Shown: in pieces, positions 1-64,000 of the stretch | Layout: the number at the start of each line of letters is the position of its first letter | Numbering within the stretch: position 1 is the stretch's first letter | From: an uncultured Actinomycetes bacterium | Lineage (GTDB): Bacteria; Actinomycetota; Actinomycetes; Nanopelagicales; Nanopelagicaceae | Length of the DNA stretch: 64,000 nt | NCBI GenBank assembly: GCA_903825945.1 | Contig: CAIKCJ010000026.1 | Coordinates: 1 to 64,000 of the forward strand | Direction: 5' to 3' | Notes under the pieces: model-generated | Databases searched by the model: none | Told to the model about the DNA's origin: nothing | Seen by the model: only the letters and a program-made list of their open reading frames with translations | Translations under genes and position numbers: made by a program

Positions 1-1
1 A

Positions 2-811
2 CTTAAGTCTGATGTTTTAGATGAGGTTGAACGATTTGCGGATATTTCTCGCCGTTTTTGTTCCACTCATCCTATGGCTGGGCGAGAAATTGCTGGCCCT
101 TTGGCGGCCCGTGGAGACCTATTTCAGGGACGAATGTGGATTTACACGCCAAGTAGTCAGAGTTCGGAAGTTGTCATCAATCAGGCGCTTGAAATCATCA
201 ACGCTCTCGGTGGGATTCCCGTAGAACTTGATGCACAGACGCATGATGCAGTCATTGGCGGAATATCACATCTGCCTCAGATCTTAAGTTCTCTGCTCTC
301 TCTCACCCTGGAAGATATGGAAGAGGTGCACTTAGCCTTGGCCGGTCAAGGCCTCAAGGATGTCTCCCGCCTGGCTGCATCGGATCCCGACCTTTGGTCT
401 GAGCTATTACATAGCAACCGTGGCGCACTGAAGTCTTATCTCGATAAGATGATTAATCTTTTAAACGATTTGTCGACATCACTAGCGAACGATGATCTGC
501 GAAAAACGCACGAAATTTTGTCAGCCGGTCGCGAAAATCATCGACGCATTCCCGGCAAGCATGGTGGTCGCAAACGTGGTTACTGGTACCTGCCTATTGT
601 CATCGACGATAAGCCCGGACAACTTGCAGCAATCTTTGATGCCTGCGCTCTGGTTCAGGCCAACGTTGAAGACCTTGCCATCGAGCACACCCCAGGCCAG
701 GAGAGTGGTCTAGTTACTCTGGCACTTTCGCATGGTGATGCAAAAAAACTTTTTGATCAATTATTGGTAGATGGCTGGAAGGTGCATCTACCTCGAGAGA
801 GCATCGGTTAA
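2..811 (+). CDS. tyrA: Prephenate dehydrogenase, C-terminal part (starts left of window)
   Basis: Converts prephenate to 4-hydroxyphenylpyruvate in tyrosine synthesis. The frame is open from base 2 with no stop, so the N-terminal NAD-binding half lies outside the window; 269 residues are visible. HPMAGRE near the left edge is the family's conserved catalytic-domain motif, followed by an all-helical dehydrogenase domain. A C-terminal ACT domain begins around RGYWYLPIVIDDKPGQLAA, as in actinobacterial TyrA with amino-acid feedback. The methionine at base 74 is internal, not the start. The next gene follows after 31 bases. Confidence 0.93.
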   Translation, partial: LKSDVLDEVERFADISRRFCSTHPMAGREIAGPLAARGDLFQGRMWIYTPSSQSSEVVINQALEIINALGGIPVELDAQTHDAVIGGISHLPQILSSLLSLTLEDMEEVHLALAGQGLKDVSRLAASDPDLWSELLHSNRGALKSYLDKMINLLNDLSTSLANDDLRKTHEILSAGRENHRRIPGKHGGRKRGYWYLPIVIDDKPGQLAAIFDACALVQANVEDLAIEHTPGQESGLVTLALSHGDAKKLFDQLLVDGWKVHLPRESIG

Positions 812-830
812 TTCGTTTTCAATAGAGCGT

Positions 831-836
831 TAGGGT
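831..836 (+). promoter_or_regulatory. Candidate -10 element (TAGGGT) of a leaderless cmk-der transcript
   Basis: TAGGGT ends 6 bases before the ATG at 843, placing the predicted +1 at the start codon. The same bases contain AGGG with 7-base spacing, so a normal ribosome site is an alternative reading here. Confidence 0.4.
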
Positions 837-842
837 TAAGAC

Positions 843-2849
843 ATGTCGACTGTCGTAGTAGCAATAGATGGTCCAAGTGGATCAGGTAAGTCCACCACAG
901 CACGCGCAATAGCGCAGCGTGCTCGTTGGCAATATCTAGACACTGGAGCTTTGTATCGGGCTATCACCTGGCTGGCTCTGGATTCCAACATCACAGACCC
1001 CGATCTCTTGGTATCTCAAGCGCAAGAGCGTGGAATTGCATTTAACGCGGATCCGATCGAACCACGAATTACTTTAGGCGAGCGCGATCTCACAGCAGAT
1101 ATCAGATCTCTTCGGGTTACCGATCAAGTCTCTATTTATGCCGCAATGCCAGAAGTACGCGAATACCTACTCACGCTTCAGCACCAAATAATCGATGCAG
1201 CGCCACACGGAATTGTGGTCGAAGGTCGAGACATCGGAACTGTTGTTGCACCTGATGCAGCGCTCAAAATTTTCCTTTATGCAGATTTACATGAGCGCGC
1301 ACTTCGACGCGAACGCGAATTGGCTGGTGAGATCGAAGAGGCCCCGGAAGCATCTGTCGTCGCCGATTCCTTAACTAGCCGCGATGAGATTGATTCGAAT
1401 CGAAAAATTTCACCGCTGCGCATGGCAGAGGATGCCCTTGAAATTGATTCAACCCTTTTGGATCTAGGCGAAGTTGTAGATGTTATTTGGGAATGGGCCA
1501 AGAGCCGCAATCTTTTAGGACTTCCAAAAGTCGCAATCATTGGTCGTCCAAACGTAGGCAAATCAACTCTTGTTAATCGCATTATCGGACGTCGTGAAGC
1601 AATCGTTGAAGACGTTCCCGGCGTGACTCGTGATCGCGTTAAATACGAAGCTGAGTGGAACGGTCGAACATTCTTGCTCATCGATACCGGTGGTTGGGAA
1701 GTTAAGCCCGAGGGGATTTCGCAGAAAATTACAGCAGGATCTGAAGCAGCTATCGCTGAATCAGATCTCGTACTCTTTGTCGTGGATGCCCAAGTAGGCG
1801 CCCTTGATGAAGATGAATCACTTCTCACCATCTTGCGTCGCTCAGGCAAGAAAGTAATTTTGGTTGGAAACAAAGTTGATAGCCCTGCTGAAGAAAATTT
1901 GGCGCACGGTCTTTGGAATCTTGGTCTTGGAGAGCCTCATTTCGTTTCTGCGCTACATGGTCGTGGCTCCGGAGACCTGCTCGATTTAGTTGTTAAAGAG
2001 CTTCCCGAAGTTGGAACAGAGCCAGCTGATGATGGTTACCGCCGTGTTGCACTTATTGGTCGACCAAATGTTGGCAAATCTAGTTTGCTCAATACCCTTG
2101 CTGGACAAGCTCGCGTATTGGTTGATGATGCTGCAGGCACCACGCGCGATCCCGTTGATGAGTTAATTGACTTCGGTGGAAACACATGGAGATTTATTGA
2201 TACTGCCGGAATTCGTCGCAAAGCCAAGTTCGATAGCGGCACGGATTACTACGTGAGTTTAAGAACAGAAGCTGCGCTAGATAGAGCCGAAGTTGCTGTT
2301 GTAGTACTCGACGCTTCTGTCCCGCTCACCGAACAGGACCTTCGCATTGTCACGATGGCAGAAGAGTCTGGTCGCGCTTTGGTCCTCGTCATGAACAAGT
2401 GGGACATTGTTGATACTGAAAGACAAGAGCAGTTCAATAAAGAACTTGAGCGAAACCTCGAACGTTATCCATGGGCGCAGCGCGTAAATGTTTCAGCGCT
2501 CACCGGATGGCATCGCGATCGACTCGCTCCTGCACTGCGAACCGCGCTGAATTCGTGGGAGAAGCGTGTACCTACCGCCAAGCTCAACTCCTTTCTCGGG
2601 GCCCTTATCGCGGCGACACCACCACCAGTTCGCGGTGGTAAGCAACCGAAAATCCGATTTGCGACTCAAGCTGGCACATGCCCGCCGAAATTTGTGGTCT
2701 TCTCAAGTGAGTGGGTCGAACCCTCTTATCGACGATTCATCGAACGACGTTTGCGCGAAGAATTCGGTTTTGATGGCAGCCCAGTAGAGGTGGCTATCAA
2801 GGTGCGCGAGCGTGAAGAGCGCAAAGAGCGTCGCAAGCCAACCTATTAG
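843..2849 (+). CDS. cmk-der: Bifunctional cytidylate kinase / ribosome-assembly GTPase Der
   Basis: One 668-residue ORF joins two enzymes. Residues 1 to about 220 are CMP/dCMP kinase, with the P-loop GPSGSGKST near the N-terminus and the GRDIGTVV motif. The remainder is Der (EngA), a 50S assembly GTPase: two G domains with GRPNVGKS P-loops at about residues 232 and 405, DTGG and DTAG switch motifs, NKVD and NKWD base-recognition motifs, and a C-terminal KH-like domain. In other actinobacteria these are adjacent genes, and Cmk-Der fusions are known in some. No stop, frameshift or internal ribosome site separates the halves. Confidence 0.95.
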
Positions 2850-2905
2850 ATTTCCTCAAGAAATCGTGTTGATTATGCCGACTTACTAAGAACTGACTTT
2901 CTACA

Positions 2906-2911
2906 TAGGAT
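2906..2911 (+). promoter_or_regulatory. Candidate promoter -10 (TAGGAT) of a leaderless transcript
   Basis: TAGGAT ends 6 bases before the ATG at 2918, and TTACTA lies 17 bases further upstream as a possible -35. There is no purine-rich ribosome site before the start, which fits a transcript beginning at the ATG. Confidence 0.5.
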
Positions 2912-2917
2912 CGGCGC

Positions 2918-3481
2918 ATGAGAGTTTCTCGCTCCGAAGTGTTGACGATTCCCAATGGGCTGACCTTGATACGAGCCTTTGGAGTCCCAATTTTCCTTTG
3001 GTTGCTCCTAGGGGAGAACCTTCGGGGTTGGGCCTATCTCGTTCTAGCAATTGGGGCTTGGACGGATTACTTTGATGGAAAAGTCGCTAGATGGTTGCAT
3101 CAAGAATCCAAACTTGGGGCAGCCATGGATCCCACCATTGATCGCCTTTACATCGTGGCGACAATTATTGGCCTAGCCATTAAGTCGTATATTCCGTGGT
3201 GGATGGTCGCTGTGCTGATCGGTCGCGACCTTTGGATGGCCGTGATGTTGATGATCTATCGAAGGAAGACTGGCAACGTATTTACGGTGACCTTCCTGGG
3301 CAAATCAGCAACATTCAACCTGCTTTACGCATTTCCGTTTCTGTTGTTGAGCGGACACTCTTTCTGGGGTCAAGTAGCTCATATTGCGGGATGGAGTTTT
3401 GCGATCTGGGGGATTGGCCTATACCTGCTCACCGCTTTCGATTATTCTCGCCTCGCTCTAACACTCAAAGAACACTCGTAA
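2918..3481 (+). CDS. CDP-alcohol phosphatidyltransferase (PgsA2-like)
   Basis: Membrane enzyme that transfers a phosphatidyl group from CDP-diacylglycerol to an alcohol such as glycerol-3-phosphate. The complete family signature D-x2-DG-x2-AR-x8-G-x3-D-x3-D is present at about residues 48-74 (DYFDGKVAR, then GAAMDPTID). The rest is hydrophobic, with several membrane helices over 187 residues. It sits just before gcvH/garA as pgsA2 does in M. tuberculosis. The acceptor alcohol (phosphatidylglycerophosphate, phosphoinositol or cardiolipin type) cannot be told from sequence alone, so no symbol is given. Confidence 0.85.
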   Translation: MRVSRSEVLTIPNGLTLIRAFGVPIFLWLLLGENLRGWAYLVLAIGAWTDYFDGKVARWLHQESKLGAAMDPTIDRLYIVATIIGLAIKSYIPWWMVAVLIGRDLWMAVMLMIYRRKTGNVFTVTFLGKSATFNLLYAFPFLLLSGHSFWGQVAHIAGWSFAIWGIGLYLLTAFDYSRLALTLKEHS

Positions 3482-3493
3482 GGGAGTATGTCC

Positions 3494-3871
3494 ATGTCAC
3501 ACGTTCCAGCAGAACTTTCCTATACCAAAGAGCATGAGTGGATCGCTTTTACAAGCGAAACTACTGCACGTATTGGAATTACCGATTTTGCTCAAGCAGC
3601 ACTGGGAGACATCGTGTATATCCAATTACCAAAAGTTGGCGAGAGCGTTACATCAGGAAAAGTGTGCGGTGAAGTTGAATCAACAAAGAGTGTCTCTGAA
3701 ATTTACTCTCCATTAACAGGAAGCATCTCATTCGTCAATACTGATTTAGATAGCGCTCCTGAGGCGATCAACTCTGATCCTTATGGGGCTGGCTGGATCG
3801 CAGAAATCACTTTTGAGAGCAAGCCACTTGACCTTTTGACCGCGCAAGAATACGACTCACTTACCGCTTGA
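3494..3871 (+). CDS. gcvH: Glycine cleavage system H protein
   Basis: Lipoyl carrier that shuttles the aminomethyl group between the P, T and L proteins of glycine cleavage. The lipoyl-lysine is in GEVESTKSVSEIYSP. An ATG also exists at 3488, but AGGGAG at 3481-3486 sits only 1 base from it and 7 bases from the ATG at 3494, so the second start is chosen (125 residues). The ribosome site overlaps the upstream stop codon, so translation is coupled to the phosphatidyltransferase. gcvP lies 2.5 kb downstream; gcvT is not in the window. Confidence 0.92.
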   Translation: MSHVPAELSYTKEHEWIAFTSETTARIGITDFAQAALGDIVYIQLPKVGESVTSGKVCGEVESTKSVSEIYSPLTGSISFVNTDLDSAPEAINSDPYGAGWIAEITFESKPLDLLTAQEYDSLTA

Positions 3872-3893
3872 TTTTGATTCTGCAGATGATTAG

Positions 3894-3931
3894 TGTCAGC
3901 CTCTAGTCAAGATTGATAGCTGTTGCTGACA
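3894..3931. promoter_or_regulatory. Inverted repeat in the gcvH-garA gap, possible operator
   Basis: TGTCAGC at 3894-3900 is exactly complementary to GCTGACA at 3925-3931, separated by 24 bases, in a 109-base gap before garA. There is no T-run after it, so a terminator is unlikely. An operator or RNA hairpin is possible but not shown. Confidence 0.25.
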
Positions 3932-3980
3932 TTAATACAGTGTTCTGACCAGATATGTAAATTAAACGGAGGAGGGTGTT

Positions 3981-4451
3981 ATGTCTGAAGCGCATAAGCC
4001 AACCCCTTCGGAAAAAGCAGTTCCAGAGCTGACAACGACTATCCATCTCTCTGCCCTTCGCTCAGTACCGAAACCACGTCCATTAGAGGAAGTTTTTGCA
4101 CTACTTACTCCAGAAGACAGAAGCGTCGTGGGTCAACTTGCGCACAACTGTGCGATGTTGGTTGTGGTCGCAGGGCCAAGTAAAGGTTCCCGCTTTTTGA
4201 TCGATAGTGATCGCGTGAGTATTGGACGATCAGAGAGTGCAGACATTGCTCTCGATGATGTAACTGTTTCGCGTTCACACGCCGTGATTTCAAAGTTGGA
4301 AAATGGTGACTTCCAGATTGCCGACGCCCAGAGCCTCAATGGCACATATCTCAATGGCACCGCAATTAATGAGTCGCGCTTAGCGGTTGGTGATGAAATT
4401 CAGATCGGAAAATTTCGTTTGACATACTTCAATGGAAAGGGGAACTCATGA
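3981..4451 (+). CDS. garA: FHA-domain metabolic regulator, GarA/OdhI family
   Basis: Phosphothreonine-binding regulator. In mycobacteria and corynebacteria GarA/OdhI, when unphosphorylated, inhibits 2-oxoglutarate dehydrogenase and activates glutamate dehydrogenase, under control of PknG or PknB. The C-terminal half (about residues 80-150) is a forkhead-associated domain with SIGRSESADI, DVTVSRSHAVI and SLNGTYLNG. The N-terminal tail carries ELTTTI, resembling the kinase-targeted ETTS motif but not identical. The strong ribosome site GGAGGAGGG precedes the ATG. Its 3' end overlaps ftsR by 4 bases. 156 residues is the usual size. Confidence 0.88.
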   Translation: MSEAHKPTPSEKAVPELTTTIHLSALRSVPKPRPLEEVFALLTPEDRSVVGQLAHNCAMLVVVAGPSKGSRFLIDSDRVSIGRSESADIALDDVTVSRSHAVISKLENGDFQIADAQSLNGTYLNGTAINESRLAVGDEIQIGKFRLTYFNGKGNS

Positions 4452-5161
4452 GTGTTCCAGCACGCGCCTATTTAAGCATCGGAGAAGTTCTAGGAAAACT
4501 TCGAGGCGACTTTCCAGACATCACAATCTCCAAGATTCGCTTCCTAGAGTCCGAAGGCCTGATTGACCCTCAGCGCACTCCATCGGGATATAGAAAATTC
4601 ACATCAATCGATCTCGAACGTCTGCGCTATGTGCTCTCCGCACAACGTGACCAGTATTTGCCACTACGCGTAATTAAGGAAAATCTCGATGCCCTTGACC
4701 GTGGGTTAGAGCCAGCAGCCACAGCTGGTGCAACGCCTACACCTCGTTTGGCTAGCGTTGATGGCGAGCTAACTCCTAGTCATTTTGCAGGGGAGAGCGA
4801 TCTTCGACTTTCTCGCGAGGAACTTCTTGAATCAGCCAATCTCAGCGACGCCCAATTAGTGGAGCTAGAGTCCTTTGGGCTCATCACTATTCGTGGTCGT
4901 TACTACGACGCAGATGCGCTTTCGGTTGGCAGAACGGTGTCAGCTATTGCAGCTTTCGGTATCGAGCCGCGCCATCTTCGCTCATTTAAGTCTGCAGCAG
5001 ATCGCGAAATTGGTTTGGTTGAGCAAGTAATCACACCGCTTTTAGCTCAAAAGAGTTCTGATGCAAAAGCGAGAGCAGAAGAAGTCGCTAACGAGCTAGC
5101 CGCCCTTTCGGTGAAATTGCATGCTGCGCTGGTTCGCGCTGGCTTGCACCGATCGAAGTAG
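4448..5161 (+). CDS. ftsR: MerR-family regulator FtsR (Rv1828 type)
   Basis: DNA-binding regulator; the C. glutamicum orthologue FtsR activates ftsZ. The N-terminal winged helix is typical (YLSIGEVLGKL, then ITISKIRFLESEGLI and SGYRKF), with a central dimerisation segment and a C-terminal domain of unknown ligand over 237 residues. It overlaps garA by 4 bases and is preceded by AAAGGGG. The garA-ftsR-BFN-MerR order matches Rv1827-Rv1830, which supports the assignment. Confidence 0.85.
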   Translation: MSVPARAYLSIGEVLGKLRGDFPDITISKIRFLESEGLIDPQRTPSGYRKFTSIDLERLRYVLSAQRDQYLPLRVIKENLDALDRGLEPAATAGATPTPRLASVDGELTPSHFAGESDLRLSREELLESANLSDAQLVELESFGLITIRGRYYDADALSVGRTVSAIAAFGIEPRHLRSFKSAADREIGLVEQVITPLLAQKSSDAKARAEEVANELAALSVKLHAALVRAGLHRSK

Positions 5162-5163
5162 AA

Positions 5164-5185
5164 CTCGCCCCCACGAGTGGGGAGT
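5164..5185 (+). other. GC-rich hairpin in the leader of the BFN gene
   Basis: CCCCAC at 5169-5174 pairs with GTGGGG at 5177-5182, and outer ACT/AGT arms extend the stem across a 3-base bulge. It lies between the ftsR stop and the ribosome site AGAGGA of the next gene. There is no following T-run. It could attenuate or stabilise the message. Confidence 0.35.
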
Positions 5186-5199
5186 GAGAGGATGAGTAC

Positions 5200-5667
5200 A
5201 TGAGTATTCCTGTTGAGGTTGTCGGCGTTCGAATCGAAATGCCTTCTAACCAACCAATCGTTTTGCTGAAGGAGATTGGCGGTATTCGCTATCTTCCAAT
5301 TTGGGTTGGTGCCGTTGAGGCTTCGGCGATCGCTTTCGCCCAGCAGAATCTGATTCCAGCAAGGCCCCTCACGCACGACCTCTTCACGTCGGTTCTCCAT
5401 GTCCTGGGTAACCCAGTCACCGCCGTTGAAATTTCAGACTTGCGAGATGGAGTTTTCTATTCCGAGCTACATCTTTCTGGCGGCACGACCGTTTCAGCTA
5501 GGCCGAGTGATGCAATCGCGCTAGCCATACGCGTAAAAGCCCCTATAAGCGCCACTGAGGCCCTTTTCGCCAAGGCTGGGATAGAGATACCGGATCAATC
5601 TGAGGATGAGGTAGAGAAGTTTCGGGCCTTTCTCGATGAGATTAACCCAGACGACTTTCTTGGCTAA
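5200..5667 (+). CDS. Bifunctional nuclease family protein (DUF151/BFN)
   Basis: Small 155-residue protein of the BFN/DUF151 family, whose plant member is reported to have RNase and DNase activity; the bacterial role is uncertain. Recognisable features are the opening VEVVGVRIEMPSNQPIVLL, ILPIWVGAVEA-like segment (YLPIWVGAVEASAIA), and ARPSDAIALAIR, followed by an acidic C-terminus. Start supported by AGAGGA 7 bases upstream. It is sandwiched between two MerR regulators as in Rv1829. Confidence 0.85.
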   Translation: MSIPVEVVGVRIEMPSNQPIVLLKEIGGIRYLPIWVGAVEASAIAFAQQNLIPARPLTHDLFTSVLHVLGNPVTAVEISDLRDGVFYSELHLSGGTTVSARPSDAIALAIRVKAPISATEALFAKAGIEIPDQSEDEVEKFRAFLDEINPDDFLG

Positions 5668-5678
5668 CCACGCTAGGG

Positions 5679-5699
5679 TAAGCCTCAAGTAAAGGTTTA
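5679..5699. promoter_or_regulatory. Near-perfect inverted repeat, candidate MerR operator
   Basis: TAAGCCT, 7 bases, AGGTTTA: arms match except one position. It lies in the 141-base gap before the MerR gene at 5809, where an autoregulatory site would be expected. MerR proteins bind dyads of about this size, but no consensus for this member is known to me. Confidence 0.35.
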
Positions 5700-5808
5700 A
5701 AGTTTTGCGTGTCGCAGCGCTATGCTCTGGAGCAAGAACTCTATCCTTAAGCAATACTGAATCCCCTCGGTATAACCCATATCGGGTGTCTGCAGAAGTG
5801 AGAACTCC

Positions 5809-6324
5809 ATGACCACTGGGTCTAATCCCGACGTTCAAGAACTCGGTTATCGCGGAGCTACAGCATGCGTTGCTGCAGGTATTACATATCGCCAGCTCGA
5901 TTATTGGGCCCGAACTGACTTAGTTGGACCGAGCATTCAAGGGGCGAGCGGCTCTGGATCGCAACGACTTTATAGTTTTCGCGACATCTTGGTTCTCAAG
6001 ATCGTCAAGCGACTTTTGGATACAGGTGTATCGCTGCAAAATATTCGTAGCGCAGTAGAACACTTGCGTTCTCGGGGAGTCTCAGATTTAGAGCGGATGA
6101 CGCTTATGAGCGATGGTGTATCAATTTATGAATGCGCAAGTGCTGATGAGATCGTCGACCTTCTACAGGGCGGTCAAGGTGTATTTGGCATTGCCATTAA
6201 CAAAGTTTGGACCGAGGTAGAGGGCTCTCTGGCCAATCTACAGTCTGAATCAGTGGTTGATGGTTCAGTGCGCAGCAACGCCACTGACGAACTCGCGCTT
6301 CGGCGTAAGCGTAAAGGCGCCTAG
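5809..6324 (+). CDS. MerR-family transcriptional regulator (Rv1830 type)
   Basis: 171-residue regulator with an N-terminal MerR/HspR-like winged helix: ATACVAAGITYRQLDYWART, then GSQRLYSFRDILVLKIVKRL, and a helical dimerisation stretch. The C-terminal part is short with no obvious ligand domain. It precedes gcvP by 36 bases and may share its transcript. No clear ribosome site or TANNNT box abuts the ATG. The target genes are unknown; glycine cleavage or cell-division genes are only suggested by position. Confidence 0.82.
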   Translation: MTTGSNPDVQELGYRGATACVAAGITYRQLDYWARTDLVGPSIQGASGSGSQRLYSFRDILVLKIVKRLLDTGVSLQNIRSAVEHLRSRGVSDLERMTLMSDGVSIYECASADEIVDLLQGGQGVFGIAINKVWTEVEGSLANLQSESVVDGSVRSNATDELALRRKRKGA

Positions 6325-6360
6325 CAGTACTCTTTCTCTCTCATAACTTTAGGGGGAGCC

Positions 6361-9225
6361 TTGTCAGCCAAGCGATCAGTAATCCGCGAATCCTTTGTCG
6401 ATCGCCATATTGGTCCTGATGAAAGTTCGATCGAGCTGATGCTCTCGACTTTAGGGGAGTCTTCACTTGAATCACTGATTGCTCGCGTGGTGCCCGCAAA
6501 TATTGCCATGGGCGAAAAGCTCGAGAGTGCGCTACCTGAAGGAATTTCAGAAGTTGCTGCGATCAAGCGTTTGCGAGAACTTGCAGATCAGAACAAGGTA
6601 ATGCGTTCCTACATTGGTACTGGTTATTACGGAACCATCATGCCTCCGGTAGTACTTCGAAACATTCTGGAAAATCCTGCCTGGTACACCGCCTACACGC
6701 CGTATCAACCAGAAATTAGTCAGGGCCGCCTTGAGGCAATTTTCGCTTTCCAAACTGTGGTGAGTGATCTGACCGGATTGCCAATTGCCAATGCATCAAT
6801 GCTCGACGAGGCAACAAGTGCAGCGGAAGCCATGACACTCGCGCGCCGCAACTGGAGTGGTAGTGATGATGCCGCATTCTTCATTGACCAAAATCTTCAT
6901 CCACACATAAAGGCTGTCATTGCAACACGAGCAAAGCCACTTAAGATCACTCTCATAGAAGCCTCTATTCATGATCTCGACATGGTTGCTGTACCGCTTT
7001 TCGGTGGAATTGTCTCTCAATTTTCAACATACGGAGAAGTGGTCAACGTAGAGAAGTTTGTTACTGAGATTCATGCACGAGGTGCGCTGGCTATTGTTGC
7101 AACAGATTTATTAGCGCTTGCACTTTACACGTCGCCAGGGGAGAGCGGCGCAGATGTCGCAATTGGCTCCGCACAAAGATTTGGCGTGCCGATGGGTTTT
7201 GGTGGTCCGCATGCTGGGTTCATGTCAGTTCGTGCTGGTCTTGAACGTTCGATCCCAGGACGACTTGTTGGGCAGAGCATCGATAGCCATGGAAATAGCG
7301 CATACAGATTGGCGCTTCAAACTCGCGAGCAACATATTCGTCGTGACAAAGCAACATCAAATATTTGTACAGCGCAAGTTCTACTCGCGGTCCTCTCTGC
7401 TTTCTATGCGATGTGGCATGGCGCCGACGGCATTAAGGCGATCGCAACACGCGTTCGCGAGAGTACTCATCTCTTGCGTAAGAGTTTGTCATCTCATGGA
7501 CTGAAGGTCAGTTCATTTGATGTCTTCGACACATTTGTAGTCAACGATGTCGATGCAGAAGCAATAGCAGTGCAGGCTCGAGATCGTGGAATAAATTTGC
7601 GAATAATTTCAGCCCAGGCTCTTGGTATCTCACTGGATGAAACGGTAACGCTGCATGACCTAGAAGAATTAGCGCAGCTCTTTGGAGCAAAGTTGCAGGG
7701 GGATGGTGCATTGCCCCTTAGTGCACCACGCTCTACTGATTATTTACAGCACAAAGTCTTTAACTCGTATCATTCTGAGACGTCAATGTTGCGTTACATC
7801 CGCACGCTGTCAGATCGAGACTTGGCACTTGATCGTACGATGATCCCGCTTGGCTCTTGCACAATGAAACTCAATGCAACTACCGAGATGATTCCGATTA
7901 CCTGGCCAGAGTTTGCCTCTCTCCATCCATTTGCACCGGCGGATCAATCTGCCGGATTTAGAACACTCATCAACGAACTTTCGGATTGGCTTATCGAAAT
8001 CACTGGCTACGACGCTGTATCACTCCAGCCTAACGCTGGTTCGCAAGGAGAATTTGCAGGGCTTCTGGCTATTCGTAACTATTTGGACGTCAATGGGGGG
8101 AGTGAGAGGGATATCTGCCTCATTCCATCGAGTGCACACGGAACCAACGCAGCTAGCGCTGTCATGGCCGGTATGAAAGTGGTAGTTGTTGCGTGCGACG
8201 AATTTGGTAACGTCTCAGTCGATGACATCAAAGCGAAAATTGAGGAATACAGCGGACGCTTGGCAGCTCTGATGGTGACGTATCCATCAACTCATGGCGT
8301 CTTTGAATCTGCGATCTCCGAAATTTGTGCACTGGTCCATGATGCAGGGGGACAGGTATACGTTGACGGTGCGAATCTCAACGCATTGGTTGGCCTTGCT
8401 CAACCTGGAAAATTTGGTGCAGATGTTTCTCATCTCAATCTTCACAAAACTTTCTGCATTCCGCACGGAGGTGGTGGGCCGGGAGTTGGTCCAGTAATTT
8501 CCAGAGCACACCTTGCGCCGTATCTACCAAATCACCCGCAGGATCCACTGTGTGGTCCAGCAACCGGCCCTGGACCAGTGAGCTCTGCTCCATTTGGTTC
8601 AGCTGGAATCTTGCCAATCTCGTGGGCATATATTCGCATGATGGGCGGTTCTGGTCTGACGAAGGCAACTCAAGTTGCGATCTTGTCCGCTAATTACATA
8701 GCGACAAAATTGGATCCACATTTCCCAATTCTCTATAAGGGCGAAGGTGGATTTATCGCCCATGAATGTATTGTCGACTTACGTGAGATCACCAAGAAAT
8801 CTGGCGTGACTGTCGATGACGTTGCCAAGCGTCTGATGGATTATGGTTTCCATGCACCGACTGTCAGCTTTCCAGTTGCGGGAACTATGATGATTGAACC
8901 GACCGAATCGGAAGATATCGATGAGTTGGACCGGTTTATCAATGCCATGATTTCAATCCGAGCCGAGATTTCGGCGATCGAAGCGGGAGAGATGGCGGTC
9001 GAAGAATCAGCACTGCGAATGGCTCCGCATACCGATGTCGACTTATTGAGTGATCTCTGGGATCGTAAATATTCACGTCAAAGCGCTGCTTACCCAACTG
9101 GAGTTGATTCAAGTATGGGCCATAAGGGCAAATACTGGCCAAGTGTTGGTCGTATCGATGGGGTATTTGGGGATCGGAATTTGGTCTGCGCCTGTGCGCC
9201 GATCGAGGAGTTGGCGATCAACTAG
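6361..9225 (+). CDS. gcvP: Glycine dehydrogenase (decarboxylating), P protein
   Basis: PLP-dependent decarboxylase that loads the aminomethyl group of glycine on lipoylated GcvH. Full-length single-chain type, 954 residues, with two homologous halves. The PLP-binding lysine is in [17 protein letters not shown], at about residue 696. The start is TTG, preceded closely by AGGGGGAG at 6351-6358; the next conserved residues ([10 protein letters not shown]) follow at once, so no later start is needed. It ends the plus-strand block and converges with the Ppm1-like gene. No glycine riboswitch fits in the 36-base upstream gap. Confidence 0.96.
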
Positions 9226-9254
9226 CCCGATTCTTTTACTTTACATAATGTAGA

Positions 9255-10010
9255 TTATCGGCGATTAAGTATGCGCTTGAAACCCCACTGAGTGGTCTTT
9301 AGCCATGCCTCGAAAACAATTCCTATGTTCATCTTGGATTGGCCATCAACCCGTTCGGTAAATTCAATAGGTACTTGTGCAATAGGCATCCGAAGCTGTG
9401 CGGCTAAAGCAACAACTTCGATCTGAAATCCGTATCCAGAAGCTTGCATGTCAGATTGGAGAATCTCTTTGACGAGCTTCATGCTCAAGACCCTAAATCC
9501 ACTTGTGAGGTCTTTGTAAGGCAATTTCAGGGCCGCTGATGCGTACCAGGTGCCAAATCTCGAGATCAGGCGCCTGGCCAATGGCCAATTGTGGACTGAG
9601 CCGCCAGGCATCCAGCGAGTGCCAATAACAAGGTCGTGGCCTGCCTTGGCAGCCGCCAAAAGATCTCCCAATTGGGCCGGGTGATGGCTGCCATCTGCAT
9701 CCATTTCTACGACAAATTCATATTGATTAAATGATTGATTATGTTGATTATTGTGATCATTTTTGCGAGAGCTGGCCCAAGAAAACCCAGCCAGATACGC
9801 AGGGCCCAAACCAGCTTTCTGACTTCGGTGGAGAACATGAATTTTCTCGGATTTCAGGGATTCTGCAATTTCTCCGGTTCCATCCGGGGAGTTGTCATCG
9901 ACAATCAAAATGTCGATATCGCCATGCAATTCGGTGAGTTCTATTACAAGCCTCTTTAAGTTTGCACGTTCATTGAACGTTGGCAAAATTACAAGAGTGT
10001 CATTTACCAT
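9255..10010 (-). CDS. Polyprenol-phosphate mannosyltransferase (Ppm1/DPM1-like GT2)
   Basis: Family 2 glycosyltransferase that likely moves mannose from GDP-mannose to a polyprenyl phosphate for lipoglycan or protein mannosylation. Motifs are PTFNERANL, DDNSPDGT and the metal-binding DADGSH; it ends in FTERVDGQSKM-type acceptor motifs. It has no C-terminal membrane segments and no fused Lnt domain (251 residues), as in DPM1. Residues 84-96 form an Asn/Gln/His-rich insert encoded by AT-rich DNA. It overlaps the upstream exonuclease gene by 7 bases. Another GT2 donor specificity cannot be excluded. Confidence 0.85.
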   Translation of the reverse strand: MVNDTLVILPTFNERANLKRLVIELTELHGDIDILIVDDNSPDGTGEIAESLKSEKIHVLHRSQKAGLGPAYLAGFSWASSRKNDHNNQHNQSFNQYEFVVEMDADGSHHPAQLGDLLAAAKAGHDLVIGTRWMPGGSVHNWPLARRLISRFGTWYASAALKLPYKDLTSGFRVLSMKLVKEILQSDMQASGYGFQIEVVALAAQLRMPIAQVPIEFTERVDGQSKMNIGIVFEAWLKTTQWGFKRILNRR

Positions 10011-10903
10011 CCGAGCGCCGAAATCATGCGATCGATCGAAGCTCCTAAATTGAATTCATTCTTATATCGGTAAATTTCTTCGAGCGTTGCCGGCGCTTGA
10101 GGCATATCAAATTTCATCGGTGGAATCGGAACATCTAAGGCGCAGTGCACGATTGTTGGAGCGATGGAAATATATTCACTTGATTCAATCAGTTTCTTAC
10201 GCAAGTTCGGTGTAAGTCTTTCATCATTAGCATGTGCTGCATCAAGTGCTTCTTCAATATTGCTGAAGTTGTTTGCAATCAGAGCCGCACCTTTTTCGCC
10301 TATTCCTTTAACGCCTGGAAGACCATCGGATGCATCGCCTCGGATCAGGGCAAATAGTGCGTACCTATCCCCCGGGATTTCGTACTTTCGAGCTATCCAA
10401 TTAATATCGACAAGATCGTGATTGGCCAAACCTTTTGCTAGGTAGACAACTTTCACGCGACGTTTATCATTTACTAACTGGAACAAATCACGATCTCCGG
10501 TAGCAATGAAAGTAGGACCACGTTCGCGCACACTTACTGTCGCAATAACATCATCTGCCTCGTAATTGTCAACACCTACATTCGGAATTGAAAATGCATC
10601 GAGGATATCTAGCAATATTGGTATCTGTGGTGTCAAAGTATCTGGCTCTGCCTCTTCGCCATCGTCATCGACGCGATTAGCTTTGTAACCAGGGAATAGA
10701 TCAGTGCGCCATGTTGGGCGCCAATCCCCCTCAGTTGCGCAGAGAATTCGCGATGGTTGGTATTGCGAAATTAGCCGGGCGGACATATCGAGAAAACCTT
10801 TGATGGCGTTAACTGGTGAACCATCAGGTGCGACAAGTGAGTCTGGCATTCCGTAGTAAGCCCGATACCAGAGAGATGCACTGTCGAGAAGGAGAAGTGT
10901 CAT
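10004..10903 (-). CDS. 5'-3' exonuclease, PolI-like N-terminal nuclease (Rv2090 type)
   Basis: Stand-alone FEN-like nuclease of 299 residues, homologous to the 5' nuclease domain of DNA polymerase I. The acidic metal-ligand motifs are LLDSASLWYRAYYG, YEADDVIAT and ATGDRDLF, and the helix-3-turn-helix is GDASDGLPGVKGIGEKGA. Likely removes flaps or RNA primers in replication and repair. It overlaps helY by 4 bases (ATGA), the same neighbour as in M. tuberculosis. A true DNA polymerase I is not in the window. Confidence 0.88.
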   Translation of the reverse strand: MTLLLLDSASLWYRAYYGMPDSLVAPDGSPVNAIKGFLDMSARLISQYQPSRILCATEGDWRPTWRTDLFPGYKANRVDDDGEEAEPDTLTPQIPILLDILDAFSIPNVGVDNYEADDVIATVSVRERGPTFIATGDRDLFQLVNDKRRVKVVYLAKGLANHDLVDINWIARKYEIPGDRYALFALIRGDASDGLPGVKGIGEKGAALIANNFSNIEEALDAAHANDERLTPNLRKKLIESSEYISIAPTIVHCALDVPIPPMKFDMPQAPATLEEIYRYKNEFNLGASIDRMISALGW

Positions 10904-13299
10904 GCAACTATTCCAGCGTAGGAAACAATTCCACGGTCAATCCGCTTGAGTGCATTATCAACTGTCTGCGACAGATGAGGTGATGCGTTACCTATTTGTC
11001 GCAGGAGATCAATGATCTGCTTCATCGCACGCACAAAATCCCCAACCGTGAGTTCTGTTCCGCGAAGGATTGCAGCCAATGAATGACCACTCGCCCATCG
11101 ATAAGAAGCCCAGCAGAATGCAAGATCAGGTTCACGCATTGGCTCTAATCCGATATCAACTTCTGAACGCTGGATATCTGCCCAGCAGGTAACGAGATCG
11201 TTAAGTACTTCTTCGACCTCACCCCTAGGAATCTTAGGAGATTCATCACGCCTTGCTTCGAAAACAAGTGCCGAAAGAACTGAGACCATCTCTGGACCAT
11301 CCAAGGTATCAAAGCTGCCGGCTTTAATCATCTGCGCGATAAGTAAGTCAGTTTCTCCATAAATATTTGCAAGCAAAGTTCCCCACTGGGTGATGACCCC
11401 ATTTTTGAGGTAACCATATTTTTCGAGCATAACTTGGACAAGATCAAATCTCTTAGCTATCAAATCAGTTCGACTGCTCACGCGATCTTCAAGTCCACGT
11501 GTCTCGCGGGCAAGTCGATCAAGACGTTCGGCTATGCGTGAATGTTCCTCGCGCTCTGAACAACCATGACACGGATGTGCGCGTAGAGCACGCCTAGCAG
11601 CAACTAGCTCATCCTCGGCAATTACCCGCTTGGCTTTAGTCATCTTGGCCAGCGCTTTTTCTATAGCTTTTATCTCAGAACGGATAGCGGCATACTCCAC
11701 AAAATCACCTTGATGGCAGGCCATCTCGCCCATGAGTTCCGCACTGGCAGATTGATTACGTTTAATCTGTCTAGCAAGGCCAACGACCGCTTTGTCGGCT
11801 TGATACTGTGCGAATGATGACTCAAGAGAAGTTCGCGCACGTTCGGCGCCAAAACGCGAGATCAGATTGATTGTCATGTTGTATGTTGGCTTGAAACTGC
11901 TCTTGAGCGGGTATGCGCGAGTGGAAGCAAGACCTGCTACCGATCCAGAATCTACCTCTTTGCTCCAGAGAATGACGGCATTTCCCTCGATATCAATTCC
12001 ACGACGGCCGGCTCTCCCAGTGAGCTGAGTGAACTCTCCCGGACTTATCGAAACATGTGACTCGCCATTCCACTTCATCAACTTTTCGAGAACAACCGTG
12101 CGAGCGGGCATATTGATGCCCATGGCCAGCGTCTCTGTGGCAAAGACGCATTTAACGAGACCGCGTTGGAATAACTCCTCGACAGTTTCTTTAAATGAAG
12201 GCAATAGGCCAGCGTGGTGCGCAGCTATTCCACGTTCTAGACCATCGAGCCATTCTGAGAATCCGAGGACAACCAAATCTTCTTCAGGAATATTCGCGGT
12301 CGCGCGAAAGACGACTTCTCGAATTTCTGATCGTTCTTGGGCATTGGTTAAACGGATACCCGCCTTTACGCATTGGTGAACTGCAGCAGAACAAGCGTTA
12401 CGGGAGAATATAAATGTTATTGCAGGCAGTAGACCTTCACGATCTAAACGTTCGATAACTTCGGCTCGATTTAGCGCACGCGAGGTAGGAGTGAGTTGGC
12501 TCTTATCCTGCCAATTACCGCCCCTCCCCTTCTTGGAATCGTAAGATCCGCGAACCTTGCGCAACGAGTCCTTTTCAAGTCTGACAATTTCAGGATTAAC
12601 TTTGCCTTCATCTACGAAGAGATCAAGAAGCTGATGTCCAAAGAGAACATGTTGGTAGAGCGGAACTGGGCGTGTTTCCGAGACAATTACATCGGTATTT
12701 CCGCGCACTGCACCTAGCCAATCACCAAACTCTTCCGCATTTGAGACAGTGGCTGAGAGTGAGGCGACCTGAATTGATTCAGGTAAGTGAATGAGAATTT
12801 CTTCCCAGACTGCTCCCCTAAATTTGTCTGCTAGATAGTGGACTTCATCCATCACCACATACTGGAGATTGCGAAGCGTGTGGCTTTCGGCATAGATCAT
12901 GTTTCGCAAAACTTCGGTCGTCATAACGACGATCTGCGCCTCGGAATTGACGCTGGTGTCACCAGTGAGGAGGCCTACCTTCTCCTCACCAAACATCTCT
13001 TTAAAATCAGAGAATTTCTGATTCGATAACGCCTTGATCGGTGCCGTATAGAAGCATTTTTTGCCAGTGGCTATTGCCAAGAAAGCGGCAAACTCGCCAA
13101 CAATTGTCTTTCCTGCGCCGGTTGGAGCTGCGACAAGGACCCCGTGTCCATCCTCAAGGGAATGGCATCCTTCGATTTGGAATGGATCTAGTGGGAAATC
13201 GAATGTGTCGCAAAATTCTCTCGTGCGTTTATATTTATTCGCCGATTTTGCGGCAGCAAAGCGTTCCGCAGGTGAACGATCATCGCTCATGTCGTTCAT
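10900..13299 (-). CDS. helY: DEVH-box RNA helicase HelY (Ski2/Mtr4-like)
   Basis: Superfamily 2 helicase with a Ski2-like core. Motifs: AAPTGAGKT (Walker A), MDEVHYL (DEVH), SLSATVSN, and LTGRAGRRGID (motif VI), then a helical C-terminal region with CHGCSEREEH. An earlier in-frame start at 13365 would overlap tatC. The ATG at 13299 is preceded by AAAGGA with good spacing and gives 799 residues, so it is chosen. It lies in the pafB-pafC-tatA-tatC-helY operon order conserved in actinobacteria. Probably works in RNA turnover; the substrate is unknown. Confidence 0.9.
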   Translation of the reverse strand: MNDMSDDRSPAERFAAAKSANKYKRTREFCDTFDFPLDPFQIEGCHSLEDGHGVLVAAPTGAGKTIVGEFAAFLAIATGKKCFYTAPIKALSNQKFSDFKEMFGEEKVGLLTGDTSVNSEAQIVVMTTEVLRNMIYAESHTLRNLQYVVMDEVHYLADKFRGAVWEEILIHLPESIQVASLSATVSNAEEFGDWLGAVRGNTDVIVSETRPVPLYQHVLFGHQLLDLFVDEGKVNPEIVRLEKDSLRKVRGSYDSKKGRGGNWQDKSQLTPTSRALNRAEVIERLDREGLLPAITFIFSRNACSAAVHQCVKAGIRLTNAQERSEIREVVFRATANIPEEDLVVLGFSEWLDGLERGIAAHHAGLLPSFKETVEELFQRGLVKCVFATETLAMGINMPARTVVLEKLMKWNGESHVSISPGEFTQLTGRAGRRGIDIEGNAVILWSKEVDSGSVAGLASTRAYPLKSSFKPTYNMTINLISRFGAERARTSLESSFAQYQADKAVVGLARQIKRNQSASAELMGEMACHQGDFVEYAAIRSEIKAIEKALAKMTKAKRVIAEDELVAARRALRAHPCHGCSEREEHSRIAERLDRLARETRGLEDRVSSRTDLIAKRFDLVQVMLEKYGYLKNGVITQWGTLLANIYGETDLLIAQMIKAGSFDTLDGPEMVSVLSALVFEARRDESPKIPRGEVEEVLNDLVTCWADIQRSEVDIGLEPMREPDLAFCWASYRWASGHSLAAILRGTELTVGDFVRAMKQIIDLLRQIGNASPHLSQTVDNALKRIDRGIVSYAGIVA

Positions 13300-13330
13300 C
13301 AAATTACGTCCTTTAACTTTTCGATTATAT

Positions 13331-14095
13331 TCATTCGACCGACGCGCGAACTCGATGGCGATCATTTGCTATTGCTATTCCAGCAGCAGCAAAATAGAAG
13401 ATGACAAGTGGTACTGCTAATAGCAGCATCGTGAATGGGTCACTTGTGGGAACAAAAGTCGCTGAGAAGACCGTAATTGCGAATACGGCGATACGCCACG
13501 GCTTAATAATTGCTCGACCCGAGAGTATTCCTACGACGTTGAGGGCGACGAGAAATACCGGCAGCTCAAAAGCCAATCCAAAAAGTACAATCAAGTGAAG
13601 AACGAAACTGAGGTAGTCGCTGAATTTAATCAGGTTGGTCAGATTCGTAGGAGTGAATCCAAGAAGAACACGAATCGCTATTGGAAGAATCCAATATGCC
13701 AATGCAGCTCCTGCGGCAAAGAATGGTGTCGCGGCAGCAATGAAAAATAGTGAATATTTCTTCTCTTTGTTATGCAGGGCCGGTGCAACGAATGCCCAAA
13801 GTTGATAAAGCCAAAATGGAGAGGCGAGTAGAACTCCGCAGACTATTGCTACGGAAATTTGCAGATTGAGCGGTCCAAGGACTCCATCGATATACAGAGC
13901 GCCGCAATGATGGGAGGAGCTGAGATCTGTACCTAAGTCGCATACGGGCTTGGTCAGAAGGTGAATAATTTTGCTATAAAAAATCCATCCCACGCTTGAA
14001 AAGATCGCAATCGATAGTGCCGCGCGAATAATGCGCTTTCGCAATTCACGAAAATGCTCGAGCAGCGGCATCTGCCCACTGTTGCGAGTGGTCAT
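13331..14095 (-). CDS. tatC: Sec-independent translocase TatC
   Basis: Receptor core of the twin-arginine translocon that exports folded proteins. 254 residues with six hydrophobic segments; the N-terminal cytoplasmic motif PLLEHFRELRKRI and the family segment FELPVFLVAL are present. TAAGGG 7 bases before the ATG is the ribosome site and overlaps the tatA stop. Pairs with TatA just upstream; no TatB is visible nearby. Confidence 0.95.
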   Translation of the reverse strand: MTTRNSGQMPLLEHFRELRKRIIRAALSIAIFSSVGWIFYSKIIHLLTKPVCDLGTDLSSSHHCGALYIDGVLGPLNLQISVAIVCGVLLASPFWLYQLWAFVAPALHNKEKKYSLFFIAAATPFFAAGAALAYWILPIAIRVLLGFTPTNLTNLIKFSDYLSFVLHLIVLFGLAFELPVFLVALNVVGILSGRAIIKPWRIAVFAITVFSATFVPTSDPFTMLLLAVPLVIFYFAAAGIAIANDRHRVRASVE

Positions 14096-14105
14096 GAATT
14101 AACCC

Positions 14106-14291
14106 TTACTGGGAATTTTTTGCAGCTTGGTCATCCCCAGGCTTTTTATCTTCAGGAGACTTGAGTTCATCCTTGAAGATCCGTAGGGATTTAGCGACCG
14201 ATTTAGCTGAATCTGGGAGTTTTTTGGCGCCAAAGAGAACTACGAAGACAACAACAATGAGGATGATGTGCCATGGCTTAAGGTCGCCCAT
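14106..14291 (-). CDS. tatA: Sec-independent translocase TatA
   Basis: 61-residue pore-forming subunit: short N-terminus, one membrane helix ([15 protein letters not shown]), the hinge FGAKKLPD, and an amphipathic helix ending in a charged tail. AGGA lies 7 bases before the ATG. In operon with pafC and tatC. Confidence 0.95.
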
Positions 14292-14303
14292 TTAACTTCC
14301 TAT

Positions 14304-15278
14304 CTACTGTGAACCAACATCATACCCAAAAAGGGCCTGGCTGATCATCTCGGAAAAGAGAGCCTGGAGTCGAGGGTTCTCCTGGATAAGCACCTTGCCA
14401 GGCAGAGTCAGCAAGGCTCGCAGCAACCACTCCTCATTTACAGGGCGAATCCTTACCCAAAGCTCATCTCCTAGACGTTCCTGAGAATCGATGATGCCCT
14501 GATGTTCCTCTACAAATCTCATGGCTTGCACCTCTAAAACAATGGTCTGCAGCGCGGATGTTTCAAACCCAGTGGCTTCCTCTTCCCCCGTGGGTTGAGA
14601 CTGTGTGAGGGTTTCACGCGGGGAACCGATATGCGCAGACCCAAGCTGTGCGTCAAGGATGTGATCCATTCGGAATGTACGCATTTGGGCCTTGGCGTGA
14701 TCCCAGGCGTGTAGATAACCGTAACCTCGGAGGTATTCGATCTGCGTGGGAAGAACTTCTCGTTCAGTAACGACATCCGAACTCATCGCGACATATTTCA
14801 TGAGAATTGATCGTTGAGATGTAATCGCCTCCATAATCAACTCAGAGAATTGAGATATTAAAGTATCTTCGGCAGCGATGCTGACATGAAGTTCCGACTC
14901 CCCTAATGACTGCGAAATTCTCTCTTTAAGAGAATTTATTTTAGCGCAGGCAGTTGGATCAGTGGCGACTGCTTGCAATAAATCCAAGCCAAGAGCCAAG
15001 GAGATGCCTTCTTGTCGTGAAAGTTTTCTTGGAAGGTCCAGAACTTGAGGCTCACTCACCTCGATGAAATTCGGATCTTCGTAGTTGATGTCGATGAGTT
15101 CAAGATGTGAATAGCCAGGAAGGCCACACATATGAAGTAGTGAGAGATCCTGAGAAATTAGCACCGTCGATGTATTGAAAACTTTGGCAAGCTCGTCGAT
15201 CGAACTACCTGGATGCAACATCAGATACGGAATGAGATCCAGGGATCGCGATACTCTAGATAGCGCGCTCTCGTTCAT
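14304..15278 (-). CDS. pafC: WYL-domain transcription factor PafC
   Basis: Partner of PafB; in mycobacteria the PafBC heterodimer activates the LexA-independent DNA-damage response. 324 residues: N-terminal winged helix (SSIDELAKVFNTSTVLISQDL), middle WYL domain around ILMKYVAMSSD and YLRGYGYLHAWDHA (the W-Y-L triad is degenerate), and C-terminal WCX domain. Overlaps pafB by 4 bases. The Pup ligase gene pafA, after which it is named, is missing here. Confidence 0.88.
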   Translation of the reverse strand: MNESALSRVSRSLDLIPYLMLHPGSSIDELAKVFNTSTVLISQDLSLLHMCGLPGYSHLELIDINYEDPNFIEVSEPQVLDLPRKLSRQEGISLALGLDLLQAVATDPTACAKINSLKERISQSLGESELHVSIAAEDTLISQFSELIMEAITSQRSILMKYVAMSSDVVTEREVLPTQIEYLRGYGYLHAWDHAKAQMRTFRMDHILDAQLGSAHIGSPRETLTQSQPTGEEEATGFETSALQTIVLEVQAMRFVEEHQGIIDSQERLGDELWVRIRPVNEEWLLRALLTLPGKVLIQENPRLQALFSEMISQALFGYDVGSQ

Positions 15279-16210
15279 GAGAGTTTCTCTTTGAGTCGAC
15301 GGATAGCAAGTTCGCGAAGTTCTTGTGGTTCCACCGCGATGACGTCATCGACATGCCATAAAACCTGACTCGCAAGGGTGTAGAGATCTGCATCATGAAA
15401 TTCGATGAGGTCCCAGGTTTCATCAAGCGGGGTAACACTGCCTCGAGCCCGCAAGGCATGTGCTCGACTCTTGCGAATTTTGAGAGCGCAGAGGTACGTC
15501 TGTGTCGGAATCATCGCGGTGAGGTGCGGCCTTGAATCAAATCCTGCGGGTATCTCGTAAGCAGATTTCTTTTTAACTACCTCGATGCTTCCCGAAATTC
15601 GTTTTAATTTGAATACGCGTATCTCACCCTTCTCGATGTCGTTTCCAATCAGATACCAAAAGCCATGCCACAAAGTAAGTTCATAAGGCTCTACATGTCG
15701 CTGGGAAATCTTTGTAGATTCGTATGTGAATGAAATTCTTGATCTCGTATCTATAGCACCAAGTATTGGCTCGAAATGTTGCGATGAAGTGTCGTCGATC
15801 AGAATAGTCGCGCCTAATTCGCCAGGGTCGTTAAACAACTCTGAGCCGTCAATTTTGGCAAGTGCGCGTGTGCCCGCGTAAGTGAGGGTTTCATCTCGCC
15901 ACAATTTTCCTGCTAACGAGATATACGCCAAATCTTCGGCGCTCAACTCACCTAGATTCAGACCATAGGAATCCCTGGTGATCCGATATCCAACCTCATC
16001 CTCGAAAAAGGCGTCGTGGGTGCCTACCTCGATGTCAATCCCTAAATTTCGCAGTTCGTCCTTGTCTCGCTCGAACATGCGCTCCATGGTTTCCGAAGAT
16101 CCTTCATATCCAGCCACATCACGAAAGATCTCTGATTTGGCGAGATATCTCTTGCTCCCCAAAAGGGCGATCGTAAGGTTGATCAACCGCTCCGCTTTGC
16201 GTTCAGACAT
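15275..16210 (-). CDS. pafB: WYL-domain transcription factor PafB
   Basis: First gene of the paf-tat-helY operon. 311 residues: N-terminal winged helix with YLAKSEIFRDV, WYL domain with RISFTYESTK, RHVEPYELTLWHGFWYLIG, and a C-terminal extension. WYL domains are thought to sense single-stranded nucleic acid. No ribosome site precedes the ATG; a -10-like box lies 6 bases upstream, indicating leaderless expression. Diverges from the FKBP gene across 79 bases. Confidence 0.9.
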   Translation of the reverse strand: MSERKAERLINLTIALLGSKRYLAKSEIFRDVAGYEGSSETMERMFERDKDELRNLGIDIEVGTHDAFFEDEVGYRITRDSYGLNLGELSAEDLAYISLAGKLWRDETLTYAGTRALAKIDGSELFNDPGELGATILIDDTSSQHFEPILGAIDTRSRISFTYESTKISQRHVEPYELTLWHGFWYLIGNDIEKGEIRVFKLKRISGSIEVVKKKSAYEIPAGFDSRPHLTAMIPTQTYLCALKIRKSRAHALRARGSVTPLDETWDLIEFHDADLYTLASQVLWHVDDVIAVEPQELRELAIRRLKEKLS

Positions 16211-16216
16211 GGCCTG

Positions 16217-16222
16217 AGCCTA
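16217..16222 (-). promoter_or_regulatory. Candidate -10 (TAGGCT) of a leaderless pafB transcript
   Basis: On the minus strand TAGGCT is followed by 6 bases and then the pafB ATG, with no ribosome site in between. No clear -35 was found. Confidence 0.5.
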
Positions 16223-16289
16223 CGGCTTTGCTAGGATCGTTCAGTTGATTTAAGTGAATATGTTTATGAATAGTTAGAAAGGAAAAGTG

Positions 16290-16892
16290 ATGAGCAAAAA
16301 ATCATCCAAAGTTTCAGCCATCGTTGTTGTAGTTATATTGGCGGCGAGCTTGGTGCTTACTTTTACGCACAAGAAGAGCGCAGCCTCATCTTCTGCATCG
16401 CAATCCTCTCAATCCTCTCAATCCTCTCAATCCTCTCAATCCCCTCAAGTTCCCCAGCCAACCCAGAGCCCACAATCCCAAGGAAAGGCCTCAGCCGTGA
16501 CCCAAGCAGAACTTCCAACAGTTTCAGCTATTGCAGGACAAGCCCCTGCAATCAGCAAGCCAGCCGGAGATCCTCCAGCCACATTGGTCACTAAAGACAT
16601 CATCGTTGGAAATGGCGCTACTGCCACTTCTGCTTCAACCGTAACCGCGCAATACGTTCTCATGTCGTGGAAGAGCGGCGCAGTTCTTCAATCGTCCTGG
16701 TCCCAAGGCCCAGCCACATTCCCACTTTCAGCAGTTATTCCTGGATGGCAACAAGGTATCCCAGGCATGAAAGTTGGCGGACGTCGACTTCTTGTTGTTC
16801 CACCAGCACTCGGATATGGCACAGCTGGATCAGGCCCGGTTGGTCCTAATGAGACACTCGTCTTCGTTGTCGATTTAACTGCCGCCAAATAG
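16290..16892 (+). CDS. Membrane-anchored FKBP-type peptidyl-prolyl isomerase
   Basis: Extracytoplasmic proline isomerase/chaperone of 200 residues. N-terminal signal-anchor (AIVVVVILAASLVLTF) without a lipobox, then a Ser/Gln/Pro-rich linker with five SSQ-type repeats (residues 38-52), then a degenerate C-terminal FKBP domain with VTAQYVLMSW, IPGWQQGIPGMKVGGRR, VPPALGYG and LVFVVDL. A GTG at 16287 precedes the ATG, but AAAGGA at 16278-16283 is 6 bases from the ATG, so that start is used. FKBP genes commonly flank pafA/pafB in actinobacteria. Confidence 0.88.
   Translation: MSKKSSKVSAIVVVVILAASLVLTFTHKKSAASSSASQSSQSSQSSQSSQSPQVPQPTQSPQSQGKASAVTQAELPTVSAIAGQAPAISKPAGDPPATLVTKDIIVGNGATATSASTVTAQYVLMSWKSGAVLQSSWSQGPATFPLSAVIPGWQQGIPGMKVGGRRLLVVPPALGYGTAGSGPVGPNETLVFVVDLTAAK
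16401..16445 (+). repeat. 9-base tandem repeat, five copies, in the FKBP linker
   Basis: The unit CAATCCTCT occurs four times exactly and once with one mismatch, in frame, encoding Gln-Ser-Ser. Length change by slippage would alter only the linker. Confidence 0.9.
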
Positions 16893-16903
16893 TTTCTAAA
16901 GTT

Positions 16904-17767
16904 TTACTCGACTACCGCTTCATCTTCAGGAAGTCCGTAGGCGCCTTTTGATGGGCGTCTACGGCGAAGAGGCGCTGTAACACCTGGTGCCAATCGACGC
17001 GCCTGGATGAGAAACCCAGTGTGTCCAATCATGCGATGTACGGGACGAACCGCCAAGCCTTCGTGATGCCATTGGCGTATCAAAGACTCGCTTGATTCTG
17101 GTTCGGTAAATCTTCCGGAAGCTTTAATGGCCTCTGCCATTGCTGAGAGCTGTGTAGTAGTAGCAACATACGCAAGCAATACACCTCCGGGATGAAGAAC
17201 CTCATCGGCCATAGCCACACACTCCCATGGAGCCAGCATGTCGAGAATAATGCGATCGTATTTCTTTGTGTGCGCGTGATCTTGAACAGATCCGAGAGTC
17301 AAACTCCAGTTTTTCGGAACACCCGAGAAATAGTTATCTACATTCTTACTCGCGATATCAGCAAATTCTTGACGGCGCTCAAATGAGTCTACGGAACCGT
17401 CAGGGCCTACAGCTCGAAGTAAGGAGATGCTAAGAGCTCCGGAACCAACCCCTGCTTCAAGCACTGCATCACCTGGGCCTACATCTGCAAATCCCAAGAT
17501 CAGGGCGGCGTCTTTGGGATAGACAATCGTGGCGCCTCGAGGCATTGAGAGCACGTAGTCTGCAAGCAAAGGTTTGAATGCAAGGAATTTGAGACCAGCG
17601 GTAGTTTCCACCACGCTTCCTTGTGGCAACCCCGCGATGTTGTCGTGGATCAGCCAGCCTTTATGCGTATGCCACTCCCCGCCTTCTTTGAGAGTGATCG
17701 TATGAAGTTTTCCTTTGGCGTCAGTGAGCTGAACACGATCGCCATAAGCAAAATGTGGATTCTTCAT
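16904..17767 (-). CDS. trmI: tRNA (adenine(58)-N1)-methyltransferase TrmI
   Basis: SAM-dependent methylation of A58 in the tRNA T-loop. 287 residues from the chosen start: N-terminal beta domain, SAM motif VLEAGVGSGALSISLL, and LDMLAPWE in the catalytic core. An upstream in-frame start would run into metH; the ATG at 17767 has AAGGAG 5 bases ahead and is preferred. In mycobacteria this gene neighbours the proteasome locus, which is absent here. The tail is Arg-rich. Confidence 0.9.
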   Translation of the reverse strand: MKNPHFAYGDRVQLTDAKGKLHTITLKEGGEWHTHKGWLIHDNIAGLPQGSVVETTAGLKFLAFKPLLADYVLSMPRGATIVYPKDAALILGFADVGPGDAVLEAGVGSGALSISLLRAVGPDGSVDSFERRQEFADIASKNVDNYFSGVPKNWSLTLGSVQDHAHTKKYDRIILDMLAPWECVAMADEVLHPGGVLLAYVATTTQLSAMAEAIKASGRFTEPESSESLIRQWHHEGLAVRPVHRMIGHTGFLIQARRLAPGVTAPLRRRRPSKGAYGLPEDEAVVE

Positions 17768-17816
17768 AGCATCTCCTTCAAGAGAATAGGTGTTGAGATG
17801 AGGTTTAGCTTGTCGA

Positions 17817-20800
17817 CTAAACGGCGTTGAAATACTTAGCTTCTGGATGATGCACGATGATCGCACTCGTCGATTGTTCTGGGTGTAGCTGGAACTCTTC
17901 GGAAAGTTCTACGCCGATGCGACCTGGCTCCAATAGTTCGCAGAGCTGCACTTGTTGTTCGATATCAGGGCAAGCTGGGTATCCAAAGGAATAACGTGAA
18001 CCCCGGTAACCCTGATCTAGGATTTCTGATAGGTCAGGTGAGTCTTCATCGCCTACATTGAGTTCTGACCGTACGCGAGCATGCCAATGCTCTGCAAGCG
18101 CCTCGGTGAGTTGGACCGAAAGCCCGTGCAACTCTAGGTACTCACGGTAATTATTTTCCGCAAAGAGTTTGGCAGTAGCTTCAGATACGGACTGACCCAT
18201 CGTTACGACATGGAACGCAACAGTGTCAATCTTTCCGCTCTCTTTTGAAGCGAAGAAATCGCTCAAACATAATCTGCGATCGCGGCGCTGACGCGGGAAA
18301 GTGAATCGGACTCGCTCTGTGTCTTCAAGAGGCCCCTCGTGATGCAGGATCACAAGATCGTTACCTTCTGAATAGCATGGGAAGTATCCATAAACCACAG
18401 CCGCATTAAGCCAACCCTGGGATTGGGCCTGGTTGAGGATTGCCCGAAGTCGTGGACGACCTTCCTCTTCGGCCATCTTCTCAAATTCACCACGAGCACC
18501 TTTGAGACCCCATTGACCCATGAAAAGTGCGCGCTCATCGAGCATACCCAAATAGTCAGCGAGTGCGATTCCTTTAACAATCCGTGAGCCATAGAAGGGT
18601 GGAGTTGGAATCTTGTTCTCGCTGGCTACATCAGAACGCAGTGTGTCTGGGACATCTGGAGCAGATTGACGAGTGGAGACGGTCTTGCGTTCGCGTAGTG
18701 GAGGTAAGGCAGCACCTTCTACCCCACGCTTTATCCCCATCATGGCATCCATCAGCTTGAGGCCTTCAAAAGCATCTTTTGCGTAACGGACCGTTCCGGG
18801 GAATGCACCAGCCAAATCTTGTTCCACGAAAGAGCGCGTGAGGGCCGCGCCGCCAAGAATCACAGGCCACTTGTCGCTGAGTCCGCGAGTGGTAAATTCC
18901 TCGAGATTCTCGCGCATTACAACTGTCGACTTCACTAGAAGCCCACTCATGCCAACAACGTCAACCTCATTCTCGGTTGCGGCTTCGATGATCTGGTTAA
19001 CGGTCTGCTTAATTCCGATATTGACCGTGGTGTAACCATTGTTCGAAAGAATGATGTCGACAAGGTTCTTTCCAATGTCGTGCACATCGCCCTTCACTGT
19101 GGCTAGCAGTATTTTGCCGCGACCTTCATTATCGCTTTTCTCCATATGGGGTTCAAGAATTGCTACTGCTTGCTTCATCACCTCTGCACTTTGGAGGACA
19201 AATGGCAGTTGCATCTCGCCTTTTCCGAAAAGCTCACCCACGACTTTCATTCCAGCAAGAAGGTGATCATTAATAATTGCTAGTGGTGCGATTGCCTGGC
19301 TAAGAGCTTCGAGCAAGTCTGCTTCAAGTCCAACTTTTTCGCCGTCAATAATTCGACGTTCCAAACGTTGCGCCAATGGCAGGGCTGCTAACTCAGCAGC
19401 TCGAGAAATCTTGGTAGAAGCAGTTTCAACTCCCTCAAAAAGTTCGAGGAACTTTGTTAATGGGTCATAGGTACACTCACCTGCTTCGTCATACTCACGA
19501 CGGTCGTAGATCAAATCAAGTGCGACTTTCAGAACCTCAGCATCAATACGAGCAATCGGTGTGATTTTTGAGGGGTGAACTATCGCAGAGTCCAAACCGG
19601 CCTTAACGGCTTCGGCTAGAAAGACAGAATTCAACACAATTCGAGCTGCTGGGTTGAGACCGAACGAGACGTTTGATACACCTAAGGTTGTCTGCACATC
19701 TGGGTACTTGCTCTTAAGAGCTGAGATTGCATTGATGGTTTCTATGCCATCCTTTCGTGTCTCCTCTTGGCCAGTGGCGATTGGAAATGTGAGCGCATCA
19801 ATGAGGATGTCACCGATCTTCATTCCCCAATTGCTGGTTAGGTCCTCAATGAGGCGGGTAGCAACTCGCAATTTCCATTCGGCGGTGCGGGCCTGACCTT
19901 CTTCATCAATGGTGAGAGCGACAACAGCAGCTCCATGCTCTTGTACCAAAGGCATTATGCGTGCGAATCGGGATTCTGGTCCGTCGCCATCTTCGTAATT
20001 CACGGAGTTAATGACGCTTCGCCCACCCAGGCATTCAAGACCTGCTTTAAGGACAGCAGGCTCTGTTGAATCGAGCACAATTGGGAGGGTTGAAGATGTA
20101 GCGAAACGAGAGGCAAGCTCACGCATATCGGAAACACCATCGCGACCTACGTAATCTACCGAGAGGTCAAGCATATGTGCGCCATCGCGAATTTGATCAC
20201 GAGCAATCTCTACGCAACTCTGCCAATCTTCTGCAAGAAGAGCATCGCGAAAGGCTCTCGAACCATTGGCGTTCGTTCGCTCTCCGATCGACATGTACGC
20301 CTTGTCTTGGCGAAATGGTACGTATTGATAGAGAGACGATGCTCCTGGTTCCTGATGAGCAGTGCGCACGCTGATTGGTTTGGCATGGAGAAGATTGACA
20401 ACTTCGCGTAAATGCTCCGGTGTTGTTCCGCAGCAACCGCCGATCAATCGCACACCATAATTCTGAGAAAAGTCAGCCAGGTACTTCGCAAGCTCTGTGC
20501 CGCCTAGTGGGTAAATGGCGCCATCGGCTCCCAAGATTGGCAAACCAGCATTGGGCATAACTGAAATAAGAGCAGTCGATCCTTGGGACAAAGCACGCAG
20601 GTGCTCACTCATCTCCGCTGGGCCTGTAGCACAATTGAGACCAATTACATCAATGCCTAGTGGTTCTAGCGCATTGAGCGCAGCACCGATCTCCGAACCC
20701 ATGAGCATTGTTCCGGTTGTCTCGACGGTAACTTGCGCAATTAAGACTATGTCACGCTCGCTCTCAGAAATAGCGACACGTGCTCCATTCACCGCCGCCT

Positions 20801-21305
20801 TTGCCTGCAATAAATCTTGCGTGGTTTCAATAAGCAGCGCATCGCAACCGCCTGCAATTAGTCCTCTCGATGCCGTTGTGTATGCATCTTTAAGAAATTG
20901 ATACGACGTATGTCCGAGTGTTGGAAGTTTGGTTCCTGGTCCCAGTGAACCCAGAACCCATCGAGGGTACGAGTCGATAGAAAATTCGTCTGCGACTTCA
21001 CGGGCTAGCTGAGCTCCGGCGAAAGCGAGTTCATAGATGCGGTCTTCGATTCCGTATTCAGCAAGATTGGCGAAGTTGGCACCAAAGGTATTTGTCTCAA
21101 TGGCATCAACGCCAACTTCCAAATACTCGCGATGAACAGATTTGACGATGTCAGGTCTGGAGACATTTAAGATCTCGTTGCAGCCTTCATGTCCCTGAAA
21201 ATCTTCCAGAGTGGGGTTGGCTGCCTGAAGCATCGTGCCCATAGCTCCGTCGGCGATAACGGTTCGTGTCGCTAGCGCTTGCCGAAGAGTCGATGAAGGC
21301 TTCAT
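17817..21305 (-). CDS. metH: Cobalamin-dependent methionine synthase
   Basis: Transfers the methyl group of 5-methyltetrahydrofolate to homocysteine. All four modules are present in 1162 residues: homocysteine domain with zinc cysteines (GLNCATG, GGCCGTTP), pterin domain, B12 domain with the cobalt-binding DVHDIG (His about residue 742), and SAM-reactivation domain (RGSRYSFGYPACPD). It follows mshC by 17 bases, so it is probably co-transcribed and no cobalamin riboswitch is possible directly upstream. Confidence 0.96.
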   Translation of the reverse strand: MKPSSTLRQALATRTVIADGAMGTMLQAANPTLEDFQGHEGCNEILNVSRPDIVKSVHREYLEVGVDAIETNTFGANFANLAEYGIEDRIYELAFAGAQLAREVADEFSIDSYPRWVLGSLGPGTKLPTLGHTSYQFLKDAYTTASRGLIAGGCDALLIETTQDLLQAKAAVNGARVAISESERDIVLIAQVTVETTGTMLMGSEIGAALNALEPLGIDVIGLNCATGPAEMSEHLRALSQGSTALISVMPNAGLPILGADGAIYPLGGTELAKYLADFSQNYGVRLIGGCCGTTPEHLREVVNLLHAKPISVRTAHQEPGASSLYQYVPFRQDKAYMSIGERTNANGSRAFRDALLAEDWQSCVEIARDQIRDGAHMLDLSVDYVGRDGVSDMRELASRFATSSTLPIVLDSTEPAVLKAGLECLGGRSVINSVNYEDGDGPESRFARIMPLVQEHGAAVVALTIDEEGQARTAEWKLRVATRLIEDLTSNWGMKIGDILIDALTFPIATGQEETRKDGIETINAISALKSKYPDVQTTLGVSNVSFGLNPAARIVLNSVFLAEAVKAGLDSAIVHPSKITPIARIDAEVLKVALDLIYDRREYDEAGECTYDPLTKFLELFEGVETASTKISRAAELAALPLAQRLERRIIDGEKVGLEADLLEALSQAIAPLAIINDHLLAGMKVVGELFGKGEMQLPFVLQSAEVMKQAVAILEPHMEKSDNEGRGKILLATVKGDVHDIGKNLVDIILSNNGYTTVNIGIKQTVNQIIEAATENEVDVVGMSGLLVKSTVVMRENLEEFTTRGLSDKWPVILGGAALTRSFVEQDLAGAFPGTVRYAKDAFEGLKLMDAMMGIKRGVEGAALPPLRERKTVSTRQSAPDVPDTLRSDVASENKIPTPPFYGSRIVKGIALADYLGMLDERALFMGQWGLKGARGEFEKMAEEEGRPRLRAILNQAQSQGWLNAAVVYGYFPCYSEGNDLVILHHEGPLEDTERVRFTFPRQRRDRRLCLSDFFASKESGKIDTVAFHVVTMGQSVSEATAKLFAENNYREYLELHGLSVQLTEALAEHWHARVRSELNVGDEDSPDLSEILDQGYRGSRYSFGYPACPDIEQQVQLCELLEPGRIGVELSEEFQLHPEQSTSAIIVHHPEAKYFNAV

Positions 21306-21322
21306 AAGGAAGCGAGTTTAGC

Positions 21323-22576
21323 CTAGAAAGCGAGCCCCATTAGGCTGTCGAGAGCTCTAGCCATCTCTCCTGTTGATCCACCGGTCTGACCACTCTCGGT
21401 GGCAAGCACCCATGTATTTAAGTGCCCAAAAGCAGCTGGCGTATTGAGGTCATCCGCAAGGGCGTCAGCGAGAGCTTGAATAACCTGTTGAGTTGGTGCA
21501 ACTTCATTTCGACCTAGGGCAGAGCGCACTCGCGAAACATCTGCAATCGCCTGATCCAAAATTGATTGGCTCCACATTCGGTCTGTTGAATAGTGGCCCT
21601 GCAAGAGTGCATAGCGAATCGCTACAGGATCAACACCAGCCTCTAAGAGTTTAAAAACAAAGACGAGGTTGCCTTTGCTCTTACTCATTTTTTCGCCATC
21701 AAGGCCGATCATTCCTGTGTGTACAAAAGCACGTGCGAATGATTGGCCGGTTGCTGCCTCAACCTGAGCCGCCGACATAAAGTGGTGCGGGAAGATCAGA
21801 TCACTACCGCCCCCTTGCATATCAATGAGAGATGCTCGACTTGAGTCACCTTTGAGGAAATTTGGACCAAGTAAATATCTCAAGCTGATGACAGCGCATT
21901 CAACATGCCATCCAGGGCGTCCAAAGCCGTGACTACTCTCCCAGCCTGGCTCATCATTTTTGTTTGCAATCCACAGAACAGCATCAAGTGGATGTTCTTT
22001 TCCTTCACGCTTTGGATCTCCGCCACGCTGCGCGAAAATATCAATAGCCTCTTCAACACTTATTGGCAATTGATCGAGGAATGGAACTACACGGAAGAAG
22101 AGATCGCCATCGAGAGAATAGACAAAGCCGTTTGACTTCATTTGGGAGATCATCTGATCAACTAAAGGCATTATCTGAGTGACAGGAACGAAATACTCTG
22201 GAGAAAAGGTCCGTAGCGCAACCATGTCACTGGAAAAGAGGTCAGTCTCTTGTTGCGCCAAAGATTTCCAGTCAACGTGATCTCGTTCTGCGCGCTCCAA
22301 TAGCGGCTCATCCACGTCGGTTATGTTTTCGACAAAGTGAACTGAAGAACCTGAGAGTCGTTGATAACGATTAATGAGGTCGAAGGTGAGATATGTGGCA
22401 GCATGACCGAGGTGAGTGGCGTCGTACGGTGTGATTCCGCAGACATACATGCGAAAGTCCTCAGAAACTTGGAATGTGACAGCCCCATTACTTGCTTTCA
22501 GAGATAACGGTCTCAAAGTGCACTCGGATAGCTGAGCAAGTGCGGGCGACGGCCACGGGTTCTCTAGGATTTCCAT
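21323..22576 (-). CDS. mshC: Cysteine:glucosaminyl-inositol ligase MshC (mycothiol)
   Basis: ATP-dependent ligation of cysteine to GlcN-Ins in mycothiol synthesis. CysS paralogue with the zinc/nucleotide motif MYVCGITPYDATHLGHA and KMSKSKG. Length 417 residues and the CGITPYDATHLGHA form point to MshC rather than cysteinyl-tRNA synthetase. A GTG at 22612 is an alternative start, but the ATG at 22576 has a -10-like TAACCT 7 bases upstream and fits the family N-terminus. Other mycothiol genes (mshA, mshB, mshD) are not in the window. Confidence 0.9.
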   Translation of the reverse strand: MEILENPWPSPALAQLSECTLRPLSLKASNGAVTFQVSEDFRMYVCGITPYDATHLGHAATYLTFDLINRYQRLSGSSVHFVENITDVDEPLLERAERDHVDWKSLAQQETDLFSSDMVALRTFSPEYFVPVTQIMPLVDQMISQMKSNGFVYSLDGDLFFRVVPFLDQLPISVEEAIDIFAQRGGDPKREGKEHPLDAVLWIANKNDEPGWESSHGFGRPGWHVECAVISLRYLLGPNFLKGDSSRASLIDMQGGGSDLIFPHHFMSAAQVEAATGQSFARAFVHTGMIGLDGEKMSKSKGNLVFVFKLLEAGVDPVAIRYALLQGHYSTDRMWSQSILDQAIADVSRVRSALGRNEVAPTQQVIQALADALADDLNTPAAFGHLNTWVLATESGQTGGSTGEMARALDSLMGLAF

Positions 22577-22583
22577 TGGAGTT

Positions 22584-22589
22584 AGGTTA
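22584..22589 (-). promoter_or_regulatory. Candidate -10 (TAACCT) of a leaderless mshC transcript
   Basis: Minus-strand TAACCT, 7 bases, then the mshC ATG. There is no ribosome site. It lies in the 74-base gap after the kinase-like gene. Confidence 0.45.
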
Positions 22590-22650
22590 GCGAGAAAAAC
22601 GTAAACATTCACCCTAAGACTGATTTACCTTTCAAGCGGCCAGATGGGCG

Positions 22651-23346
22651 CTAGTAAGGCGGGAATGGAACCGAAGGCCATTGATCTGATGGCTCTGGAA
22701 ATATTCCATACTCTAGAAGCGAGGCAATTCTTTGATCTAGCGCCGCCAGCTCCTTTGCTGTTAAAAGTTCGGCGACAACGGCCGTAGATCGAGAAGCTTG
22801 TCGCAGTATCTCGATCTCTGTTTGCGCCAGAGGCTGTCCGCTCCAATTCCATAGAACGGTTCTTAATTTGTCATCGCTATGAAAACAGACTCCGTGGTCG
22901 CAGCCATAAATTTCACCATGTGGATCAATCAAAATATGACCGAATTTACGGTCGGTGTTATTGATGATGGCATCAAAGAGCGCCATCTTGCGTAGTGCAT
23001 CAGGTGAGTCGGCAACATAGGCGAGGAGGTCTAAGTCCTCATCGACTTCTATCCACTGTTGGACTGATCCAATTCCAAATGGTCCATCACGCAAAATCGT
23101 GAATGGGACTAGTCCAAGTCCGATTTCCTGCGACAACTTGTATGCCGCAACTTCTCGAGAGGCTAAATTGCCATCGGGGAAATCCCACAGGGGTCGCTCA
23201 CCGGCGATGGGTTTATAAATGACAGGAACCTTTTCATCCCCAAGAACTGCATGAGCGAACAGCGTTGCATTTGATGCATCCACAAATCGACCCTCGACTA
23301 CCAGGTCTCCTTCTTCGATAATTTCTTGCTCGTTCGACGTACTCAT
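22651..23346 (-). CDS. SCO1664-family protein with PI3/PI4-kinase-like fold
   Basis: Uncharacterised actinobacterial family. 231 residues with apparent kinase residues: VIYKP (Lys45, nucleotide-binding type), NNTDRKFGH (catalytic loop, Asp132), and CDHG (Asp150, metal-binding, DFG-like). This matches the phosphoinositide-kinase/HipA-like arrangement, so phosphorylation of a protein, lipid or small molecule is likely but the substrate is unknown. Its ATG directly abuts the DUF3090 stop codon, and mshC follows downstream. Confidence 0.82.
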   Translation of the reverse strand: MSTSNEQEIIEEGDLVVEGRFVDASNATLFAHAVLGDEKVPVIYKPIAGERPLWDFPDGNLASREVAAYKLSQEIGLGLVPFTILRDGPFGIGSVQQWIEVDEDLDLLAYVADSPDALRKMALFDAIINNTDRKFGHILIDPHGEIYGCDHGVCFHSDDKLRTVLWNWSGQPLAQTEIEILRQASRSTAVVAELLTAKELAALDQRIASLLEYGIFPEPSDQWPSVPFPPY

Positions 23347-23910
23347 TTAACGACGATATCCGTTTGCTCTTGGACAGAGATGTCCTTGCGGATCGATTGG
23401 AAGACCACAAAATGGGCACTGGATACGGCCTGCAGAGACGATGGCGTTGGCCAATTCGCAAAATCCGCGTGCTTGATTGATGCGAAGTGAAATCGAGAGT
23501 AAATCAGGAGCATCTTCTAAGAAAGTAGCTTCGTCATCGTCGAGCAGTTCTACAAGCGACTCATCGCCTATCGACTGTGCCTCAATGAGTATTCGCTGCT
23601 CATCTTGAATCCAACTGATTCCTATAACACCGACGCGAAAATCCTCTTCGATCGGAAATGTCAGCGTCGACGAGCTTTTCTGTGGTGGCAAGCCCAGCTC
23701 ATCGAGTGAGGCTAAATGGTTGCGACGCAACTCCTTGATCATCTCTTGAATTCGCAAGACCAGGGCCATCACTTGAGACTTCTCAACGCTCACGCAATTT
23801 TCGCCATGATCAGACTTTACTTGTAGGAAAAATGTTCGTTCTCCAGGAACTCCCACTGTGCCAACAATGAACTGTGAGACGTTGTTGTGCCTATAAACAA
23901 TTCTGCTCAT
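23347..23910 (-). CDS. DUF3090 family protein with C-terminal zinc ribbon
   Basis: Conserved actinobacterial protein of unknown function, 187 residues. Starts with RIVYRHNNVSQFIVGTVG and ends with a likely zinc site (CPFCGLP, then LCP) followed by RANGYRR. It overlaps the phosphatase gene by 4 bases and abuts the kinase-like gene, so the three are translated together. Confidence 0.85.
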   Translation of the reverse strand: MSRIVYRHNNVSQFIVGTVGVPGERTFFLQVKSDHGENCVSVEKSQVMALVLRIQEMIKELRRNHLASLDELGLPPQKSSSTLTFPIEEDFRVGVIGISWIQDEQRILIEAQSIGDESLVELLDDDEATFLEDAPDLLSISLRINQARGFCELANAIVSAGRIQCPFCGLPIDPQGHLCPRANGYRR

Positions 23911-24608
23911 ACTCGACCAGCCCCTCCGCCAAGTGAATGGATATCACGTTGATTGCTCTTAGGAGATTTAGCAGATTTAGGAGATTTAGGAGATTCTGAG
24001 TGTCTCTGCAAGTGCTCAACGTTATTGAGAGAAATGAGGTGAGATGGAGAGTACGAGATGGTTGTCAACGAGGCAGGATCGATTGCAATTCTCTGAAAGT
24101 TATCTAGTGGCAAACCCAGGTGGTAGGCAACGATCGACTTGATCACATCTCCGTGAGAAACAACTAAAATTCTCGACTTCCCCTTGGCCATCTCAAGCAC
24201 GGCTTGGTTTGCGCGCAGCGACATTTCGGCAAAACTTTCACCAGACGGAAAACGTACGGTGCTAGGTCTACTTTGAATATCTGCCCATAGAGGCATTTTG
24301 GAGAGCTTAGAGAGTGGCTTGCCTGACCATGTCCCATAATCCATTTCCAGGATCTCTTTGGATGCCACGGGGCGTGCACCTGTGGTTTTGAGAAGAGGCG
24401 CAATTGTTTGCTTGCAACGCTTGAGATCGGATACATAAATAGCATCAAATTTTCCTTGAGCTAGTACCTGAGCCACTTGCTGAGCCTCGGCCTCACCTCG
24501 AGGCGAAAGTCCTACTGTGTTATCTCGACCTGCCAGAACTCCTTTTAGATTGGCTGTTGAGTGGGCGTGACGTAGCAAAACAATCTCGCACTTCTTCGGG
24601 GTGGCCAT
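23907..24608 (-). CDS. Histidine phosphatase, MSMEG_4193 family
   Basis: Phosphoglycerate-mutase-like phosphatase. The catalytic histidine motif is LLRHAHSTAN, the second histidine is in VVSHGDVIKS, and the acid residue is in the ILEMDYGTW region. 233 residues, the last ~25 being a low-complexity, basic SPK/SAK repeat tail. First gene of the trio with DUF3090 and the kinase-like protein. A -10-like box lies 6 bases before the ATG. Substrate unknown; phosphomutase activity is also possible. Confidence 0.85.
   Translation of the reverse strand: MATPKKCEIVLLRHAHSTANLKGVLAGRDNTVGLSPRGEAEAQQVAQVLAQGKFDAIYVSDLKRCKQTIAPLLKTTGARPVASKEILEMDYGTWSGKPLSKLSKMPLWADIQSRPSTVRFPSGESFAEMSLRANQAVLEMAKGKSRILVVSHGDVIKSIVAYHLGLPLDNFQRIAIDPASLTTISYSPSHLISLNNVEHLQRHSESPKSPKSAKSPKSNQRDIHSLGGGAGRV
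23961..23996 (-). repeat. 9-base tandem repeat, four copies, in the phosphatase tail
   Basis: Plus-strand unit AGGAGATTT with single-base variants, four consecutive copies, in frame and encoding Ser-Pro-Lys / Ser-Ala-Lys. Confidence 0.88.
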
Positions 24609-24612
24609 GACA

Positions 24613-24628
24613 CAAGGTTACAAGGTTA
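24613..24628 (-). promoter_or_regulatory. Tandem 8-base repeat holding the phosphatase -10 box
   Basis: CAAGGTTA occurs twice in a row. On the minus strand this reads TAACCTTG twice; the proximal TAACCT (24615-24620) ends 6 bases before the ATG at 24608, giving a leaderless promoter with a duplicated -10-like box. Confidence 0.45.
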
Positions 24629-24660
24629 GGAAGGTGCATGTGTTTGAACCCGGGTCTTGC

Positions 24661-24666
24661 TAAGTT
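24661..24666 (+). promoter_or_regulatory. Candidate -10 (TAAGTT) of a leaderless transcript
   Basis: TAAGTT, 6 bases, then the ATG at 24673. No ribosome site. It lies in the 64-base divergent gap with the phosphatase operon. Confidence 0.45.
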
Positions 24667-24672
24667 CGCTCC

Positions 24673-25626
24673 ATGGAAAAGCGAACTCTGGGCAACAGCG
24701 GTCTAGGCGTAAGCCGGATCGGTCTGGGCACCATGACCTGGGGTCGCGATACCGATGAACACGAGGCTGCCGACCAACTCCGTGGTTACCTCGATGCTGG
24801 TGGCTCATTTATCGATACAGCCGCAATTTATGGAGATGGTGATAGTGAGCGCGTAATTGCAGGCTTCTTGGGCTCGTTAGTGCCTCGAAGTGAACTCACT
24901 ATTGCGACTAAGGCTGGCCTCTCTCATCCCGGTGGTGTGCGCACAATCAACAATTCGCGTGGATCTCTCATTGCAGACCTGGATGCCTCGTTGAGTCGCT
25001 TAGGTACTAGTTATGTCGATCTCTGGCAGATCCATGCCTGGGATGAAAACATTCCGTTGGAAGAGACGCTCAGTGCGTTGGATTACGCCGTCAACAGTGG
25101 CCGAGCTCGCTATGTCGGAGTATCGAATTTCAACGGGTGGCAACTAGCTCGAAGCGCAACTATGCAGAATCCGATATTTGGAAAGAGCGCAATCACGAGT
25201 ATTCAATCTGAATACTCACTCCTCAATCGTTCCATCGAGCGAGATGTGCTTCCCGCCGCAGATGCCACTGGTGTAGGTGTGATGGCATGGTCACCGCTCG
25301 GCCGCGGAGTTCTTAGTGGAAAATATCGTTCAGGTTTGCCATCGGATTCACGAGGCGCTAGTCCTCATTACTCCAGTTTCATCGCACCATATCTAGATCA
25401 ACGTGCGCGCACGATTGTGGATGCAACCATGGTTGCAGCCCAAGGCTTGGGTTACTCTCCTATCGAAGTTTCACTTGCATGGGTGCGTGATACTCCCGGC
25501 ATAGCAAGTGCGATAGTCGGAGCACGTACAGGCGCCCAGCTTCGAGGAGTTCTTACTGTTGAAGAGATCGCTCTTCCCGCGCAAGTACGTCAAGCTTTAG
25601 ATGATATTTCTGCAAATTCAATCTAG
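24673..25626 (+). CDS. Aldo/keto reductase
   Basis: NADPH-dependent carbonyl reductase of the (beta/alpha)8 type, 317 residues. The catalytic tetrad is visible: Asp and Tyr in FIDTAAIYGDG, Lys in ATKAGL, His in WQIHAWD; the cofactor region is at the C-terminus (IVGARTGAQL). Closest in look to the YajO/Tas-like general reductases; substrate unknown. Monocistronic, converging with the M20 peptidase. Confidence 0.9.
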   Translation: MEKRTLGNSGLGVSRIGLGTMTWGRDTDEHEAADQLRGYLDAGGSFIDTAAIYGDGDSERVIAGFLGSLVPRSELTIATKAGLSHPGGVRTINNSRGSLIADLDASLSRLGTSYVDLWQIHAWDENIPLEETLSALDYAVNSGRARYVGVSNFNGWQLARSATMQNPIFGKSAITSIQSEYSLLNRSIERDVLPAADATGVGVMAWSPLGRGVLSGKYRSGLPSDSRGASPHYSSFIAPYLDQRARTIVDATMVAAQGLGYSPIEVSLAWVRDTPGIASAIVGARTGAQLRGVLTVEEIALPAQVRQALDDISANSI

Positions 25627-25637
25627 GCAAATATCAG

Positions 25638-25653
25638 TTAACTTTTCAGTTAA
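25638..25653. terminator. Weak hairpin between convergent genes
   Basis: TTAACT-TTTC-AGTTAA is a perfect 6-bp AT-rich stem with a 4-base loop in the 41-base gap between the aldo/keto reductase and M20 genes. Too weak in GC to be confident. Confidence 0.3.
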
Positions 25654-25667
25654 AGCGATTAATCAGA

Positions 25668-26981
25668 TTAGCAATTTTCCAAGAAGCGAATCAGTACACG
25701 CACTCCGAACTTAAGGCCCTCAACTGGAACTCTTTCATCAACACCGTGGAAGAGGGCGAAAAAGTCTAAGTCTGCAGGTAGTAAGAGTGGCGAGAACCCG
25801 TATCCAACAATCCCAAGATCGGCAAGCGCCTTGTTATCGGTTCCACCACTCATGAGATATGGAACTGGAATGCCGTCAGGATCCTCAGCGATAAGTGCTG
25901 CGCTCATTGCCTCTACCAATGGACCCGCAAAATCTACTTCAAGGGCCTTATCGCGTACCAGCATTTCGACAGTTGCATCCGTCACCACTAGTTCTTTAAT
26001 TGTTGATTCGAGCTCGGCTTCATAGCCAGGCAAGAAACGACCATCGACGACAGCTGTGGCATGTTGCGGTATGACATTTGCTTTATAACCAGCGTTGAGC
26101 ATCGTCGGGTTGGCAGTATTGGTAACAGTGGCACCAATCATCTTCGAGGCACCGCCAATATGCTTGAGAAGGTCAGATGCTCTGGCAGGATCGTAAACAT
26201 CACCGGTGAGCTCTGCAATTTTTCCAAAAAGTTTCTTGTTGGTTGCAGTTTCGCGTTCAGGCCATACGTAAGATCCGATCCGACTAATTACTCGTGACAA
26301 CTTCGTGACTGCATTATTGGGATTGGCAAATGAACCATGACCAGCAGTTCCAGATGCAGTTAATTGCATCCACTGAATTCCTTTTTCGGCAGTCTCGATA
26401 ACGTAGAGTCGATGTCCGCCTGTGATGGTGATCGAAAATCCTCCGACCTCCGAGATCGCTTCGCTGTAACCTTCAAAAATATCCGGGCGATTATCAACCA
26501 TCCAGTGCGAACCAAATTCGCTGCCTGCTTCCTCATCTGCGAAGAAAACGAGAAGAATGTTGCGAGGTGGCACATAGCCAGTTCGAGCCCATGAGCGAAT
26601 GATTGCCAGATACATGGCATCACCATCTTTCATATCAACCGCGCCACGACCCCAGATATAGCCATCTTTGAGAAGGCCAGAGAAAGGATCAACACTCCAG
26701 TCCTTCGCATCTGCTGGAACAACATCTAGGTGACCATGGACAACAAGGCCAGGTCGTGTTTGATCTTTGCCAGGGATGCGTGCGACTACGTTGACGCGAT
26801 TTGGGCCGGTTTCAATGAGTTCCGATTCGATGCCCACTTCCTTGAGCTTCTCGGCAACATAAGCAGCCATAGCACGCTCATCGCCCTTGCCCTCCCCATA
26901 GTTCACGCTAGGGATGCGGATCATTTCCTGGAGAAGTTGGATGCAATCGTTCTCGACGGTGGTGATTTCATTGAGTTCCAT
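25668..26981 (-). CDS. M20-family metallopeptidase (dipeptidase/deacylase)
   Basis: Di-zinc hydrolase of the ArgE/DapE/CPG2 superfamily, 437 residues. Metal and catalytic motifs: VHGHLDVVPA, GRGAVDMKDG, FFADEEAGSE, and MSGGTDNKAL near the end. The insert between is the dimerisation domain. An upstream GTG at 26999 exists; AGGA 7 bases before the ATG at 26981 favours the shorter start. Could be a peptidase or an amino-acid deacylase; the substrate is not evident. Confidence 0.88.
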   Translation of the reverse strand: MELNEITTVENDCIQLLQEMIRIPSVNYGEGKGDERAMAAYVAEKLKEVGIESELIETGPNRVNVVARIPGKDQTRPGLVVHGHLDVVPADAKDWSVDPFSGLLKDGYIWGRGAVDMKDGDAMYLAIIRSWARTGYVPPRNILLVFFADEEAGSEFGSHWMVDNRPDIFEGYSEAISEVGGFSITITGGHRLYVIETAEKGIQWMQLTASGTAGHGSFANPNNAVTKLSRVISRIGSYVWPERETATNKKLFGKIAELTGDVYDPARASDLLKHIGGASKMIGATVTNTANPTMLNAGYKANVIPQHATAVVDGRFLPGYEAELESTIKELVVTDATVEMLVRDKALEVDFAGPLVEAMSAALIAEDPDGIPVPYLMSGGTDNKALADLGIVGYGFSPLLLPADLDFFALFHGVDERVPVEGLKFGVRVLIRFLENC

Positions 26982-27101
26982 AGTCGTATCCTGCCTCACG
27001 ATGGACTCCCCTGCCTGAAGTTGGGACGAAATCTTTTCCGCGAACCTTTGCTATCCTTACGCCTTGCCCGTATTGGTGCTCTTAAGCGCCAGTGTGAGTA
27101 T

Positions 27102-27188
27102 GTCGGGGTGGCGGAATTGGCAGACGCGCTAGCTTGAGGTGTTAGTGCCCGCAAGGGCTTGAGGGTTCAACTCCCTTCCCCGACACCA
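27102..27188 (+). tRNA. tRNA-Leu (anticodon GAG)
   Basis: Complete cloverleaf: acceptor GTCGGGG pairs with CCCCGAC (27178-27184), discriminator A, encoded CCA (27186-27188). The anticodon stem CTAGC/GTTAG encloses loop TTGAGGT with GAG at 27136-27138. Class II variable arm GCCC-GCAA-GGGC and T-arm GAGGGTTCAACTCCC are present. Confidence 0.97.
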
Positions 27189-27215
27189 TTTCATCCATTT
27201 CCTCGCGAGATAGGC

Positions 27216-27221
27216 TAATTT
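27216..27221 (+). promoter_or_regulatory. Candidate -10 (TAATTT) of a leaderless tdk transcript
   Basis: TAATTT, 7 bases, then the GTG start at 27229, without a ribosome site. It would add a transcript start just after the tRNA. Confidence 0.4.
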
Positions 27222-27228
27222 CCTCTCT

Positions 27229-27864
27229 GTGGCTTCGCTCATCTACTACTACGGAACGATGGACAGCGGTAAGTCGACCCTTGCTCTCCAGACCGCCCAC
27301 AATCATCAAAGCCGTGGTCGCACGGGCATCATCTTTACAAAGAGTGATCGTGGCGGACCGGGCGTTATCACAAGCCGACTTGGTCTGAAATCTGAGGCTA
27401 TCGAAGTCGTCTCTGGCATCGACTTGCACAGATACATTGCCGATAGCCTCTCCAACGGTAATCGCGTTGACTTCGTCATCTGCGATGAAGCGCAATTCTT
27501 CGATCCAGAGCAGATTGAGCAATTGGCCAAGATTGTCGACGGACTTGGGATCGATTGTTACGCATTTGGAATTCTCAGCGACTTCCAAACCAAGATGTTT
27601 CCCGGCTCTGCCCGACTGGTTGAGCTCTCAGATCGGGTTCAGCCACTCCAAGTAGAGGCTCTATGTTGGTGCGGGGAACGTGCCACTCACAATGCTCGCG
27701 TGGCTAACGGAGTCATGGTCACTGAAGGTGAACAGGTTGTCGTTGGCGACGTCGCTTCGCAGATCGGGTACGAAGTTCTGTGTCGCCGACATCATATGCG
27801 TAAGGTAACCTCTAGAAACTCACAGAGCGCAAGGCTAGAACCCCTGCCGTTCAGTGGTGAATGA
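27229..27864 (+). CDS. tdk: Thymidine kinase, type II
   Basis: Phosphorylates thymidine for salvage. 211 residues, GTG start. P-loop YGTMDSGKST, DEAQFF Walker-B motif, lasso-loop region, and a zinc site formed by CWCGE and LCRRHH. The start agrees with the family N-terminus (SLIYYYGTMDSGKS). Follows the tRNA by 40 bases. Confidence 0.93.
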   Translation: MASLIYYYGTMDSGKSTLALQTAHNHQSRGRTGIIFTKSDRGGPGVITSRLGLKSEAIEVVSGIDLHRYIADSLSNGNRVDFVICDEAQFFDPEQIEQLAKIVDGLGIDCYAFGILSDFQTKMFPGSARLVELSDRVQPLQVEALCWCGERATHNARVANGVMVTEGEQVVVGDVASQIGYEVLCRRHHMRKVTSRNSQSARLEPLPFSGE

Positions 27865-27878
27865 AAGCTTCCAAGCAA

Positions 27879-27904
27879 ACTTACTAACCAGACTTACTAA
27901 CCAG
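27879..27904 (+). repeat. 13-base tandem duplication upstream of the alcohol dehydrogenase
   Basis: ACTTACTAACCAG is repeated exactly head to tail in the 48-base gap before the ATG. It may be a recent slippage event or a paired binding site. Confidence 0.8.
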
Positions 27905-27912
27905 AACTGAGG

Positions 27913-28962
27913 ATGGCAACAATGGAAACACGTGGATATGCAGTTCTCGAAGCAGGACAGGCACTACAACCATTCACCTTTGCAAGACGCGATCTGCGTG
28001 AGCATGATGTCGCTTTCGATATTCACTATGCGGGAATATGTCACTCTGATATCCATACGGCTCGAGGCGAGTGGGGACCTGCAAAACTTCCGCTAGTTCC
28101 GGGGCATGAAATCGTCGGAGTTGTTACTGCAGTGGGTAGTGCTCAAACTAAATTTTCGATCGGTGACCGAATTGGCGTCGGCGTCTTTGTTGACTCATGC
28201 CGCACCTGCGCGAACTGCGTAGCAGGTCATGAAAATTATTGCCTAGAAGGCATGACTGGCACATATAACAGCGTGGAGCGAGATGGGCACTCCCCTGCAT
28301 TCGGCGGGTATTCAAACAAGTTTGTTATTGACGAGAAGTACGCCGTAAAGGTGCCATCCAACCTCGATCTAGCATCAGTTGCGCCGCTTCTCTGTGCAGG
28401 CGTCACTCTCTACTCCCCTTTGAGCCACTGGAACGTCGCACCAGGTATGAAGGTTGGCATCATCGGACTGGGAGGACTGGGTCACATGGGCGTGAAGATA
28501 GCTGCCGCAATGGGCGCTGATGTAACTGTCTTCTCTCATTCAGCTGGAAAAGAGGGAGACGCCAGAAAGTTTGGCGCAAAAAACTTTGTCAATACAACTC
28601 AGGATCGCTTTTATGAGCCAATCAAAGAGAGCTTCGATCTCATCCTCAACACCGTTTCTGCAGAGATTGATATCAACGACTATCTTCATCTTCTTAAATT
28701 AGATGGGACTTTGGTGGTTATTGGCTTGCCTGGTAAACCTTATCCAGTTAACGCGGGAAACCTCTTACGTCTTCGCAGATCAATTACTGGCTCAATGATT
28801 GGTGGTATGCCCGAGCTTCAAGAGATGCTGAACTTCTGCGGTGAACATAACATCGTGAGCGACATCGAATTGATTAAGGCTGATTACATTAATCAAGCAT
28901 ATGACCGCACGATTGCAAGCGATGTGAAATACCGCTTCGTCATCGACGCAGCCACGTTCTAG
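27913..28962 (+). CDS. Zinc-dependent alcohol dehydrogenase (cinnamyl-alcohol dehydrogenase type)
   Basis: NAD(P)-dependent medium-chain dehydrogenase, 349 residues. Catalytic zinc ligands in GICHSDIHTARG and PGHEIVG, structural zinc cysteines in CRTCANC and HENYC, Rossmann motif GLGGLGHMG. Resembles the YahK/CAD group acting on aldehydes and primary alcohols. Start uncertain: GAGG at 27909-27912 touches the ATG at 27913 and is 9 bases from an in-frame ATG at 27922. Confidence 0.9.
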   Translation: MATMETRGYAVLEAGQALQPFTFARRDLREHDVAFDIHYAGICHSDIHTARGEWGPAKLPLVPGHEIVGVVTAVGSAQTKFSIGDRIGVGVFVDSCRTCANCVAGHENYCLEGMTGTYNSVERDGHSPAFGGYSNKFVIDEKYAVKVPSNLDLASVAPLLCAGVTLYSPLSHWNVAPGMKVGIIGLGGLGHMGVKIAAAMGADVTVFSHSAGKEGDARKFGAKNFVNTTQDRFYEPIKESFDLILNTVSAEIDINDYLHLLKLDGTLVVIGLPGKPYPVNAGNLLRLRRSITGSMIGGMPELQEMLNFCGEHNIVSDIELIKADYINQAYDRTIASDVKYRFVIDAATF

Positions 28963-29019
28963 AAATTCGCTTAATTTCTATGCTCTAGTGGCTCACATAA
29001 ATTGATGAGCTACTAGAGC
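28960..29019. terminator. Two adjacent hairpins between convergent genes
   Basis: Hairpin 1, 28960-28980: TAGAAATT-CGCTT-AATTTCTA, an 8-bp perfect stem starting on the dehydrogenase stop codon. Hairpin 2, 28982-29019: GCTCTAGT/ACTAGAGC plus GCTCA/TGAGC joined by one G-T pair, a 14-bp stem with a 10-base loop, covering the end of the DUF554 gene. Probably a bidirectional terminator or mRNA end stabiliser; neither has a strong T-run. Confidence 0.5.
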
Positions 29020-29727
29020 AACTATCGGGGCAAAGAAGAGAGCAGGCAGTAGATCGCCAATGGCTATCTGCTTGAGCCCAAGTAGTCGAAGCGCAATGCC
29101 AAATAGCAGAATCCCCCCAACGGCTGTGAGCGCCTGGATTTGATACTGCGCAAGGATGCTTCCTAAAAAGTAGCCAATGATGGTCCAAGCAAATTGGTAA
29201 ATCCCAACAGGGATAGCAGAAAATGCCACTCCCCATCCAAATGACGACGCAAAAGCCATTGCAGCGAAACCATCGAGGGTGCTCTTTAGAACGAGTTGCG
29301 AGATACCTGTGTGCATGCCATCGCTGACGCTTCCCAAGATTGCCAAGGGTCCAATCGCGAAAAGTAGTGCGGCGGCCATAAAGCCTTCAATAAAGTTACC
29401 TTTGTCGCGTGCAGCAAATCGTAACTTCAGTTGTTGGCCAAATGCTTCAAGGCGTGGCTCTAGGCGCAAAAAGTAGCCAACGAGTGCCCCGAGTAGGAGC
29501 GCCGCAAGAGTTCCAAGCGTTGTCCAGCCGACAGGTACCGCATGAGTAAAGAGCGGATTCCAGACACTCCGAAGAGCATCCGCTGCATTAATAAGACAGA
29601 CGCAGCCTAAAATATCTGTAATCAGCCCGCGCAGGCGATCGGGCAACCTACCGCCAGATAGAACTCCAATCGCTGAACCAACAACGATTGTCACTATGTT
29701 GATGCATGTGCCTAAGCCAATAAACAT
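28993..29727 (-). CDS. DUF554 membrane protein (YdfK/YqgA type)
   Basis: Integral membrane protein of unknown function, 244 residues, with about seven hydrophobic helices and family segments GTCINIVTIVVGSAIG and LGALVGYFLRLE. Its ATG shares one base with the uppP stop (TAATG), so it is translationally coupled. Confidence 0.85.
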   Translation of the reverse strand: MFIGLGTCINIVTIVVGSAIGVLSGGRLPDRLRGLITDILGCVCLINAADALRSVWNPLFTHAVPVGWTTLGTLAALLLGALVGYFLRLEPRLEAFGQQLKLRFAARDKGNFIEGFMAAALLFAIGPLAILGSVSDGMHTGISQLVLKSTLDGFAAMAFASSFGWGVAFSAIPVGIYQFAWTIIGYFLGSILAQYQIQALTAVGGILLFGIALRLLGLKQIAIGDLLPALFFAPIVALVAHQFM

Positions 29728-30587
29728 TATCCGAGGAAGCCGAATTTAATTATCGAAAGCAAACCAAATGCTAGGCAGTACAAAGCGAATGGTTTGAGTG
29801 TGCGGGTCTTAAACCATTTGACCAGAATGGTCGCACTGATCATCGTTGCAAAAAACGAGACAATGGTTCCAATAGCAAGAGGTCCATAGGAGCCGCTGAT
29901 AGAGCCATGAAAAAGTTTAGGAAGTTTGAAAATCGAGGCACCGAGTATTACGGGGAAAGAGAGAAGGAAGGCGAAATCTGCAGCTACGCTGCGAGATAAC
30001 CCACGAAGCATTCCAAACGACACGGTCACTCCAAATCGGCTGATCCCAGCAAATAGCGCGGCACTTTGTCCCACTCCAATGGCTAGCGCCTGACCTGGTG
30101 AAACTCGAGATGCAATCGCCTCGTCCTCGCTTAGGCCTTCAACATGAGAATGTCTGCGTGCCGTGAGCTTCTCTGTCCCGAACAAGATGAATCCGTTGAT
30201 AGTAAGAAAAATGGCAGCCGCCAAAGGCTTTTCAAAATTCTTTTGGAAAAAATTATTAAATAGAAGACCAATAATGGCTACTGGCAAAGTTCCCAAAAGG
30301 AGAAGCAGAAAAATACGGAAACCAATCTCGTCCTTTTTCCACAAAAGAGCGGAGCGCAGGATCGCTATCCATCTAGGTGCGAAGACGATAAAGAGTGCCG
30401 CAGCACTGGCTAGGTGTAACGCAATTGCCACCAAGAGATATTGGGGCGTCTGCGAATAAGCACGCCAGCTCCCGCCTAACCAGGCTGGAATCAGGACGCT
30501 ATGGCCCAGACTTGAGACCGGAAATAGCTCAGTGATGCCCTGAATGAGTCCTGAAACGATTGCTTGAAGGTAGGTGAAATGAAACAT
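29727..30587 (-). CDS. uppP: Undecaprenyl-diphosphate phosphatase
   Basis: Recycles the lipid carrier of peptidoglycan synthesis (BacA family; confers bacitracin tolerance). 286 residues, multi-pass membrane. Motifs QGITELFPVSSLGH and GISRFGVTVSFGMLRG are the two catalytic signatures. TAATG overlap with the ABC gene upstream and DUF554 downstream. In other actinobacteria uppP sits next to the MSMEG_4193 phosphatase; here it is 5 kb away. Confidence 0.94.
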   Translation of the reverse strand: MFHFTYLQAIVSGLIQGITELFPVSSLGHSVLIPAWLGGSWRAYSQTPQYLLVAIALHLASAAALFIVFAPRWIAILRSALLWKKDEIGFRIFLLLLLGTLPVAIIGLLFNNFFQKNFEKPLAAAIFLTINGFILFGTEKLTARRHSHVEGLSEDEAIASRVSPGQALAIGVGQSAALFAGISRFGVTVSFGMLRGLSRSVAADFAFLLSFPVILGASIFKLPKLFHGSISGSYGPLAIGTIVSFFATMISATILVKWFKTRTLKPFALYCLAFGLLSIIKFGFLG

Positions 30588-31372
30588 TAGTTAGCCGCCT
30601 TTGCGAAAAATCTTCCGTTATCACTGGTTATGGATACCGAAATACCGTATGCAGAACTTAGATTGGCTGAGGTAAGAACACTGTTGATCTCCCCACTTGC
30701 CACTTCTAAGCCATCTTTGAGTAGAAGGCAATGTGTGGTGCCCGCAGGAATCTCTTCGACATGGTGAGTGATGATCACGGTTGCTGGGCTTGCAGGATCC
30801 GTAGCTAAGGCGTTGAGACGTACAAGGAGATCTTCACGTCCACCTAAGTCCAAACCAGATGCCGGCTCATCTAACAGTAAGAGTTCTGGATTTGGCATGA
30901 GTGCTCGCGCGATGAGAACTCGCTTCTTCTCCCCCTCGCTTAAAGTGAAGAAATGTCGGTCTTTGAGCGCTCTTACTCCAAGGACGGTCAGGAGGCTGAT
31001 TGCGCGAGATTCATCCCAAAGATCATAACTTTCTTGCCAGCGTCCCACGATCGCATATGCCGAACTCATCACAAGATCAATGACCCGCTCGTCTTGCGGG
31101 ATCATGTGTGTGAGAGTTGTTGAAACAAAACCAATACGCGGCCGTACTTCAAAGACATCAACTTTGCCCAGGACAGTGTCAAGAACCTCGACTTTGCCTC
31201 GCGATGGGTGAATCTGAGTTGCAACCAGAGAGAATAAGGTGCTCTTTCCAGCGCCGTTTGGCCCTAGTATCACCCAGCGTTCACCACTTGCTACAGTCCA
31301 TGAAAGGGGTCCTAGAATGGATTTACCTTCGCGGATCACCGTGGCGTCCTGGAGTGCAAGTACGTTATTCAT
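30587..31372 (-). CDS. ABC-type ATPase without an adjacent permease
   Basis: Single ATP-binding cassette, 261 residues: GPNGAGKST, signature LSEGEKKRVLIARAL, Walker B LLLLDEPASGLD, H-loop IITHHVEE. A much longer frame opens at 31594 but overlaps the divergent serB region; the ATG at 31372 starts the conserved domain and is chosen, with TATCTT 8 bases upstream. Neighbours are uppP and DUF554, not a permease. Resembles stand-alone YlmA/ModF-type ATPases; the function is open. Confidence 0.86.
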   Translation of the reverse strand: MNNVLALQDATVIREGKSILGPLSWTVASGERWVILGPNGAGKSTLFSLVATQIHPSRGKVEVLDTVLGKVDVFEVRPRIGFVSTTLTHMIPQDERVIDLVMSSAYAIVGRWQESYDLWDESRAISLLTVLGVRALKDRHFFTLSEGEKKRVLIARALMPNPELLLLDEPASGLDLGGREDLLVRLNALATDPASPATVIITHHVEEIPAGTTHCLLLKDGLEVASGEINSVLTSANLSSAYGISVSITSDNGRFFAKAAN

Positions 31373-31409
31373 AATCCGCAAAGATACCTGCTCGACGGCG
31401 CTAAGGCGG

Positions 31410-31415
31410 TAATCT
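31410..31415 (+). promoter_or_regulatory. Candidate -10 (TAATCT) of a leaderless transcript
   Basis: TAATCT, 6 bases, then the ATG at 31422. No ribosome site. Confidence 0.5.
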
Positions 31416-31421
31416 GCGACT

Positions 31422-31697
31422 ATGAGTCCATATGACGTCGATCGCGAACCTTTTTCTGCCCTCATTATCTTGGCTAGCCAAGACAAGCCTGGGGTTGAAG
31501 CCGAGCTTTTAGCCGTGCTGGCTCCCTTTTCCTTACAGATCGCCAAGAGCGAGAAAATCGCCTTGCGTGGCCGTCTCATACTCGGTCTTCTCATTACATT
31601 GGATCCAGCTCATGCACTGGCTATCGAAGACGACCTTGTAGCGTTTGGCGAAAAATCTGGATACGACGTAGCCATGGACTATTCGGATTTGGCTTAG
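31422..31697 (+). CDS. Stand-alone ACT domain, N-terminal part of a split SerB
   Basis: 91 residues matching the first ACT domain of actinobacterial SerB (ALIILASQDKPGVEAELL, LRGRLILGLLITL). ACT domains bind serine or other amino acids as feedback sensors. It stops 10 bases before the phosphatase ORF, which is in another frame. The phosphatase frame is open back to 31672, so one base insertion or deletion between there and the stop would fuse them. Either a real gene fission or a frameshift. Confidence 0.75.
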   Translation: MSPYDVDREPFSALIILASQDKPGVEAELLAVLAPFSLQIAKSEKIALRGRLILGLLITLDPAHALAIEDDLVAFGEKSGYDVAMDYSDLA

Positions 31698-31707
31698 CGT
31701 TCCACGT

Positions 31708-32352
31708 ATGAACTTTCTCGTTGTATTAGATATGGACTCCACCTTCATCCAGGATGAAGTAATAGACCTTTTGGCTGATCATGCTGGCGTAGGCGAAAAA
31801 GTTGCAGCTATTACAGAACGTTCAATGCGCGGAGAACTTGATTTTAGGGCCTCTCTACTGGAGCGAGTAAAGCTCCTTAAAGGACTCGATAGCGAAGCTA
31901 TAGACGCTGTTCGTTCTGCGATAAGGCTCTCGAAAGGAGCAGAGGCACTCATTCGCTCTCTTCACGCTGCAGATTCCAAAATTGCGATTGTCTCTGGCGG
32001 ATTCGAGAACATCATTGCTCCACTACTTACTGCATTGGAAATCGATTTCTTTAAAGCAAATACGCTCGCTGTGGAAGATGGAAAACTTACTGGAGAGGTT
32101 ATTGGTGAGATTATCGACAAAGATGCCAAGGCCGAGTTCCTTAAGTCTCATGCACAGCTATTGAATATCCCGCTCACTCAAACCGTAGCTGTCGGAGATG
32201 GGGCGAATGATCTTGAAATGATGAGAATTGCAGGCCTGAGCGTTGCCTTCAACGCGAAACCAATTGTGAAAAGTGCAGCAATGAGATCAATTGATGATGG
32301 TGATCTCACGCATATTCTCGAATTCCTACAAATCCCTGTGCTTGCGCAGTAA
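31708..32352 (+). CDS. serB: Phosphoserine phosphatase, catalytic HAD domain
   Basis: Last step of serine synthesis. 214 residues of HAD hydrolase: DMDSTFIQDE (nucleophile Asp), IVSGGFENII, and VGDGANDLEMM. Lacks the N-terminal ACT domains usual in actinobacterial SerB (two ACT domains in M. tuberculosis SerB2); one of them is the separate ORF just upstream. No clear ribosome site, so expression probably relies on coupling. It converges with hisG. Confidence 0.88.
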   Translation: MNFLVVLDMDSTFIQDEVIDLLADHAGVGEKVAAITERSMRGELDFRASLLERVKLLKGLDSEAIDAVRSAIRLSKGAEALIRSLHAADSKIAIVSGGFENIIAPLLTALEIDFFKANTLAVEDGKLTGEVIGEIIDKDAKAEFLKSHAQLLNIPLTQTVAVGDGANDLEMMRIAGLSVAFNAKPIVKSAAMRSIDDGDLTHILEFLQIPVLAQ

Positions 32353-32369
32353 AGCGTTATTTTCGCTAC

Positions 32370-33215
32370 TTACAACCGACAGGCGTGAATATCTGTTACT
32401 AAGATTCCTCGAGCGCCAGCTAGCCAGAGATCATCCATAATTCTGTTGATATCACTTCTTTTAACCATTGCCCGGACTGCACTCCAGCCACTCTTTTGGA
32501 GTGCAGATACTGTTGGCGATTCGATTCCTGGAGTGAGCGCACATGCTGCTTGCAATAATTCATTTTGTACATCGTAATCAACGAGAACGTATTGCTTGGC
32601 AATAACGACTCCTTGAAGTCGACGAATAAGGGTTTCAACGGCCGCACTGCGCGTCTGCGCCGGCCGTTCAATAAGAATTGCTTCGCTATGCAAGATCGGC
32701 TCACCAAAGACTACGAGCCCGGCTTGTCTGAGGGTTCCCCCGGTGGAAACAACGTCCGCGATAACATCGGCCACACCTAGTCGAACCGAACTTTCCACTG
32801 CGCCATCAAGTTTTACCACTTGTGCGCTCAGTGAATTCTTTGTCAGGTAGGACTCGACCAGGCCTGGATAAGCACTGGCAATGCGTTTGCCTGCTAATTG
32901 CGCTTCAGTCATTGAATGCCCAGCAGGTGCTGCAAATCTGAATGTGCTCTTACCAAAATCAAGCGATAGCGCTTCTACTGAACGAGCCCCACTATCGATA
33001 AGGAGATCACGTCCAGTAATTCCCACTTCAAGTTCACCCGATGCAACATAAAGGGCAATGTCTCTGGGACGCAAATAGTAGAACTCGATCTGATTCTCTT
33101 GATCGATTAATACCAAATCTCTGGAGTCATTACGTTGGCGATAGCCTGCCTCTTTGAGCATTGCGATTGCTGATTCTGAAAGTGACCCCTTGTTTGGAAT
33201 GGCAACTTTGAGCAT
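32370..33215 (-). CDS. hisG: ATP phosphoribosyltransferase, long form
   Basis: First and feedback-controlled step of histidine synthesis. 281 residues: catalytic part with IPNKGSLSE, YYLRPRDIALYVASG, and the PRPP region DVVSTGGTLRQAG; the ~75-residue C-terminal ACT-like domain is the histidine-binding part of the HisG long form. GAGGA precedes the ATG. Follows hisE by 41 bases. The rest of the his genes are not in the window. Confidence 0.94.
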   Translation of the reverse strand: MLKVAIPNKGSLSESAIAMLKEAGYRQRNDSRDLVLIDQENQIEFYYLRPRDIALYVASGELEVGITGRDLLIDSGARSVEALSLDFGKSTFRFAAPAGHSMTEAQLAGKRIASAYPGLVESYLTKNSLSAQVVKLDGAVESSVRLGVADVIADVVSTGGTLRQAGLVVFGEPILHSEAILIERPAQTRSAAVETLIRRLQGVVIAKQYVLVDYDVQNELLQAACALTPGIESPTVSALQKSGWSAVRAMVKRSDINRIMDDLWLAGARGILVTDIHACRL

Positions 33216-33256
33216 GGTTTCCTCTTCTCAGTAGTTATTATTCGTGCAGGAGTCTT

Positions 33257-33520
33257 TTATAGAACCTTGTAAATATCGGTTGGTGTGACACCGCGTGCAA
33301 TCATAAGAACCTGAAGGCGATATAGGAGTTGGGAGATTTCAAGAGCTAGCGCTTGCGTACTCTCATGCTCGGCTGCCAACCAGACCTCACCGGCCTCTTC
33401 AATAATCTTTTTACCCATTGCATGCACACCAGCATCAAGGGCGGCTACCGTGCCGGAACCTTCAGGTCGATTCTGCGAAATAGTTGTAAGTTCAGAAAAG
33501 AGTTGATCGAAATCCTTCAT
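33257..33520 (-). CDS. hisE: Phosphoribosyl-ATP pyrophosphatase
   Basis: Second step of histidine synthesis. 87 residues with the MazG-like acidic helix motif [15 protein letters not shown] and the ending [11 protein letters not shown] typical of actinobacterial HisE. No ribosome site; a -10-like box lies 6 bases before the ATG. Forms a pair with hisG. Confidence 0.93.
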
Positions 33521-33526
33521 GCGCAG

Positions 33527-33532
33527 AGTCTA
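33527..33532 (-). promoter_or_regulatory. Candidate -10 (TAGACT) of a leaderless hisE-hisG transcript
   Basis: Minus-strand TAGACT, 6 bases, then the hisE ATG at 33520. It marks a likely transcript start separate from rpe upstream. Confidence 0.5.
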
Positions 33533-33560
33533 CCCGAGCCCCAATTCGCGCGAGTTCAAT

Positions 33561-34223
33561 TTACTGGCGAGCGAGCTGCGCAGTAGTTCTTAGCGATGAG
33601 ATCATCTCGGCAGGATTATCTGACTTATAGATTGCGCTACCGGCTACAAAGGTATCTGCTCCTGATTGCGCGGCGATCACAATGGTTTCAAGCGTAATTC
33701 CGCCATCAACTTGGAGCCAAGGGCGATTTCCGGTCATTTCTTCTATCGCAAGGGCTGCTTCATGGAGTTTAGGCATCTGCTCAGCCATGAATTTCTGGCC
33801 GCCAAAGCCAGGTTCTACGGTCATAATTAACAACATGTCGAGTTCGCCGAGGAGTTCTTTCACGGCAGAGAATGACGTTGCCGGTTTGATTGCCAATCCA
33901 GCCCTAGCTCCTGCTGCCTTGATGGTACGAATCGTATCAAGTGGATTTTGGCTGGCTTCAAAATGAAAAGTCACGCTGGCGCTACCCGCGTGCGCGTATT
34001 CGACGGCCTCATCATCAGGATTGTGAATCATTAAATGGGAATCAACAGGTATCTGGCTATGTGAAATGATGCGTTTGGATGTTTCGAAATCAAATGTAAT
34101 GTTTGGAACAAAGATGTTGTCCATAATGTCTAGATGAAGAAGGTCGGCAGATGAGACGCGATCGATCTCGCTAAAAAGTTGAGAATGATCAGCATTGAGA
34201 ATGCTTGGACAAATTCGCATCAT
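33561..34223 (-). CDS. rpe: Ribulose-phosphate 3-epimerase
   Basis: Interconverts ribulose-5-P and xylulose-5-P. 220 residues; motifs ICPSILNADH, HLDIMDN, SHLMIHNP, MTVEPGFGGQKF and VDGGI. Three in-frame ATGs lie at 34229, 34223 and 34220; AAAGG is 7 bases from 34223, which is chosen. Confidence 0.94.
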   Translation of the reverse strand: MMRICPSILNADHSQLFSEIDRVSSADLLHLDIMDNIFVPNITFDFETSKRIISHSQIPVDSHLMIHNPDDEAVEYAHAGSASVTFHFEASQNPLDTIRTIKAAGARAGLAIKPATSFSAVKELLGELDMLLIMTVEPGFGGQKFMAEQMPKLHEAALAIEEMTGNRPWLQVDGGITLETIVIAAQSGADTFVAGSAIYKSDNPAEMISSLRTTAQLARQ

Positions 34224-34261
34224 ACCCATGCCTTTACTCTAAAGCAGTTAACTATTTAAAA

Positions 34262-35635
34262 CTACTTTTTACGAAGTAGCGCCATAAACATTGAGTCCGA
34301 TTCGTCCTTGTGAGTCCAGAGTTGCATTGACCCATCCTGGGCTAGGACGTGACGAGGAACGCTCGGCGGCAAGTACGGATCGATAGAGACCAGCTCCATA
34401 TCCGAGTTTTTGCGCAATAGCTCCAGCACCTGGGCCTTCGTCTCCAAAATATGCGGCGAACAGGTTACATATGCGATAAGGCCGCCGGTTCGAAGTAGTT
34501 GCATGCCAGCAGTCAGAAGTTCTTTTTGAATCATCACCAATTCTTTAAGATCAGCCGGTGTTCTACGCCAGCGTGCTTCTGGCCGACGACGAAGTGCCCC
34601 CAGACCCGTGCATGGCGCATCGATCATAATGCGGTCGAAACTGAGACCTTCATTGACGATGTCTTGTCCACGACCCACCGAGACCAGTTCCCCGGGTATT
34701 ACTTGAGCTACTAAACGTGCTCGGTGCTCACTTGGCTCATTCGCGCGAAAACTATCTTGGGGTCTGGAGACAGCGAGTGCTGTGTAGAGAGCAGAAGCTT
34801 TACCTCCGGGGCCTGCGCACATGTCGAGCCAGGAAAGGCAGACATCGCCTTGCGATTGTGCGGTTGCGATAAAGGTTTCGGCAACTAGTTGTGAGCCCTT
34901 GTCCTGCACTCCAGCACGGCGTTCGTGGATGGCGGAATACTCACTCGGCATTTTCTCCGAAAGCACGCCAAAACTCACCCATGGAAGCGGTGTACCGCCA
35001 ATCTGAATGAGTTCTTCGACAGTGCTGCGCCCTGGCCAAGCAATGAGATTGGGTTTGGCCGGAATATTGTTTGACTCCAATAGCGCGGCAACTTCTTGCC
35101 AATCCTTGAGCTGATCATAGAAAGAGGCAATTTCCCATTCGGGATGTGAGTGCAGGATAGAGAGTTTGCGTTTGATTGTTGCGGAGTCCTCGTTGAAATC
35201 AACCACGAACTGAGAGTAAAAATCGGGGTTCCGTGTAGCTTCGCGAAGAAGTGCATTGATGAAGCTAGCCTTCGATTCCCCGACCAGAGCTCGAGCTACC
35301 TCCACAGTCTCTCCAACTGCAGCATGGTCAGGCACCCGCATCTCGTTTAGTTGATGAAGTCCCATTCGAAGAAGGTCAACTAGTGCGGGATCTAATTCTC
35401 CGAAAGGTCTCGATGACTTTTGGCGAATGAATTCATCATGCTTTCCTTGCATGCGCAAGGTGCCGTATGCAAGTTCTGTTGCAAACGCGCGATCTCGTTC
35501 GATGAGATCAGAACCCTTAAGCAATTCTGGTAATCGCAAATTAGCGTAGGCGCCATCTCGATTGACTTGTGTAAGTAAGTGAAAGACTAGGACACGTACG
35601 GGATCAGGCTGGGGTTTGCGACCAGGATTTGCCAT
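34262..35635 (-). CDS. rsmB: 16S rRNA (cytosine(967)-C5)-methyltransferase
   Basis: SAM-dependent rRNA methylation. 457 residues: N-terminal NusB-like RNA-binding domain (ELAYGTLRM), then a Rossmann methyltransferase with DMCAGPGGKASAL, DAPCTGLGALRRRPEARW, and catalytic cysteine in VTCSPHILE. Follows fmt by 8 bases, the usual order. Confidence 0.94.
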   Translation of the reverse strand: MANPGRKPQPDPVRVLVFHLLTQVNRDGAYANLRLPELLKGSDLIERDRAFATELAYGTLRMQGKHDEFIRQKSSRPFGELDPALVDLLRMGLHQLNEMRVPDHAAVGETVEVARALVGESKASFINALLREATRNPDFYSQFVVDFNEDSATIKRKLSILHSHPEWEIASFYDQLKDWQEVAALLESNNIPAKPNLIAWPGRSTVEELIQIGGTPLPWVSFGVLSEKMPSEYSAIHERRAGVQDKGSQLVAETFIATAQSQGDVCLSWLDMCAGPGGKASALYTALAVSRPQDSFRANEPSEHRARLVAQVIPGELVSVGRGQDIVNEGLSFDRIMIDAPCTGLGALRRRPEARWRRTPADLKELVMIQKELLTAGMQLLRTGGLIAYVTCSPHILETKAQVLELLRKNSDMELVSIDPYLPPSVPRHVLAQDGSMQLWTHKDESDSMFMALLRKK

Positions 35636-35643
35636 AGGGAGCT

Positions 35644-36582
35644 CTATTTATTCTCTGCAGAGTGGGTGAAAGTTTCACCAGCAACTAGGCGCGCACCTCG
35701 AGCGAAGTCGGCTCCACCCATCTTCTTTTTCCCAGCAGGCGTGATCTCTTGAATCTCGAGAACGCTATCCTGGCAACGCACGAGCAGCCTTCCGTTGACA
35801 GCTGCAATCTCGCCGCTAACGCCTAACTGATTTACTTCTAGTGATTCAGTGAGCGCTCCAATTGCGATTCGTTCACCTCTAAAATTACTCCATGTTCCCG
35901 GGCGAACTCGAAGTGCTCGTGACTTGCGAAGCAGCGTATCGGCGCTCTGAGACCAATCCAGTTCGGACATCTCCTTCGTAATTTTTGGAGCAAGAGTTAC
36001 GCCAGCAGTAGGTTGCGGGGTTGGTTTTACGGCCTTGGTAATTGTCGTAACCACATCAAGAATGCGCTCGCCCGCTAGCTGCGACATAGATTCAAGGAGC
36101 ACCTCGGTGGTGTCACCGGCGTTAATGGATACGTCTTCTTGATAGTAAATAGGACCAGTGTCCATACCCTTGTCGAGCTTGAAAATCGAGATACCAGTAT
36201 GCGTATCCCCCTCAAGTAACGCCCACTGAACTGGCGCTGCTCCACGCCAACGGGGTAAGAGTGAGAAGTGAACATTGAGCCAACCAAAGCGCGGACCATG
36301 AAGAAGTTCAACGGGAATCATCCGCCCATAGGAGAGCGTAATAATCATCTGAGGCTGTGCGCTGAGCAAATGCTGGTTGAGAGATGAGGTGCTGTCAGGT
36401 TTGGCGACAGGAATCCCTTTGGCATCCGCCCAATCTGCAAGTTCTGTCTGCGTCAGCGTCTGTCCCCTACCAGATTTTCTATCTGGGGTGGTGATTATTG
36501 AGCCCAGGGTGTGGCCCGACTCCATAATGGATTCGATAACTGGAATGGCAAGCAGGGAGGAGGAAGCTACTGATATTTGCAA
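35644..36582 (-). CDS. fmt: Methionyl-tRNA formyltransferase, TTG start
   Basis: Formylates initiator Met-tRNA. Motif SLLPRWRGAAPVQWALL and C-terminal tRNA-binding domain present. The longer reading from 36669 would overlap def; the conserved N-terminus begins just after a TTG at 36582 (reading QISVASSSLLAIPVIES), 5 bases after the def stop, with AGGG 11 bases upstream. That gives 312 residues, the family size. Coupled to def. Confidence 0.92.
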   Translation of the reverse strand: MQISVASSSLLAIPVIESIMESGHTLGSIITTPDRKSGRGQTLTQTELADWADAKGIPVAKPDSTSSLNQHLLSAQPQMIITLSYGRMIPVELLHGPRFGWLNVHFSLLPRWRGAAPVQWALLEGDTHTGISIFKLDKGMDTGPIYYQEDVSINAGDTTEVLLESMSQLAGERILDVVTTITKAVKPTPQPTAGVTLAPKITKEMSELDWSQSADTLLRKSRALRVRPGTWSNFRGERIAIGALTESLEVNQLGVSGEIAAVNGRLLVRCQDSVLEIQEITPAGKKKMGGADFARGARLVAGETFTHSAENK

Positions 36583-36587
36583 GAGTT

Positions 36588-37148
36588 TTATATCCCTAAT
36601 CCACGGGTTGCATGAGGCGAAAACTTGATCGAAGGGGTGTTGCCCGAATTTGTTGCCGCTGCAAACCATTCACTCTCACGGATCTCCTTCATGGCAGCTT
36701 TGCGCTCTTCAGGTGCCAAGCGATCAATGAAGAGAATGCCATCTAGATGATCTGTTTCATGTTGAATGGCTCTCGCCAAAAATTCGCTGCCTGAAACCAC
36801 AATTGGCTCACCGTGCATATTAAAACCTTTAGCCACTACCCGCATAGCACGGGGAGTCTCATAACGAAGTGCCGGAAATGATAGACATCCCTCTTCTCCA
36901 TCTTGGAGTTCCTCGCTCAAATCCAACGTGGGATTGATGAGGTGTCCAAGTTCGTCATCTACATCCCAAACAAAAACGCGTAGGCCAACTCCGATTTGCG
37001 GTGCCGCTAACCCTGCCCCTGGAGCTTCGAGCATAGTGTCAGTCAAATCAGCGACTAGCGTTCGTAATTCCTTATCAAAGGTATCGACTTCAAGTGCCCT
37101 CGTGGTCAGAACAGGATCCCCAAAGAGGCGAATAGGTTGGATCGACAT
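36588..37148 (-). CDS. def: Peptide deformylase
   Basis: Removes the formyl group from nascent proteins, acting opposite to Fmt next door. 186 residues with all three motifs: GAGLAAPQIG, EGCLSFP and QHETDHLDG. A GTG at 37151 directly precedes the ATG; the ATG at 37148 is chosen because TAGAAT ends exactly 6 bases upstream of it. Confidence 0.94.
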   Translation of the reverse strand: MSIQPIRLFGDPVLTTRALEVDTFDKELRTLVADLTDTMLEAPGAGLAAPQIGVGLRVFVWDVDDELGHLINPTLDLSEELQDGEEGCLSFPALRYETPRAMRVVAKGFNMHGEPIVVSGSEFLARAIQHETDHLDGILFIDRLAPEERKAAMKEIRESEWFAAATNSGNTPSIKFSPHATRGLGI

Positions 37149-37154
37149 CACACA

Positions 37155-37160
37155 ATTCTA
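37155..37160 (-). promoter_or_regulatory. Candidate -10 (TAGAAT) of a leaderless def-fmt transcript
   Basis: TAGAAT is the closest match to consensus among the boxes found here, with 6 bases to the ATG at 37148 and no ribosome site. Confidence 0.55.
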
Positions 37161-37197
37161 CTCCGTTAAAGAACGAATGCCTGACGCCAGCGTGGGA

Positions 37198-39102
37198 TCA
37201 ATAATCCAGATCGTATGGATCTATGTAATAGCGCATGAGAGCGGCCTTTCGCATGCTTAAGACTCGATTGACCTCTCGTAACCGGGTAATGAGTTCAGGA
37301 GTTGTGATTCTAGGAGCTTTGATAAATATCCGATAGCTTGCCTTGCGAGCAATTGGCCCAATAATTTCAATTCCATGAGAGTCCACAAAATCCTTTAAGG
37401 AACTTATCACTGGTTCCATACCCTCGCAATCGATCGCTATTAGTCGGAAATGAGGTGGTAGATGAGCGCTATCTCGCTCCTGAATCTCTCGAGAAGCCGC
37501 TCTCCGACTGACTCTTTGGGTTAGCTCCTGCGCAAAAGAATGTCCTTGTGGCAATGAAATATAGAGCTCACCATCATGCTTAAGCAGAGTGAGTAGTCTG
37601 AAAACTTCTAGCCTCAGATACTCTGTGGATCGAAGAGAGGTATGCATCAAAGAACTCTCTAAATCCAATATGACGATTGCATCATATTGACCATATGGTT
37701 CTACTCCAGCAGTTGAGAAGTAGAGAGCTGGAACAACCTCCGAGACTTCATCGATTACGTGGTCGGCCTTGGAGAAAAATACGGGGACGTTAGGGAATGA
37801 ACGTGCATACTCGTCTGCTAAACGCTCAACCCCGGCACGCGTAATGCGAGGAACTCGATTGCCGCAAAATGAACAAGCCCAGTCAATATGCTTTTTGACG
37901 CAGACACTACATAGTGGATCTTTTGTCGATGAAGCGAATATAAGTTTGCCACCACAGGAGCAGAGAGCTGCATTTCGGCATTTCTGACAAGAAAAACTCT
38001 GAACGTAACCAGCAGAACCGCTTCGTACAAGAACGCGTCCTTGCTTGATGCAGCGCGTGATCACTGGAAAGAAAGATTTGGAGTCATCTTCGCGTGCGTA
38101 TGTAATGCGCGGCGTGGGAGTCTTAGCCGCTGAGTAATATGCAATTTCTGAACGCTCCGCCATCGCAACAAGTTCTAACGATGGAGCAGTGGATAGAAAA
38201 ATTACTGAATGCTCGTTTTTTCGAGCAAGTGCGACATCTCGCGTATTCCACCCAGGGCTGCGTCTGTCGTAGTGAGATGGATCGGCATCGTCGAGAACAA
38301 TTATTGAGGCATCGATGGGTAAATTAGCCAGAACGCCATTTCGAGTAGTTATGGAAATCGAGAAATGCGCATGTGTGAGTTGCAGGTATCGAAAGAATCT
38401 CTCACTTTTCTTGAGATCACTTGAGAGTGTGAGTACTTCCAATCCCCATCCTTGGAATATCTCACCGAGTACTCGAATATCGCGCTCATCCGGCACAACC
38501 ATGATGACTGGGCTATAGAGGGAGCGCAAACGTGCAATCTCTGCGGCGCTCTCCCAATACGGCTGGTGCAAGGGGAGTTCGAGAACACCGAGAATTTTTT
38601 TCGGTACGGCTAACCACTCTTGCATATCTGCAGGAAGCTCCGATGTGAACGGCTTGGTGGTAATTGCAGCTTCCTGGGCGGCACTCTTCATAAAGTTCCT
38701 AAGCGCTGTTACGGAAATTGGTGGGATAGCCTGTTTAAAAAACTCCCACGGCGCTACCCCGTACCGCTGGGCAATGGAGGCAATGAACGCGAGATGATGG
38801 GATGTGGTTATTGGGGTATCGCCCAGTAATTTTGAGACAGGTTTTATCCGGCCACCGACATCCGATCGTTCGATTCGATCGATGACAACTCCCGGCACGG
38901 TGGTGTTATTGAAAGGCACCTCGACGAGGCTGCCAATCCCTATCGATCCACTCATGGAAAGCGGAACGGTGTAGTCCAGATATGGCTCCATATGCGGAGC
39001 GGGTGGATTTATGAGAACGCGCACGAAAGGTAGCTCTGTCGCAATCTTCTCGCGAACGCGCAAGGGTTCTGCCTTTAAACGAAGTGGCCTTACTTCAGCC
39101 AC
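37198..39102 (-). CDS. priA: Primosomal protein PriA, helicase-inactive type
   Basis: Replication-restart factor. 634 residues, GTG start after GGGG. N-terminal DNA-binding region (VRVLINPP, YLDYTVP), and a zinc-binding block (CQKC, CSCG, CSVC, CSFCGN). The Walker A region is absent (LHQPYWESAAEIARL where GxGKT is expected) and the DEAH box reads DDADPSHYDRR. Actinobacterial PriA proteins are known to lose the helicase motifs, so this is family-typical; it may act as a scaffold only. Confidence 0.85.
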   Translation of the reverse strand: MAEVRPLRLKAEPLRVREKIATELPFVRVLINPPAPHMEPYLDYTVPLSMSGSIGIGSLVEVPFNNTTVPGVVIDRIERSDVGGRIKPVSKLLGDTPITTSHHLAFIASIAQRYGVAPWEFFKQAIPPISVTALRNFMKSAAQEAAITTKPFTSELPADMQEWLAVPKKILGVLELPLHQPYWESAAEIARLRSLYSPVIMVVPDERDIRVLGEIFQGWGLEVLTLSSDLKKSERFFRYLQLTHAHFSISITTRNGVLANLPIDASIIVLDDADPSHYDRRSPGWNTRDVALARKNEHSVIFLSTAPSLELVAMAERSEIAYYSAAKTPTPRITYAREDDSKSFFPVITRCIKQGRVLVRSGSAGYVQSFSCQKCRNAALCSCGGKLIFASSTKDPLCSVCVKKHIDWACSFCGNRVPRITRAGVERLADEYARSFPNVPVFFSKADHVIDEVSEVVPALYFSTAGVEPYGQYDAIVILDLESSLMHTSLRSTEYLRLEVFRLLTLLKHDGELYISLPQGHSFAQELTQRVSRRAASREIQERDSAHLPPHFRLIAIDCEGMEPVISSLKDFVDSHGIEIIGPIARKASYRIFIKAPRITTPELITRLREVNRVLSMRKAALMRYYIDPYDLDY

Positions 39103-39108
39103 GTCGAC

Positions 39109-40302
39109 TTACCCCTTAACAGCTTGTTGAAGAGCCACGCTTCGAGAAGTGCTCTCCCATGTGAAATCTGGAAGTTCGCGCCCGAAATGTCCATAACTTG
39201 CCGTCGCACTATAGATAGGACGTAAGAGATTGAGATCTCTAATGATTGCAGCAGGACGAAGATCGAAAACTTGATCAATCGCTGATTCAATCTGTTGAAC
39301 TGGAACCTTCTCCGTTCCGAATGTCTCGACGAAGAGTCCTACCGGCTGTGCTTTTCCGATCGCATAGGCAACCTGAACTTCACACCTTGAGGCCAAGCCA
39401 GCAGCAACAACGTTTTTAGCTACCCAACGCATTGCATAAGCCGCAGAACGGTCAACCTTCGATGGATCCTTGCCGGAGAAGGCACCGCCACCATGGCGGG
39501 CCATTCCACCGTAGGTGTCTACAATAATTTTTCTTCCAGTAAGTCCAGCATCGCCCATTGGTCCACCCGTCACAAAACGACCTGTTGGATTGATGAGCAC
39601 GCGTAAGTTGGAAGTATCGATACCCAGTGATGCAATGATTGGCCCAATGACTAAACGTTCGACATCTGGAGCAAGAGTTTTTTCAAGATCTACATCAGCA
39701 GCGTGCTGGGAAGAGATAACAACTGTATTGAGGGCTACAGCACGATCCTTGTCATATTGGATTGTCACCTGAGTTTTTCCATCTGGACGTAAATAGGCCA
39801 ACTCCCCTGACTTGCGAACTGCTGATAAGCGCTGGGAAAGTTGATGAGCCAAGTGGATTGGAAGCGGCATAAGTTCAGGTGTGTCATCGCATGCATAGCC
39901 GAACATGAGGCCCTGATCGCCAGCACCTTGCGCATCTAGCGGATCAACCGAAGAGGATACGCGTGATTCAAAAGCCGTATTAACGCCTTGAGCAATATCG
40001 CTGGACTGCTGACCAATGCTGAGTGAAACACCACATGAGTTACCATCGAAGCCCTTATCGGATGAGTCATATCCAATCGCCAAGACGGTGTCACGAACAA
40101 TGCTCATCACATCTGCATAACCACTTGTGGTGACCTCGCCCGCAACATGGACTTGGCCTGTTGTGATGAGGGTTTCGACAGCAACGCGCGAACGAGCATC
40201 TTGACCTAAGAGAGAGTCCAAAATCGCATCAGAGATCTGATCAGCCATCTTGTCTGGGTGACCTTCGGTCACAGATTCAGAGGTAAAGAGTCGTTTCGTC
40301 AT
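39109..40302 (-). CDS. metK: S-adenosylmethionine synthetase
   Basis: Makes SAM from methionine and ATP. 397 residues; motifs [23 protein letters not shown] and [16 protein letters not shown]. It follows coaBC by 4 bases, yet has a -10-like box 6 bases from its ATG lying inside the coaBC tail, so it may be transcribed separately. Confidence 0.97.
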
Positions 40303-40306
40303 GGTC

Positions 40307-41509
40307 TTAACCTAACTTATTGAGCGCCAAATCTAGAAGTTTGGCGGCAAGTGTCATTTTCGTGGCACGTGGGAATCGCAGCTCCTCGGCCGAATTCATC
40401 AAAATGACGCCTTCGGTCTCCTCGCTGCCGAAGATCTCGGTATTTATGACATCGTTGAAGTAGAGCAGATCGGCATTCTTGGATGCCATCTTCTCTTTGG
40501 CTTTCTGCAATTGGCTTGCATCGTCAGTCTGGCCTTGAGCGGCAAAGGCAATGATCACTTGGCCTGGCTTCTTGCGGTCTCCCAGTGTCGCGACGATATC
40601 TGGATTAGGCGAGAGCGTTATCGACGTTAGCTGGCTCTTATCAATTTTATGATCCGACTCTGTGCTTGGAGAAGCATCTGCAACTGCTGCACTCATTACC
40701 AAGAGGTCGGCTGAATCGAACCTTGCTTCTAGCGCCTGCAGCATCTGGGCTGCAGATTCAACTTTAACTATAGAAACACCTTCGATATCAGGCAGGCTGA
40801 CATTTGCGCTAACCAAGGTAACTTCCGCACCGCGTTTAGCAGCTTGTAAGGCTATTGCATAGCCCTGCTTACCTGACGAGAGATTGCCTATGTATCGAAC
40901 CGGATCGATCTTCTCGCGCGTACCACCAGCGCTCACTAAGACATGCCTACCCGCGTAGTCATCATTGTGGTTCAGATGCGCTTTGATCTGAGCAAGAATC
41001 GATGAGATCTCTGGATAGCGACCAATTCCGGAATCTTCTCCAGTCATTCGCCCCACCTCTGGCTCTATGACGAGATATCCGCGCGAACGCAGCAGTTGAA
41101 CATTGGCCTGAGTGGCTTGATTGAGCCACATTTCTGTATGCATCGCAGGTACAAGGATGATAGGAGCCGTTGAAGCGAGTACTACGTTGGTGAGTAGGTC
41201 ATCCGCACGTCCAGAGGCCAAGCGTGCGATGAGATCGGCTGTCGCAGGTGCAATGACAATGGCATCAGAACTCTTTGCTAGTGAGATATGAGGAACTTCA
41301 TGAACGCGATTCCAGAGATCCGTCGCAACTTCTCGTCCAGATAGCGCTTCCCATGTCGCAGCGCCAACGAAATTTAGACTTGAGCGCGTAGGCACCACTC
41401 TCACCAGGAAGCCGGAGTCCTGCAGGCGGCGCAGGAGTTCGCAACTCTTATATGCAGAAATCCCACCACCTACACCAAGAAGAATCTCCCGACCTTGTAA
41501 CGTGGTCAT
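40307..41509 (-). CDS. coaBC: Phosphopantothenoylcysteine decarboxylase / synthase
   Basis: Two successive steps of coenzyme A synthesis in one 400-residue protein. CoaC flavin part: [25 protein letters not shown] and PAMHTEMW (His in place of the PAMN asparagine, as often in actinobacteria). CoaB part: [21 protein letters not shown]. Follows rpoZ by 44 bases as in M. tuberculosis. Confidence 0.94.
40309..40314 (-). promoter_or_regulatory. Candidate -10 (TAGGTT) of a leaderless metK transcript
   Basis: Minus-strand TAGGTT, inside the last codons of coaBC, 6 bases before the metK ATG. No ribosome site in the gap. Confidence 0.45.
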
Positions 41510-41553
41510 TGGATAATCTCAGGCGTGAGTGATGGGATCTGTGGAATTCAGAT

Positions 41554-41838
41554 TTACGCTGAAGCTTCTGTTGTTGTAGAAGTTGGCTCGAGGTTTTCGA
41601 TAGTCAAAAGACCTTCGCTGATCTCACGTAGCGCGATTGAAAGAGGCTTCTCGTGAACATAGGTCTCAACGAGTGGACCCACATACTCAAGGAGGCCTTC
41701 ACCTAGTTGTGAATAATATGCATTGATCTGGCGAGCACGCTTGGCAGCGTATAGAACGAGGCTGTACTTAGAACCAGCTGCATCCAAGAGTTGATCGATT
41801 GGAGGATGAGTAATTCCATCGGTTAGGTTAGATGCCAT
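41554..41838 (-). CDS. rpoZ: RNA polymerase omega subunit
   Basis: Assembly and ppGpp-related subunit. 94 residues with [19 protein letters not shown] and [15 protein letters not shown] lies 7 bases before the ATG. In the gmk-rpoZ-coaBC order. Confidence 0.93.
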
Positions 41839-41861
41839 CAGGTGACCTCAATCTTTTCTGG

Positions 41862-41880
41862 TGAACTAGCATGAACTAGC
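41862..41880 (-). repeat. Direct repeat in the gmk-rpoZ gap
   Basis: TGAACTAGC occurs twice (41862-41870 and 41872-41880), separated by one base, within the 67-base gap upstream of rpoZ. Possibly a regulator site; no match known to me. Confidence 0.45.
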
Positions 41881-41905
41881 GTGAAATAAGCCGACTTAAG
41901 AGACC

Positions 41906-42805
41906 TTAAATCGATTCTGGCCCCTTGAGGGGTGCACTGGCCAAGGGTATCAGGCGAGCCAGCAGTAAGTCGACTTGGTCGTTGATCAGAATTTCATCAA
42001 ATTCTTGCGCTGCGGTCATCTCTTGCTCCGCCAAAGCCAATCGGGCTGCTCGCCGTTCAGGTGAATCGGTGCCTCGGCCGGTGAGCCTGCGGACTAATTC
42101 ATCCCAGTCCGGTGGCGATATGAAGAAGAGTTTGGCACTGCCTTCAGTTTTGCGAACCTGACGTGCGCCATCAATCTCGATCTCCAGAATGACGTGCTTG
42201 CCAACGGCGCGCCACTCCTCCACGGGTGCGCGTGGGGTGCCATATCGGTTTCCAGCAAAATCTGCCCACTCGAGGAATTCACCCTCATCTATCATGTTTT
42301 GGAATCGCTCAGGGGTATAGAAGTAATAGTCGAGGCCATCCTTCTCGCCCGCTCTTGGCTCACGAGTTGTGGCCGAGACGCTGACCCAAAAACGAGGATC
42401 TTTCCGTAAGGCATTTGTGATCGTGCTTTTTCCAACTCCGCCGGGACCGGAGATCACGATGAGGTTACCGCGCTGAGAATCAATTTTGCCCACAGCTAAC
42501 TCCCCTCGAAGACTCATCAGTTGATGCACGCCTAGGCCACCAATCCTACGGGTAGGAGAAATGTTTCGGCGCTCCATGATCATAGCTGCCCTCACCTTGC
42601 CTACACCGGGTACGGCAGAGAGTAATTCGACAACTCGCATTCGCCTAATAGATTCACGTGGATCGTTGATTGCATCAAAGATCGTCGCTTGTCCATTAGC
42701 TATGGCGTTCTTGATAGCGGCTCGCGCTTGGCGTGACTCTTTTGCGATTGCAAGGGCAGCTAATCTTGCCTCATGAGTTAATTGAGGTGGTTTGTGTGGA
42801 CTCAA
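41906..42805 (-). CDS. gmk: Fusion of integration host factor mIHF and guanylate kinase
   Basis: A single 299-residue ORF. Residues 1-101 are mIHF, the actinobacterial nucleoid-binding protein, with VPGVGKVRA, the MERRNISPTRR helix and GLGVHQL. Residues about 113-299 are guanylate kinase: GPGGVGKST P-loop at 120-128, SATTREPR, DYYF, and GEFLEWA. In M. tuberculosis these are separate neighbours, mihF and gmk, between pyrF and rpoZ, exactly this site. TTG start overlapping the pyrF stop (TTGA). Met97 at 42517 could serve as a separate Gmk start. Confidence 0.9.
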   Translation of the reverse strand: MSPHKPPQLTHEARLAALAIAKESRQARAAIKNAIANGQATIFDAINDPRESIRRMRVVELLSAVPGVGKVRAAMIMERRNISPTRRIGGLGVHQLMSLRGELAVGKIDSQRGNLIVISGPGGVGKSTITNALRKDPRFWVSVSATTREPRAGEKDGLDYYFYTPERFQNMIDEGEFLEWADFAGNRYGTPRAPVEEWRAVGKHVILEIEIDGARQVRKTEGSAKLFFISPPDWDELVRRLTGRGTDSPERRAARLALAEQEMTAAQEFDEILINDQVDLLLARLIPLASAPLKGPESI

Positions 42806-43512
42806 GAAATCGAATCCAAAATCTCGCGAGCCTTATCGGCCATAGCTTGTGGCGATTGGATGAAGAGTGAGGTAATAGGACGCCCAATGACAAGGAAGTC
42901 TGAACCTGCAGCAATGGCATCCTTAGGAGTCATCACTCGTGATTGATCACCCAAGGTCGCACCCACAGGGCGCACTCCAGGAGTAATGGTTGAGACTCTC
43001 TCGCCTAGTGCATCTTTAATCGCTGCGACCTCAAGTGGAGAACAAACAATTGCACGAGCTCCTGCATCGGCGGCGGAAAGTGCAAGCTTGAGCGCAAAAT
43101 TCAGTGGCGTTGAGTCGATACCCATTGTCAGCAAGAGCTCTGGGGAGATCGATGTAAGAACAGTTACTGCAGTGATATCGATATCTGGCGCTTGCTGCGC
43201 CGCTGCCTCAATCATTGGGGCGCCACCGGAAGCATGCACTGTCAGAAAGCGCGGGTTGAGATCTTTGACCGACGCAACAGCTCCAGCAACGGTGTTAGGA
43301 ATATCGTGCAATTTTAGATCTAAAAAGAGTTCAAATTCGGCAAATTCAGCGAGTCTCTTGAGACCTGCCGAACCAAATTTGAGAAAAAATTCAAGTCCTA
43401 CTTTGTATATATCGATACTCTCATGCGTTGCTTCTATCCATTGACCTGCGATATCCAGATCATCGGTATCTAGCGCAAGAATGATCGGTGACTTCGAATT
43501 GCGTGATGTCAT
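42802..43512 (-). CDS. pyrF: Orotidine 5'-phosphate decarboxylase
   Basis: Final UMP-synthesis step. 236 residues; motifs ILALDTDDLD, FLDLKLHDIPNTV (catalytic Asp-Lys-Asp array) and PGVRP. GGAG ribosome site. Last gene of the pyr cluster, overlapping mIHF-gmk by 4 bases. Confidence 0.94.
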   Translation of the reverse strand: MTSRNSKSPIILALDTDDLDIAGQWIEATHESIDIYKVGLEFFLKFGSAGLKRLAEFAEFELFLDLKLHDIPNTVAGAVASVKDLNPRFLTVHASGGAPMIEAAAQQAPDIDITAVTVLTSISPELLLTMGIDSTPLNFALKLALSAADAGARAIVCSPLEVAAIKDALGERVSTITPGVRPVGATLGDQSRVMTPKDAIAAGSDFLVIGRPITSLFIQSPQAMADKAREILDSIS

Positions 43513-43514
43513 AA

Positions 43515-44459
43515 TTAAATCTCCTCGCGATGAGCGAAACCGATAGCTTGGTGGAAAGTAGCAAATCCTTTTTCGATGAGAATGCTCTCTAATTCTTGCT
43601 TAATGCTTATTGCAGCTGTTGGATTCCCAAAAGTCGCTGTACCGACCGAAATCGCGCTGGCACCCGCCAATACAAGTTCAAATGCATCTCGCCCTGAGGC
43701 AACTCCGCCCATACCGATGATTGGGATGTTTGGTAGCGCTGCGTGAACTTGATAGATCGCTCTAACGGCGACTGGACGAATTGCCGGACCTGACAACCCA
43801 CCTGTCTTCTGTGACAGTCTCGGGAACATGGTGTTTGTATCGATCACCATGCCAAGAATTGTGTTGATGAGAGCAAGGCCATCGGCTCCAGCATCAACTA
43901 CCTCAGTAGCAATCGAGACAATATCTGTGACATCAGGTGAAAGCTTGGCGAAGATGGGCAGCTCTCCTCCAATATTTCGACGCACTGCAGAAATAGCCTC
44001 GCGCGCAGTAGTTGGATTACAGGCGAAAACTTGTCCACGATTTTCTACGTTAGGACAGGAAATATTTACTTCTAGCGCTGTGATGCCAGGAACGGCGCGC
44101 AATTTTCTTGCGAGAACTGCATAATCTTCTACGGTTTCTCCAGCAATACTGACGATTATTCGTGCGCCTTGAGAGGCGAGCCATGGAATATCGTTCTCAA
44201 GGAAAATATCGATTCCAGGACCCTGCAGTCCGATCGAGTTGAGCATTCCGCTAGGAGTTTCAGCCATACGAGGAGTTGCACGACCGCTGCGTGGCTTAAG
44301 CATGATGGACTTAGTTACCACCGCACCTATGTCGCTTAGTGGGAAAAATTGAGCAAGTTCTTTGCCAGATCCCGCCGTGCCACTTGCAGTAAGAATCGGG
44401 TTTGGGATTCGTCGATCCGCTAGCGCGGTTGAATAATCAAAGGTAACGTTAGATTCCAT
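43515..44459 (-). CDS. pyrD: Dihydroorotate dehydrogenase, class 1B catalytic subunit
   Basis: Oxidises dihydroorotate. 314 residues with catalytic Cys in NISCPNVENRG and FMN sites (ASGTAGSG, GMGGVASGRDA). The catalytic Cys and the pyrK gene 2 bases upstream identify the NAD-linked class 1B heterotetramer, unlike the membrane class 2 enzyme of mycobacteria. Confidence 0.94.
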   Translation of the reverse strand: MESNVTFDYSTALADRRIPNPILTASGTAGSGKELAQFFPLSDIGAVVTKSIMLKPRSGRATPRMAETPSGMLNSIGLQGPGIDIFLENDIPWLASQGARIIVSIAGETVEDYAVLARKLRAVPGITALEVNISCPNVENRGQVFACNPTTAREAISAVRRNIGGELPIFAKLSPDVTDIVSIATEVVDAGADGLALINTILGMVIDTNTMFPRLSQKTGGLSGPAIRPVAVRAIYQVHAALPNIPIIGMGGVASGRDAFELVLAGASAISVGTATFGNPTAAISIKQELESILIEKGFATFHQAIGFAHREEI

Positions 44460-44461
44460 AC

Positions 44462-45322
44462 TTACTTACCCCATACCCCATCTGGAATCTCACGCGACTT
44501 ACTCCATGTCACTTTCGATCCATCCATGACGGGCCCCTCTATACAGGTGCGAACCATTCTGGTGATTCCATCTCTGCCTTCCACTGGCAGGACGCAAGTC
44601 ATGCAGACCCCAATGCCGCAGGCCATTGACTCCTCAACAGAACACTGGTGCATAACACCGTAACGATTAGCGATATCCGTGATCGCCGAGAGCATGGCCA
44701 TTGGACCACAGGAGTAAATGATTTCAATCTGATTCTGTTCAATGATCGAAGGCAGGACATCGCTAACACGACCTTGTGTACCAGCCGAGCCATCATCGGT
44801 TGTTATCGTCATTGAGTTAACCGAGCGCTTTCCTTCAAGCGGAGCATAAATCTTTGCTGCCGTGCTTGCTCCCAAAACCATGTCCACGCGAGATCCTTTG
44901 GCCTTGAGATTTTCGGCAAGCGCAAAGAGTGGAGCTGAGCCGTAACCGCCACCAATAAGTAAGGCGCGCACAGGTTCAGTGGGAATTCCAAATGCAGTTC
45001 CGAGAGGAGCAACGATATTTACACTCTCCCCTGGCTCCCTAGATGCCAGCCACTTACTTCCATTTCCATGAGGAGCAACGACTAGTTCCATGACCCCTTG
45101 TCCATCTGGACGGATCTGAGCTCGGTAGATGGCAAAGGCGCGACGCAGAACCATCGAAGAGCCTGGACCACCGACAGAAATTGCCACGAAGTTCCCCGGT
45201 TTTGCATAGGTAGCGATCTCGTTGACAGCCAAAACAATATGGTTGTAGGCACCTAGCCGCTTATTGGATATAACTTCGGCATCCATTTGCTTAGCTCTGG
45301 AATTAATCGTTGGCATCTCCAT
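44462..45322 (-). CDS. pyrK: Dihydroorotate dehydrogenase electron-transfer subunit
   Basis: FAD and [2Fe-2S] subunit passing electrons from PyrD to NAD. 286 residues; FAD region LRRAFAIYR, NAD region LIGGGYGSAPLFALAE, and iron-sulfur cysteines in MACGIGVCMTC plus VRTCIEG. AAGG precedes the chosen ATG by 7 bases. Confidence 0.93.
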   Translation of the reverse strand: MEMPTINSRAKQMDAEVISNKRLGAYNHIVLAVNEIATYAKPGNFVAISVGGPGSSMVLRRAFAIYRAQIRPDGQGVMELVVAPHGNGSKWLASREPGESVNIVAPLGTAFGIPTEPVRALLIGGGYGSAPLFALAENLKAKGSRVDMVLGASTAAKIYAPLEGKRSVNSMTITTDDGSAGTQGRVSDVLPSIIEQNQIEIIYSCGPMAMLSAITDIANRYGVMHQCSVEESMACGIGVCMTCVLPVEGRDGITRMVRTCIEGPVMDGSKVTWSKSREIPDGVWGK

Positions 45323-45331
45323 AACCGAACC

Positions 45332-48300
45332 TTATGCCAAACTCTTTTTATGCCAGTTTTGCAGGGAGCAAACTGACATTTCATGGTTGCGCAGTTCGGT
45401 GATGCCAGAGACGGCAGCGCGGAATCCAGCTATGGTCGTGATAATAGGAATGCCTCGCTGAACAGATGCGGTTCGAATCAACCATCCGTCATGGCGAGTT
45501 CCTCGTCCAAGCGGTGTATTGATGACCAAATCCACCATCGACGTATTGATCATGTCAACTGCCGATAATCCATCGCCGGGCTCTGAGTTCTTGCGGACAA
45601 CTGTCGAGTCGACTCCATGTTCCGCAAGAAGGTCATGTGTGCCTTTAGTTGCATAGAGAGCGAACCCTAGGGCAGCCAAAGCCCTAGCCGGCTCAACGCT
45701 TCCGAGTTTGTCTCGCGCAGAGAGTGAGATAAAGACGTTTCCAGATTCCGGTAAGGTTCCAAAAGAGGCAATCTGTGATTTGAAATAAGCCTCTCCGAAT
45801 GTATCCGCAATACCCATAACTTCACCAGTTGAGCGCATCTCTGGTCCGAGCACTGCATCTACTCCGGTTCCATCGATTCGTCTAAATCTGTTCCACGGCA
45901 GAACAGCTTCCTTTACGGAAATACCGATTGCCTGCCCATCTCCAGATTGAGGAAGAAATCCGCTAGATCGAAGGGACTCGATATCACTGCCCATAGCAAT
46001 CATTGAAGCAGCCTTGGATAAGGCTATGCCAGTCGCCTTGCTGACAAATGGCACAGTACGTGAAGCACGAGGGTTTGCCTCGAGCACATAGAGTGTGTCG
46101 TCATGTTCGGCGCGAGAGATCGCGAATTGAATATTGATCAGACCGCGAACCCCGACACCGCGCGCAATCTTCTCTGTCGCTTCCCTTAACTCGGCGAGCT
46201 TGGCCTGCGAAATGGAGATACTGGGAAGCACACATGCTGAATCACCGGAGTGAATTCCCGCTTCTTCGATATGCTCCATGACGCCAGCTAGATAAAGCTC
46301 TTTACCATCGTAGAGCGCATCAACGTCAATCTCGATCGCATCATCTAGGAAGCGATCGATGAGAACTGGCTGATTAGGCGTAATTTGCGTTGCTTTCTCG
46401 ATGAAGCCTTTGAGCGATTCATCGTCATAAACAATCTCCATACCCCGACCACCGAGAACGAAAGATGGGCGAACGAGTACTGGATACGTAATTGATGCGG
46501 CGACCGTCAGGGCCTCTTCGTATGAACTAGCCATTCCAAATTTTGGTGCAGTAAGGCCATTTTCCTCCAGGATACGACCAAATTTTCCACGATCCTCGGC
46601 CATATCGATGGCGTCAGGACTGGTACCCAAAATAGTTACACCAGCATCCAACAATCCACGCGCGAGGCCAAGTGGAGTCTGTCCACCGAGCTGGGCGATT
46701 ACACCGAGAACCGGACCTGCTGCCATCTCGGCACGAATCACTTCGAGAACATCCTCGAGGGTGAGCGGCTCGAAATAGAGACGATCGGATGTGTCGTAAT
46801 CTGTGGATACTGTCTCGGGATTGCAGTTGATCATCACCGTTTCATAGCCCGCTTCGCGAAGGGCAAAAGCTGCATGCACACAGGAGTAATCAAACTCCAA
46901 GCCTTGTCCGATACGGTTTGGTCCGCTGCCTAAAATGATGACCGCAGGCTTAGTGCGAGAACGAACCTCAGTCTCACTGTCATAACTTGAATAGTGATAA
47001 GGCGTGTGAGCCTCAAATTCGGCCGCACATGTGTCCACAGTCTTAAAGATTGGATGAATATCCAAACGCTGGCGCTCTGAACGAATAGCTGCTTCAGTGG
47101 TTGATCGCAGTGATGCTATCTGTGAATCTGAGAAACCCAAACTCTTTGCATCTTTGATAATTTCTGCTGTGAGATCACCAGAATTTTTGATGAAATCTGC
47201 GTATTCGTTGATCGCTTGAATCTGGGCCAGGAACCAAGGGTCTATCTTGGTGATTGCGTGCGCTTCTTCAATTGAAAGACCAAGCCAGAGTGCGCGCTGC
47301 ACTTGCTGCAAACGCCATTCTGTTGGAATACCGATTTTGTGAATCAGATCATCAAGAATCTCGCCAACAGGCTCCCATGAGAATGTGGTTCCCTTCTTTT
47401 CGACGGATCGGAGAGCCTTTTGAAGCGCCTCTGGGAATGAACGCCCAATCGCCATTGCTTCGCCAACAGATTTCATTGTGGTTGTTAGGCGCGGATCTGC
47501 CTCTGTGAATTTTTCGAAGGCGAAACGTGGCACTTTTACGACTATGTAATCGAGCGTAGGCTCAAAAGAAGCGGGGGTGGTCTTCGTGATGTCATTATTG
47601 ATCTCATCTAACGTGTACCCGACAGCTAATTTGGTGGCGATTTTTGCAATAGGAAAGCCAGTGGCCTTTGATGCAAGCGCGGATGAACGTGAAACGCGAG
47701 GATTCATTTCAATCACGATAATTCGGCCATCTTTAGGGTTGACAGCGAATTGAATGTTGCAGCCACCTGTGTCTACGCCAACTTCGCGGATGATGTCGAT
47801 CGATAAATCGCGCAGCTTCTGGAATTCGACATCTGTCAGCGTGAGTGCTGGTGCCACCGTGATCGAATCACCTGTGTGGACACCCATTGGATCGATATTT
47901 TCGATGCTGCAAACGATAACTACATTGTCCTTATGATCACGAACAACTTCTAGTTCGTACTCCTTCCAACCAAGGATGGATTCCTCGAGCAGCACCTCAC
48001 TTGTAGGGCTGTGGCGCAATCCAGCGCCAGCAATGAGTTCTAGTTCAGCTTGATCAAAAGCGATTCCAGATCCCAAACCACCCATAGTGAAAGAGGGACG
48101 GACAACGACTGGATAAGAAAGTTCGATAGCAGCAGCCAAGCACTCTGACATTGTGTGGCAAATACGAGAACGAGCTGACTCTCCCCCGACTTTCTCAACG
48201 ATAGTCTTGAACACCTCACGGTCTTCCCCGCGCTTAATCGCATCCACGTTTGCGCCGATGAGCTTTGTGCCGAACTTTTCAAAGGAACCACGCTCATGAA

Positions 48301-48604
48301 GCTGCATGGCAGCATTGAGAGCTGTCTGGCCGCCCAGTGTTGCTAGGACAGCAGTAGGCTTTTCGATTGCCATAATCTTCTCAATAATCTCAGGAGTGAT
48401 TGGCTCGATATATGTGGCGTCGGCAAACTGTGGATCGGTCATGATTGTCGCCGGGTTCGAGTTGATTAAAATAACTCGGATGCCTTCATCTCGTAGCACT
48501 CGGCATGCTTGTACGCCGGAATAATCAAACTCACATGCCTGTCCGATAACAATCGGACCACTTCCGATTACGAGAACGCTTTCGATGGATTTGTCTTTAG
48601 GCAT
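45332..48604 (-). CDS. carB: Carbamoyl-phosphate synthase large subunit
   Basis: Forms carbamoyl phosphate using ammonia from CarA. 1090 residues, two ATP-grasp halves ([16 protein letters not shown] and [15 protein letters not shown]), SGPxRIGQ repeats ([32 protein letters not shown]), and a C-terminal allosteric MGS domain. Overlaps carA by 8 bases. Confidence 0.97.
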
Positions 48605-49739
48605 GGGCTACCTTCGCTTGGGTCATGAGATCTGCAAAATGGTCAAAGAGATAAACAGCATCGTGTGGTCCTGCAGCTGATTCCGGGTGATACTGGACGC
48701 TAAAAGCTGGTCGTTCCAGAAGCTCGATTCCTTCGACAACACCATCGTTGAGACAGATATGCGAGACATATCCTGCGCCGAAAACGGTAGTGAAGTTCGA
48801 GTCGGTAGGCGCTGCCACTGCAAATCCATGGTTATGGGCCGTGATCTCGATCCTATTTGTCCGCAAATTCTTCACTGGCTGATTGATGCCACGGTGACCA
48901 AATGGCAACTTATAGGTCTCAAAACCTAAAGCTCTGCCGAGAATCTGGTGACCGAAGCAGATTCCAAATACAGGCAAGCCTTCTAAGAGGAAGTGACGGA
49001 CCACGTCAACAATTGCATCCATCGTTGCTGGGTCTCCAGGACCATTTGATATGAAGAGTCCATCGGGAGAAATGGCCTCTATATCAGCAACGCTCGCATC
49101 CATAGGAAGGACATGTACCTCCATGCCGCGCTCCGACATGGACCTAGGAGTTGCATTCTTTATGCCGAGATCAAGGGCAGCGACGGTGAATTTCTTCTCC
49201 ACACCTGGAGCTACAGATACAACATAGGACTTTGGTGTTGTCACATCTTTCGCTAGAAAAGCTCCAGCCATAGAGGATTGAGAGCGGACTTTAATGACCA
49301 TCTCGTCACGCGTCAGTGATGTACCAGAGAAAATGCCAACGCGCATTGCTCCTCGATCACGTAGATGTCGAGTTATGGCTCTGGTATCTACCCCAGAGAT
49401 TCCAACAACTCCTGCTTGTATCAACGCATCTTCCAACGAATTCTCAGATCGCCAATTGCTTACGCGAGGAGATGGATTGCGAACCACAAATCCAGATACC
49501 CAGATGCGATCAGATTCCATGTCGAAATTGTTCATCCCCGTGTTGCCAATGTGTGGAGCCGTCATGATGACAATCTGCTTGTGGTAGGAAGGATCCGTAA
49601 GAGTCTCTTGGTAGCCGGTCATGCCCGTAGAGAAAACAGCCTCACCAAATGTTTCGCCAGTGGCTGCCCAACTTTTGCCCTCAAAGATCGTTCCATCGTC
49701 GAGAACAAGGAATGCCTTGCCTGTACCTTCGTTATTCAT
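48597..49739 (-). CDS. carA: Carbamoyl-phosphate synthase small subunit (glutaminase)
   Basis: Supplies ammonia to CarB. 380 residues; class I amidotransferase site with Cys in [11 protein letters not shown] and His-Glu in [13 protein letters not shown]. Overlaps both pyrC (8 bases) and carB. Confidence 0.97.
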
Positions 49740-51033
49740 AGCGCTTTCCCGTCAGTTGGCCATCTTGCAGAACGTGAACTCCATGGAAATATGTATGCAT
49801 TACGCGAGCCGGCAAAGTGCGACCATGAAAGGGGGTGTTTGAACTCTTAGACGCTGTAGTCGCTCGGTCAACGGTCCACGTGGCCTCGGTATCCACTACG
49901 ACTAAGTGTGCAGGAGCGCCAACCTCGATGCGACCATGTGCAGAGTAGCCGCCGATCTTGGCTGGAGTGATAGACATGCGTTCCACTAGTTGTGCCCAAT
50001 CAATTTTCTTTGTCACGATCATTGACTCAACGACCGCAGATAGCGAAGTTTCTAATCCAAGCATTCCGAATGCTGCAGCGCTCCATTCGCACTCTTTAGC
50101 TTCGTTCGGGTGTGGAGCATGATCTGTCGCGACAATATCAATAGTTCCATCCGCCAAACCATCTCGAAGTGCTTGGACATCTTCAGTTGTGCGAAGTGGT
50201 GGATTAACCTTAAATACAGAGTTGTACCCAACCGCGCTCTCATCAGTAAGTATCAAATGGTGTGGCGTTACTTCAGCAGTGACTGAGATCCCTTGGGACT
50301 TAGCCCAGCGAACGAGCTCTACTCCGCCTTTTGTCGTGAGGTGACAGATATGCAATCGACTGCCAACATGATGAGCGAGAAGAATATCGCGAGCGATAAT
50401 TGACTCTTCCGCGACGGCTGGCCAACCGGTAAGTCCGAGTGCACTTGATACGAGACCCTCATTCATCTGCGCACCCACCGTAAGGCGTGGTTCTTGCGCA
50501 TGTTGGGCGATAACTCCACCAAAAGTTTTTACATACTCTAAGGCACGACGCATCAACAAGGGATCGCTCACACAATTTCCATCATCACTGAAAATGCGCA
50601 CTCCTGCTGCAGATTGTGCCATTGCTGATAGTTCGGCGAGAGCCTTTCCTTCAATACCTTGAGTGACAGCTCCAATGGGAAATACATCGCACAATCCGGC
50701 ATCTTTACCTAGACGAGCGACCTGCTCGACCACACCTGCGGTATCAGCAACCGGAGATGTATTGGCCATGGCACTTACGGCTGTGTAACCACCTTTGACT
50801 GCAGCTTGTGAACCAGTTAGAACTGTCTCGGCACCTTCCTTGCCAGGTTGGCGTAAGTGTGTGTGAAGATCAACTAATCCCGGAATGAGAAGGTTTTTGT
50901 TGGCATCACAATCCAAACCTTGGCTCTTCTGTCCCCTGGCGGGAGCGATAGCACTAATAACTCCATCCGTGACATCAACATCTACTATGTGATTGTCTGT
51001 CATACGTGCATTGTGCAATGTGAAGGTACTCAT
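49732..51033 (-). CDS. pyrC: Dihydroorotase
   Basis: Cyclises carbamoyl-aspartate. 433 residues, class I type with zinc motif DLHTHLRQPGKEG, the HAQE histidine region, and catalytic Asp in VATDHAPHP. Sits 2 bases from pyrB. Confidence 0.96.
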   Translation of the reverse strand: MSTFTLHNARMTDNHIVDVDVTDGVISAIAPARGQKSQGLDCDANKNLLIPGLVDLHTHLRQPGKEGAETVLTGSQAAVKGGYTAVSAMANTSPVADTAGVVEQVARLGKDAGLCDVFPIGAVTQGIEGKALAELSAMAQSAAGVRIFSDDGNCVSDPLLMRRALEYVKTFGGVIAQHAQEPRLTVGAQMNEGLVSSALGLTGWPAVAEESIIARDILLAHHVGSRLHICHLTTKGGVELVRWAKSQGISVTAEVTPHHLILTDESAVGYNSVFKVNPPLRTTEDVQALRDGLADGTIDIVATDHAPHPNEAKECEWSAAAFGMLGLETSLSAVVESMIVTKKIDWAQLVERMSITPAKIGGYSAHGRIEVGAPAHLVVVDTEATWTVDRATTASKSSNTPFHGRTLPARVMHTYFHGVHVLQDGQLTGKRYE

Positions 51034-51035
51034 CG

Positions 51036-51977
51036 TCAGTTATCTCCCTCGATTGATCCGCCCAGAAGCAGATACAAGATTGCCATTCGGACACTGATGC
51101 CGTTCTTAACTTGCTTGAGCACTACGGATCGAGGTGAGTCAGCGGCTTCGGCGCAAATTTCGAGTCCACGATTCATTGGTCCAGGGTGCATGATGATTGA
51201 CGTTGGTTTCATCGAGCCAAGGCGCGAACGAGTTAATCCATAGTCGCGCGCATACTCGCGTTCTGATGGGAAGAAGGATGCGTTCATTCTCTCACTCTGC
51301 ACTCGGAGCATCATGACGGCATCGCAATGTTCAATGATCTCATCGAGGTTGTAAGAGACAGATACTCCCCAACTTTCAACGCCAAGTGGAAGGAGTGTGG
51401 CAGGGCCCACCACCGTTACACGAGCGCCAAGGGAGGTAAGAAGTGCGGCGTTACTTCGAGCAACTCGCGAATGGAGAATATCTCCGACTATCGCGATGTG
51501 TAGTCCGGTGAAATCGTTGCGATGTTCTGGAAAGTGATCGCGAATTGTGTAGGCGTCAAGCAGAGCCTGTGATGGATGTTGATGAGTTCCATCACCAGCA
51601 TTCACAACTTTGGCGCTGATCCAGCCTGAGTTAGCGAGAAGATGGGCAGCACCTGAAGCAGGATGTCTAATCACCATAAGGTCGGCGCCCATTGCTTCCA
51701 ACGTTTGAGCTGTGTCCTTAAGACTCTCTCCCTTGCTGACGCTGGAGCCTTTTGCGGAGAAATTTATGACATCAGCAGATAACCGTTTTGCAGCCGCCTC
51801 AAAAGAAAGTCTGGTTCGAGTTGAGTCCTCAAAGAAGAGATTCACAATTGTGCGACCGCGAAGAGTTGGAAGTTTTTTAACAGATCCTTCGGTAAGACGC
51901 GAAAGTTCCTTAGCTGTGTCTAAAATGTTGAGAGCCTGGCTAGCGGTAATGTCGTCTATTGAAAGTAAATTCTGCAT
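51036..51977 (-). CDS. pyrB: Aspartate carbamoyltransferase catalytic subunit
   Basis: Joins carbamoyl phosphate to aspartate. 313 residues; [26 protein letters not shown] and MHPGPMNRG motifs. No PyrI regulatory subunit nearby. Shares one base with the pyrR stop. Confidence 0.96.
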
Positions 51978-52501
51978 TAGCGCGCCCCTACTTCCACTTG
52001 ATCAATGCCATCAATCTCTTCAAGTTGCACTTTAACTATCTCTTTGGCGTTTGTGGGAATATTTTTACCGACAAAATCTGCCCGGATCGGAAGTTCACGA
52101 TGCCCGCGGTCAACTAATACTGCAAGTTGAACACTTTGAGGACGACCTAATTCAGTGAGAGCATCGAGTGCTGCGCGAATTGTCCTGCCCGAAAACAGAA
52201 CATCGTCAACAAGAACCACGCGCTTGCCCTCAATTCCGCTTAACGGGAGTTGAGTTTCAACAATCGCTCGGGGAGGTCGTGTGCGTAGGTCATCACGGTA
52301 GAGAGTGATATCTAGTGAACCACAGGGAATGGGCACTTCAATATCCGCTAAAAAGGCAGTGATTCTTTGTGCAAGGGTGACCCCTCGTGTTGGAATACCA
52401 AGAAGGATGACATCTTCTAAACCGTGATTGCGCTCAATAATTTCATGAGCAATACGTTTGAGCGAACGATCGATATCGCTCTTTTCCAGCACAATACTCA
52501 T
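51977..52501 (-). CDS. pyrR: Pyrimidine operon regulator PyrR
   Basis: UMP-sensing RNA-binding protein with uracil phosphoribosyltransferase fold. 174 residues; the PRPP motif is [18 protein letters not shown]. First gene of the pyr operon; AAGGAG lies 5 bases before its ATG, inside the RNA element at 52507-52542. Confidence 0.94.
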
Positions 52502-52506
52502 TTACG

Positions 52507-52542
52507 CTCCTTCGCCGCCTCTCGGGACGGATCTTTAAAGGG
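52507..52542 (-). promoter_or_regulatory. PyrR-binding RNA hairpin covering the pyrR ribosome site
   Basis: On the minus strand the leader reads TTTAAAGATCCGTCCCGAG, then AGGCGG and the AAGGAG ribosome site. CCG (52528-52530) pairs with CGG (52515-52517) and CC pairs with GG around loop CGAGA, with a bulged U. This matches the actinobacterial PyrR-loop form described in mycobacteria, where UMP-bound PyrR blocks translation. Expected outcome: repression of pyr when UMP is high. Confidence 0.75.
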
Positions 52543-52576
52543 TCCTGGCCGTACTTTATCAGTCTTCCTTCGGTAA

Positions 52577-52987
52577 CTATTCCAGCGAGATAAGAGATTT
52601 AAGGGTTATAACCCGGCCCAGAATCCCGTTGATATAGCTTGCCGAGTCCTTGGTGGAGAGCTCTTGAGCAAGTTCAACCGCCTCGCTGACAGCAATCTGA
52701 TCGTTGAGTTCTGGCTCCCACAAGATCTCATAAAGGGCAATCCGAAGCAGGTTGCGATCAATCGCTGGCATACGATCCATATCCCAGCCCTCGGCATAGG
52801 TATGGATCAACTCGTCAATCTTCTCTCTGTGCGAGCTCACTCCCTGCACCAGGATGGAGACGTAGTCGCCAGCGGATAGTTCGTCTGCTGGTCGAACCGT
52901 CAAAATAGATAGCGCATCGACCTCTCGAAGATCAGCTTCGTAGAGAATATCGAGTGCGCGTTTACGAGCCTTGCGTCGTGCGCTCAT
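52577..52987 (-). CDS. nusB: Transcription antitermination factor NusB
   Basis: RNA-binding antitermination/rRNA factor. 136 residues, helical; ARKRALDILYEADLR and AVELAQELSTKDSASYINGILG are typical. Sits between efp and the pyr leader, 14 bases after efp. Confidence 0.94.
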   Translation of the reverse strand: MSARRKARKRALDILYEADLREVDALSILTVRPADELSAGDYVSILVQGVSSHREKIDELIHTYAEGWDMDRMPAIDRNLLRIALYEILWEPELNDQIAVSEAVELAQELSTKDSASYINGILGRVITLKSLISLE

Positions 52988-53001
52988 ATGAAAAGGCGAA
53001 C

Positions 53002-53562
53002 TTAGTTAGCGCGGCCGAGATAGTCGCCTGTGCGAGTATCTACCAAAATCTTCTCATCTTGCTTGATGAAAAGAGGAACTTGAATATCAATTCCGGTCTC
53101 AAGTGTGGCCGGTTTTGTTCCGCCAGAAGAGCGATCGCCCTGCAAGCCAGGCTCGGTATAAGTCACGGTGAGTTCTACTGAAGCTGGTAGCTCGATGTAA
53201 AGCGGATTTCCTTCGTGAACAGCAACAAGAGCCTTCACATTCTCGAGCATAAAGTTAGCAGCCTCGCCAACAACTGCCTCAGAGATACTCATCTGATCAA
53301 AATTCTCGTCATCCATGAAGATGAAGTCTTCGCCGTCGCGGTAAAGGAATGTCATATCGCGCTTCTCAAGAATTGCGATATCAACCTTTACGCCGGCGTT
53401 AAATGTACGCTCAACAACCTTGCCACCCGGAACGAGCTTGAGCTTGGTGCGTACGAATGCTGGACCTTTACCTGGCTTTACATGCTGAAATTCGACAACA
53501 GTCCAAAGCTTGCCTTCGATTTCCAAGGTCATACCGTTTTTTAGATCATTAGTTGAGGCCAT
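53002..53562 (-). CDS. efp: Elongation factor P
   Basis: Rescues ribosomes stalled at polyproline. 186 residues, three beta domains; tip loop [15 protein letters not shown] carries the lysine. Leaderless -10-like box 6 bases before the ATG. Confidence 0.96.
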
Positions 53563-53568
53563 TGGAGA

Positions 53569-53574
53569 AGGATA
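53569..53574 (-). promoter_or_regulatory. Candidate -10 (TATCCT) of a leaderless efp-nusB transcript
   Basis: Minus-strand TATCCT, 6 bases, then the efp ATG at 53562. No ribosome site in the 62-base gap before it. Confidence 0.5.
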
Positions 53575-53624
53575 CCTGATGAACTTATGTGCTCCCGCAT
53601 CTAAGCGCCTGAAGCACGGCCTAT

Positions 53625-54059
53625 TTAAGCGCGAAGGAGGGTGCGCATCGCTTCCAAAGCGAGTCGATACGAATCCGGACCAAAACCTGCAATTGTGCCA
53701 ACGGCATGTCCTGAGATCACCGATGTGTGGCGGAACTCTTCGCGAGCTAACGGGTTGCTCAAATGAACCTCTATCAGCGGGGCTTTGAGCATGGCGGTAG
53801 CATCTCCAATCGCGTAGGAATAATGCGTGAACGCGGCTGGATTGAAAATGACCGGAGTGTGTGAATCAGCCGCTTCATGCAACCAAGAGATTATCTGAGC
53901 TTCGCTATCGCTTTGCCGCACATCAGCTGATAAGCCGAACTCTTGGGCCGAGTTTTCAATGAATTCTTGCAGCTGTGGAAACCTCATGCTGCCGTAAATT
54001 GAGGAATCCCGCAGATCTAACCGACCAAGGTTGGGTCCATTGAGTACGAGGATCTTCAT
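53625..54059 (-). CDS. aroQ: 3-dehydroquinate dehydratase, type II
   Basis: Third shikimate step. 144 residues; LNGPNLGRL, catalytic Tyr in [20 protein letters not shown] and [26 protein letters not shown]. Overlaps aroB by 4 bases. Confidence 0.93.
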
Positions 54060-55117
54060 TGCGACATTCTCTCATAAATGCTCACCAAGATGGAGGCATC
54101 TGGACCGTTGACCCAGTCAGGCTCGCCTAACTCACGGACTCCGACAAATCGAAGCACACCACTACGGCTCTTCTTATCCCCCAGCATGAGAGCGCTAATA
54201 GATTCCCAAGAGTACTTTGAAGAATCGATTCGTGTGGGTAACCCATACGCCGTGAGAATAGCGATCAACTCAGTAGTGACCTCGGGATTTAGATTGAGGG
54301 CAGCCTCACTTAAATATGAGGCGAAGACCAAACCAATCGCCACTGCTTCACCATGACGAAGGGTGTAGCCCGAGAGCTTTTCAACTGCGTGAGCGCAAGT
54401 ATGTCCGTAGTTAAGAATCTCGCGAAGTCCGGATTCCGTAAAATCTTGAGACACAACATCTGCCTTAACCTGCACGGATTTCTTAATCAAATCCTCTGCA
54501 ATCGATCGTGCGCCTTGCAGTGATGGATGTCTGCGCACATCTTCTAGGATAGACGGATCGGCGATATAGCCACACTTAATAACTTCAGCTAAACCTGACG
54601 CGAAATCACGATCACTCAGAGTCTCCAACAGTGTTGGATCTATGTAGACAACTTGTGGTGAGTGAAACGCTCCTACAAGATTCTTACCTGCGTTGGTGTT
54701 GATGCCAGTTTTGCCACCAACGGCTGCATCAACCATTCCCGCCAGAGTTGTTGCAACTGCATACCACTTCACTCCTCGCAACCAAGAAGCTGCTACGAAA
54801 CCAGCGAGATCTGTGGTGGATCCGCCGCCGAATCCGATAATGCAATCTTTGCGGCCCAAATCTATTTTGCCGAGCTCTTCCCAGATCTGATTTGCGACAT
54901 CAATTGTCTTCGCATCTTCACCAGTAGGCGTAACGAAAACGGTAGTTTTAGGATCTGAGCTAAATTGCTCTATGAGATTGAATTTATTTTCAATAAACTC
55001 AGGAACGATAATAAGGGCCTTGTCATGGGAGCTGATTGCTTGCGAGAGAGCCTGTCGCCATGGCGTACCGATCTGCACCTCATACTGGATCTCTGCGCTT
55101 ACTTTCACCGATTTCAT
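54056..55117 (-). CDS. aroB: 3-dehydroquinate synthase
   Basis: Second shikimate step. 353 residues; GFGGGSTTDLAGFVAA and KTGINTNAGKN active-site motifs, and zinc histidines in LNYGHTCAHAVE. The ATG at 55117 overlaps the aroK stop (ATGA), and is preferred to one at 55141. Confidence 0.94.
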   Translation of the reverse strand: MKSVKVSAEIQYEVQIGTPWRQALSQAISSHDKALIIVPEFIENKFNLIEQFSSDPKTTVFVTPTGEDAKTIDVANQIWEELGKIDLGRKDCIIGFGGGSTTDLAGFVAASWLRGVKWYAVATTLAGMVDAAVGGKTGINTNAGKNLVGAFHSPQVVYIDPTLLETLSDRDFASGLAEVIKCGYIADPSILEDVRRHPSLQGARSIAEDLIKKSVQVKADVVSQDFTESGLREILNYGHTCAHAVEKLSGYTLRHGEAVAIGLVFASYLSEAALNLNPEVTTELIAILTAYGLPTRIDSSKYSWESISALMLGDKKSRSGVLRFVGVRELGEPDWVNGPDASILVSIYERMSQ

Positions 55118-55635
55118 CGCTCTACTCCAAATTCCAAGCACTTATGAGCTATCTGCACCGCGATTTCATTCGCCTTTTTGCTGTCAGTTGAAAATGTCAT
55201 ATCAGCCAGCGCTTGGTAGACAGGTTCGCGCTCAGCGAGAATCCGCACCCACTTGTCCTCAGGGTTATCGGCCAGTAGAGGTCGATTGTTCTGCTTGCCG
55301 ACTCGAGCAAGAGCCTGATGTGCCGACACATGTAGATAGATGACAGGGAAAGAACTTTTCGAAAGGAGTTCTCGTACCTGCTCGCTGAGGATAGATCCAC
55401 CGCCAAGTGCAACAATCCCTGGCTCAGAAGCCAGAACTCCCAAAACAACTTCTTGCTCGATCTTGCGAAAAACTGCTTCACCACTCTCGTTAAATATTTG
55501 AGTGATGGTTTTATTGGTGAGATTTTCAATGAGCGAATCAGTATCTATGAAGGTAGTACCGAGCTCCTTGGCCAGCGCTTTACCAATGGAAGATTTTCCA
55601 CTTCCGGGTGGACCCATAAGTACAGCGCGAGGCAT
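55114..55635 (-). CDS. aroK: Shikimate kinase
   Basis: Phosphorylates shikimate. 173 residues; P-loop GPPGSGKSSIGKALA, DTDSLIE and VALGGGSI motifs. Starts directly after the aroC stop. Confidence 0.94.
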   Translation of the reverse strand: MPRAVLMGPPGSGKSSIGKALAKELGTTFIDTDSLIENLTNKTITQIFNESGEAVFRKIEQEVVLGVLASEPGIVALGGGSILSEQVRELLSKSSFPVIYLHVSAHQALARVGKQNNRPLLADNPEDKWVRILAEREPVYQALADMTFSTDSKKANEIAVQIAHKCLEFGVER

Positions 55636-56820
55636 TTACTTGATTTCGAGATGTGCCATATACGACTCATAATTCCTACGAGTCTGCATAACGGAATCGC
55701 CACCAAATTTCTCAATTACTGCATCAGCAAGCACTAGAGCGACCATAGCCTCGGCAACTATTCCAGCTGCGGGAACAGCACAGACATCGCTTCGTTGGTT
55801 GATTGCTTTCGCAGGTTCGCCAGTCTTGGTATCAATTGTGTCAAGAGCTTTGGGGACAGTTGAAATCGGTTTCATGGCTGCACGCACTCGCAGGACTTCG
55901 CCGTTGGACATGCCACCCTCTGTACCTCCTGCGCGGTCGGTACGACGTACGACCTTGCCAGACGCATCCTTTTCAATCTCATCATGAGCGAGAGAACCAC
56001 GACGACGAGCCGTTGTGAATCCGTCGCCGATCTCTACGCCTTTGATGGCTTGAATCCCCATCATCGCCCCTGCAAGACGCGCATCGAGTCTGCGATCCCA
56101 ATGAACATGTGAACCAAGTCCTGGTGGGAGGTCAAAGGCGAGAACTTCGATAACGCCACCTAGCGTGTCGCCTGCAGCATGTGCTGAATCGATCTCTGCA
56201 ACCATCGCTTGGCTGGCTGCGGCATCAAAGGCACGAACCGGATCAGCATCCACACGATCTCGGTCTGCGATGGTTGGCAACGGTGCATCAGCAGCACTAG
56301 TGGCTTCGCCTATTGAGATCACATGCGACATTAATTGAACACCGACTGATTGTTGTAGGAAGGCACGCGCAACAGCTCCAAGTGCAACACGAGCTGCTGT
56401 CTCACGAGCACTTGCACGCTCAAGAATTGGTCGTGCATCATCAAAATCGTATTTCTGCATTCCAACTAAGTCTGCGTGCCCCGGACGTGGACGAGTGAGC
56501 GGAGCATTGCGAGCAAGCGATGCCAACTCTTCTTCCGGCACCGGGTCGGCCGACATGACCTTTTCCCACTTCGGCCACTCTGAGTTTCCTACCTGGACAG
56601 AGATTGGGCCCCCTTGGCTCACTCCGTGTCTAACTCCACCAAGGATTGAGACGAGGTCAGCTTCAAAATTTTGACGAGCACCACGGCCATATCCCAATCT
56701 GCGACGACGCAGATCAGCATCAATCATCTCTGAAGTAATCTGAACATGAGCTGGAAGACCCTCAAGGATCGCGGAGAGTGCAGGGCCATGGGATTCACCT
56801 GCAGTAAGCCATCTAAGCAT
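55636..56820 (-). CDS. aroC: Chorismate synthase
   Basis: Final shikimate step, FMN-dependent. 394 residues; [31 protein letters not shown] and [10 protein letters not shown] motifs. GAGAG precedes the ATG. Confidence 0.96.
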
Positions 56821-56857
56821 GACCTTATTCTCTCACGTCATAGGTGGTTGGCGCGTC

Positions 56858-57256
56858 CTAAATAGTCAGAAGTGCGCCAAGGATCAGAGCAGGAGCGAAT
56901 GGGATAGTCCGTTTTCTATGGAAGAGAGCGGTGATGAGCCCAAGGATCAGAGTTGCAAACCAGGCAAAGACCCCGCGTTGATAGTCGGCAAGAACAAATC
57001 CAAGGACTGAGATCAATTTGAGATCGCCCATGCCAATTCTCCTGCGAGTGATGAGAAAGAGGATCGCGGAGAATAGGACGGCTGATCCACCTACCTCAAG
57101 TGAGTGCAGAAAATGATTGCGATCGAATACAAGGCGTAAAGCCAGAGTTCCCGCAAGGAAACTTACTAACAAGTGATTGGGTATACGGTGAGTTTTCACA
57201 TCTATGAAAGCTATTGGTAGACCGAGGGCGAGTAACAGGATGAGTTGTGCGTACAT
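56858..57256 (-). CDS. Minimal A24 prepilin-peptidase-like protein
   Basis: 132-residue membrane aspartic protease of the type IV prepilin peptidase family. Both catalytic aspartates are present: IDVKTHRIPN (Asp19) and GMGDLKL (Asp78). It lacks the N-terminal methyltransferase domain, like TadV/CpaA or FlaK-type enzymes. AAGG lies 7 bases upstream. No pilin or secretion genes are near, so its substrate is not evident. It lies between aroE and aroC, a position it also takes in other actinobacteria. Confidence 0.85.
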   Translation of the reverse strand: MYAQLILLLALGLPIAFIDVKTHRIPNHLLVSFLAGTLALRLVFDRNHFLHSLEVGGSAVLFSAILFLITRRRIGMGDLKLISVLGFVLADYQRGVFAWFATLILGLITALFHRKRTIPFAPALILGALLTI

Positions 57257-57320
57257 GCCTTGACCTTAAGCCAATGGCGCGATGGGTGCCTTAAGTTATC
57301 CACAACCACAACCGTCACAA

Positions 57321-58127
57321 CTACGCGTTACGTCGAGCGATCTCGGCTCTGCCGACCTCAAGAAGTTCTGCGCGCATTGACGCATAGTCGAACTCGACTC
57401 CGGAGAATAGTGATATCTGGTCTAAGGCTTGCTCGACCAAGAGGTCCAAACCATCGAACGTTGAATTACCTCGGTCCTTCGCGTACTGCAAAGCCTGGGT
57501 AGGTGATGGGTTATATAAAACCTCAAAGAATGTCCCACGAAATTTTTCAATCAGTCCCAATACTCTTACACTTGCTCCCGATGGGACAGTGGAAATCACT
57601 AGGTCATAGCTCGTCAGATCGTGAGACATATCGAAAAAATCCAATCTAGATTTCTCCGCAATATCCCCAAGCGTCTGCGATCGTGAAGGTGTTCTCAAGA
57701 GAAAATCGATAGAGGTAGCAGAGGAGTCGAGCGCACCGAGTGCAGCACGTGCCGTTCCCCCACCGCCAATAATTGCAACCCGATCTTTCTTTGTGCGCTC
57801 CAATAGTCTGGCGAATGCTGAAGCATCAGTTGATGATGCTTTAAAGGTGGCATCGTGCTTTACCAACGTGTTTGCGGATCGCATACGCGACGCTAAAGGA
57901 TCCACCTCGAAGTTGAGATCGAATATCGTCTCCTTGAGAGGCATCGTCAAAGAAAACCCAGTCCATCCAGATTCCAGCGCAGTAGCAAGAAATGTGCGCG
58001 CTACATCTGGTTGCATATCGAGCGCGCTGTACTCAGCCTCGACACCAAGCAACTGGTAAGCGGTTCGATGTAGAAGAGGTGAGAGACTGTGCACAATAGG
58101 TGAACCGAGTACCGCAGCCTTAATCAC
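57321..58127 (-). CDS. aroE: Shikimate dehydrogenase
   Basis: Reduces 3-dehydroshikimate. 268 residues; substrate motif HSLSPLLHRTAY, catalytic Lys in LTMPLKE, and NADP-binding IIGGGGTARAAL. Overlaps mltG by 4 bases. Confidence 0.92.
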   Translation of the reverse strand: MIKAAVLGSPIVHSLSPLLHRTAYQLLGVEAEYSALDMQPDVARTFLATALESGWTGFSLTMPLKETIFDLNFEVDPLASRMRSANTLVKHDATFKASSTDASAFARLLERTKKDRVAIIGGGGTARAALGALDSSATSIDFLLRTPSRSQTLGDIAEKSRLDFFDMSHDLTSYDLVISTVPSGASVRVLGLIEKFRGTFFEVLYNPSPTQALQYAKDRGNSTFDGLDLLVEQALDQISLFSGVEFDYASMRAELLEVGRAEIARRNA

Positions 58128-59149
58128 TTGAATGCCCCCATGGCTACATTATGATTGTAGAGAGCTACCCATGTTTCAAATTGGCTATACGAATCCGTAA
58201 AACGTGTGTCGTGCGGTTTTACCGTGATGAAATAAAGCCAAGAGCCACGCGCCGGATGCAGGGTCGCCCTCAACGCAGCCAGGCTGGGATTGCATATCGG
58301 TGTTGGTGGAAGGCCTGTATGAAGATAGGTGTTGTATGCCGATGGAACATGCGTGGCGGCGATCGTCAATCCGATAGAGCCTTGAAGTCCTTGTGCATAA
58401 GCAACAGTGGAGTTGAGCTGTAACGGCATATTAATTGCGAGACGGTTGTAAATAACTTCGGCGGCGTTAGCGTAATCACTGGGATCTGCTTCAATTTGGA
58501 GTAGCGACGCTATGGTCAAAAGTTGATAAGGGCTATATTTTTGATAACCCGCAAGAATTCCAGACGATTGGAAATTTGTCTTTGCCATATTAGTCATTGC
58601 TGTCAGTGCATCATGAGTTGAGGTATGTGCTGAAAATGAGTACTGATCTGGCCCCAACTCCCCCTCGAGGGAATGGGCGGGATTTGGTAATGCAAGCGTC
58701 ACGGTTTTTAAGGCATCGCCTTGAAGAAGATTGGTATCCGAGTGCAACGCGCTGAGAACGGTTTGCGTTGTTGAGGCATCTTTCACGACAATGAGATTAA
58801 GAATCCTTTTTTGATCCAACAATTCGGTCAAGGCAAGTTCCGAGGGAATGTGCGTGTCTATCGTGTGCGCTCCAGGCGCAATTCCAAGACTGCTAGGGTC
58901 TTTTAGTAAAACAGAAACAAAATATCTGAAATTCTTCACCACACCGGCTGACTGCAACGACCTAGCAATTGATGTTCCCGCCTCACCAGAGGAAATGCTG
59001 ATTGTTGTGGATACGCCACTCGTAGTAGCGGGAAAATCTGAAGGAGACCGCAAAACGTTTACTAGAACGACTAGGACAAGAAGAGTGAGTCCAGAGGCGA
59101 TCGCTAACGCAATTCTTCTACGTGAGTAGCGATCCTTTAGATTTCTCAC
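58124..59149 (-). CDS. mltG: Endolytic murein transglycosylase MltG
   Basis: Cuts nascent glycan strands. 341 residues: one N-terminal membrane helix, LysM-like region, YceG catalytic domain. The Glu in IASLLQIEAD aligns with the catalytic Glu of the family, followed by VIYNRLAINMPLQ and LPPTPICNP. Overlaps aroE and ruvX by 4 bases each. Confidence 0.92.
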   Translation of the reverse strand: MRNLKDRYSRRRIALAIASGLTLLVLVVLVNVLRSPSDFPATTSGVSTTISISSGEAGTSIARSLQSAGVVKNFRYFVSVLLKDPSSLGIAPGAHTIDTHIPSELALTELLDQKRILNLIVVKDASTTQTVLSALHSDTNLLQGDALKTVTLALPNPAHSLEGELGPDQYSFSAHTSTHDALTAMTNMAKTNFQSSGILAGYQKYSPYQLLTIASLLQIEADPSDYANAAEVIYNRLAINMPLQLNSTVAYAQGLQGSIGLTIAATHVPSAYNTYLHTGLPPTPICNPSLAALRATLHPARGSWLYFITVKPHDTRFTDSYSQFETWVALYNHNVAMGAFK

Positions 59150-59577
59150 AACCCACCAGACAAACGCTCTTTGTTGAGTGCGCTCTCTAAAATTGCAACA
59201 GCGGCCATCGCATCTATCTGTGACTTGCTTGTCTTGGCGTTACCACCGGCGTTACGGAGTGTTCGTGCAGCCGAGACTGTGGAGAGGCGCTCATCTATAA
59301 AATGAATAGGTGCAGCACTTAAAGTTCTGAGTAATTCTGCAAAGGAGCGGACACTCTCCATGGTTGCACTCTGGTTGCCAGATAGATGCTTTGGTTGGCC
59401 GACAACCAAGTAGATAGGTTCGTATTGCGTGAGTAATGTGACAAGCTGCGCTGTTAAATCAGAACTTTGTGCTTGAAGTGTCGCAATGGGCGAGGCAATG
59501 AGCCCAGAGAAATCTGACGCTGCAACTCCGATGCGAACCTGGCCATAGTCAAAGGCTAGGCGCCGACCCGGTTTCAT
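59146..59577 (-). CDS. ruvX: Holliday-junction resolvase-like protein RuvX (YqgF)
   Basis: RNase-H-fold nuclease; in E. coli it matures 16S rRNA ends. 143 residues; FDYGQVRIGVAASD, VVGQPKHLSG and FIDERLST motifs. Between alaS and mltG, the usual position. Confidence 0.92.
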   Translation of the reverse strand: MKPGRRLAFDYGQVRIGVAASDFSGLIASPIATLQAQSSDLTAQLVTLLTQYEPIYLVVGQPKHLSGNQSATMESVRSFAELLRTLSAAPIHFIDERLSTVSAARTLRNAGGNAKTSKSQIDAMAAVAILESALNKERLSGGL

Positions 59578-59581
59578 GCGT

Positions 59582-62260
59582 TTAGGCTTTCGCCGACCCT
59601 AGTGTCGCCTTCAATTCATTGATCGCACTCTGAATCTGTTGCTCGTTATCTCCGCCGCCTTGGGCGAAGTCATCTTTTCCGCCGCCTCCGCCGCCGAGAA
59701 TGTTCGAGCCTTGACGAACCAATGCTCCAGCCTTAAGGCCGTGAGTAATCGCCTCTGCAGAAGATGCGACGACGAACACAACGCGACCACTGGTAACAGT
59801 GAACAGACCCACCACGCTTGATGACCGGCGATTGCGCAGATCTAAAGCCATGGCGCGAAGATCATCGCCACCAAGACCATCTCCTACGCGAGCCAGAAGA
59901 ACATTGAGTTCTCCGATTGGTTCGAATTCATCGGCAAGTGTGGAGATGCTCGCAAGAGCAGCGGCCGACTTCATGGACGACAACTCTTTCTCGATACCCT
60001 TCATACGCGTAAGGAGGTCGGAGATGCGCTCAGGCAACTCTTCGACTCGCGCACCCTTAATGATCTCGGTTAGCGAATTAAGAAGAACGTGTTCCTTAGC
60101 TAAGAATGAGTAGGCATCTGTTCCTACAAGCGCTTCTACGCGACGCACACCGGCACCGATTGAAGATTCACTGAGCAATTTAACAAGGCCTAGTTCGGCT
60201 GATGACTGCACGTGGGTTCCGCCACACAATTCACGAGCCCAATCACCAACGCTAACAACACGAACAACATCACCATATTTCTCGCCAAAGAGCGCCATCG
60301 CGCCGATTTCCTTAGCTTCTTTCTGGGACATCTCTTGTGCTGTTACAGCCAAGTTTTCAATCAGAAGCGAATTTACTCGCGCTTCTACTTCATTGAGAAC
60401 CGCAGCAGATACTGATCCAGTAGCCGGGAAGTCGAAGCGAAAACGCCCTGGAGCATTTTCAGATCCAGCCTGAGTGGCACTCTCACCCAGCGCTTCACGG
60501 AAAGCTTTATGAACCATGTGCGTTGCAGTGTGAGCACGTGAGATAGCTTTGCGACGATCTTGATCGATGCTGGCAAATACATCTTGGTCAATCTTGATTG
60601 AACCAGAAACTAGTGAACCTCGATGAACATAAAGACCAGGTACAGGGCATTGAACATCCTCGACAAGGATCTTTGTTCCGTTATCAAGTGTCAGAACTCC
60701 GCCATCGGCGAGCTGTCCGCCACCTTCTGCATAGAACGGCGTACGCGTGAGAACAACTTCTACATCTCCGGCTGGAACTTCGGATACGCTGTGGCCGTCG
60801 ACAAGAAGGCCAGCAACCTTTGCTTCTCCCTCTAGGTGCTTATAACCAATAAATTCGCTCTTGCCTTTGGCATCAAAAATCTTGCGATATTCCGAGAGAT
60901 CGGTGTGACCGCTCTTCTTGGATTTTGCATCAGCTTTGGCGCGATCCTTCTGCTCCTTCATAAGACGGCGGAAACCATCTTCATCAACAGCTAGACCTTG
61001 TTCACTCGCCATTTCGAGTGTGAGATCAAATGGGAATCCATATGTGTCATGGAGCTTAAATACGGTATCTCCTGCAAGCGTGGTGCTCTTGGCCTTCTTG
61101 ACGTCGTTCGACGCGAGATCGAAAATAGCTGTGCCACTCTTGAGTGTCGCTAAGAATGAATCTTCTTCTGCTTGCGAAGCCGCAAGAATTCTCTTGGCAT
61201 CGTGTTCGAGTTCGGGATACTGAGGACCCATCGCTCCGATAGATGCCTTGATGAGTTCAGCAAGATTGTGATCAGGAGCTCCCAAAATTCGCATATTGCG
61301 AATTGTTCGACGCATCATGCGGCGTAGAACGTAGCCACGACCCTCGTTGCCTGGAATAACGCCATCGCCAATGAGCATCATCGCGGTTCGTGCATGGTCG
61401 GCCACAACACGTAGCGAGACATCACTCTTAATATCTTTGCCATACGAAACTCCGGCAAGCTCGCTTGCGGCCTGTAAAATCTTCATCGTTGTGTCGATCT
61501 CATAAATATTTTCGACGCCCTGCAAGAGAGCTGCTGTTCGCTCCAGGCCAAGGCCAGTATCAATGTTCTTAGCAGGCAATTCACCAATGATGGGATAGTC
61601 ATCCTTGGTTCCACCATCTGCACGGATATTCTGCATGAAAACGAGATTCCAGATTTCTAGATAGCGATCTTCGTCAGCTACCGGTCCGCCTTCTTTTCCA
61701 TAGGCAGGACCGCGATCGAAGTAGATCTCTGAGCATGGTCCGCATGGGCCAGCAACGCCCATGGACCAGAAATTATCTGCCATTCCGCGACGCTGGATTC
61801 GTTCCTTCGGGACACCTACGACTTTGTGCCAAATATCGGCTGCTTCATCGTCATTATGAAAGACAGTGACCCAGAGCTTAGATTCTGGAAAACCAAAACC
61901 GCCATCAGAAATTGGCCTGGTTAAAAGGTCCCAAGCAAGAGTGATTGCACCCTCTTTAAAATAATCACCGAACGAGAAATTTCCACACATCTGAAAGAAG
62001 GACGCATGTCGAGTTGTTTTGCCAACCTCATCGATATCAAGGGTTCGAACGCACTTCTGCACTGATGTTGCTCGGGTGTACGGCGGCATTACCTCACCGA
62101 GGAAGAACGGTTTAAACGGAACCATGCCAGCATTGACCAATAGAAGGTTGGGATCATCAGCGATGAGAGATGCCGAAGGAACAACTGTATGGCTTAGCCC
62201 AAGAGGGTTGCCTGACTCAAAAAAGCGCAACCATCTCGCTCTGATTTCTGCGGACTCCAC
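59582..62260 (-). CDS. alaS: Alanyl-tRNA synthetase
   Basis: Charges tRNA-Ala. 892 residues: class II catalytic core ([28 protein letters not shown]), editing domain with zinc ligands ([15 protein letters not shown]), and C-Ala domain ([10 protein letters not shown]). The start is GTG, 4 bases after the DUF948 stop; AAGGAG lies farther upstream. Confidence 0.97.
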
Positions 62261-62264
62261 CTGC

Positions 62265-62555
62265 TTACTCGTGCTCCTTCGTAAATGGCGCAGAATTCTT
62301 TCGACCTGGAATGAAAGAAGAGATCGATGAGATCAATTTGAATACTCCCGAGTTCATCGAGCTGAGATTGGTTACCAATCCCCCGATTTTCTCAGTGACA
62401 TTCTCTGCTGTTGTTGCAATGCGATTAATACTTTGAATGGTCTTTTGGACTTCATCCATAATTCGCGAAGCGCGGATAATGAAATATGCCAATGCCAAAG
62501 CAATGATCAAAAGGGCCGAAGCCGCGATGATCGTTGCAATTCCTCCAGGACCCAT
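62265..62555 (-). CDS. DUF948 membrane-anchored coiled-coil protein
   Basis: 96-residue protein with one N-terminal membrane helix ([19 protein letters not shown]) and a helical region ([18 protein letters not shown]). Function unknown; constant neighbour of alaS in actinobacteria. A -10-like box TAGGGT lies 7 bases before its ATG. Confidence 0.86.
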
Positions 62556-62562
62556 GTGGTAA

Positions 62563-62568
62563 ACCCTA
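62563..62568 (-). promoter_or_regulatory. Candidate -10 (TAGGGT) upstream of the DUF948 gene
   Basis: Minus-strand TAGGGT, 7 bases, then the ATG at 62555. The AGGG within could also act as a weak ribosome site with 8-base spacing. Confidence 0.4.
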
Positions 62569-62596
62569 CCTGATCAGTAGATCAAAAGTGAGCGTA

Positions 62597-64000
62597 TTAG
62601 GCTTTGCTCGCATGGGTATCGAGGTTCTGGTTAACTTCTGGAACGAAATCCACACCGGCTTCCTTGCGTTGGGCAGCCGTGATTGGAGTTGGGGCTCCTG
62701 TTAGAGGATCCCCGCCACTGGCGGTCTTAGGGAATGCAATCACTTCACGGATTGATTCAGCTCCTGCAAGTAGCGCGCAGAGTCGGTCCATACCTAGAGC
62801 AATTCCACCATGAGGAGGTGGGCCATAATTAAATGCCTCAAGTAAGAAGCCAAACTTATTATTTGCTTCTTCCGGGGTAAGGCCAATTACATCAAACACG
62901 CGTTTTTGAACATCGCGTTCATGGATACGAATAGATCCGCCACCGATCTCATTTCCGTTGAGGACGATGTCGTAGGCGTAAGCCAATGCATTGAGTGGAT
63001 CGGTATCAAAAGTCGCCTTGAATTCTGGCTTAGGACCTGTGAAGGGGTGGTGCACTGCTGTCCAACCAGATGCAGGATTGTCTGCATCGACAAGTTCAAA
63101 CATCGGTGCATCTACGATCCACACAAACTCCCATGTGCCCTCTGCTATGAGGTTGCAGCGCTTACCGATTTCTAGGCGTACTGCTCCGAGTAGATTCTGT
63201 GACAAGACTTTGTTTCCAGCCGCAAAAAAGATTGCATCGCCTGGCTTCGCCGAGCAGTGCGCAGCGATATTTGCTGCTTCTGTCTCAGAAAGATTTTTTG
63301 CAACAGGTCCGCCAAGAGTTCCATCTTCTTGAACAAGAATGTATGCCAAGCCCTTGGCTCCGCGGGCCTTTGCCCAGTCCTGCCAAGCATCGAGTTCGCG
63401 ACGTGGTGAAGCTGCTCCACCAGGCATGACGACTGCGCCAATATAGTCGGCTTGAAAAACTCTGAAGGTTGTTTCTGCAAAGAATTCATTGCACTCAACC
63501 AATTCGTATCCGAAACGTAAATCTGGCTTATCCGAGCCAAATCGACGCATCGCATCCAGATATGTCATACGTGGAATAGGCATAGGAATCGTGTAGTCCA
63601 CAGTTTTCTGGAAGACATCGGTGAGGATCTCTTCGCAGACTCGCAAGATATCTTCCTGGTCAATGAATGACATTTCGATATCGAGCTGCGTGAATTCTGG
63701 TTGACGATCGGCGCGGAAATCTTCATCTCGGAAGCAGCGCGCAATTTGGTAGTAACGCTCCATGCCAGCAACCATGAGAAGCTGCTTGAACAGTTGTGGA
63801 GATTGCGGAAGCGCATACCAGCTACCGGGTTGTAGGCGGACTGGGACCAAGAAATCGCGGGCGCCCTCTGGAGTGGATCGAGTCAGATATGGTGTTTCAA
63901 TTTCGTGGAAATCAAGGCGATCCATCACAGTTCTGACGGCTGAGGTCACTTTAGAACGTAGGCGCAAATTCTTAGCAGGACCTTCGCGGCGAAGGTCTAG
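62597..64000 (-). CDS. aspS: Aspartyl-tRNA synthetase, C-terminal part (starts right of window)
   Basis: Charges tRNA-Asp (or Asp and Asn in organisms using tRNA-dependent amidation). The frame stays open to base 64000, reading [18 protein letters not shown], a conserved region just after the N-terminal OB domain. 467 residues are visible; class II motifs [22 protein letters not shown] and GIALGMDRL, plus bacterial GAD insertion. The TTG at 63967 is an internal codon, not the start. Confidence 0.96.

Follow-up and report, generated by a model that had tools for sequence, protein, structure and literature searches.

The three genes studied here belong to the SCO1664, DUF3090 and MSMEG_4193 families, and these families, as well as their adjacency to mshC, are already on record. 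We take the trio of Mycobacterium tuberculosis to be Rv2133c-Rv2135c, with Rv2135c as the ortholog of the histidine phosphatase, and SCO1664 homologs presumably also occur in Chloroflexota. Rv2135c has acid phosphatase activity on pNPP, acts weakly on fructose-6-P, glycerol-1-P and PEP, and is inactive on glucose-6-P, ADP and 3-phosphoglycerate; its Km is poor, about 8-14 mM (PMC3866925). In BCG, mutation of Rv2134c changed fitness when rifampicin was present below the MIC (value -1.42; PMC11329110), and insertions in MSMEG_4192 were over-represented following dibucaine (PMC10127668). Both effects are mild, and neither is decisive for the function. SCO1664 was stated to be invariably close to mshC (PMC4255298). 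To these records our analysis adds structural evidence on the kinase, a predicted Pur-like fold for DUF3090, an all-or-none distribution, and the strength and limits of the link with mycothiol.

Outside these families, the animal enzyme 2-phosphoxylose phosphatase (XYLP) is a member of the histidine phosphatase superfamily, and we know of no three-part switch of kinase, phosphatase and Pur-like zinc protein that has been described in bacteria. XYLP and the kinase FAM20B dephosphorylate and phosphorylate one and the same sugar (PMC12110425).

The window, a stretch of 64,000 nucleotides from an uncultured member of the Nanopelagicaceae, carries the trio on the minus strand (Table 1). The genes are transcribed in the order histidine phosphatase, DUF3090, SCO1664, mshC and metH. 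An earlier note on this DNA had described the first three as overlapping and then abutting, and the open reading frames bear this out: the phosphatase stop codon and the DUF3090 start share four bases, by which the two genes are likely to be translationally coupled, and the SCO1664 ATG directly adjoins the DUF3090 stop codon. Another 38 bases separate the SCO1664 gene from mshC, and 17 bases lie between mshC and metH. Equal production of kinase and phosphatase, which the earlier note had assumed, does not follow from the sequence. The host genome, a 1.26 Mb draft with Nanopelagicaceae-type actinobacteria as its relatives, also encodes a clear MshA (565.6 bits). The locus resembles the known families in sequence membership, gene order and adjacency, and differs in belonging to a small Nanopelagicales-type genome without Pup and in having a phosphatase and an MshC slightly below the family cut-offs. 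The window MshC, a paralog of CysRS, had 444 bits with TIGR03447 (cut-off 485) and 273 bits with cysS.

Table 1. Features of the trio locus in the window
Feature	Coordinates	Strand	Basis or remark
Histidine phosphatase (HP) gene	24608-23907	minus	branch 1 superfamily, MSMEG_4193-like
DUF3090 gene	23910-23347	minus	PF11290 and TIGR03847 scores
SCO1664-family minimal kinase gene	23346-22651	minus	TIGR03843, model, residue invariance
Four bases common to the HP and DUF3090 genes	23907-23910	minus	direct reading
mshC (mycothiol cysteine ligase)	22612-21323	minus	TIGR03447 versus cysS scores
metH (methionine synthase)	21305-17817	minus	ORF; named from sequence and the annotated metH of Tsukamurella locus L158
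uppP-like gene (undecaprenyl-diphosphate phosphatase)	29727-30587	same as the trio	named from sequence
Tandem repeat near the HP 3' end	23959-23995		9-base unit
HP residue 61	24426-24428		D61

The annotated Tsukamurella locus L158 has mshC followed by metH, in the same order as the window, and the two metH products are 62% identical across 396 residues. The adjacency of metH is a local one and carries little weight. A uppP-like gene lies 5 kb upstream of the trio in the window; an annotated uppP is also close to the trio in Tsukamurella, and in mycobacteria uppP is adjacent to the phosphatase gene (PMC3866925).

The occurrence of the trio was examined in 149 Actinomycetota genomes. All three genes were present in 64 of them. 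SCO1664 and DUF3090 occurred in the same 64 genomes and were both missing in the other 85, and a histidine phosphatase was found in every trio genome (in G077 with a match at 7e-42). Of 148 SCO1664 loci, 136 had the three genes contiguous, the median gap being -4 bases at either junction, and several of the 12 non-contiguous loci were contig ends or start-codon calls with the partner found nearby. Nearly all Actinomycetes sampled kept the trio, as did other lineages of the phylum. The conservation in actinobacteria that the earlier note had claimed is thus borne out by these counts. This arrangement is far beyond chance: the trio is a co-translated, vertically kept actinobacterial module, and almost certainly a real functional one.

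Partial sets are also found. Corynebacterium glutamicum has the phosphatase and the kinase and no DUF3090. In genome G199 (contig C16) the phosphatase, DUF3090 and mshC genes are consecutive, and the kinase gene is missing between the last two. In view of these two cases, the role of zinc adaptor that the earlier note gave to DUF3090 is a putative one. A second phosphatase-kinase pair without DUF3090 occurs in G008 (contig C17, positions 8949-10263 of locus L143), which has a full trio as well. An apparent kinase loss in G288 was dropped because its contig ends within the kinase gene. No fusion between two trio members was seen in the trio loci read. Searches of plasmids and phages gave only two records labeled as plasmids and one dubious phage record. 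The latter (MT835969.1, positions 8153-12791) is an unverified faecal entry named 'Bacteriophage sp.' with 72% GC and all three trio genes, and has the look of bacterial DNA deposited under a phage name.

The SCO1664 protein of the window scored 276.2 bits with TIGR03843, above the curated cut-off of 172.4. With the PI3_PI4_kinase family (PF00454) it reached 20.9 bits, under the gathering cut-off of 27.1, and with the Fam20C family (PF06702) 10.6 bits, below the cut-off of 26.8; 57 of 84 relatives matched PF00454 at an E value of 0.01 or better, the best at 9.7e-14. An AlphaFold model built from these 84 aligned relatives had a mean pLDDT of 94.5. The closest structures were type II PI 4-kinases (PI4K II-beta, Z 18.2, 217 residues, 3.7 A), followed by Fam20 (Z 14.2), CtkA (13.8) and HipA (11.1), and the profile search gave FAM20A at 9e-5 and PI4K2B at 2.5e-4. 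In the profile alignment, K45 corresponds to the lysine of PI4K2A 'AVFKPKNEE', E65 to the glutamate of 'EAGAYLV', and D132 falls within 'IRNTDRGNDN'. Residues K45, E65, D125, N130, D132, R133, K134, H137 and D150 were invariant in the 84 sequences, and D150 is followed by a nearly invariant H151-G152, forming a D-H-G motif. DHG is found as a variant of DFG in Caenorhabditis elegans FAM20 as well (PMC12110425).

The earlier note had read K45, D132 and D150 as PI-kinase-like catalytic residues, a reading that this alignment supports, and had made its proposal depend on a predicted kinase fold, which the model does have. Both the fold and the catalytic Lys, Glu, Asp and Asp of the type II PI 4-kinase and Fam20 group are present in the model. 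Sequence and model together indicate that SCO1664 is very probably a small kinase within the type II PI 4-kinase/Fam20/HipA branch, with an active kinase fold. It shares with PI4K2A/B the fold across 217 residues, the KP...E pattern, E65 and an N-x-D-R catalytic loop. Unlike them, it is about half the size, shows 17-20% identity, stays under the PF00454 cut-off and has D-H-G where they have D-F-G, and a lipid would be a candidate substrate. The likeness of fold leaves the substrate unfixed, since the protein kinases Fam20C and HipA are in the same fold group. The HipA kinases are bacterial and share the kinase fold; the trio differs from their systems in having a phosphatase in place of a HipB-like DNA-binding partner and no toxin-antitoxin layout.

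The histidine phosphatase of the window scored 153.6 bits with His_Phos_1 (PF00300), above the cut-off, and 190.8 bits with the MSMEG_4193 family (TIGR03848), just below its cut-off of 203.85. By sequence it is an outlying relative of that family, with the same gene order and context as the members. Residues R13, H14, R64, E88, H152 and D154 were kept in 142-143 of 143 sequences, and R13, H14, R64, E88 and H152 supply the RHx motif, second arginine, acidic residue and C-terminal histidine of branch 1. The predicted active site is intact, and the assignment as a histidine phosphatase in the earlier note stands. Position 61 is an aspartate in the window and a proline in 141 of 143 sequences, three residues ahead of the conserved R64. 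Close to its 3' end the gene contains 4.1 copies of a 9-base unit in tandem (TTAGGAGAT), which are translated into a tail of SPK repeats that nearly all relatives lack.

DUF3090 scored 149 bits with PF11290 (cut-off 27) and 163 bits with TIGR03847 (cut-off 117.25). The zinc site proposed for it in the earlier note agrees with the invariance of C165, C168, H177 and C179, which form a CxxC...HxC motif and a putative zinc site; this motif is already recorded as putative metal-binding (PMC9425974). In the model (pLDDT 87.3), residues from about 9 to 161 would form a two-repeat domain like that of Pur-alpha, followed by the zinc-ribbon-like motif. This domain was superposed on Pur-alpha repeats I-II with Z 9.5 (109 residues, rmsd 3.4 A); further matches were a DUF155 protein (6.6) and plant Whirly proteins (about 5.8). 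The zinc motif has no counterpart in Pur-alpha, and despite the fold match no sequence match of DUF3090 to solved Pur proteins was found. The predicted Pur-alpha-like fold was apparently unreported before, being absent from those parts of the DUF3090 literature that we could consult. Pur and Whirly proteins are nucleic-acid binders, and a common fold with them does not establish the function of DUF3090.

This last point bears on one of the alternatives, that DUF3090 binds ssDNA or RNA through the Pur-like fold and recruits the kinase and the phosphatase to a target made of nucleic acid or nucleoprotein. The nucleic-acid-binding folds among its structural matches favor such a role. We consider it highly improbable, given the missing sequence similarity to Pur proteins, the weakness of fold as a guide to function, and C. 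glutamicum, which retains the phosphatase and kinase without DUF3090.

The earlier note had further taken the neighboring mshC and metH as a hint at thiol metabolism. Across the phylum, an MshA-like enzyme was present in 58 of the 64 trio genomes and in two of the 85 others (phi 0.89), and the phosphatase was present in 58 of the 60 genomes with an MshA-like enzyme. The trio and MshC do not strictly co-occur: 35 of the 64 trio genomes had no MshC-like match at 1e-100, and G199 and G349 have mshC without SCO1664. Outside the class Actinomycetes, the flanks of the trio vary by family and do not include mshC. The neighbors there (fumarase, enolase with Ppx/GppA, ProRS with an Era-like GTPase, an electron transfer flavoprotein, an acetyl-CoA-synthetase-like enzyme) do not point to a shared pathway. 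The MshC-like proteins of these lineages are intermediate in score between MshC and CysRS; of ten tested, eight had 411-446 bits with TIGR03447 versus 329-369 with cysS, and one scored higher as CysRS.

According to a review, Acidimicrobium is the one exception among non-actinomycete actinobacteria, which otherwise have no mycothiol pathway (PMC4255298). Most of the trio genomes without an MshC-level match have an MshA-like enzyme, and the review places the pathway in Acidimicrobium, so that these genomes may still have mycothiol. The objection that the earlier note had raised against its own proposal, a trio occurring free of mshC in lineages without mycothiol, therefore largely holds at the level of MshC and the flanks and not clearly for mycothiol. 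Much of the correlation is explained by shared descent, since the Pup system had the same phylum-wide pattern as the trio (phi 0.93). Inositol phosphate synthase (Ino1) was present in 61 of the 64 trio genomes, and its presence was rejected as an explanation of the trio (phi 0.47), 44 genomes having Ino1 without the trio.

The test within the class used 66 Actinomycetes genomes, namely all those sampled without SCO1664 except G288 and a hand-picked spread with SCO1664. Of the genomes with the kinase, 50 had mshC and one did not; of those without it, two had mshC and 13 did not (phi 0.87). The corresponding numbers for Pup were 38 and 13 against four and 11 (phi 0.42). Within the class the trio thus tracks mshC better than Pup, in a comparison that contains few independent events, in which a single deletion can remove linked genes, and in which two genomes (G166 and G252) are drafts. 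The kinase, phosphatase and mshC are kept in each of the ten Nanopelagicaceae genomes checked, and none of these has Pup. In family f71, ten genomes are without the kinase, the phosphatase and mshC together; G297 keeps them, on different contigs. Genome G349, which is 100% complete, has mshC and neither the kinase nor, at 1e-40, the phosphatase, which shows that the trio is not needed for the retention of mshC. A partnership of the trio with the Pup proteasome, raised by the phylum-wide correlation, was weakened by the kinase and phosphatase occurring without Pup in the ten Nanopelagicaceae, G297 and G152, and by Pup occurring without the kinase in G166, G252, G199 and G349.

The trio was unlinked to mshC in G008, G165, G297, G333 and G350. 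Together with the genomes that have mshC without SCO1664, these cases make the published 'invariably linked' too strong. The mycothiol link is statistical and not strict, and the earlier hint at thiol metabolism is only partly supported: the presence of the trio follows an MshA-like enzyme in the phylum and mshC in the class, without strict pairing with MshC.

The best overall explanation, which we advance tentatively and at less than an even chance, is that the kinase and the phosphatase form an opposed pair whose target is a hydroxyl of the inositol, sugar or polyol type, DUF3090 being an accessory. The kinase and the phosphatase would oppose each other on one hydroxyl group, most likely carried by a soluble or lipid-linked metabolite containing inositol, a sugar or a polyol, and this candidate metabolite may belong to the metabolic branch supplying mycothiol and phosphatidylinositol. 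DUF3090 would be an accessory or regulatory partner. The mode of action would resemble that of the sugar kinase FAM20B and XYLP, where a phosphatase counteracts a kinase of the same fold group at a sugar hydroxyl; those are secretory animal enzymes without an operon and without a DUF3090-like partner. Taken separately, opposed action of the kinase and phosphatase is slightly favored, and a target of the inositol or sugar type is possible and rather doubtful. The partial sets (G199 without the kinase, G349, C. glutamicum without DUF3090) speak against the pair, as do the poor Km of Rv2135c and its lack of activity on glucose-6-P. We think it improbable that the trio is an on/off switch setting the supply of thiol cofactor or inositol sugars, with a mycothiol/inositol intermediate or MshC as its target and the Pur-like zinc protein as its sensor.

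The target might instead be a protein. HipA, a structural relative of SCO1664, phosphorylates a class I aminoacyl-tRNA synthetase, and MshC, the CysRS paralog, adjoins the trio in much of the class; a kinase of the HipA/Fam20C type could therefore modify MshC or another class I synthetase-like enzyme, with the phosphatase reversing the modification. The 35 genomes that carry the trio and have no match at MshC level are difficult to accommodate, as are the five with unlinked loci, and we regard a protein target as somewhat unlikely. Also unlikely is that the trio is an old, translationally coupled operon of genes with separate housekeeping roles and no phosphorylation cycle, the correlations with mycothiol and Pup reflecting shared descent in one clade. 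The equally strong correlation with the unrelated Pup system, the lineage-specific flanks, and the sets without the kinase or without DUF3090 speak for such an operon; the strict retention of all three genes over several classes, their conserved order and overlaps, and the complementary chemistries of kinase and phosphatase speak against it.

The phosphatase could also be MshA2, the enzyme of mycothiol synthesis that yields GlcNAc-Ins from GlcNAc-Ins-P; the kinase would then be regulatory or play a part of its own. Rv2135c has phosphatase activity and as yet no assigned natural substrate (PMC3866925), the phosphatase accompanies nearly all MshA-like enzymes in our sample, and the MshA2 step is described without a gene name in the sections of the sources that we consulted (PMC4360819, PMC9736012). 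This assignment leaves the strict pairing with a kinase unexplained, inositol monophosphatase-type enzymes could perform the step, and G349 has mshC without the phosphatase, so that we consider it improbable.

For the preferred opposed pair, a predicted active kinase of the lipid or sugar type together with a phosphatase makes a specific search for the substrate possible. One candidate role of the trio touches the MshA2 step, to which no gene name was attached in the parts of the literature consulted, and the predicted Pur-like fold would be the first structural handle on the DUF3090 family.
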